Assembly (NCBI GenBank): GCA_031274765.1
Contig: JAISPR010000019.1
Span: forward strand, 1 to 32,657
Reading direction: 5' to 3'
DNA: 32,657 bases
Source of the DNA: Nitrososphaerota archaeon
GTDB lineage: Archaea > Thermoproteota > Bathyarchaeia > Bathyarchaeales > Bathycorpusculaceae
In this document: positions 1 to 32,657 of the stretch, in pieces
How the letters are laid out: each line of letters starts with the position of its first letter
How positions within the stretch are numbered: position 1 is the first letter of the stretch
Position numbers and translations under genes: made by a program
Notes under the pieces: model-generated
Seen by the model: the letters and a program-made list of their open reading frames with translations, nothing else
Databases searched by the model: none
What the model was told of the DNA's origin: nothing

Positions 1-191
1 GTTAGGTGTTTTCGATATAGGGGGGTGTTTTTGGTTTGGGTGAAGTATTTGTTGCAGTGGAGGCATTTGTAGACTTGGTGTCCGGCTCGGTTTTTTCCGT
101 GTTTGATGATGTTTTTTTCTTTTTGGTTTTGGTGGTGTTTGCAGTTGGGGTTTTGGCAGGTTATGTTGGTTGTTTTTCTTGGGCGTGTCAT
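1..191 (-). CDS. IS1-type InsA-like transposase, N-terminal zinc-ribbon part (truncated by the window edge)
   Basis: An open frame starts at the ATG complementary to 189-191 and stays open to the left edge, giving 63 residues without a stop. It has the InsA layout: a first cysteine pair (TCQNPNC), a basic stretch (IIKHGKNRAGHQVY), then KCLHCNKYFTQT, the typical second zinc-knuckle pair followed by an aromatic and FTQT. InsA proteins of IS1-family elements bind the terminal repeats through such a ribbon; the catalytic part would lie beyond the edge. A TATA-like stretch (TTTATATAG on the minus strand, about 216-224) sits about 30 bp before the ATG. The coding strand is strongly A/C-rich, unlike the neighbouring glycosyltransferase. 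Whether the element is intact cannot be judged here. Confidence 0.75.
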   Translation of the reverse strand, partial: MTRPRKTTNITCQNPNCKHHQNQKEKNIIKHGKNRAGHQVYKCLHCNKYFTQTKNTPLYRKHL

Positions 192-258
192 GGTGGTATA
201 TTATTGTACCCTGCTATATAAACAAATTTATGTTGGGACACTGTCGAAATTCACATAA

Positions 259-990
259 TTACCTGACGGATTCATAGTTTGAATCATGTAACTTTTTAAA
301 CATATAAAAATTAAAATAGTTTCTCCACCAAACCCGATGACTTTTGAAAACACCCCACTGTTTTAACCGACGACTTGACTCAAATACCGGTGAAGAAAGC
401 ACTTTGATCTTGCCAAGTTTCGAGGCATGCATAAGCAACTCTGTAATCTCCATCATACAAAGGGTCTCATTAAATCCTCGAACTTTCTCAAATGTTTCCC
501 GTCTAATGGCAACAATATCGCCGCGGTTATAAAATCCAATTAGAAACGGTACAACTGCACAGGCTTTAATAAATGCACAATCCATTACATAAAAAATTTT
601 AGCTGAAATCGACAGTTTCGATTGTAACGCCGGCATAACAAACGAGATCGTTGAAACTGCATTTTTATTTTTAAAAATACAAAAAACATCTTCTAATGTA
701 CTTTTTTGCAACAATGTGTCAGCATCCATAAAAACCAATATACTGCCCGAAGCGTGAGACGCGCCATAGTTACGGGCTTTAGAAATACCCTGCGGCGACA
801 TATAATGCACTTTAGATGTGAATTGATGTGCAATAGCTGCTGTACCTTCATTACTGCTATCCACTACAATCAATTCTGTTCTGATCCCACCTTTTTGAGC
901 TTCTTGCATAGACACTTGTAGATGACTTAAAGTATTTGCTATGTACTCCTTTTCGTTCATTGTTATTACTATAACTGATAAATCATACAT
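259..990 (-). CDS. Glycosyltransferase family 2 protein
   Basis: This 243-residue protein has a GT-A glycosyltransferase fold of family 2. The N-terminal strand SVIVITMNE (5-13) is the usual nucleotide-binding start, D44 in IVVDSSNEGT is the first conserved Asp, and DAD at 89-91 is the metal/nucleotide-sugar DXD-type motif, preceded by SKARNYGA (70-77). It therefore probably transfers a sugar from a nucleotide-sugar to a lipid or surface acceptor at the cytoplasmic face of the membrane; donor and acceptor cannot be read from sequence. It is shorter than GT2 enzymes with C-terminal membrane domains. A hydrophobic patch around 125-155 could associate with the membrane. The start is the ATG complementary to 988-990. 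It stands alone, between an IS1 fragment and skewed non-coding DNA. Confidence 0.85.
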   Translation of the reverse strand: MYDLSVIVITMNEKEYIANTLSHLQVSMQEAQKGGIRTELIVVDSSNEGTAAIAHQFTSKVHYMSPQGISKARNYGASHASGSILVFMDADTLLQKSTLEDVFCIFKNKNAVSTISFVMPALQSKLSISAKIFYVMDCAFIKACAVVPFLIGFYNRGDIVAIRRETFEKVRGFNETLCMMEITELLMHASKLGKIKVLSSPVFESSRRLKQWGVFKSHRVWWRNYFNFYMFKKLHDSNYESVR

Positions 991-2145
991 GACATTGTTT
1001 CCATAGGTTTTGTGGATACCATACCGACGTTCAGTTTGAGGTTGTAATATAGTGTTTGTCCACTAAAAACTATTATATAAACTATTTTGCCAACCAACAT
1101 AAGCTACCTCTTAAATAGCTTCTTGATCCACAAATAGCATTGGCTTTTTAACAAATCAGCAAACACTAACAAACAATACTCAGAAACATTTTGACGAACT
1201 ATAACACACTAAATTAGAACAAAACAATCAACTACCTACACCAAACCAACAAACACACACCAACCCCAACACCAACCCAACAACCAACTACACATCAAAT
1301 AAATTCACAAAAAACAAACAAAACAAACAACCCGTTAAACCCCAACCAAACAACCCCAACCTAAACACCCCATCACCCACAAACCCACAATCCCAACAAC
1401 ACATATTATCAACCATCAAATAAACATCACATCCCAACAAGATATCCCTAATCACCCAATAAAACAACTCCACGCACCCCCAAACCAACAACACACCCAA
1501 CCAAACCAGATATAGATAATAGGGTGACTTTTCGCTATTTTGGGTGTTCGCTCGCTATTCCTTCTTTAAACTTGTTATATTTTTCATTCTGTTCTATACA
1601 ATTATTATGTTACAATAAAACTTATGACCTTACTCACTTGGTTTGGCGAAAAATCTGTTGTCTTTGTGTGTGTTATAGTTGCTTGGTGGTGTTTTGGATT
1701 GTGGTGGGTGTTGTTTGGGTTTGGGTTTGGGTGGTTTGGTGTGTGGTGGATGTCTGGTGTTTTTTGTTATTATGTGGTGGGTTGTTTTGGTGTTTGTCTG
1801 GTTTTTAGTGGTTAGTCTTATGGTTTTTGGTTTTTTGTTGGTTTGTTTATTGTTTGCAAAATTGTTTTTGTGGTGTTTAGTTTCAAAATTTGTTGTCTGA
1901 GTTTCTTTTTTTACTCAGTTGTCGATATCTTTTGTTAAGATAAACTTTTCGCCATACTATCAAGTGTAACATCCTTTTTGACCTTAGCACAAAAAATTGT
2001 GGGTCACGTTAAGCTTAAATAACCCCGACATAAACCTAACACAACATAGCCGTCCAAATTAACTGCAGGGTATGGAAAATAACCAAAATTTACGCCGTTA
2101 AGTTATTAGGAATGCTCCATCTAAACAAACCTATTGAGGAATTAT
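991..2145. other. Gene-free region with extreme strand skew; possible fully decayed mobile element
   Basis: No credible gene is seen. From about 1186 to 1505 the plus strand is almost only A and C, with a handful of G; from about 1680 to 1905 it is almost only G and T. The open frames called in these arms are products of the low complexity (proteins made of W, C, G, F and V). Three copies of a short TTTTCGCYA-type motif occur near 1528, 1650 (inverted) and 1948. An imperfect stem-loop lies near 1979-2010 (TGACC...GGGTCA around CACAA/TTGTG). The A/C-then-G/T pattern matches that of the recognisable transposase remnants elsewhere in the window. Confidence 0.5.
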
Positions 2146-2928
2146 ATGCCCCAAGCTAAAATCGGTGTCTCAATGCTCTACTGCCTTGGCGAATCCTTCA
2201 ACCGCATGCTCAAACGCCTTGACACATTGGATACAAAATACATCGAAATCCTCGACGATGCTACCCATGACCTAAACAAAACACGTATAACCCAACTAAA
2301 AGAAGCCGCCAAATCATACAACCTAACATACTCAGTTCACGCCCCATTCGCAGACATCAACATCGGTTCACCCATAAAACCTATGCTCAACGCATCCCTC
2401 AAACGCCTCAAACAATCCCTCAACAATGCCAGCGCCCTAGATGCTAAACTATGGGTTTTTCACCCTGCACAGCGCACAGGCATCGGACAATTCTATCCAG
2501 ACGCCGATTTCCACTGTATGTGCCAAAGTATCGAACAGCTCTACGCTCAAGCAGAAAATTTCGGCGTAAACATCGCTCTTGAGAATCTACCTGGAAAATA
2601 CTGGTTTTTAATGAGCACTCCAGAAGAATTCCACCGGATGTACAAAAAAACCAACCTACCCATAGGCATAACACTAGATTTAGGACACGCCAATTTGGAA
2701 GGCCAAATCCAGCCTTTTATCAACGAACTCGCAGATAAAATCATACATATTCACGCTAGCAATAACGACGGGAACAGCGACCAACACAACGGCGTAGCCG
2801 ACGGCACCATTGATTATGTACCGCTTACAGCGTCCCTTAAAAAAATTGGTTACGACAAAACCATAATCGTAGAATCAATAACAAACATATCCCAAAGCAT
2901 TGCAAACCTAAAACAGCTACTCCTTTAG
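2146..2928 (+). CDS. Sugar phosphate isomerase/epimerase-like TIM-barrel protein (AP-endonuclease family 2 fold)
   Basis: The protein (260 residues) belongs to the xylose-isomerase-like TIM-barrel superfamily that includes endonuclease IV, sugar epimerases and hydroxypyruvate isomerases. Visible superfamily signatures are HAPF, VFHPAQ, IALENLPG, TLDLGHAN, HIHASNNDG with a following D-x-H, and the final Glu in IIVESI; these His/Asp/Glu residues supply the divalent metal site. The exact substrate is not predictable, and an AP-endonuclease activity is possible but not implied. I start at ATG 2146, because a TTG 12 bases upstream lies inside the sequence TTGAGGA that makes a good ribosome binding site for this ATG. 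The 3' end overlaps the convergent rnz gene by 12 bp. Confidence 0.8.
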   Translation: MPQAKIGVSMLYCLGESFNRMLKRLDTLDTKYIEILDDATHDLNKTRITQLKEAAKSYNLTYSVHAPFADINIGSPIKPMLNASLKRLKQSLNNASALDAKLWVFHPAQRTGIGQFYPDADFHCMCQSIEQLYAQAENFGVNIALENLPGKYWFLMSTPEEFHRMYKKTNLPIGITLDLGHANLEGQIQPFINELADKIIHIHASNNDGNSDQHNGVADGTIDYVPLTASLKKIGYDKTIIVESITNISQSIANLKQLLL

Positions 2929-3837
2929 GGGCAACTCAAGTATCAAATAATCCTCTGCAAGTATGCTATTTGGAAACACTTTCTTTGCTTGCTCTAAAAG
3001 TAACCCTGCGTCGGAATAGCGGGCACTAATATGTGACAGGACAAGACATTTAGCCTGAGCGTCTTTTGCCTGTGTTGCCGCTTGGCTGGGTGTTGAATGT
3101 CCATCTGTTTCTGCTTTATCTTTTAGAGCGTCATCAAACGTAGTGTCATGGATAATTAAATCAGCATCTTTTGCAAACTCTACAAAGTTCGCAAATGGTT
3201 TAGTGTCTCCAGTGTAGATGATTTTTCTACCCGGACGTAAAGGGCCCATCACATCGCTGGGTTTAACTATGACGCCCCTTGCAGTAGTGATTTCTTGACC
3301 GTGCTGTAGTTTAGACCATAGTGCACTAGCCGGAATCCCATATGATAGAGCCCTATCAGGATAGAATCTTCCAGGACGTGGTTGTTCTACAAGCGCAAAA
3401 CAGTACCCCTCAACAGAATGATTTGATCTAACGGCGCAAAGTTGGTAGCCTTCTTGCGTGCAAACAATGCCCTCTGAGCGAATTTCATTAATTTCAACGG
3501 TGTATGTTAAACCAAAGTTGAGGGTTTCTCTAACACAAACCAAAAAATCTCTAAGTCCTATGGGGCCATAAATCTGCAACGTCTCTCTACGACCCATAAG
3601 CGCCATCGTCTGTAACAGTCCTGGCAAACCCAACACATGATCACCATGAAGGTGGCTGATGAAAATTTTCATTCTACGATGAAAACTAACTCCAGCCGCC
3701 ATCATCTGATGTTGTACGTTTTCACCACAATCAAACATCCACTGAATGCGGGGGGCATGCACAACAACACAGGGTAAGCTCCGTTTCAACGTAGGTACAC
3801 TGCCACTTGTTCCCAAAAACACAACTTGAATACTCAT
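2917..3837 (-). CDS. rnz: Ribonuclease Z (tRNA 3' processing endonuclease)
   Basis: A 306-residue metallo-beta-lactamase-fold protein of the usual short-form RNase Z length. It cuts precursor tRNA after the discriminator base to produce the 3' end for CCA addition. Diagnostic residues are the zinc motif SHLHGDH (61-67), the N-terminal FLGTSGSVP, H140 in SNHSVEG, D211 in YTGDT, and the family-typical HDTTFDD and DGHST segments (H247), with H269 in LSHIS as the last ligand. It is the third gene of a minus-strand operon after prs and trm11; its ATG overlaps the stop of trm11 by four bases, so the two are probably translationally coupled. Pairing RNase Z with a tRNA methyltransferase fits joint tRNA maturation. 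Confidence 0.95.
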   Translation of the reverse strand: MSIQVVFLGTSGSVPTLKRSLPCVVVHAPRIQWMFDCGENVQHQMMAAGVSFHRRMKIFISHLHGDHVLGLPGLLQTMALMGRRETLQIYGPIGLRDFLVCVRETLNFGLTYTVEINEIRSEGIVCTQEGYQLCAVRSNHSVEGYCFALVEQPRPGRFYPDRALSYGIPASALWSKLQHGQEITTARGVIVKPSDVMGPLRPGRKIIYTGDTKPFANFVEFAKDADLIIHDTTFDDALKDKAETDGHSTPSQAATQAKDAQAKCLVLSHISARYSDAGLLLEQAKKVFPNSILAEDYLILELPLKE

Positions 3838-4880
3838 TGAGATGCCTTCTCAAATACTGCAATTTCCCGTGTCAAGGTATGATGAACATAGGCAAAATGC
3901 GACTCAACATGTCTAAAACCCAACCCTGCACCTAACCGAGTTATGTTCAATACTTTGGGTGCAGCTATACAAATCCGTTGTCCCACACCCAACAGAGCAT
4001 GTGCCGAAACCAACACATCTTTGACCAATTGAATAGTTGTCGACTTCAACGTGCTCGACGACCGACCATAGGGCGGATCAGTCACTACCGCATCAACCCT
4101 AACAAGCGGAATCTTGCGTGAATCTCCAAAAATCAGCCCTTCTGCCTCAATGCCAAAATATGCCAGATTTTTTTTAGTGCCAAAAATCATCCGACGCTGA
4201 GCATCCACCCCTACTGTATGACAGCCAATAAAAGCCGCCTCTATCAACGAGGTCCCTGTGCCACAAAAAGGATCCAAAAGCACCGACTCAACTTTAGCAT
4301 GCGCCAAATTAACCATACACCGCGCCATCTTTGAAGGCATAGCTGAGGGATGAAAAAACGGTTTTTTACGAGGCCGTCGTTCCGAGAAAGTCTTCGAAGT
4401 GATATCAGTGAGTTTTAAACCTAAAATCAACTTACTGGTGGTGATTACCCCAAGAAAGGTTTTGTCAGGATTTCTGAGATTAACTGTAACACCTGGAGTT
4501 TGGTCTAAAATTTGCCGGCCCAACTTAATTTCAAGCGTCATCGTGTTAATTTCGGCGTCAGCATAGTTTTTGATGCGATTAATGCGAACTACAAAACTTT
4601 CCCCCTTCTTTAGAACCGCTGAAAAATCCGTTTTGGCAACTGCATTAGAGATAGCCAAATAATTAGCCTCTGCAACCAAGAGTTCTTGCGCAGAGACCCG
4701 TGTGTAGGCTGAACGTATCTGCACGGCTTTGACACCCTTGGCGTCAGACTCTAAACGCAAAACCTGATCGAGCACTTCTGGGTTTGAATAGGTATAGCCC
4801 TCAGCTTCTAGAACTGCTCTAACTTCAGCTGCTGGCAGAGTCTCATTTTCGCCGGAAAGCAAAAAGAAAAGTTTTGTCAC
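3834..4880 (-). CDS. trm11: Archaeal Trm11-type tRNA (guanine-10-N2) methyltransferase
   Basis: The 348-residue protein has an N-terminal THUMP region (about 60-155) and a C-terminal SAM-dependent methyltransferase domain. Motif I is DPFCGTG (203-209) and the catalytic motif IV is DPPYG (268-272), the amino-methylase type signature. Archaeal members of this family methylate N2 of G10 in tRNA; the THUMP domain binds the acceptor end. The start is a GTG complementary to 4878-4880, whose first base is the last base of the upstream prs stop codon, so translation is tightly coupled. No ATG with better spacing is seen nearby. A Trm14-like m2G6 enzyme is a less likely alternative; the order THUMP then RFM domain and length fit G10 enzymes. 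Confidence 0.88.
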   Translation of the reverse strand: MTKLFFLLSGENETLPAAEVRAVLEAEGYTYSNPEVLDQVLRLESDAKGVKAVQIRSAYTRVSAQELLVAEANYLAISNAVAKTDFSAVLKKGESFVVRINRIKNYADAEINTMTLEIKLGRQILDQTPGVTVNLRNPDKTFLGVITTSKLILGLKLTDITSKTFSERRPRKKPFFHPSAMPSKMARCMVNLAHAKVESVLLDPFCGTGTSLIEAAFIGCHTVGVDAQRRMIFGTKKNLAYFGIEAEGLIFGDSRKIPLVRVDAVVTDPPYGRSSSTLKSTTIQLVKDVLVSAHALLGVGQRICIAAPKVLNITRLGAGLGFRHVESHFAYVHHTLTREIAVFEKASQ

Positions 4881-5761
4881 TAAACTGCGCCTTTGAGTGC
4901 CTGACTAATTAGTGGCGTTAGTAAAACTTTACTGGTTACTCCTGGGACACTGTCCGTGCTCACAATTTCTTCCACTCCCGCTTCAAGAATGCGTTGCTTG
5001 GCATCGCCTATGAGTAAACCATGGACACAACCGCAAAAGACGTGTGATGCGCCCTGTTCACGGAGAATTTTTGCTGCTCCAACGATGGTGCCGCCGGTGC
5101 TTATGATATCATCAAGAATGATGACTGTTTGTCCCTCTACGTTTAAGCCTTCTGCAGTTTGTATGATTTGTCCGGTGTAGCGGTCACGGGTTTTGGTTAA
5201 GTGCCCTGCTTTGCCGCTTAAGACTGTTTGTGCTTGTTGTGCAATGTACATGGCACCTTTGTCTGGCGCTAGAGCATATGCCCCTTTGTGGCCTTTTTTG
5301 ACAAAATAGTCTGCGATGAGTGGTATGGCGCTAATGGATTTAGCTGGGAAGGGGAACTGGGTCAGTGAATGTTCTGAGTGGATGTTAACGGTGAGTAATT
5401 CGTCGATGCCCGCGGATTTAAGCATCCGCATTATGGTTTCCACGCTTATGCCTTCTCCGGCAAGAAACATTTTGTCTTGTCTTGCGTATGCTAAATAGGG
5501 CACAATCGCGGTGACCTTGATTGCGCCCGCACGCTTAGCGGCGTCTGCTAGAAAAGCAAGTTGCAAGAGGTTGTTGTCCTGCATTGGAGGGCAGGTAGTT
5601 TGTATAATGCTCACTTTTTCACCTTTTATGTCACCGTCGAGCCGGACATAGACTTCGCCGTCAGGAAAAATTTTGGAAATTATTTGCACATTTGGGATGT
5701 CGCTTTGAACTGAAACTGCTTCCGCAAGCGCTTTTGATGCGGGACCCGAGATAATTCTCAT
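4880..5761 (-). CDS. prs: Ribose-phosphate pyrophosphokinase (PRPP synthetase)
   Basis: A 293-residue phosphoribosyltransferase-fold enzyme that makes PRPP from ribose 5-phosphate and ATP, feeding purine, pyrimidine, histidine and NAD synthesis (nadC at 21255 uses PRPP). Visible signatures are the ATP flexible-loop segment PYLAYARQDK (88-97), H128 and H131 in the NIHSEH segment, and the PRPP-binding loop ILDDIISTGGT (215-225). Length agrees with archaeal class enzymes, shorter than bacterial Prs. The ATG complementary to 5759-5761 is preceded by AGAGGT at good spacing. It is the first gene of the prs-trm11-rnz operon; a TATA-like GCTTAAAA lies about 45 bp upstream on the minus strand. Confidence 0.95.
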   Translation of the reverse strand: MRIISGPASKALAEAVSVQSDIPNVQIISKIFPDGEVYVRLDGDIKGEKVSIIQTTCPPMQDNNLLQLAFLADAAKRAGAIKVTAIVPYLAYARQDKMFLAGEGISVETIMRMLKSAGIDELLTVNIHSEHSLTQFPFPAKSISAIPLIADYFVKKGHKGAYALAPDKGAMYIAQQAQTVLSGKAGHLTKTRDRYTGQIIQTAEGLNVEGQTVIILDDIISTGGTIVGAAKILREQGASHVFCGCVHGLLIGDAKQRILEAGVEEIVSTDSVPGVTSKVLLTPLISQALKGAV

Positions 5762-5878
5762 TTTTATACCTCTAATGTGTAGAAATGCCGATTCAGGTTT
5801 TAAGCATTATCTATCAAACAATTGTTTAGGAACTGACAAAACAAACATTAATCAAGTGTTACTTATGAGTAGTAGTGA

Positions 5879-6376
5879 ATGATAATGTCGGTGGCTCATT
5901 TGCTCCATGAAATGCAAGTGGCTCTCAGAGATGCTGAGCGTCTATTTAGAAACGATAACTATGCGGGTTCTGTTGAGTGCTATAACAAGGCTCTACAGCT
6001 CTGCTCATTGCTACCCTTAGATACCGCGTTTGATCGGCACCGCTTTGATGCTTCTTGTCAAGCGGGGTTATCTGCTGTCTATGGGCGATTGGATAAGCCG
6101 TTTGAAAGTTTTGCTGCTGCAAATAGTGCTCTGTTGTTCTACGATAAGTGTGGTGAAAAATATCCTGCTGATATTGGTCGTTGGCTTATGGCTATCGTTA
6201 ATCAAGGCACTGCGTTGGCGGCCTTTAGATGTTTCACTGATGCGCAGGTTGCTTTTATGAGGGCAAAAGAAATTTTTTTCAGCAAAGGTTTGAATACTCC
6301 TCAGAATAAACAGTGGTTGGATATGGTTAATGGCAATATTGCCCTTCTAAGCGCTCACTTGATAAAGGAGCCGTGA
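5879..6376 (+). CDS. Tetratricopeptide-like helical protein of unknown function
   Basis: The 165-residue protein is predicted to be all helical. Its N-terminal part has a TPR-like repeat (ALRDAERLFRNDNYAGSVEC followed by NKALQ) and further A/G/Y-spaced helices (LSAVYGRL, NQGTALAAF, AFMRAKEIF) consistent with three or four degenerate TPR units. Such repeats mediate protein-protein contacts. No catalytic motif, signal peptide or membrane segment is seen. It ends four bases before the lipoate ligase start, so the two are probably one operon, and a partner role for lipoylation or for the ligase is possible but is only inference. ATG 5879 and ATG 5885 are both possible starts. Confidence 0.65.
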   Translation: MIMSVAHLLHEMQVALRDAERLFRNDNYAGSVECYNKALQLCSLLPLDTAFDRHRFDASCQAGLSAVYGRLDKPFESFAAANSALLFYDKCGEKYPADIGRWLMAIVNQGTALAAFRCFTDAQVAFMRAKEIFFSKGLNTPQNKQWLDMVNGNIALLSAHLIKEP

Positions 6377-6380
6377 TGGC

Positions 6381-7181
6381 ATGAATACTTGGCGTTATTT
6401 GCCCTTTTTAACTAATACTTCTGCGATGAATATGGCTATAGATGAGGCCATTTTTAACGCCCGTATTGCTGATAGAGTTTCCAATACTTTGCGGTTCTAT
6501 TGTTGGCAACCCTCCGCGGTTAGTGTGGGCAGAAACCAAAATCTCCAAAATGCGGTCTATCTTGACACTGCACAACAGTTAGGTGTGGATGTGGTTCGGC
6601 GTATAAGCGGCGGTGGGGCTGTTTATCATGCTTTTGAGTGTGAAGTTACCTACAGTGTTATTGCTAAAATCTCAGATTTAGGCATCTCAGATATACTTGA
6701 TGTTTACGCCAAAATCTCGGGTGCTCTATCTGATGCTTTGCGCCTTCTGGGGGTGTCTGTTGACTACAATAGTGGTGATGCAAAAAACTGTCCCAATCTC
6801 ACTGTTTCTGGACGAAAAATCAGTGGTAGTAGTCAAATAATTAGACGCGGGGTTGTCTTACAGCATGGTACTGTTTTGGTAAATGTAGATTTATTCCAAA
6901 TGTTTAGGCTTCTCAAACTCAAAGATGTAAGTTGCACTCACGCGGCTGATGTTGCTAAATCCAAAATCACAAGTATCCAAACTGAATTGGGCCACAAAAT
7001 TAGTCCCCATACCGTTGTTAATGCCCTTGCTCAGGGGTTCAAAGCGATTTTAAAAATCCAGCTTCAAGAGGCTTCTCTAACTGTGGAAGAAAACGATGTT
7101 GCTGTTAACCTCCAAGAAAAATATCGCTCAAAAGAGTGGGTATTTGACGCTAAGGTGGTCTCTGAAAACCTATATTCCTAA
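6381..7181 (+). CDS. lplA: Lipoate-protein ligase A family, catalytic domain (LplA-N type)
   Basis: A 266-residue biotin/lipoate A/B ligase-fold protein. The motif RRISGGGAVYH (73-83) is the lipoyl-AMP binding signature, and K146 in SGRKISGSSQ is the lysine that contacts lipoyl-adenylate; QHGTVLVN (161-168) follows as in LplA. It would activate lipoate or octanoate and transfer it to a lipoyl domain (glycine cleavage H protein or 2-oxoacid dehydrogenase E2). Length is that of the archaeal LplA-N subunit, which in characterised archaea needs a separate C-terminal subunit (LplB); none is seen in this window. The last ~40 residues resemble a short linker, not a full accessory domain. An octanoyltransferase is an alternative. 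Confidence 0.85.
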   Translation: MNTWRYLPFLTNTSAMNMAIDEAIFNARIADRVSNTLRFYCWQPSAVSVGRNQNLQNAVYLDTAQQLGVDVVRRISGGGAVYHAFECEVTYSVIAKISDLGISDILDVYAKISGALSDALRLLGVSVDYNSGDAKNCPNLTVSGRKISGSSQIIRRGVVLQHGTVLVNVDLFQMFRLLKLKDVSCTHAADVAKSKITSIQTELGHKISPHTVVNALAQGFKAILKIQLQEASLTVEENDVAVNLQEKYRSKEWVFDAKVVSENLYS

Positions 7182-7530
7182 ATTCCCATAAAATTAGGTA
7201 CTATGTCACAAACCCAAAAAACTGCCAAAAACCAAACCCTGATAAAAATCAACAAACAATAAGTATCCTAATTTCCCGGATTTATTATACACAGGTTGAT
7301 GGAAATCCGTGAAAAGAACTGGAATTATAAAAATACCTGTAAAATATGCCTTAAACAATATGGTCTATGTATAATTAGATCTGAATTATACACGTGTTTT
7401 GTTTAATTGCTAACGTTGTTTTGAAGCGTTTTTAAAAACTCAATGCATTTACAAATAGTTCTCACACTTGTGTATAAATTTTGCGGGAATTCAGGAAGTA
7501 TTTAAACAATATAATGCATAATTAACCATT
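7182..7530. other. Intergenic DNA with a small inverted repeat, 5' flank of the decayed transposase
   Basis: No gene is seen. Just after the lplA stop, AAATTAGGTACT (about 7190-7201) recurs in inverted form as AGTATCCTAATTT (7262-7274), enclosing about 60 bp of A/C-rich sequence. This could be a tiny mobile element or a termination structure for lplA. The rest is AT-rich; the left end of the transposon that begins coding at 7531 must lie here, but I could not identify its terminal repeat. Confidence 0.4.
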
Positions 7531-8855
7531 ATGTCATTCATACGCTACAAAAAAAATCGGCCAAAAAAATACCCTGCCAAATAACCGCCTACTGGGACCC
7601 CCAAACAAAAAAACCAAAACAAAAAACAAAATACCTATCCAAGTCATAAACAAAGAACAACACATCTACCAAAAAACAAACCCAACAACCCAAACAAATC
7701 TTATGAAACAAGTTTCCATTGAAGTGCAATGAAAAAACACCCCAAGATACATCGTTTTTTCATAGGGAACACACATAGATTTCGGAGACACCTGCCTCAT
7801 AGAAACTATCCACCAACAAACCGGACTAACAACCCTACTAAACCAAATCCTAAAACAACACGCTCAAACCACCCAAACCCTCATCACTACAAACTCTGCC
7901 ACAACGCCAACCTGATGTACACACAAAAATAGCACCAAGGCAACTACCTAAACCTAAAACAAACAACCAAAACTTCGCCAGCCAAAAAAATAAGCCCTAA
8001 AAACCCTAGCCAACCCCACCCCACCCTCCAAAAACCTTTTTCCAAGCCTACATACCCCAAATTCCCGGCATAAAACATGGTATCGTAATCAACAGCGACT
8101 CCCTCCCCAACTAAATCCACAATCCCCTCACCACCTGGGGACGCAACAAAGAAGGAATAGACAACCAAATCCGCTTCCTCATAGCATAGATAAAACCAAC
8201 CAACTACCTTATTCTTCCGCGCCCTACCCGGCAACATAATTGAGTCTCAACCCTACAAAACACCCTCTATGAACTCAAACAATACGGTATAAACGATGCC
8301 TTTCTCTACTCAGGCGCAGGTTTTTTCTCAGAAACCACTCTCAAAGAGCTCTATTAGTGACAACTTGATTTTATCATAAGCTCACCGGCGCATACTAAAT
8401 TGTATAAACAGTTGGTTAGGGAGCATGGTTGTGAGCTTGAGCGGCCCAGTAATATTGTTACATATGGGAATCGGGGTTGTTTGTTTTGGAGGTGGAGGTT
8501 GAGTTGGTGGGGCAGGTGGCATGTGCTTATGTGGTTTTGGATCCGGATTGTCGGGGCGGGAGATGTCGCAGTTTTTGCTTAGTACTGCGCCGCGGGGAGC
8601 GGGTTGTCGGTTGAGGAGGTTGAGTTCGGTATTTTGCTAAGGGCGCTTTTGTGCTTGTTTCTTCTTTTCTGTTTTCTAAGGAGGCGGTGTTTGCGTCTTT
8701 TTATGTTGGACAGATGGTGAGACTTTTTTGGTTTTTCTGTGGATGATTTGTGTGTGTCTTTGCGGGTATCTTGTGAGGAGTTGATTTGTGGGTTTTTGTT
8801 TTTGCAGTTTTTGGTTTTGATTGCGTTTTTTCAGTTTAAGAAGTTGTGGGGGGGG

Positions 8856-8960
8856 AGACTGTCCATAAACTATATTTTTTCGCGTTTTTGGCGGAAACGG
8901 ACGTAGAAAATCAGTTTTTTTCTTGTTTTTCAAGAAGTTTTGATAGTTTTCGGACAATCT
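8856..8960. repeat. MITE-like element, family D, copy 1
   Basis: About 105 bp bounded by AGACTGTCCATAAACTA on the left and TAGTTTTCGGACAATCT on the right, imperfect inverted repeats of one another. It lies head-to-tail with copy 2, separated by a run of G, and both sit inside the decayed transposase at 7531-9172. No coding capacity. Confidence 0.75.
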
Positions 8961-8966
8961 GGGGGG

Positions 8967-9069
8967 AGACTGTCTGAAAACTAGAATTTTTTGTGTTCTT
9001 GGTGTGAACGGACGGAAAAACATCTCTTTTATTGTTTTTCTGGGTTTTTTGTTAGTTTTCGGACAGTCT
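8967..9069. repeat. MITE-like element, family D, copy 2
   Basis: About 103 bp with near-perfect terminal inverted repeats, AGACTGTCTGAAAACTA and TAGTTTTCGGACAGTCT. Internal sequence is clearly related to copy 1 (GAACGGACG, TTGTTTTTC, GTTAGTTTTCGGACA). It is flanked by G-runs on both sides; the interrupted transposase frame resumes immediately afterwards at GAAGTATAC. Confidence 0.8.
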
Positions 9070-9308
9070 GGGGGGGAAGTATACGATGGATCAGGTGTTG
9101 TTGAGTATGCGGAATTTGAAATGTAGGGTGTATGATAGTGACCTAAATCTCCTAAAAATTATGAGTGTATGAACTTTTGAATTTTTAACATAAAACACCG
9201 AACAAAATATATTGAAATAAAATAATAACAACAACCACACGCATAAATCACAAAAAACAATATACATATAAATCATAACAATTATATATGTACAAAAAAG
9301 AGCAAACC

Positions 9309-9734
9309 ATGTACATAACTGAAAACGTAAACAAAAAATACTGCTACGTATGCGAAACCACCTGGGACAAAACAAACAAAAAATACCGCACCCCAAGCAA
9401 ATGCATAGGTCAACTCTACAACAACCAACTCACCCCAAACAAATACTTAACAACTCTCCTAAACACCCAAAAAACAAACCCTCAAACCCTCACTAAACAC
9501 GAAAAACTCGTCCTAGAAACAATCACCAAAAAATACGGTGAAAACATAAAATAACCCCCAACCAGAGTTGTCGCGTCAGCAACATGAGATTTTGGACGCA
9601 TTAAAAGTGAAAAACTGCCGCTGTTGATACACATATAATTTTCTCGGGAATTTACGATGGTGAAATTATGATAGAGGAGTTGACTGGGGATCAAAAAGAA
9701 ATTTTTGAGGCTTTAAACGTCATAGTGCCTAAAA
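9309..9734 (+). pseudogene. Truncated transposase remnant (N-terminal domain joined to C-terminal scraps)
   Basis: From ATG 9309 an A/C-rich frame encodes about 81 residues to the stop at 9554, with a transposase-like N-terminal domain: MYITENVNKKYCYVCETTWD, then a segment RTPSKCIGQL and a helical end KLVLETITKKYG. After the stop, two related short peptides appear in other frames: LSRQQHEILDALKVKN near 9560-9610 and ELTGDQKEIFEALNVIVPKT at about 9677-9736, the sort of hydrophobic helix found at the C-terminus of such transposases. The catalytic centre is missing, so I read this as an internally deleted element. An alternative is a small intact DNA-binding protein of 81 residues encoded at 9309-9554. 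Upstream 9173-9308 is AT-rich without a gene. Confidence 0.5.
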
Positions 9735-9829
9735 CCATGGGAATTAGGATATTTTTCCAAAGATCGTTTGCTGGAAACCGTGTAACAGTGTTGTTTGGTT
9801 TTCTGAAATGGGGTTTTCGACAGTTGCCT
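9726..9829. repeat. MITE-like element, family B, copy 3 (degenerate)
   Basis: The core ATATTTTTCCAAAGATCGTT followed by a TTGTTTGGTTTTCTGAAATG segment and GTTTTCGACAGTTGCCT matches the better copies at 12061-12157 and 29702-29800. The left terminal repeat is badly eroded (GTGCCTAAAACC). It ends nine bases before the stop of the convergent cysS. Confidence 0.6.
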
Positions 9830-9838
9830 AAAGAATAG

Positions 9839-11263
9839 CTAAGTCTTTTCTCTATGCCATCTCACGCCCTGTGCGGTGTCTTCGAGCACGATGCCCAAGG
9901 TTTTGAGTTGTATTCGTATGTTGTCAGCTTCTTTCCAGTTCTTGGCTTTCCGAGCGGTTTCACGTTTTTGCACTAACTCATCGATGTCGCTTGGGAGGGT
10001 TTCTATTGTTTCAATTTTACCTATAACACCTAATATTGTGTCGAATTGTATTATCAAATCCAATGCTTTTGTTGCTGCTGCTTTGCCAACCAAGTTGGCA
10101 TCAAGAAGACTGTTGAATTCACGGACAAAATCAAAGAGGCTAGAGAGGGCTATACCGATGTTGAGGTCATCATCCATGGCGTTACCAAAACGTTCTTCGA
10201 GTTTGATGGATAGGATGCAGGCTTTATTGGTGTCTGCTATTTTTTCTACTTCCTGGAGTCGGCGTACAAAATTTCTCAACCGATCAACAGTTGTTTTGGC
10301 GGATTCTAGGCCCTCAAAAGTAAAGTTGAATTGTTGTCGATAATGTGTGGATATGAGTAGATAACGGATTGCGATTGGGTCATAACCCTTGGCAAGTAAG
10401 TCTCGGAGGGTGTAAAAGTTGCCAAAGCGTTTGCTCATTTTTTTACCCTCTACTTGGAGGTGTTCGTTGTGCATCCAGTAATGCACAAATTTTTTACCCG
10501 ATGCGGCTTCTGATTGAGCAATTTCATTTTCATGATGGGGAAACATGTTGTCGATGCCGCCACAGTGGATATCAAAGGTTTCACCCAGATATTTTATACT
10601 CATTGCTGAGCACTCGATATGCCAGCCTGGTCTGCCTTTACCTAGCTCTGTTTCCCAGTATACCTCACCATCTTCTGGTGTCCATGATTTCCAGAGTGCA
10701 AAGTCCTGTACGTCTTCTTTGGCGTATTCGTCTTGACTAACACGGGCTCCTGCTTTGAGGTCACCTATTTTTATGTGCGCTAGTTTTCCATAGTTTGGAA
10801 ATTTGGTGACCGCGAAGTAGATGGAGTTATCTTCTCCTTTGTAGGCGATGTTTTTTGACAGTAGTGTCTTAATGAGAGTGACCATTTCGGGGATGTGATC
10901 TGTAGCTTTGGGATAGACATTAGCGGGTGCAATGTTTAGGACTTGGATGTCTTCAAAGAAGGCTTTGATGTATTGTTCTGTGAACTGTTGTAGGGGAATT
11001 GCTTTTGTTTGGCTGCCTTTGATTGTTTTATCGTCGATATCGGTGAGGTTCATGACATGTGTGACTTTGTAGCCGCGGTATCTGAGCCATCTTTTGAGGA
11101 TGTCTTCAAAGAGAAACGCTCGGAAGTTACCGATGTGTGCATAATCATAGACTGTGGGGCCGCAGGTGTATAGTTTAACTTCATTAGGGGTTAGCGGGAT
11201 GAATTTTTGTTTTTTGCGTGTTAGGGTGTTAAAAATATGGAGTGTGGATGGGTTAGTGTTCAT
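9839..11263 (-). CDS. cysS: Cysteinyl-tRNA synthetase
   Basis: A 474-residue class I aminoacyl-tRNA synthetase that charges tRNA-Cys with cysteine. Signatures: [18 protein letters not shown] (31-48) with the zinc ligand C34 and the HIGH-class motif [12 protein letters not shown] with the second ligand C218, the metal/substrate segment [18 protein letters not shown] (233-250), and KKMSKRFGN (274-282) as the KMSKS loop. The C-terminal helical tRNA-binding region is present, including the family-typical [11 protein letters not shown] near 430-440. Length is normal. It starts at ATG (complement of 11261-11263) with a GAGG-like site just upstream. Its 3' end faces mobile-element debris and it has no operon partner. 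The presence of CysS means this organism need not rely on the SepRS/SepCysS route. Confidence 0.97.
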
Positions 11264-11421
11264 GTTGAGGTCTTAGAGTAGTAGATATTGAAATTATTTA
11301 AGTATTCATACCTGGTGTGTGTAGTGAGGTGTGTTTGTTTGGGTTGTTGGTCTCTTTTTGGGGTAGCTTTTTGGTTTTGTTTTCAATGGGTAGTCAATTG
11401 GGGTTTATTTGGGTGTTGTTT

Positions 11422-11580
11422 CTCACGTTCGGCAGTTTGGGAAAAAAATACTTTGGATTGTTTATGTTATAGGTTATTACGGGTTTTTAGTTATTTTTAC
11501 AATGGTTTCTTATTTTTTCGAATATTTTTTGGGTGACGATTTAATTTTTGGCTGTTTTAGGTCAAACTGCCGAATGTAAG
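11422..11580. repeat. MITE-like element, family C, copy 1
   Basis: About 159 bp with termini CTCACGTTCGGCAGTTTG and CAAACTGCCGAATGTAAG, imperfect inverted repeats. The interior (TTATTTTTACAATGGTTTC, TTTTTCGAATATTTTTTG, CTGTTTTAGGTCAAACTG) is nearly the same as in copy 2 at 14087-14244, in the same orientation. AT-rich and non-coding. Confidence 0.85.
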
Positions 11581-11631
11581 TTGTTTGGGTGTTGAGCACT
11601 GTTTTTTTGGGGTGGGTTTGGTGTCTGGTGG

Positions 11632-11727
11632 AGCTGTTTGAAAACTGTGGTTTTTGTATTTTTGTCGAAAATGGATGGAACCAATTGGTTTTTCTTGTTT
11701 GGTGTTTTGTTAGTTTTCGTGTAGTTT
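11632..11727. repeat. MITE-like element, family D, copy 3 (degenerate)
   Basis: AGCTGTTTGAAAACTG at the left and GTTAGTTTTCGTGTAGTTT at the right are decayed versions of the family D ends. The interior keeps TTTTGTCGAAAATGGATGGA and TTTTTCTTGTTT. It lies 50 bp after the family C copy. Confidence 0.55.
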
Positions 11728-11931
11728 GAGGATGTTTGCGTTTTTGTTTAAAATATGGGTCGATTTATTACTTAAAGCATCTGAATCAGCAATTGTCAAA
11801 CTAGATCTATTGAAAATATTTTTATCGCAAAGATGCAGGTAAAAAGAATCTTTATTAAATGCAGTCTAGGTACATTGGGAACACAGAACTGGAACAATCG
11901 GGGAACAAAATCTCCATACAGCATCGCCCGT

Positions 11932-12009
<78 letters not shown>

Positions 12010-12060
12010 ATATTCCCTATAATCAAGATTGAATCAGGGTCTCTTGTTCTCCTGTTCTAC

Positions 12061-12157
12061 AGGCAACCTCCAAAAATCCCATTTCAGAAAACCAAACAAC
12101 ATCGTTGTACAGTTTTTAGCAGACTTTTTGGAAAAATATAGTTTTCGGAGGTCGCCT
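12061..12157. repeat. MITE-like element, family B, copy 2
   Basis: 97 bp with ends AGGCAACCTCCAAAAATCCC and GTTTTCGGAGGTCGCCT. It is in inverted orientation relative to the copy at 29702-29800, with close matches along the whole length (ATTTCAGAAAACCAAACAAC equals the reverse complement of the other copy's GTTGTTTGATTTTCTGAAAT apart from one base). It lies 51 bp after the tRNA-Arg gene, and the open frame across it is not a gene. Confidence 0.85.
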
Positions 12158-12877
12158 CTAATAAAATTCGCCAAGCTCACACATCAGCACTATATGTTAA
12201 ATATGTACTGCCTATCGTGTGTAGTGGTGTTGCTTTTGACTTTTATGAGTCCGCTTTCTACAAATTTTGCGTTCTTGAGTTGCCCCGATTATAACGCTAT
12301 CTTTTTTGGCTCACAGGCATTTACTCATAGGGTTAGCATGCCAAGTTCAGTTAACAAACCGCTTGAACAATCCATCACATAAGCCGCGGTATTTTCCAAG
12401 GATTTTGAAACATTTGTCATTATTACTCAAGTTATTTTCAAACTAACTACCATCAAAAATCACAACCCGCTAAACGCATACAAATAGGTCCTGTCCTCAA
12501 TGGATATACTAACAAAGTGTCCTATTTTTAAAGTTCTTCTGCTATTTTTCCTGTCATTTAAGTGAGTCATCTTTTAAAAGATAACCTGAGAGTGTTTCTT
12601 TGAACAATGCCCCTTTTTGTTTCAAAGTCTTCCAAGAAACATGTATGTTGTAGCTCTTGTTACACAAAGGCATAAATCGCTAATAGTTATTGCAAAACGT
12701 GGTGATATAATATCATCAAAGCACCTCATGTATCCCACAAATGTTTTTCTGGTCTGTTGTGGACGATAGTTCTGGCTAATTCTGCCCGTATTTGTCTAAT
12801 TGCTGTACTTATGCAACCACATAAATTAAATATGCTGTTTTTATTTCTGAAACAAGCATCTGTAAGGAGAAATTTTG
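12158..12877. other. Gene-free AT-rich region
   Basis: No gene, RNA or repeat family is recognised between the family B repeat and the surface protein. A TATA-like ATAAATTAAATATG at 12821-12834 lies about 45 bp before the ATG at 12878 and is the likely promoter for that gene. Confidence 0.45.
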
Positions 12878-13504
12878 ATGGTTAAAATTCAAAAACCTAC
12901 CGTTTTGATCGTGTTGGTGACTTTTCTATTGTTTGCTATGTTCACTGGTGTAAATCTGTTTGCCCAAGGCCAAACTTCCCCAACACCAACAATAACCGCA
13001 ACACCTACAAATCATCCAACGTCTAGTCCTACTGGAACCCATAATCCCACGGCTACACCAACAGCTTCACCCTTACCCACTCACGCTCCAACGTCTTCAT
13101 CTACTGCTGGTCCAACTGGAACGCCAACAATAGCACCAACTCACATGCCTACTGTATCTCCACTAGTACCTGGCGAAATTAATTGGAATGTATGGGGATG
13201 GGTGCTTGGCGGATTAGTTGCTTTGCTAGCTTTACTTTTGATAGCATGGGCTGTCTATCGTTCCAGACATGATCACTATAGGCATCCCGCTCAGGATATT
13301 CATGGCCGTATCAGCTCTGAAGATGCAAGCGACACCCACACTTACACAACTGGAACTACACGCCGGGCATATTCTGATGATTTAACCAATAGAAGCTGTC
13401 ACCCCAAAGATACTGTGGAAAAGCGCATCAAAACAGAAACCAATAGATTTCATCCAGACGACCTTAACAGGCGACTCTATCCCGAAGACAACGAAAACAG
13501 TTAA
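12878..13504 (+). CDS. Mucin-like single-pass surface protein with Thr/Pro/Ser stalk
   Basis: The 208-residue protein has a hydrophobic N-terminal signal or anchor (about 8-29), a stalk of about 65 residues made mostly of Thr, Pro, Ser and Ala (33-98), a strong transmembrane helix (about 104-127, WNVWGWVLGGLVALLALLL) followed by YRSRHDH, and a charged C-terminal tail (128-208). The stalk is a likely O-glycosylation region on the cell surface and the tail should be cytoplasmic. Within the tail a motif is repeated: RAYSDDLTNRSCHPKD (163-178) and RFHPDDLNRRLYPED (190-204). I recognise no family. The ATG at 12878 is preceded by AAGGAGA at good spacing, better than the TTG at 12875. It is monocistronic, in a repeat-rich neighbourhood. 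Confidence 0.7.
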   Translation: MVKIQKPTVLIVLVTFLLFAMFTGVNLFAQGQTSPTPTITATPTNHPTSSPTGTHNPTATPTASPLPTHAPTSSSTAGPTGTPTIAPTHMPTVSPLVPGEINWNVWGWVLGGLVALLALLLIAWAVYRSRHDHYRHPAQDIHGRISSEDASDTHTYTTGTTRRAYSDDLTNRSCHPKDTVEKRIKTETNRFHPDDLNRRLYPEDNENS

Positions 13505-13657
13505 CAATTCAACAACATCAACAGTAAGACGATACAAACTTGTGTAAATACATCAAAAGTCCAAACAGTAACGTCCCTCCTTTTTTGTTAATTTCATTAA
13601 AATTAAGTGAAACTGTTAATAGTCAGTTTATTCATTTATTTTTTTGAACTTGCTTCA

Positions 13658-13764
13658 TTCAGAATGCGCAAAACAATACACTAAACGTTACCGTAGTGTA
13701 TACTTCTTCATTTATTGTTGTATGTTTTGGTCTTATGAATTTCAAAGTTTTTACGCCGTCTGCA
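13658..13764. repeat. MITE-like element, family A, copy 3 (degenerate)
   Basis: TTCAGAATGCGCAAAACA at the left, the middle ACTAAACGTTACCG then TTTATTGTTGTATG, and GAATTTCAAAGTTTTTACGC with GTCTGCA at the right follow the same order as the copy at 16089-16210, in the same orientation, with many substitutions and small deletions. Confidence 0.65.
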
Positions 13765-14086
13765 CTATGAAAACTTATTGATGCATATAATTTATTAATT
13801 ACCCTTGTTTACCCACGACAAAAACGTATGAAACAAAACAGATGTAATATTTATAAAGTTGGATTGGTGAGCTGATGAAATTGTTCTGTTCTGTGATATT
13901 TTTGAGTAATTAAAACAAAAACAAACCAAAAGGTATCGATTTTTTATATTTTTCAAATAGTGCAATTCATGTGTTTGTCGTGTTGTTTAACCAATGTTGA
14001 TATCTGTATCCGTTAATCCTTACCGACATGTCAAACATAACTGAAAATAAATCAAAATAAGCATTTTTTATTGTGCCTACCTATTA

Positions 14087-14244
14087 CTTATATTCGGCAG
14101 TTTGGGAAAAAAATATTTTGAATTGTTTATATTATCTGTTGTTGCGTGTTTTTGGTTATTTTTACAATGATTTTTTTATTTTTCGAATATTTTTTGAGCA
14201 TCATTTAATTTTTGACTGTTTTAGGTCAAACTGCCGAATGTAAG
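14087..14244. repeat. MITE-like element, family C, copy 2
   Basis: 158 bp with ends CTTATATTCGGCAGTTTG and CAAACTGCCGAATGTAAG, an 18-bp terminal inverted repeat with one mismatch. Interior nearly the same as copy 1 at 11422-11580. It ends about 100 bp before pth2. Confidence 0.88.
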
Positions 14245-14341
14245 TGTTATAACCTCTGAAAACAAAATTGCCCGACCCGTAACCTTGTTAATTTTTGCAA
14301 ACCCTTAAAATCCCGATTGTTAACTATAGATAGGAACCTAA

Positions 14342-14707
14342 ATGTCAACTGACTTTGAATATAAACAAGTTATTGTTTTTCGCACTGATTTGCAGATGGG
14401 CAAGGGCAAAATTGCTGCACAGGCTGGACATGCCGCCATATCTGCAGCACAAGATGCTTTTATACATCATAAAAAATGGTGGGAAGCGTGGCTATTCGAA
14501 GGACAGAAAAAAGTTGCATTAAAAGTATCGACTGAAAAAGAGCTCTGCGAGCTTGAAGCGGCCGCTGAGGATTTGGGGCTACCCCATGCATTAATTGTTG
14601 ACCGCGGTTTAACCCAGATCCCTGAGGGATCCATTACTTGTATAGGTATCGGTCCTGCACCTTCCGAAAAGATCGATCGGTTGACTGGCAAACTCAAACT
14701 CTTATAG
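14342..14707 (+). CDS. pth2: Peptidyl-tRNA hydrolase, Pth2 type
   Basis: A 121-residue protein of exactly the archaeal/eukaryotic Pth2 size. It hydrolyses peptidyl-tRNA released prematurely from ribosomes, so that tRNA can be reused. Signatures are QVIVFRTDLQMGKGKIAAQ (9-27), AGHAAISAA (28-36) with the conserved His and Ala-rich helix, KVSTEKEL, LPHALIVDRGLTQIPEGS and the C-terminal CIGIGPAP. The ATG at 14342 has AGGAACC upstream. It is followed after eight bases by truD, so pth2-truD form an operon, both acting on tRNA. Confidence 0.97.
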   Translation: MSTDFEYKQVIVFRTDLQMGKGKIAAQAGHAAISAAQDAFIHHKKWWEAWLFEGQKKVALKVSTEKELCELEAAAEDLGLPHALIVDRGLTQIPEGSITCIGIGPAPSEKIDRLTGKLKLL

Positions 14708-14715
14708 GTGTTTTT

Positions 14716-16074
14716 TTGAGTGTTTCAAATGTTGATAAACTGTTAGGTATGGAAGTTTACGCCACAAAAACTATTGGTGTAGGGGGTTCAATTAAGGCCT
14801 CGGTGGATGATTTTATTGTTGAAGAAACTTTGGTTGACAGTTCTAAGGCTTGTGTATCTGGTGTTGTTCCAAGTAAAGTTTTAGGGTCTACTTCTCAGCG
14901 GCAACGGTATTTACTTTGCATCCTTGTTAAGCGTAACTGGGATACTTTTATAGCTATCAAAAATATCGCTAAATCACTGGGTATAGACCAAGGTCGTGTA
15001 CAGTTTGCGGGGATAAAGGATGCTAAAGCTGTAACTGCCCAGTATATCACTATTGAAAATGTCCTTGCTGAGGATGTTGATAGGGTTGATGTCAGGGGGG
15101 TGCACGTATACCCTGTTGGTTATGTGCGAGATATGCTTTCTCTGTTCTATCTTTTAGGCAATAATTTCACCATCACCCTCAAAAATTTAACCGTTTCACA
15201 GTCAGTTGTTGAGACGCAAATTAAGCAAACAGCTCATGCGCTGGATTCAATCGGGGGTATCCCAAACTTTTTTGGGCACCAGAGGTTTGGTACAATTCGT
15301 CCTATAACTCACCTTGTGGGGAAGTCTCTTATGCAGGGAAAATTCGAAGAAGCCGCTATGCTTTTTTTGGCTAAACCCAGTATTTATGAACATCCTGAGT
15401 CGCGAAAGGCAAGACAGGAACTACAGGAAACAGGTGATTATAAGCGTGCTTCTGAAATTTTTCCCAAACAGCTTCGTTTTGAAAAACTAATGCTCAATTA
15501 CTTGGCAGAAAATCCTCTGGATTTTGTTGGTGCTTTTCAGCGGTTGCCGCCCAAGTTACAGGCGCTTTTTGTTCAGGCTCATCAGTCGTATTTGTTTAAT
15601 CGTTTTCTTAGTGGACGCATCAAACGAGGCGTACCTTTGGATATGGCAGAAGAGGGGGATTTTGTGGTTAGTATTGAGCGTTCCGGTTTGCCGTTGACAG
15701 CTGTAGAAAAACTGGTTACCCCTCAAAATTCTTGTCAGATAAATGAATTTCTTAAAGCTGGTAGGATGCGAGTGGCTTTACCAATTTTTGGTGTCAAACA
15801 AAAACTATCAAGCGGTATTATGGGGGATATGGAACGAAATATTCTTACAGAAGAAGGAATTGAAATGGAAAATCTGCAATTTAATGTGCTGTCCCGTATA
15901 AGTGGTCGGGGTAGTTTGCGAGCGGTTATAGCGCCTGTGAGAAATTTTAAGTTGCAAAGTACAGAGAACGGTGACTCGGTTGTACTTGATTTTATGCTTC
16001 TGCGTGGCTGTTATGCAACGGTGTATCTTAGAGAACTCATGAAGCCCCCTGATATATTGTCCGCAGGCTTCTAA
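14716..16074 (+). CDS. truD: tRNA pseudouridine(13) synthase TruD
   Basis: Catalyses U-to-pseudouridine conversion at position 13 of tRNA (archaeal homologues may have other sites). The catalytic aspartate is D102 in FAGIKDAKAVTAQ (97-109), and NFFGHQRFG (184-192) is the second TruD signature; the insertion domain typical of TruD follows (about 200-380), with LSGRISGRG-type sequence near the C-terminus. I choose TTG 14716 because it has AGGTG just upstream and gives the family-typical start (about ten residues before GMEVYATKT); ATG 14749 is the alternative and the open frame extends back into pth2. Predicted length is 452 residues, normal for archaea. Confidence 0.92.
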   Translation: MSVSNVDKLLGMEVYATKTIGVGGSIKASVDDFIVEETLVDSSKACVSGVVPSKVLGSTSQRQRYLLCILVKRNWDTFIAIKNIAKSLGIDQGRVQFAGIKDAKAVTAQYITIENVLAEDVDRVDVRGVHVYPVGYVRDMLSLFYLLGNNFTITLKNLTVSQSVVETQIKQTAHALDSIGGIPNFFGHQRFGTIRPITHLVGKSLMQGKFEEAAMLFLAKPSIYEHPESRKARQELQETGDYKRASEIFPKQLRFEKLMLNYLAENPLDFVGAFQRLPPKLQALFVQAHQSYLFNRFLSGRIKRGVPLDMAEEGDFVVSIERSGLPLTAVEKLVTPQNSCQINEFLKAGRMRVALPIFGVKQKLSSGIMGDMERNILTEEGIEMENLQFNVLSRISGRGSLRAVIAPVRNFKLQSTENGDSVVLDFMLLRGCYATVYLRELMKPPDILSAGF

Positions 16075-16088
16075 AGTTGTTTTGAAAA

Positions 16089-16210
16089 TTCAGACTGCAC
16101 AAAAAGTCAAAAACGACATCACTAAACACTACCGACAGCATATAGCCCTCCACCTATTGCTGTATGTAGCGGCTCTGATGAATTTTATCGGAGTTTTTGC
16201 GCAGTCTGAA
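16089..16210. repeat. MITE-like element, family A, copy 1
   Basis: 122 bp with ends TTCAGACTGCACAAAAAG and TTTTTGCGCAGTCTGAA, inverted repeats. It fills the space between the convergent truD and the RecA-fold gene. The copy at 32237-32356 is similar over its whole length in the opposite orientation (for example CACTACCGACAG and a CTATTGCTGTATGTAG segment), and a third, degenerate copy is at 13658-13764. Confidence 0.88.
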
Positions 16211-16216
16211 TTTTGG

Positions 16217-16939
16217 TTAATAATCTGTTAACGTTTTGGTTTCAGGTTTAAAGTCCATAATGCCTAACATGTAGGAGGGATGTTTTTCTAATTCTATATC
16301 ACTTGTGTATTGTGTTTTAGTGTATCGCAGAATGACTCCTGCTTTTGCCGCGGTTATTTCCTGTAGCATTCTGCTTCTTGCATTGTTTTCCTGTGCGGGG
16401 TTTGTCGCAATTATAATTATACCTTGCTTTTTTGCAAAATTTGACAAGTAATTCATAATCTGATTGTAAGCTGTTCTTGCCTCTTGGTCATCTATATTTT
16501 CAGTTAAGAAAGGACGCATAACATCAGATATTACTACCAGTTTTGCACCAGACGTTTTTATGGCTTGTTCAAGCTTTTCCACTATAAGCGAATGTAACCG
16601 ATATGCAGTATAAGCCCTCAGAGTTTGGATTTGTTCTTGCATTTTTCGAGGTTCCATTTGGTGCTGTTCAGCTACCTGTAGAATACTTGATAGAGACGAA
16701 CTGTTCGCAGCATCAACAAAGAGTACTTTACTTTCTAACCCCCCCTGTTCTGCTGGTAAGTGAGCACGAACGCAAAGTTGTGCCGCTAAGAAGGTCACAT
16801 TTTGAGAACCATACAAGACAGCAAAGTCTCCAGCTTGGAACGCTGGAAACAATTCATCTATGTAGGACATGTTGAACGTTAAACGTAGTTTAGTTGTTGT
16901 TTGCGGCATCAACTTTTGCATTGTTATTAGCTTTTGCAT
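16217..16939 (-). CDS. RecA/RadA-fold protein lacking a Walker A motif
   Basis: This protein of about 240 residues keeps the order of a RecA-type ATPase core: a helix leading to AGDFAVLYGS (36-45), where a P-loop is expected, then KVLFVDAAN (71-79) and a Walker B-like strand KLVVISDV, ending with IIIIATNPAQE like the strand before motif 4. However the expected GxxGxGKT is YGSQNVTF, with neither the Lys nor the GKT, so ATP binding of the normal kind is unlikely. It resembles archaeal RadB/KaiC-like proteins and may be a regulatory or structural paralogue. I start at ATG 16939 because an ATTTAAATA box (16975-16983) lies about 40 bp upstream; the longer frame to 17041 would span that promoter. 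ATG codons at 16921 and 16909 are alternatives. Confidence 0.65.
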   Translation of the reverse strand: MQKLITMQKLMPQTTTKLRLTFNMSYIDELFPAFQAGDFAVLYGSQNVTFLAAQLCVRAHLPAEQGGLESKVLFVDAANSSSLSSILQVAEQHQMEPRKMQEQIQTLRAYTAYRLHSLIVEKLEQAIKTSGAKLVVISDVMRPFLTENIDDQEARTAYNQIMNYLSNFAKKQGIIIIATNPAQENNARSRMLQEITAAKAGVILRYTKTQYTSDIELEKHPSYMLGIMDFKPETKTLTDY

Positions 16940-16974
16940 TGTTAGTTCACAAAACCAGTTACGTCTCTTTCGCC

Positions 16975-16983
16975 TATTTAAAT
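16975..16983 (-). promoter_or_regulatory. TATA box for the RecA-fold gene
   Basis: ATTTAAATA on the minus strand, about 36-44 bp before ATG 16939. Standard archaeal spacing would put transcription start near 16953, inside the longer open frame, which argues against the start at 17041. Confidence 0.5.
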
Positions 16984-17102
16984 CATCGAAGAAACAACCT
17001 ATACCAACAGGGGAGGGGTCAGTGAAAGTAAAAATAAACACACTCTAATCAGGACCCCTTCTATACATAAAAACCTCTAAAAACATAACACAAAACATGA
17101 AC

Positions 17103-17630
17103 TCAACTTATTTTGTCTGTCAGAGCCAAAGCTTTAACCCGGTTCACTCCGTCGATTTCTCCTATGAATTCTGCGATGCTTTTGGGTACAAGCTCCATCC
17201 AATTGTCATCTTGCACCATTTTTTTCCGCACAAGAGTAGACATATAGATCTTTCTGTCAAAAAATGGTATGTCTCTAACTTGGTAACTTGCCTCCATAAA
17301 CAATCTCCGCGTCAATGGCTCATTTGAGAAAACGATGTTAAACTTGGGCGTGTAGCCCTCCACTGCACTTACCCACAGCATATGCAGATGCACATCAGGA
17401 ACTGGTACAATCCACAACTTTCCACTATCCAACCCAGCTTCTAAAACTGCACGTTGAATCATAACTAATCGCTCGCCAGCAGTGAAGGGATTATGATTGT
17501 TGTGGCTGTACTGAGCACTGCCAATAACAACAATCAATTCATCCACGAACTGAAGCGCATTTTGGACCGCTCCTAAATGCCCTTTATGGAAGGGCTGAAA
17601 CCTACCCACATAAAGACCTCGATTAACCAC
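17103..17630 (-). CDS. nadM: Nicotinamide-nucleotide adenylyltransferase, archaeal NadM type
   Basis: The 175-residue enzyme joins NMN (or nicotinate mononucleotide) and ATP to give NAD or its deamido form. The nucleotidyltransferase motif GRFQPFHKGH (9-18) is complete, followed by IGSAQYSHNNHNPFTAGER, a family hallmark of the archaeal enzymes, and by the C-terminal IYMSTLVRKKM in place of the ISxTxxR motif. Length is normal. The start is GTG (complement of 17628-17630), with AGGGAA upstream. NadC at 21255 is four genes away, so quinolinate-to-NAD capacity is partly represented here. The gene stands alone with its own promoter region. Confidence 0.95.
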   Translation of the reverse strand: MVNRGLYVGRFQPFHKGHLGAVQNALQFVDELIVVIGSAQYSHNNHNPFTAGERLVMIQRAVLEAGLDSGKLWIVPVPDVHLHMLWVSAVEGYTPKFNIVFSNEPLTRRLFMEASYQVRDIPFFDRKIYMSTLVRKKMVQDDNWMELVPKSIAEFIGEIDGVNRVKALALTDKIS

Positions 17631-17820
17631 GTGATATTTCCCTACTCTGGGTTGCGCTTGGATGCATTTATGATTTGTGATTTCACAACCCTCCTTTCAC
17701 TTCTTAGACAGATGACTTCATTGAATATTTTACAACAAAAATTGATAACCCACTTGAATACCAATCCCATACATATTGGTTAATCGTTAACAACCTATCA
17801 TAATTAAATACTACAACTAT

Positions 17821-18438
17821 TCAGCAATATTTTTTTACAACTGATTCTGTTGGAAAAACCTTGAGCACACCGCCACACATTTCGATTTCTTTTGATTCAC
17901 TATAACCGCGTTGTTCTCGGTTTAAAAATTCCAGTTTCACCCCTAAACCGCCTACACCGTAGCCACCCAAACCCAAATCCGATTTTATTATACGATGACA
18001 GGGTACAATAAGTGGGAAGGGATTGGATGCCATGACATTTCCAACAGCCCTAGCACCTCCACCCACCGCCTTAGCGACTGCCCCATACGAGGCAACATAT
18101 CCTATAGGTATGGTCGCGACAGCCCTTAGCACCCTTTGACTATAGAGCGGTAGATCTGTATCAGCTAAAATAAATCCATAATTTGTATCTTTTCCATCAT
18201 AACGGGCTCTTAATGCGGCAAACAAAGCACTAAATTGCATAACTGATTGTGTAAATACCTTCACTGATTCTGCACCTGCGAGCTTGCCCAGCATAGCATC
18301 CACTGCTGTTTTTTGGTCGTTATCAAAGGTTGTTCTCAAAATTCTCCCACCCCTTTGTGCCACTACAAAACAGATGCCCCCTACATTATCAACGTAAACT
18401 TCTATCAAACCGATCCGCACCAATGAATATAGTGCCAA
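17821..18438 (-). CDS. ogt: Methylated-DNA--protein-cysteine methyltransferase
   Basis: A suicide DNA repair protein that takes O6-alkyl groups from guanine. The C-terminal domain contains VGNVMASNPFPLIVPCHRI (132-150) with the acceptor Cys 147, preceded by YVASYGAVAKAVGG, the recognition helix region with conserved Tyr and Ala. The Asn in GNVMA that hinges to the active site is present. The N-terminal domain (1-95) is divergent as usual. C-terminal GGYGVGGLGVKLEFLNREQ is family-typical. The start is uncertain: TTG at 18438 is the furthest upstream, while a GTG seven codons in is possible. It stands divergent from the proteasome gene. Confidence 0.9.
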   Translation of the reverse strand: MALYSLVRIGLIEVYVDNVGGICFVVAQRGGRILRTTFDNDQKTAVDAMLGKLAGAESVKVFTQSVMQFSALFAALRARYDGKDTNYGFILADTDLPLYSQRVLRAVATIPIGYVASYGAVAKAVGGGARAVGNVMASNPFPLIVPCHRIIKSDLGLGGYGVGGLGVKLEFLNREQRGYSESKEIEMCGGVLKVFPTESVVKKYC

Positions 18439-18620
18439 TCACTGTTTAACGTTTCTTCGATAAAACCTGTAACTTTGACAAATATCTCAATTGCCCTTAT
18501 AGTCATAAAACTGGCGATGCTTCAAATTTCTTGTTAACAATAACCCTTGAAGATGTCATCTTTTTAACATTTAACAATTTTTCCCCAATTGTACCCATCC
18601 GCTCTTAACATGATTAATAG

Positions 18621-18628
18621 TTATAAGT
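18621..18628 (+). promoter_or_regulatory. TATA box for the proteasome beta gene
   Basis: TTATAAGT, followed by AACC, lies 48-55 bp before ATG 18676. Expected initiation near 18650 lies after the upstream in-frame TTG at 18646 and so supports the ATG at 18676. Confidence 0.45.
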
Positions 18629-18675
18629 AACCTTAATAGATTGTTTTGTGTATTAAAATCGGAAAGGCGATAATT

Positions 18676-19383
18676 ATGGACGGATATGGATCACAATTAC
18701 CCCAGTTACCACAAATCCCACAAATCCCACTCATGCCGTTGGTGCAAACACAAGAACAGCCGCCACAGGGCAATCAAGCACCACAGGGTGGCGGATGGAT
18801 GCCTGGTGCCACCACCGTTGGGATTACCTTCCAAGGCGGGGTTCTTTTAGCCGCTGAAAAACGTGTTACATACGGCAATTTTATCATGAGTCGAGGCGGA
18901 AAAAAAGTATTTAAAGTTACAGATCGCATTGGCGTAGCCTGTGCAGGTCTCGTTGGAGACATGCAAATACTTGCCCGTGAAATGGAAGCACAAGCCAATC
19001 TCTACAGCATGGACGTCGGGCGCCCCATCAACGTACGTAGCGCCTCCAAACTCTTGGCAAACGTACTCTTCAACCGTCGCTATGCCCCCCTCATAACCCA
19101 GACCATCGTAGGCGGTTTAGATGAAGAAGGATCATCAATTTATGTCCTTGATCTCTTGGGTTCACTTATCCCCGACAAGTATGCAGCAGTAGGCTCTGGC
19201 ACAGAAACCGCCATTGGTGTCATCGAAGAAGGCTACAAAGATAACCTAACATTAGACGAAGCCAAAAACCTCGTTACCCGTGCAGTTAAAGCCGCCATCA
19301 GTAGAGACGCTATGAGTGGTGATGGCTTAGATTTTGTCATTATCACCAAAGACGGTGTCATCGAAGAATCCACAAAATTCTAA
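18676..19383 (+). CDS. psmB: 20S proteasome beta subunit with Ala in place of catalytic Thr1
   Basis: The 235-residue protein is an unmistakable 20S beta subunit (GGKKVFKV, CAGLVGDMQ, AAVGSGTETAIGVIE, SGDGLDFVII). The expected processing site G-TTTVGI reads G-ATTVGI (G44, A45): the residue that should be the N-terminal nucleophile is alanine, while position 17 is Glu (E61) and Lys33 is kept (K77). Beta subunits of this kind are known in Crenarchaeota, where an inactive-looking paralogue works with a second, catalytic beta subunit; none is in this window. The N-terminal extension of about 44 residues is unusually long and Pro/Gln-rich (repeats of LPQ/IPQ). Start at ATG 18676 is favoured over the TTG at 18646 by the TATA box position. 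AMMECR1 follows 56 bp downstream. Confidence 0.93.
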   Translation: MDGYGSQLPQLPQIPQIPLMPLVQTQEQPPQGNQAPQGGGWMPGATTVGITFQGGVLLAAEKRVTYGNFIMSRGGKKVFKVTDRIGVACAGLVGDMQILAREMEAQANLYSMDVGRPINVRSASKLLANVLFNRRYAPLITQTIVGGLDEEGSSIYVLDLLGSLIPDKYAAVGSGTETAIGVIEEGYKDNLTLDEAKNLVTRAVKAAISRDAMSGDGLDFVIITKDGVIEESTKF

Positions 19384-19439
19384 CCCTTTTTCCCTTAATC
19401 TTTTAAACAGCGTCTAACAAACAGACGCATGAGGCATAA

Positions 19440-20063
19440 ATGTTGTTTGAACTCTCACAACAAGAAGGCGAATCCATAGTTCACTTAGCCAGAAACACTG
19501 TTAAATTCTTCTTAGAAAAAAACAAACGACAACCGCCAAAAGACCTCTCTCCCAAGTTGCTTGAAAAATGTGGTGCATTTGTCACCATAAACACCCTAAC
19601 TGATGGCAAACAAGAATTGCGCGGATGTATTGGCTACCCCTATCCCACAAATCCACTGGTAGACGCCATTATCGATTCCGCAATAAATGCTGCCACAAAA
19701 GATCCTCGCTTCGAACCCCTGACCATTGACGAACTTGACAAAGTGATTTTTGAAGTCAGCGTCTTAACACCACCGGAACTGATCCAAACTGATAATCCCA
19801 AAGAATACGTGCACAAGATCAAAGTAGGCGAAGACGGATTAATCATCGGGCACGGCTGGCATAAAGGGCTACTTTTGCCACAGGTACCCCTCGAGTGGGG
19901 TTGGGATGAAGAAGAATTCCTTTGCCAATGTTGTGTGAAAGCCGGGTTGCCGCCTGACAGATGGCTCACCAAAGACGTTAAAATCTACAAATTTAAAGCC
20001 ATAATCTTTGAAGAAGAAACCCCAAACGGGGGCATTAAACGTTTAAACCTCAAATCCGTCTAA
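19440..20063 (+). CDS. AMMECR1 domain protein
   Basis: A 207-residue member of the AMMECR1 family, conserved across archaea and eukaryotes; the family hallmark LRGCIGYP (60-67) is present, followed by the typical AAINAATKDPRF-like segment (here INAATKDPRFEPLT) and FEVSVLTPPE. The C-terminal part has GLLLPQVPLEWGWDEEEFL and a paired Cys-Cys in LCQCCVKAGL. Biochemical role is not established; a role as a cofactor or radical chemistry partner has been suggested for relatives and is not testable here. ATG 19440 has GAGG upstream. It lies 56 bp downstream of psmB and may share its transcript. It overlaps the convergent glycosyltransferase end by four bases. Confidence 0.92.
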   Translation: MLFELSQQEGESIVHLARNTVKFFLEKNKRQPPKDLSPKLLEKCGAFVTINTLTDGKQELRGCIGYPYPTNPLVDAIIDSAINAATKDPRFEPLTIDELDKVIFEVSVLTPPELIQTDNPKEYVHKIKVGEDGLIIGHGWHKGLLLPQVPLEWGWDEEEFLCQCCVKAGLPPDRWLTKDVKIYKFKAIIFEEETPNGGIKRLNLKSV

Positions 20064-21199
20064 TCCAAAATGGTTTCAACGATTTCCACTGCCCGTTCCA
20101 GTCCATTATATTTACCTGAGAATATCGAAAGCGCTTCAGCATTTTGTGTGTAACTATCTATTTCTGTCTCTATCTTGGTGACGGCTTTTTGAATTTGTTT
20201 TTGGTTTTTGGCAACTATACTGCACTTCATCTTTTCTAATTTCGCTGCGTTACCCAACTGTTCAGGTTGTGTGGGAATACAGATGCTGGGTTTGCCATAC
20301 TTGATGGTTTCAAAACATGTCGCATGGCCGCCGCTAAAAATCACAAATTTAGCATTACGCATGGCTTCTGCACGCTCCTTTGATGTGAGCCAAGTATGTA
20401 GTTCATAGTTACCAATTGTGGCAGAAACTTTTTTGCCTGGCATACCCAAACTTATGATGCATTTACTTTTTGTTTTTTCCAACACCGGTTGTAGCTTTTT
20501 AAGCAATTGACTACGAGTACCAATGGGCCCACTGATAGGTGCAAAAATATGCCTTTGTTCACCAACGATGGGTTTGGTATCAAGAAATGCTCCGACATAC
20601 TCTGTTCTGTCAGCTATGCCCATGTGTGCTATATCTCCAATACTATATTCTGATACCGTGTGGGGTGGAGGATTGTCGGGGATTACTATTTTTTTACATA
20701 TCCGATAATAACGCTCAATGAAACGTTCGCCTGGGCTTAGAAGCGACGAGAAACCATAGCCTGGCCGGATCATGTTTTCCACATAGATCGCTGGAATTTT
20801 CCATCTGCTCGCGAGACGTAGTGCATTTATGTCTCCATCAGCAATGAGCGCATCGGGAGCTATATCCGGTATGTTTTTTCGCAGATCATAGTAGCGGTGG
20901 ATGGTTTCGTAGGCATTAGAGTTTTTTATCTCAAATTTGTTTTGCTCTACGTTAAAGAACGGAAGCGGTAGAAACATATTGAGCAACGACGCCGAAGTCA
21001 AGATACCGTGAGCATTTTCATACCATGAAATCGGGGTGACACGGTTGACATTTTTGAATTCCCTTTGAAGCAATTCATAAGCCTTGCCGCCGCTAAAGAA
21101 GAACAATTCATGTCCCTGTTGTTCAAGACGTTTACCTAATGGAATGAGTCGTGAAACATGACCTAACCCAAGTTCCGAGCAACATAGTAGCAGGCGCAT
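20060..21199 (-). CDS. GT28/MurG-like glycosyltransferase
   Basis: The protein of about 379 residues has a GT-B fold like MurG and archaeal relatives that transfer sugar from UDP-GlcNAc-type donors. The N-terminal loop SELGLGHVSRLIPLGKRL matches the GxGHxxR acceptor-side motif; the C-terminal donor site contains FVIFSGGHATCFETIKYGKP followed by PTQPEQLGNA, where the Gly-rich loop, the Glu and the Q-N pair contact the nucleotide-sugar. It likely builds a surface glycan or glycolipid. ATG at 21199 is preferred over the longer frame to 21247: AGGG lies just upstream and a TATA box at 21221-21229 would place transcription start right at this ATG. It is divergent from nadC. Confidence 0.85.
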   Translation of the reverse strand: MRLLLCCSELGLGHVSRLIPLGKRLEQQGHELFFFSGGKAYELLQREFKNVNRVTPISWYENAHGILTSASLLNMFLPLPFFNVEQNKFEIKNSNAYETIHRYYDLRKNIPDIAPDALIADGDINALRLASRWKIPAIYVENMIRPGYGFSSLLSPGERFIERYYRICKKIVIPDNPPPHTVSEYSIGDIAHMGIADRTEYVGAFLDTKPIVGEQRHIFAPISGPIGTRSQLLKKLQPVLEKTKSKCIISLGMPGKKVSATIGNYELHTWLTSKERAEAMRNAKFVIFSGGHATCFETIKYGKPSICIPTQPEQLGNAAKLEKMKCSIVAKNQKQIQKAVTKIETEIDSYTQNAEALSIFSGKYNGLERAVEIVETILD

Positions 21200-21220
21200 A
21201 TGTTCCCTTATTAGTGCATG

Positions 21221-21229
21221 ATTATATTT
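21221..21229. promoter_or_regulatory. Shared bidirectional TATA box between the glycosyltransferase and nadC
   Basis: ATTATATTT (plus) reads AAATATAAT on the minus strand. About 26 bp away on each side are 21199 (ATG of the glycosyltransferase) and about 21251 (ATG of nadC at 21255), so a single AT-rich box could serve near-leaderless transcripts both ways. Confidence 0.45.
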
Positions 21230-21254
21230 GAACAATAGCTTATCCAATCAAGTT

Positions 21255-22148
21255 ATGGGAAGAATTTTAAGTCTAAAGAACCAAGTAGATAACATGTTTA
21301 TGCCCCGACAGATAGTGGAGGAAAAACTCTTAGCGTTTCTCTCAGAGGATATAGGCGAAGGCGACGTTTCAGTTGCTGCTGTTATCCCTGAGAATTTAAT
21401 GATTATGGCGGATGTCATTGTAAAAGAAGCTGGTGTAATTGCGGGTATCAAAGAAGCTCTTATACTTGCCGAATGTTTAGGACTCAAAGCAGAACCCAAA
21501 GTAGCTGATGGTTGCAAAGTGAAAAATAAGCAGGTTCTCCTCAGCCTCGCAGGCGATGCCCAAACTATTCTCACAGTCGAACGCACGCTACTAAATCTTC
21601 TCTCGCGCATGAGTGGTATTGCAACAAAAACCCATATCCTCGTAGAACAATTAAAAAAAACTAACCCTGCCCTCAGACTTGCTGCTACTCGTAAATCTGC
21701 TCCCGGATTACTCTATTTTGATAAAAAAGCTGTTATCATAGGCGGTGGAGATCCTCATAGATTACACTTGGATGATATGATATTGATAAAAGATAATCAT
21801 CTGGCAATAACTGGTAGTGTAGAGAAAGCTGTTAAAAACGCCAAAGCTAACGCCTCTTTTAGCAAAAAAATTGAGGTTGAAGTTACCTGTATCGAGGATG
21901 CCCTAAGTGCTACTGCGGCAGGTGCTGATATTATAATGTTGGACAATTTTTCGCCCAAACAAGCCAAAGAAGCTACTCAAAAACTGCGTAGAGCTGGATA
22001 TGACAAAGTTTTGATAGAAGTCAGTGGCGGTATAACCCTAAATAATCTCTCTGAATATGCTACAGTAGATATTGATATAATTAGTATGGGTGAATTAACC
22101 CATAGTGTTCGGGCGCTTGATATAAGTTTGGAAATAACGAAAAAATAG
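21255..22148 (+). CDS. nadC: Nicotinate-nucleotide pyrophosphorylase (carboxylating), quinolinate phosphoribosyltransferase
   Basis: Makes nicotinate mononucleotide from quinolinate and PRPP. Signatures: LSEDIGEGDVS near the N-terminus, ERTLLNLLSRMSGIAT, the substrate-binding ATRKSAPGL and IGGGDPHR, then DDMILIKDNH, VEVTCIE, MLDNFSP, IEVSGGI and the C-terminal IISMGELTHS, all in the family order. I use ATG 21255, which lies a few bases after the start point predicted from the TATA box at 21221-21229; ATG 21294 would give a length closer to bacterial enzymes and is possible. It lies alone on its strand; nadM is at 17103-17630. Confidence 0.95.
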   Translation: MGRILSLKNQVDNMFMPRQIVEEKLLAFLSEDIGEGDVSVAAVIPENLMIMADVIVKEAGVIAGIKEALILAECLGLKAEPKVADGCKVKNKQVLLSLAGDAQTILTVERTLLNLLSRMSGIATKTHILVEQLKKTNPALRLAATRKSAPGLLYFDKKAVIIGGGDPHRLHLDDMILIKDNHLAITGSVEKAVKNAKANASFSKKIEVEVTCIEDALSATAAGADIIMLDNFSPKQAKEATQKLRRAGYDKVLIEVSGGITLNNLSEYATVDIDIISMGELTHSVRALDISLEITKK

Positions 22149-22546
22149 GGTCATGTTTAAGCTTCAAGTGTTAACCCGTAACTCTGCCATTTTTATTCCC
22201 CTATAATTTTTTCGTAATTGCGTAAAATACGATTATTTTACACTTTTAACCATTTTTAAAACCTATTTTCCCAACCCAAACACAACAAATAAACCCCAAT
22301 TTAAACAACAATTCCTAATTTATCCCATAGGTAACCTATAAATTACGACCGAAACAGGTACTCAAATCTTCCTAAAGCTTAAAAACACAAGATCCAACAC
22401 AGGGTTAAAGACATTTTGCCAGAATTAACACGAATTGAACCTGCCATTGAACTAAAAACTGTAGAAAACACCATCAACCAGGTTCATAAGCAAGCACGTT
22501 CATACTTGCACGTTTTTCCAACAACCTATGGGATAAAACAGCGGAG
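22149..22546. other. Gene-free AT-rich region
   Basis: No gene, RNA or repeat family is recognised. A weak TTG-started frame begins at 22416 but runs antisense into the next gene. The sequence is AT-rich with no clear hairpin. Confidence 0.4.
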
Positions 22547-23131
22547 TTACGGTGTTAACGTGAATGTTTCCACAAGGGCGCCAATGGTGAGCAATAACGC
22601 GGTGATTCCGATGAGTATGATGAGCCATTTAAGTTCGCGTTTCCCTTTTTTTTGTAATATGCGTCGGAACACCCAGATGCTTTCTGACATGGCAATTGAG
22701 TAGCATAAGTATTCTATTAGAAATACTGTAACGGCGCCTATTAGCAGTATAATTATGGTTGTAGCGGTTATGGAGATATCTGATGTTGCAGTGGCCATAC
22801 CGTTTGACATTTGTAGGTCAATGCCGGCTCTGAGTGCTTGTCCTGTGCTAAAGAGAATGTACATGCCTATGAAGCATCCAATGAGGGGGATAAACATGAG
22901 GAGACACAGCGGAAAGTTGTTAAGGAAAATATCTGTGTTTAATGTACCCTCTGTTAGTCCTTTAGTGAGTGTTTGGTTGAGTTGATCGTTGATGAGTTGA
23001 GCGTCTTCAGGGCTGGGGGGAATCAGTGTACCGACTATGGTTGATAATATAGCTAGTATTAACATTATGGCTACGGAATAAATGCGTTTACGTTTTGATG
23101 AAGTTTTATGCCAGAACTGCAGATACTTCAT
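22547..23131 (-). CDS. SpoIIM-like integral membrane protein (stage II sporulation protein M family)
   Basis: The 194-residue protein has four or five predicted transmembrane helices (about 19-37, 74-95, 121-143 and 168-187) with a short loop containing DIFLNNFPLCLLMFIPLIG, the family pattern in which IFLNN leads to a conserved helix. The segment IEYLCYSIAMSESIWVF and the final helix ending in GALVE match the acidic and Ser/Glu-containing helices of the SpoIIM family. Archaeal members are common and unrelated to sporulation; a role in membrane organisation or transport is inferred at most. Start is ATG complementary to 23129-23131, after GAGAG. It stands alone. Confidence 0.8.
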   Translation of the reverse strand: MKYLQFWHKTSSKRKRIYSVAIMLILAILSTIVGTLIPPSPEDAQLINDQLNQTLTKGLTEGTLNTDIFLNNFPLCLLMFIPLIGCFIGMYILFSTGQALRAGIDLQMSNGMATATSDISITATTIIILLIGAVTVFLIEYLCYSIAMSESIWVFRRILQKKGKRELKWLIILIGITALLLTIGALVETFTLTP

Positions 23132-23674
23132 TGTGGTCTCTCTGTTTAGTGTAATTTTGAGATTATAAACGTCGTCTACAAAATTAAACGTTTCGTCAAT
23201 TTAATATTTGTTAAAAAACATTCGCAAAGTAGTTTTTGTGTTCTCTTATTTGATAGTTGAGTGGTTTGTTATTTTGTTTTTATCTGTGGTTTTTAATTCT
23301 TAGAGAAAATGTGTTCATGAAATTTTGTATGTGGGTGTTGGAATCAATGGATGCGGCTGATGTTTAAAAAATGATATGGCCTATTTGGCGTGAGTGGTGG
23401 TTTAAAATCGAAAATGGTTATTCGTCGAATCAGGTGGGTAGAGTCAATAAGTTTTGTTGCGGTGTATCGTTGTATGGAGCATGATGAGAACATAAGCAAG
23501 TTTAAAAAAGGCAGATGAGTGTACTCACCTGAAATAGCGAAAGGCCAAAACTATCATCATTGCTCCCTTGCAGGTAATGATCATTTAAAGATGCATATTT
23601 TTATAATTGTGCATATTTTGAAAGTTTTTTATAATTATGTGCTTCGATTTTTGTGGATGGAACTGTTTTGGACA
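23132..23674. other. Gene-free region with a long hairpin
   Basis: No gene is supported. Apart from the structured stretch at 23476-23567 the sequence is AT-rich and without recognised repeats or promoters. It lies downstream of rlmE and upstream of the SpoIIM-like gene, both on the minus strand. Confidence 0.45.
23476..23567. other. Long imperfect hairpin, possible structured RNA or terminator of rlmE
   Basis: GGAGCATGATGA (23477-23488) and TCATCATTGCTCC (about 23554-23566) pair as a 12-bp stem with one bulged base. Inside, AGATGAGT (23513-23520) pairs with ACTCACCT (23523-23530) as a second stem; on the minus strand this inner stem is followed by CCTTTTTT, like a terminator for rlmE. On the plus strand, ATGATGA and CTGA (23529-23532) resemble C and D boxes of an sRNA, but D' and C' are poor. 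Confidence 0.35.
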
Positions 23675-24304
23675 TTATGGAATATTTTCTGTTTTTAGGC
23701 TAAGCGCTAAAATATATTCTTCTGAACTTTTGGCACGACTTGCCTGTGGTTTAACAATGCGGACCGATTCAAAATTGTATTTTATGTTTGTGACGAATTC
23801 CTCTAAAAGATCCCCCTGGAAGACTTTAACAAAAAAATTACCGTTCGGTTTTAGGATATTTTTGGAGATCTCAAGCGCTTTATTTGCAAGGTCAATTTGG
23901 CAGGCATGATCCACTTCCCATACGCCTGTCACATTAGGTGCGGCGTCGGAGATGACCACATCAGGGCGTCTGGGCAGAAACGAAAGAATCTGGTCTGTGA
24001 TGTTGGGTTCAGTCAAGTCAGCGACTATGGTGCGGATGTACTCTTGAGTGAATGGTTCAATTGGTTTTAAATCAACACCTAAAACAAATCCATGTTTGCC
24101 CGTCATTTTTCGTGCTGCTTGGATCCACCCGCCTGGCGCTGCTCCTAGATCCACTACAATATCGTGAAGTTTTATGAAGGCATATTTGTTGTTGGCCTGC
24201 ACAAGTTTGTAGGTGGAGCGGCTACGATAGTTTTCAGCTTTGGCTTTTTTATAGTAAAACTCGTTTTTGCGCTCACGTATCCACGTTTTCGGCGTTGGTA
24301 TCAT
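23675..24304 (-). CDS. rlmE: 23S rRNA (uridine-2'-O-)methyltransferase RlmE/FtsJ family
   Basis: The 209-residue SAM-dependent methyltransferase has all four residues of the 2'-O-methylation tetrad: K33 in RSTYKL, D120 in VISDAAPN, K160 in FFVKVF and E195 or E196 in SSEEYIL. Motif I is VDLGAAPGGW (51-60). Family members methylate U2552 in the A-loop of 23S rRNA or, in some archaea and eukaryotes, tRNA (Trm7). The N-terminal sequence up to the first lysine is longer than the bacterial enzyme and basic. The start ATG (complement of 24302-24304) overlaps the end of the TFE-beta-like gene by 32 bases, in an operon-like arrangement. Confidence 0.92.
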   Translation of the reverse strand: MIPTPKTWIRERKNEFYYKKAKAENYRSRSTYKLVQANNKYAFIKLHDIVVDLGAAPGGWIQAARKMTGKHGFVLGVDLKPIEPFTQEYIRTIVADLTEPNITDQILSFLPRRPDVVISDAAPNVTGVWEVDHACQIDLANKALEISKNILKPNGNFFVKVFQGDLLEEFVTNIKYNFESVRIVKPQASRAKSSEEYILALSLKTENIP

Positions 24305-24710
24305 CCTCTAACACATTGTTTTCCTCTGGACTGTTTGGTTCCTCGAATGTAATTGGGAATTCTTTTCCAAGGTTTATTATCCAGTCTGTGAGTCGGGGGC
24401 AACTTTTGGGTGAAATTGTGGTTGTTGGATCGCATCGGGCATTATCTGGGCAAAGTAGACAGGGGCAATCAATGATGGTTTCAATTGATGCCGGTAACCG
24501 TTTGGGGTAGAGCCGATATGTCCATCTGCCTTCTTGGAGTTCTTTTTCTCTTCGGATAAGCCCTTTTTCTTCTAATTTAATGGAGACGCGACTGCCTTCA
24601 CGGCTACTGGCACCTAATTCCCGCCATAGATCTGACTGAAGTACACCCTGATAACCGGTGTTTACAACATAGTGAAGTGCTTTCTGTTCAAGGTCGTTAC
24701 GCTTTGGCAT
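24273..24710 (-). CDS. TFE-beta-like transcription factor (RPC39/Rpc34 homologue) with Fe-S motif
   Basis: The 145-residue protein starts with a winged helix (about 6-68: DLWRELGASSREGSRVSIKL as recognition region and a basic hairpin RREKELQEGRWTYRL) followed by a cysteine motif C82-x-C84-x2-C87-x5-C93-x10-C104 with ISPKSCPRLTDW. This CPxx..C..ISPxxC..LT-(E/D)W pattern is that of the Fe-S domain of human RPC39 and of archaeal TFE-beta, which opens the promoter with RNA polymerase and TFE-alpha. An acidic tail follows. It could also be an unrelated wHTH Fe-S protein, but order and spacing fit TFE-beta. It heads an operon with rlmE and shares a promoter region with kae1. Confidence 0.75.
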   Translation of the reverse strand: MPKRNDLEQKALHYVVNTGYQGVLQSDLWRELGASSREGSRVSIKLEEKGLIRREKELQEGRWTYRLYPKRLPASIETIIDCPCLLCPDNARCDPTTTISPKSCPRLTDWIINLGKEFPITFEEPNSPEENNVLEDDTNAENVDT

Positions 24711-24735
24711 ATTATTATCAGTTCCAATAATACAG

Positions 24736-24744
24736 TATTATAAG
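24736..24744. promoter_or_regulatory. Shared bidirectional TATA box between the TFE-beta-like gene and kae1
   Basis: TATTATAAG (plus) and CTTATAATA (minus). Centres lie about 26 bp from ATG 24765 (plus) and about 30 bp from ATG 24710 (minus), so both transcripts would have almost no leader. This is the basis for choosing the kae1 start at 24765 and for dismissing the TTG at 24747. Confidence 0.5.
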
Positions 24745-24764
24745 CTTTGGATGCAGATAAAAAT

Positions 24765-25847
24765 ATGTATCCCTGTATAGTTGAGAATCTAATGGTCAAA
24801 TTTGAGGATTTGGGTGGCAAATACTGCCTTGGCATAGAATCTTCAGCAGACGACTTTGGTGTTGGTGTTGTAGATTTTACTGGTGAAATTCTGGCGAATC
24901 AATCTGATAGCTATATCCCTATTGAGGGTGGTATTCATCCAAGAGAAGCGGCTCGGCATCATGCTGATGTTGCTGATAGTGTATTAGGGCAAGCTCTAAG
25001 CAAAGCCGCTCTAAAAGCCAAAGAGTTAACCTGTATTGCCTTTTCGCAGGGACCTGGTTTAGGGCCCAGTCTTCGTACAGGTGCCACCATTGCACGTGCT
25101 TTAGCGGCATATCTTGAGATTCCCCTTGTTGGTGTTAATCATTCGATCGCTCATATCGAAATCGGTAAACTCAAAAGTGGTGCTAAAGACCCCCTTACGC
25201 TATATGTCTCGGGCGGTAACACTCTAGTCACAGCTTACGCGTTGGGGCGTTACCGTATTTTTGGCGAAACGCTTGACATTGCTTTGGGTAATTGTCTGGA
25301 TGTTTTTGGCCGAAAAGCTGGTTTGAAGGGGAAAAAAGGCTTACCCGTGGGTGCTGCTATAGAGCAGCTTGCACATAACAGTCAGCATTTGGTTACTTTG
25401 CCCTATGTGGTAAAGGGTATGGATTTGTCCCTTAGTGGGCTTTTGACGGCGGCGACTACAGTATTACAAAATCAAGTTTGTCCTTCTAAATCGTCTTGCC
25501 AAGATACTTGCCGTTTAGAGGATGTGTGTTACAGTCTCCAAGAGCATGCTTTCTCGATGGTTACTGAAGTCACTGAACGTGCATTGGTACACACTGAGAA
25601 AAAAGAGTTGCTATTAACAGGTGGAGTGGCCGCAAATAAGAGGCTCCAATCAATGATGGCCTTTATTGCAAAAGAGCATGATGCCCAGTTTAATGTGGTT
25701 CCCCAACAATACGCAACCGATAACGGTGCTATGATAGCCTGGACTGGAACCTTAGCATACAGATACGGTTTGGTTATCCCTATTGCTGAGAGCATGGTGA
25801 AACGACGTTGGCGGGTAGACAAGGTGGATGTGCCATGGATACAGTAG
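24765..25847 (+). CDS. kae1: KEOPS subunit Kae1 (tRNA N6-threonylcarbamoyladenosine synthase)
   Basis: Kae1 transfers threonylcarbamoyl from TC-AMP to A37 of ANN-decoding tRNA, with Bud32 and Pcc1, both encoded in this window. Motifs: LGIESSADDFGVG (22-34), HPREAARHHAD (58-68), the metal site NHSIAHIEIG (H125 and H129), YVSGGNT, LSGLLTAATT and the last ligand Asp in TDNGAMIAWTG. Oddity: between LLTAATT and LEDVCYSLQE lies an insertion with CPSKSSCQDTC, so several cysteines that relatives lack could bind a metal. Length is 360 residues. ATG 24765 is preferred; ATG 24792 is possible. Its stop lies inside the bud32 frame (12-base overlap). Confidence 0.95.
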   Translation: MYPCIVENLMVKFEDLGGKYCLGIESSADDFGVGVVDFTGEILANQSDSYIPIEGGIHPREAARHHADVADSVLGQALSKAALKAKELTCIAFSQGPGLGPSLRTGATIARALAAYLEIPLVGVNHSIAHIEIGKLKSGAKDPLTLYVSGGNTLVTAYALGRYRIFGETLDIALGNCLDVFGRKAGLKGKKGLPVGAAIEQLAHNSQHLVTLPYVVKGMDLSLSGLLTAATTVLQNQVCPSKSSCQDTCRLEDVCYSLQEHAFSMVTEVTERALVHTEKKELLLTGGVAANKRLQSMMAFIAKEHDAQFNVVPQQYATDNGAMIAWTGTLAYRYGLVIPIAESMVKRRWRVDKVDVPWIQ

Positions 25848-26503
25848 ACAAAATTCCCCAAATTCGTTTGCTCAAAAAAGGTGCAGAGGCCAGTCTCTTT
25901 CGTACGCAGTGGTGTGGTCGAGATGTAGTTGTCAAAGTTCGCATTCCCAAAAAATATCGTCCTGTGGTATTGGACCAGCAGATTCGTAACTATCGTACTG
26001 TCCATGAGCCGCAGTTGATGCATGATGCAAAAGTTTCAGGTGTGCCGACTCCCCTGATTTATCTAATTAACGTTCCAGAATCAACCATTATCATGCAATA
26101 CATCAAAGGTCAACCTGTAAAGTCTCAACTTAACAAACTCGACAAACTAAATCGACATATCTCATGTGTCCAAATCGGCGAATCCATAGCGTGTCTTCAC
26201 AGACACGGTTTAATCCATGGTGATCTTACCACATCAAACATGATACAAGCTATAAGCGGGCGAATCTATTTCATAGACTTTGGTCTGGGTGAAAAAAACA
26301 TGGAGCTTGAAGCCCAAGGCGTTGATTTACATTTGTTTAAACGGGCACTCCAGAGTACACATTTTGAATTTTGGGAAGACTGTTTTACGAGTGTGATGTA
26401 TGGATATGCCTCGATTAGAGGTGTCCAGATGACTCAAAAGGTTTATGAGAAAATTCGCCAGATAGAGAAGCGAGGACGTTATGTTGAAGAACGCAGACCT
26501 TGA
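25835..26503 (+). CDS. bud32: KEOPS subunit Bud32, small atypical kinase
   Basis: The 222-residue protein is a minimal RIO-like/Bud32 kinase or ATPase. Motifs: KKGAEASLFR in the N-lobe, K34 in VVVKVRIPK, HGDLTTSNMI (128-137) with catalytic D130 and N135, and FIDFGLGE with metal-binding D148. There is no activation loop or C-terminal kinase lobe beyond this, as usual. Bud32 stimulates Kae1, dissociating products through ATP hydrolysis. ATG 25835 lies inside the end of kae1; the upstream in-frame TTG or GTG would overlap further. It overlaps rdgB by 23 bases. In some archaea kae1 and bud32 are fused; here they are adjacent genes. Confidence 0.95.
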   Translation: MDTVDKIPQIRLLKKGAEASLFRTQWCGRDVVVKVRIPKKYRPVVLDQQIRNYRTVHEPQLMHDAKVSGVPTPLIYLINVPESTIIMQYIKGQPVKSQLNKLDKLNRHISCVQIGESIACLHRHGLIHGDLTTSNMIQAISGRIYFIDFGLGEKNMELEAQGVDLHLFKRALQSTHFEFWEDCFTSVMYGYASIRGVQMTQKVYEKIRQIEKRGRYVEERRP

Positions 26504-27095
26504 ATTTCCGCTTAAGGGTAAAGTTGTATTTTTCGCAACCGGCAATGTCCACAAGTTTAACGAGGCGCGGTGTATTCTTGGTGGCTTAGGAATTGCAATT
26601 GGTATGTTAAGACTTAAAGGTGACGAAATTCAAAGTGACGACCTGCAGGAAATCGCAAAGAAAAGCGTCCAAACCGCCTACAAAAAATGTCAGTTACCCG
26701 TTTTTGTTGAGGACGCTGGTTTGTTTATCGATGCACTTAACGGCTTTCCGGGACCATATGCAGCTTATGCCTATAGAACAATCCATAACAGTGGTATCCT
26801 CAAACTCATGGAGGGAAAAAAAGACCGTGGGGCCACTTTTAAATCGATTATTTCCTATTGTGACGATCAAATCCTTGATCCACTGAGCTTTTATGGGGAA
26901 TCTAAAGGTATCATCACCCTCCAGGAGCATCGAGAACCTGAAAAAAGTAGTTTTGGGTTTGACCCCATCTTCAAACCAGACCATAACCTCAAAACCTTTG
27001 CGGAAATGACAATACCTGAAAAGAATGCTTGTTCCCACCGCGCAGTAGCCCTTTGTCGATTTGCCAAATGGTACAAAGACACTGCTAAACAATAA
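26481..27095 (+). CDS. rdgB: XTP/dITP diphosphatase (HAM1/RdgB family)
   Basis: The 204-residue nucleotide-sanitising enzyme hydrolyses XTP, dITP and ITP to monophosphates plus pyrophosphate. Motifs: VVFFATGNVHKFNEA (15-29) for phosphate binding, VEDAGLFIDALNGFPGPYAA for the nucleobase and metal, and the C-terminal FGFDPIF and SHRAVAL. Length is normal. It follows bud32 with overlapping frames and is thus the third gene of the kae1 operon. Its stop codon lies at the edge of a 68-bp repeat (27093-27160). No other start is convincing. Confidence 0.95.
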   Translation: MLKNADLEFPLKGKVVFFATGNVHKFNEARCILGGLGIAIGMLRLKGDEIQSDDLQEIAKKSVQTAYKKCQLPVFVEDAGLFIDALNGFPGPYAAYAYRTIHNSGILKLMEGKKDRGATFKSIISYCDDQILDPLSFYGESKGIITLQEHREPEKSSFGFDPIFKPDHNLKTFAEMTIPEKNACSHRAVALCRFAKWYKDTAKQ

Positions 27096-27160
27096 CTCGG
27101 TTGAGCCGAAACAAAGCAAATAAAAATTCTGCACCCTTACACAGAATTTCACGCATAAGA
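27093..27160. repeat. 68-bp inverted repeat, copy 1 (mate at 29885-29952)
   Basis: The reverse complement matches 29885-29952 at about 60 of 68 positions. It contains a stem AAATTCTG/CAGAATTT around CACCCTTACA and a second small palindrome near its end (CTCGGTTGAG). It starts at the rdgB stop codon. It could be a terminator, or a mobile or recombinogenic repeat. Confidence 0.7.
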
Positions 27161-27457
27161 TACTAAATATTCCCAACGCTCTATTGTAGTTCCATTTTTA
27201 TGATAACTTTATGTGTTGTATCTTTTGTATTGCGGTTTTCTTATTCTATTCATCAGATATTGCTAACCTGTGGCTTTGTTTTCTGGTTTGATAAATATTT
27301 TTGTTCTGTTTTAGATAGATGACCGGGTTTTGTTTTGGATAACGATTTCTTAGGTTATTTTTACCTGGCGATGGTTCTTGGTTTACATTTTTAGTTGCTT
27401 CACTAGTTACTTTTAAATATCTGTGCAGTGTGGTTTAAGTGCACAATAGGTGTAACA
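27161..27457. other. Intergenic region carrying the rpsO promoter
   Basis: AT-rich; no gene seen. TTTTAAATAT at 27411-27420 is a good archaeal TATA box. Expected initiation near 27442 leaves a leader of about 16 bases with AGGTG before ATG 27458. Confidence 0.55.
27411..27420 (+). promoter_or_regulatory. rpsO: TATA box for rpsO
   Basis: TTTTAAATAT, 38-47 bp before the ATG at 27458. It places the transcript start after the upstream in-frame codon at 27428, which is therefore not used. Confidence 0.55.
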
Positions 27458-27898
27458 ATGCCAAAGCAAGAAAAAGGAAAATCTCATTCAACACGGCCGG
27501 TAAGTAGACGTCCTCCTAGTTGGTGTAAATATCAGCCTGAAGAAGTTGAAGCTTTCATTATAAAACTCGCTAAAGAAGGTCACAGTACAAGTGTTATAGG
27601 TACTATCCTGCGTGATCAATATGCCATTCCGTTAGTTAAGCCCATTATCGGTAAGAGCATAAGCGATACTTTAAAAGTTGCAAATCTCGCACCATCTATG
27701 CCTGAAGATCTAGCAAACCTTATCAAGAAGGCACAGGGTCTTGCCGTTCACATGGACAAGAACAAAAAGGATCTTCACAACAAGCGTAATATGCAAATCA
27801 TTGAAGCGCGTATTCACAAACTCGGTCGCTATTACAAACGTGAAGGTGTAATTGATAAGAAATTCAAGTACGAAGCAAAAATTGCATCTGTAACTTAA
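27458..27898 (+). CDS. rpsO: 30S ribosomal protein S15 (uS15, archaeal S13e-like)
   Basis: The 146-residue protein has the archaeal/eukaryotic length (N-terminal extension MPKQEKGKSHSTRP, RRPPSWCKY, then the S15 four-helix domain with EVEAFIIKLAKEGHS, AQGLAVHMDKNKKDLHNKR and RIHKLGRYYKREG). It binds 16S rRNA helix 22 in the platform. The start at ATG 27458 follows AGGTG and the TATA box. An open frame extends upstream to 27428 but would include the predicted leader. It starts the block rpsO-recJ-pcc1, a linkage seen in other archaea for S15 and a DHH phosphoesterase. Confidence 0.97.
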   Translation: MPKQEKGKSHSTRPVSRRPPSWCKYQPEEVEAFIIKLAKEGHSTSVIGTILRDQYAIPLVKPIIGKSISDTLKVANLAPSMPEDLANLIKKAQGLAVHMDKNKKDLHNKRNMQIIEARIHKLGRYYKREGVIDKKFKYEAKIASVT

Positions 27899-27985
27899 AT
27901 TTCTCTCTATCAATCAAATTTTATTCTCTTTATTGACACATCAGCTTTAAATCCAATTAGCCCTCATCTTGGTGACGTGACACGC

Positions 27986-29452
27986 ATGGCACAACAACCT
28001 GAAAATATCCAAAAATTCTTAAGCCAAGCACAAGAAGCTGCAAATGTTATCAAAGATATTGCACAAAAAGACGGCTTCATCAGTTGTTTTAGCCATCTCG
28101 ATGCTGACGGCATCGCAGCCGCAGGAATTGTGGGAAAGATGCTTCAGCGTATAGATGCGCGCTTTCGCATCCGTGTTATGCAATGGGTGGATGACAAAAT
28201 AATCGCCGAAGTCACTGCCGGCAAACCCCAGTTGGTTATCATGTCAGACTTTGGCAGCGGATACATTGACTTACTCAATGAAAAAATTCCAAATAATAAA
28301 ATCATCATATTAGACCATCACCAAATCGCCGGTAGCAATTCTAACTCTAACTTCATTATGCTCAACCCTCACAATTATGGTATTGATGGCGCAACCGACG
28401 TGAGTGGCTCTGGTGTGGCATATTTTGCTGCCAAAGCAGTGGACTCCGTCAATATAGACTTAGCCCCTATCGCCTTAGTTGGTGCTTTAGGCGACATGCA
28501 AGACAAGTACGAACAGCGGAGTCTACGATGCTTAAACGAAATCATCGTTAACGATGCAGTTACCTCTGGGTTGCTCAAAGTTGAAAAAGATCTTACCTTC
28601 TTTGGCAGAGAAACCCGACCCATTCACAGAATGTTGGCATCTACCACAAATCCTTTTATCCCTGGGTTAAGCGGACAAGAAAGCGACGCCCTCAACTTCA
28701 TTACCTCTCTGGGGTTCCCAATAAAACAAGGTGACAAGCTCCGCGCCCTATGTGATCTAACCCCCCAAGAACGCAAAATATTGTGTTCCGCAATAGCCGA
28801 TTATTTACTCTCAAAGGGGTTACACACAGACGTCGACAAACTCATCGGGTACATCTACGTCTTAACCAAAGAAGAACCCAATACCGCCCTACGAGATGGC
28901 CGAGAATTTTCAGTACTGCTCAACTCAACAGGTCGAATGGACCGTCCAAGTCTTGGTATAGCCATTTGTATGGGTGATCGCAAAACAGCACTTGAAGAAT
29001 CCGACAAAATCCTTGAAGAATACCGTAAAAACATTAACAAATACATCAATTGGGTTCAAGAAAAACCCGAACGTCTCCAAGAACTTCAAAATATATATGT
29101 TATCCATGGAGAAAACGCCATAAACGAAAAAATTATCGGAACGGTTTCAAGCATTCTTGTCTCCACCTTAGCCAAAAACTTAAAGCCTCTCTTGGCGTTT
29201 GCCAATATTGACGCAGAAAAAGTTGCTAAGTTTTCAGGCCGAACAACTGAAGCCGCTCTTCTAAAAGGGGTCAACCTTGGCGATGTGATGCGACTGGCCT
29301 CAGAAGCCCATGGCGGTAAAGGCGGAGGACACAACATTGCTGCCGGTGCACAGGTCCCTCTGGATAAAATTGAGGCTTTTTTAAAAACCGCTGATGATCT
29401 AGTCGGACGACAGCTAAATGGTGAGAAACTTGGAAGCAACAATAACCCTTGA
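27986..29452 (+). CDS. Archaeal RecJ-like DHH/DHHA1 phosphoesterase
   Basis: The 488-residue protein has the RecJ-type DHH core: SHLDADG (36-42), MSDFGSG, ILDHHQIAG with DHH at 110-112, then GALGDMQD, and a C-terminal DHHA1 domain that ends in the GG motif (AHGGKGGGHNIAAGAQVP). Archaeal relatives are single-strand nucleases (GAN, associated with GINS in Thermococcus) or Cdc45-like proteins; here the metal-binding aspartates and DHH are intact, so nuclease or nanoRNase activity is likely. ATG 27986 follows GGTGA; a GTG three codons upstream is less likely. It overlaps the Pcc1 gene by 35 bases. Confidence 0.9.
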   Translation: MAQQPENIQKFLSQAQEAANVIKDIAQKDGFISCFSHLDADGIAAAGIVGKMLQRIDARFRIRVMQWVDDKIIAEVTAGKPQLVIMSDFGSGYIDLLNEKIPNNKIIILDHHQIAGSNSNSNFIMLNPHNYGIDGATDVSGSGVAYFAAKAVDSVNIDLAPIALVGALGDMQDKYEQRSLRCLNEIIVNDAVTSGLLKVEKDLTFFGRETRPIHRMLASTTNPFIPGLSGQESDALNFITSLGFPIKQGDKLRALCDLTPQERKILCSAIADYLLSKGLHTDVDKLIGYIYVLTKEEPNTALRDGREFSVLLNSTGRMDRPSLGIAICMGDRKTALEESDKILEEYRKNINKYINWVQEKPERLQELQNIYVIHGENAINEKIIGTVSSILVSTLAKNLKPLLAFANIDAEKVAKFSGRTTEAALLKGVNLGDVMRLASEAHGGKGGGHNIAAGAQVPLDKIEAFLKTADDLVGRQLNGEKLGSNNNP

Positions 29453-29672
29453 ATACCCCGATAAAAAGACGGCAAATGCAGTTGCAAAGGCAGTTTCACC
29501 CGACAATCTAAAAACCCTCGCTGGCTTGCAACTTAAAACCATTCAAGAAAATACCCAAGTCATAACCGATATCCATTGCGACAGTAACCTCTCTACTTTT
29601 ATTTCAACTATAGATGATTTGCTCTTCTGTGCTACTGTAGCAGAAAAAGCCATCAAAGTTATTAAACCGTAA
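29418..29672 (+). CDS. pcc1: KEOPS subunit Pcc1
   Basis: An 84-residue protein of exactly Pcc1 size with the family pattern: N-terminal strand LEATITLEYPDKKTANAVAK, a central SPDNL segment and the C-terminal helix STFISTIDDLLFCATVAEKA. Pcc1 dimerises and bridges two Kae1 molecules in KEOPS, which makes t6A in tRNA. With kae1 and bud32 in the same window, three of the four core subunits are here; Cgi121 is not. The ATG at 29418 lies inside the end of the RecJ-like gene, so translational coupling is likely; GTG 29421 is possible. Confidence 0.92.
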   Translation: MVRNLEATITLEYPDKKTANAVAKAVSPDNLKTLAGLQLKTIQENTQVITDIHCDSNLSTFISTIDDLLFCATVAEKAIKVIKP

Positions 29673-29701
29673 ATTACAAGTTTTAAGAGATATGTTTGTT
29701 T

Positions 29702-29800
29702 AGGCGACCTCCGAAAACCTATATTTTTCCAAAAATCGTTTGCTAAAAACCCTTCAACTGTGTTGTTTGATTTTCTGAAATGGGTTTTCGGAGGTTGCCT
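29702..29800. repeat. MITE-like element, family B, copy 1
   Basis: 99 bp with ends AGGCGACCTCCGAAAAC and GTTTTCGGAGGTTGCCT, 17-bp inverted repeats with one mismatch. Taking the element as GGCGACC...GGTTGCC, TTTA occurs on both sides and may be a target duplication. The same sequence in inverted orientation is at 12061-12157 and a degenerate one at 9726-9829. Confidence 0.88.
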
Positions 29801-29884
29801 TTAAAAACGTGTTTTGAGGCTGAAACCTAAAAATATTTTGTTTTCAACTTTTATTATAATTAAGATATTATATACCTGTTAATG

Positions 29885-29952
29885 TCTTATGCGTGAAATT
29901 CTGTGTGATAGTGCAGAATTTTTACTTGTTTGGTTTCGACTCAACTGAGTTA
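29885..29952. repeat. 68-bp inverted repeat, copy 2 (mate at 27093-27160)
   Basis: Begins TCTTATGCGTGAAATTCTG and ends ACTCAACTGAGTTA; hairpin AAATTCTG/CAGAATTT followed by a T-run on the plus strand. It is placed after pcc1 and before the convergent methyltransferase gene, so it could end both transcripts. Confidence 0.7.
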
Positions 29953-29976
29953 AGACTTTATTTTTTTACAAAATTG

Positions 29977-30453
29977 TTATGGCTTAATGTAGAGATAAAT
30001 TGTATGTGATGGATAACCTAGTTGTGGGTTTTCACAGAAATTTTCAATCTTCTTTGCATTCCACCCTACAATTTCATAGTCATGTGAAACAATACGGGTC
30101 CCTTTTTTGAGGTCCTGTTCTAGTTTAGGTTTGATTCTTTCATTGGCGCTTGTTGTCAAATACAAGTATACTACATCAGCGGAGGTCAAGTTGACATTGA
30201 ACATGTCTTCATTTATGATGGTCGCACGGTTTTCTATTCCGTTCTCATGGATGTTGCTGAGTGCTTTTTTTGCGAGATCCTCGCGTAGTTCAATACCAAT
30301 ACTGTGGGCGCCAAAAATTTTTGTTGCTATGATGATGGCTCTTCCATCACCTGAGCCCATGTCAAAGAGGATTTCTCCAGATTTTAACTCCGCAAGCTTA
30401 AGCATGTATTCTATGACACTATTTGGACTTGGAACAAACGGGGCGATAAACAT
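29977..30453 (-). CDS. aKMT-like class I methyltransferase (protein lysine methyltransferase family)
   Basis: The 158-residue protein is a compact SAM-dependent methyltransferase: VPSPNSVIEYMLKLA (8-22), motif I DMGSGDGRA (31-39), the acidic loop of motif II IELRED, then NEDMFNV and SADVVYLYLTT, with VSHDYEIVGW and the C-terminal SHTIYLYIK. Order and size fit the crenarchaeal aKMT enzymes that methylate many lysines on chromatin and other proteins; a small-molecule methyltransferase is the alternative. ATG (complement of 30451-30453) has AGGAAG upstream. The cysteine-rich gene upstream is on the same strand with a 27-base gap, so they may be one transcript. Confidence 0.8.
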   Translation of the reverse strand: MFIAPFVPSPNSVIEYMLKLAELKSGEILFDMGSGDGRAIIIATKIFGAHSIGIELREDLAKKALSNIHENGIENRATIINEDMFNVNLTSADVVYLYLTTSANERIKPKLEQDLKKGTRIVSHDYEIVGWNAKKIENFCENPQLGYPSHTIYLYIKP

Positions 30454-30480
30454 TTTATTTCTCTTCCTTGGAGTGATTTG

Positions 30481-30810
30481 TTATGCTACGTAGGTTTCTT
30501 TTTTGTTTTGTTGAAGTCTTCGGTCTTCTCCGCATTTAACACAACTTTGGGTGCATAAGTCGAGATATTTTCGTTCGTCTCCCAAACCCATTGTAGTTGC
30601 TGCTTTGGCGCATAATTCACTGGGTTCTTTGCAGTCGTTTTCGTGGCATAGTTCTGAAATGTATTGGCAGATATCTTTGACGTCTTGGGGTTCTAAAACG
30701 GCTCTTTGGGTGCGTGTGACCAGACAGAGTTCTCGTGCTAGGACACAGGTTTTCATGAATTTAATGCGTTCTAAAACTTCTTCGCGTAGTCTTTTTCGGC
30801 TTATTTCCAC
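30481..30810 (-). CDS. Cysteine-rich small protein of unknown function
   Basis: The 109-residue protein contains nine Cys (22, 29, 48, 55, 60, 67, 86, 90, 93), the last three as CTQSCVKCGE, and no signal peptide or membrane segment. The spacing C48-x6-C55-x4-C60-x6-C67 plus C86-x3-C90-x2-C93 suggests one or two metal or Fe-S sites. Helices dominate. I do not recognise the family. GTG at 30810 follows AGGAG with ideal spacing, a clear start. It lies 27 bases upstream of the aKMT-like gene, possibly cotranscribed. Confidence 0.65.
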   Translation of the reverse strand: MEISRKRLREEVLERIKFMKTCVLARELCLVTRTQRAVLEPQDVKDICQYISELCHENDCKEPSELCAKAATTMGLGDERKYLDLCTQSCVKCGEDRRLQQNKKETYVA

Positions 30811-30939
30811 ATTTAACTCTCCTGTAGTGCAACAAGCGCAAACAACAAAAATAGGTGGTTCTACACTTAAAAAGGTGCTGTTGTGTCATTTTGCAGTTGC
30901 AAAACAGCTAAATAAGGTCGGGCTGATTTTTTAAAGGTT

Positions 30940-31860
30940 ATGATGCTGGCAATCGCTAAATATAAAAAAAAAGTGCTGTTTATAGTAATCATAATATCTT
31001 TGGTACTGAATGCTTACACCTTTAGTCTTGGTTATTCTGCTGCCCTAAATTCTAACCTTGAAGAGTATGCTAACGATTTTTCTGCTTACTACATCGGAGC
31101 TTGGCGGCTTTTTTATAATCCTACTCAAATATATGCGCCGGGTCATTATTTGCCCGGAGACTATGTGATTGAGCCTACCCCTCAAATCTTTAAATATACT
31201 CCTTCATTTTTAGTATTTTTTTCGCCTTTTTTGGCTTTAAACTATCAGGGTGCCCTTAATTTATTTAATGTATTGCAGTTTTTATCAGTTTTTGCCTCAG
31301 CGTTTTTTGTTTATCGGCTTGTCAAAGATAAGAATCTGTTTTTGGGTTGCGTTGCTGTTATAATGGTTTTGCTGGTTCCTATTGCGCTAAGTTTTGATGC
31401 CCGGATTATTTTTCAAGGTTACTATTGGGGTTATGCCATGGGTAATGCCCACATAATTCAGGTATCGCTGATTGTTGGTGCTTTGTACTTTGCATTTGCT
31501 AAAAAACCATGGGTTTGTGCCTTTTTGGTTATGGCCGCTTCCTTTGATCCCCGCATTACGCTATTGGCCTTGCCACTCTTGCTTTGGTACAGCAGGCGCT
31601 CTGTGTACAAATCGGTCATATTTAGCATGGGCTTTATCATTGCTTTTAATGGGCCGTTCTTTTTTTATCATAACATTGGTTTAACTTTTATGCAAGAAGA
31701 GGTCAGAGGGAGTATTGTTTCGCAAATGTATGCTTACGATTGGGTGCCATTGCTTGCTGTTGTGGTATTGACTATAATTGAAGTAATTCATTTAATTCAT
31801 CTTAAAAAATCGGGGGTGCATTTTTTAAGTTGCATTAGGCGAAATTTAAAAATAACTTAA
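30940..31860 (+). CDS. Polytopic membrane protein resembling GT87 mannosyltransferases
   Basis: The 306-residue protein has eight or nine predicted transmembrane helices (about 12-30, 92-105, 112-126, 132-150, 173-187, 193-205, 209-216, 223-240, 267-286). The motif DFSAYYIGAWRLFYNPTQIY near 46-65 and FKYTPSFLVFFSPF follow the N-terminal pattern of GT87/DUF2029 polyprenol-phosphate-mannose transferases, with the acidic D46 near the first loop as catalytic candidate, and FDPRITLLALP later. The family is usually nearer 400 residues, so the C-terminus may be shortened. Start ATG 30940 follows AAAGG. It would add sugars to a lipid or surface glycan on the outer membrane face. Confidence 0.65.
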   Translation: MMLAIAKYKKKVLFIVIIISLVLNAYTFSLGYSAALNSNLEEYANDFSAYYIGAWRLFYNPTQIYAPGHYLPGDYVIEPTPQIFKYTPSFLVFFSPFLALNYQGALNLFNVLQFLSVFASAFFVYRLVKDKNLFLGCVAVIMVLLVPIALSFDARIIFQGYYWGYAMGNAHIIQVSLIVGALYFAFAKKPWVCAFLVMAASFDPRITLLALPLLLWYSRRSVYKSVIFSMGFIIAFNGPFFFYHNIGLTFMQEEVRGSIVSQMYAYDWVPLLAVVVLTIIEVIHLIHLKKSGVHFLSCIRRNLKIT

Positions 31861-32236
31861 CACTACGATCGTATTATTGTCTTATATCGTTTTGATGGTG
31901 TGAGAACAGTTGTTCTGAACTATGTGAGTTTTTCAATTTTTCTACTATAACCTATTTTTGATGGATTTTTTCGTGAAAAACAGGTTATTCTCAGTAGCAT
32001 TTTACTAAAAATAATTGTTTTTTATGAGGGTGATTTTTTTAGAGTTTTTTTAGTTTGAATACTTTTTTGGTTTAGACTTTTTGTATGATTTGAAAAATGT
32101 GTACGGCTTGAATTTTGATAGTTCAACCTGAGTATTTAGTAGAAAAAAATGAAAAACTCAGGTGAACTACATGTTTTACTTTGGAAGTGTTGCAAAAGGA
32201 TTATGGAAGAGATATGACACTCCATACAGACGATAG
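31861..32236. other. Gene-free AT-rich region
   Basis: No gene is recognised. ACCTGAG (about 32128-32134) and CTCAGGT (about 32157-32163) form a small inverted repeat around an A-rich loop. The end of the region is the left boundary of a family A element. Confidence 0.4.
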
Positions 32237-32356
32237 TTCAGACTGCGCAAAACTCCGATAAAATTCACCAAGACCACTACATACAGCAATAGATGAAGGG
32301 ATATGCACTGTCGGTAGTGTTAGTGTCATTGTTTTTTGACTTTTTGCGCAGTCTGA
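32237..32356. repeat. MITE-like element, family A, copy 2
   Basis: 120 bp with ends TTCAGACTGCGCAAAAC and TTTTTGCGCAGTCTGA. It is the inverse of the copy at 16089-16210 and similar along the whole length. Its right end lies only three bases before the ATG of the IS1-type pseudogene at 32360, so it now separates this gene from its upstream promoter or terminal repeat. Confidence 0.85.
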
Positions 32357-32359
32357 GTT

Positions 32360-32657
32360 ATGAAATGTCCAAAATGTGGAAACACCCACTGTGTAAAAGT
32401 AGGATACAACCACAACAAGTACCGCTGCAAATGCAAAACCTGCAAATATCAATTTACCCAAACCGCAGACAAACCGGCACAAACGTGTTTTGTCCTCTAC
32501 TTCTATGTCATGGGTTATCTATGCGTGTCATTGGGTGTATGTTAAAAGTTCAGTCCTCCACTGTTTGTATCGGGTGAAGACTTTTGCACTCAAAACTTAC
32601 GAAAATTCGCCCCGTAAGGTGAAGTTATGATTGTGCTTTGTGAGATGTGGTGTTTTT
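32360..32657 (+). pseudogene. Decayed IS1-type transposase (InsA/InsB-like), running off the window edge
   Basis: From ATG 32360 the zinc-ribbon MKCPKCGNTHCVKVGY and RCKCKTCKYQFTQT is intact, but the downstream IS1-type sequence can only be followed by jumping between frames: the first frame ends after MGYLCVSLGVC at 32545; LSMRVIGCMLKVQSSTV is in a second frame; RVKTFALKTYENSP is in a third; and GEVMIVLCEMW returns to the first after a stop. The residues normally found there (DEMW with an acidic residue) are partly changed (CEMW). The 5' half is A/C-rich and the 3' half drifts to G/T-rich. It is a subfamily different from the fragment at 1-191. Confidence 0.8.

Follow-up and report, generated by a model that had tools for sequence, protein, structure and literature searches.

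The gene at positions 18676–19383 of the window—that is, of the whole stretch of 32,657 nucleotides that was analysed—very probably encodes a proteasomal beta subunit that has a structural rather than a catalytic role in a mixed beta ring. In the plus-strand translation (235 aa in total) the segment GGGWMPG is followed by ATTVGITFQGGVLLAAEKRVTYGNFIMSRGGKK, and the processing-site register accordingly reads P-G44, then A45-T46-T47-V48-G49, with Gly44 at position -1 and Ala45 at position 1. The alanine in the place of Thr1, which the original prediction had pointed out, is thus exact, being encoded by GCC within an otherwise complete beta subunit; and the assignment of Glu61 and Lys77 to positions 17 and 33 was borne out by the alignment with the solved archaeal beta subunits, which register is gap-free. 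The features are as follows, the counts referring to 150 orthologue rows and 38 catalytic rows:

18676..19383, plus strand: very probable structural beta subunit of the proteasome, non-catalytic and 235 aa long (TIGR03634, 231.9 bits; PF00227, E 9.5e-54; 6z46, Saci0662, ranks first among the solved relatives and also among the fold matches)
18676..18807, plus strand: Pro/Gln-rich leader, spanning residues 1-44 and ending with Gly(-1), predicted to be disordered (residues 1-43 with pLDDT < 50)
18808..18810, plus strand: Ala45, in the place of the catalytic Thr1 (codon GCC; all 150 orthologue rows have Ala, Gly, or Ser here, and all 38 catalytic ones have Thr)
18811..18813, plus strand: Thr46, position 2, common to active and inactive subunits (T 149, S 1 of 150; T in 38/38 catalytic rows, and also in alpha and human beta6)
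18856..18858, plus strand: Glu61, position 17 (E 145, D 5 of 150)
18862..18864, plus strand: Arg63, position 19 (no variation in 150 rows)
18904..18906, plus strand: Lys77, position 33 (K 150/150)
19195..19197, plus strand: Ser174, equivalent of Ser129 (S 118, T 31, N 1 of 150)
19306..19308, plus strand: Asp211, equivalent of Asp166 (D 150/150)
19315..19317, plus strand: Ser214, equivalent of Ser169 (S 149, T 1 of 150)

The score obtained in the profile search against TIGR03634 (archaeal beta) lies above the cut-off of 224, the passing of which evidently needs no Thr1. Of the residues that define an archaeal catalytic beta subunit, the Thr1 after Gly(-1) is replaced by Ala45 in this product, and both the Asp/Glu17 and the Lys33 are present as Glu61 and Lys77. 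The ATG at 18676 is likely to be the start codon, since an in-frame ATG (M[DE]...) stands at the matching place in all 28 full-length copies of the genus.

The 150 distinct orthologue rows brought together the order-level orthologues and those from named genome contigs and from genomes taken across the phylum, and were typed by whole-protein BLAST score, independently of the residue at position 1. That residue was Ala in 140 rows, Gly in nine, Ser in one, and Thr in none. Within the same order, position 1 was Ala in 51/51 distinct orthologues; position 2 was Thr in 50 and Ser in one; and Gly(-1), Glu17, Arg19, Lys33, Gly47, Asp166, and Ser169 were invariant, with the catalytic paralogues of that order carrying both Thr1 and Asp17 in 36/36 instances. 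Eighteen of the 185 core columns were conserved at 99% or above, positions 2, 19, 33, 47, 166, and 169 among these. The dN/dS ratios against genus relatives, at 0.02–0.07, denote strong purifying selection, and the gene was found in 23/23 genus genomes of the best completeness class. The protein of Ca. B. termitum is 96% identical over the domain, and the named relatives put the window in Bathyarchaeia, near Candidatus Bathycorpusculum. That Ala45 arose from a sequencing error (an ACN misread as GCN, which eventuality the original prediction had itself raised), or that the gene is a decaying pseudogene, is a reading of negligible probability for which we found no support and which we rejected on the residues of the relatives and the dN/dS values: the same alanine recurs in every order-level orthologue, the dN/dS ratios are low, all genus genomes of the best completeness class carry the gene, and a misread codon is ruled out by the uniform occurrence of Ala, Gly, or Ser throughout the 150 rows.

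In a FastTree phylogeny of 108 proteins, repeated after the removal of the trait columns, the 38 Thr1 sequences formed one exclusive group (support 0.913; 0.886 without the trait columns), and all 67 non-Thr betas fell outside that group in both instances. The window beta was placed on the Saci0662 side, apart from the catalytic betas, the non-Thr side being weakly supported as a clade (0.26; 0.11 without the trait columns, human beta6 then falling inside). Because of that weak support, a single early loss of Thr1 would be the simplest reading, and a likely one, but is not proven. The gene neighbourhood is conserved across relatives as well, the foremost neighbour being the following gene:

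19440..20063, plus strand: AMMECR1-domain gene, the conserved downstream neighbour (context, outside the subunit; PF01871, E 9.6e-56)

This gene lay beside the beta gene in 45 of the 52 relative loci examined, one locus (L052) holding another beta type. Elsewhere in the window, at 24747–26503, TsaD-like and RIO/Bud32-like genes (KEOPS components) overlap in tandem, which arrangement is ordinary for archaea.

Of the two options in the original prediction, a catalytic partner elsewhere in the genome or a non-proteolytic assembly, the former was borne out. The own genome (2.5 Mb, approximately 96% complete) contains exactly three PF00227 genes: the window beta; a beta on contig C78 with KG followed by TTTIGV and with Thr1, Asp17, and Lys33, and thus of the catalytic type; and an alpha on contig C118, adjoining a gene that we named SBDS-like from a reading of the neighbour's sequence. 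No further proteasome-fold gene was found in that genome with the alpha protein as the query at E values up to 10; four PAC2 genes are also present. In a sample of 24 genomes from across the phylum, 23 had both beta types as whole genes, and the remaining one (G037) had the catalytic gene along with broken fragments. The seeming absence of the gene from G037, G008, and G022, where the matches are only partial, looks like the result of contig breaks, and no match of the window beta type was obtained in two less complete genomes, G002 (88% complete) and G030 (60%). In some genomes of the order (L052, at 3250 on the minus strand, L087, L088, L089, L090, and L091) we observed a further Thr1 beta paralogue (TTTVxxKCxDGV...LPGxVAHKxxKK), additional to the usual catalytic and non-catalytic types and having Asn166 and Thr169 where those positions were read out (L052, L087). 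A second, diverged alpha subunit also seems to be present in many genus members (e.g., L086, at 3312 on the plus strand), the window's own genome not being among them. As to the PAN ATPase, no protein reached the TIGR01242 cut-off in the 41 class genomes searched, the own genome included; the best matches were Cdc48-type double AAA proteins, of which the own Cdc48 (G000:C94, L278) ends in ...KPATPVA, without an HbYX motif.

Among the solved structures, 6z46 lies nearest in both sequence and fold; it is that of the inert 20S particle which Saci0662 and alpha of Sulfolobus acidocaldarius form. In that organism Saci0662 builds the cylinder and the second beta confers the activity: Saci0662 and alpha form a 28-mer devoid of activity, and co-expression with Saci0909, which is incorporated at a lower ratio, renders the particle active (PMC4569737). 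From the analogy we infer that the complex of Bathyarchaeia behaves as does the Sulfolobus one in its assembly on alpha, its inertness, and its acquisition of activity through a second beta. The window subunit would accordingly dock on the alpha ring and fill most of the inner-ring positions, and the Thr1 beta of contig C78 would occupy the remaining ones and supply the proteolysis, in which stoichiometry we follow the Sulfolobus example. A quite improbable alternative is that alpha and the window subunit on their own constitute a separate, non-proteolytic cage—one, for example, sequestering proteins, or a reserve activated when the catalytic beta is added. Such a cage would agree with the stable and inert 28-mer that Saci0662 forms with alpha alone (PMC4569737) and with the location of the two beta genes on separate contigs, where they may be regulated apart; but the catalytic partner has been kept in the genomes checked, and in Sulfolobus the catalytic beta enters the same ring.

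The Sulfolobus particle also bears on the question of whether Thr46 might be the true nucleophile after the removal of Ala45 by a protease—perhaps by the active beta itself—and then work with Glu61 and Lys77. The near-invariance of position 2, together with the retention of positions 17, 33, 166, and 169, would fit that proposal; but Thr2 is equally present in the active betas, in alpha, and in human beta6, which has Gly1, so that this threonine is kept regardless of catalysis. Equivalent T1 residues have been claimed for both of the Sulfolobus beta subunits, and a particle with truncated Saci0662 was found to assemble and to be inactive (PMC4569737). The beta chain of 6z46 begins M-T-A-I-G, and the genome encoding a protein 100% identical to it (L286) reads L-P-A-T-A-I-G, the native position 1 therefore being Ala and the first Thr of the chain Thr2. 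The 6z46 chain may correspond to the truncated construct of PMC4569737 with its initiator Met removed, as usually happens before Thr; if so, Thr2 has already been tried as the nucleophile, and gave no activity. We consequently rejected Thr46 as the nucleophile, which role—foreseen in the original prediction as a ground for refutation—we consider very improbable, on the strength of these construct data, the identity of the construct being deduced from the chain, and of the fact that alpha and inactive subunits keep Thr2 as well. The 'equivalent threonine' of Saci0662 is apparently Thr2, with the published T1 assignment one residue off, and the suggested correction of the register would explain why exposing that threonine gave no activity.

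The propeptide, which had been described as about 44 residues long and rich in Pro and Gln, is in fact 44 aa with 43% Pro+Gln. In 28/28 full-length genus copies the leaders measure 32–49 aa (median 45), with a mean of 41% Pro+Gln, and the sister genera and other families have mostly short leaders; a Pro/Gln-rich leader of 32–49 residues is hence a trait of the genus. The case had been called unusual: that holds for this leader, as a character of the genus, whereas the Ala1 is normal in the phylum-wide orthologue group. In the AlphaFold model, of modest confidence (mean pLDDT 73, with one good model of five), the leader is predicted to be disordered. With Ala1 in the place of Thr1 the subunit would be without an N-terminal nucleophile, and its own leader should stay uncleaved by itself; since Ala1 cannot drive a self-cleavage, the removal would need an active subunit acting in trans, a route that has been proposed for the yeast beta6 and beta7 (PMC13022661). 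The leader would point into the chamber and would probably be trimmed in that manner, as in the eukaryotic beta6 and beta7.

The remaining catalytic-site residues are near-invariant though the nucleophile is gone, which degree of retention would seem to exceed the needs of a purely passive scaffold and to that extent speaks against the structural reading. The kept network of positions 17, 19, 33, 129, 166, and 169 most likely serves the ring packing and the ring-to-ring contacts rather than a chemistry of its own. In eukaryotes the C-terminal aspartates of beta3 and beta6 form salt bridges with a conserved arginine of beta5 and beta2, which contacts help the maturation of the active sites as the half-particles join (PMC13022661); by analogy, the conserved Arg19 and Asp166 may play a related part. 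More tentatively still—and we regard this as a doubtful extension—the genus leader may be more than a segment to be removed: because the subunit is unable to cut itself, several disordered tails of 32–49 residues would linger in or near the chamber until the neighbouring active subunits trim them, and might in the meantime act as a timer or filter on access; or, alternatively, the 17/19/33/166/169 network of the dead site might act across the ring interface in switching on the catalytic subunit.

The two-beta design was already known from Sulfolobus; what is new is its presence in the lineage of Bathyarchaeia and throughout the sampled phylum. The 20S design with one structural and one catalytic beta thereby extends from Sulfolobus to Bathyarchaeia and the sampled relatives within the phylum, and this suggests that inactive betas go far back in this branch of the archaea, and that eukaryotes were not alone in inventing them. 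A catalytic site kept in a subunit without a nucleophile poses, moreover, a testable puzzle. Beyond the original prediction, the analysis contributes the suggested register correction for Saci0662, figures for how far the dead site has been retained, and the recognition of the leader as specific to the genus.

Among the known systems, Saci0662 is the nearest: the fold and the sequence are orthologous (approximately 45% identity, top match both ways); Ala1, Thr2, Glu17, Lys33, Ser129, Asp166, and Ser169 are all common to the two proteins; and each genome encodes a distinct Thr1 beta. The two differ in that the Sulfolobus leader is of a few residues only as against the 44, Pro/Gln-rich ones of the window gene, and in that Sulfolobus has PAN, whereas neither the own genome nor the class genomes searched yielded one at the cut-off. 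With the archaeal catalytic betas (Thermoplasma acidophilum 1pma, A. fulgidus 1j2q) the window subunit shares the fold, the ring position, and the catalytic-site residues bar Thr1; but, having Ala there, it would not be expected to process itself and would need a catalytic partner. Pyrococcus furiosus likewise has two archaeal beta genes per genome, beta1 and beta2, one of which is needed for assembly, although in that species both subunits carry the catalytic Thr, T7 and T11 being the residues mutated (PMC3605417). Human beta6 (PSMB1), finally, exhibits the same pattern as the window beta in the positions read from its sequence—Gly1 with Thr2, Asp17, and Lys33 kept, and a leader present—and is likewise inactive within a ring of mixed composition; beta6, however, occupies one fixed place in a ring of seven types, whereas the window beta presumably fills many.
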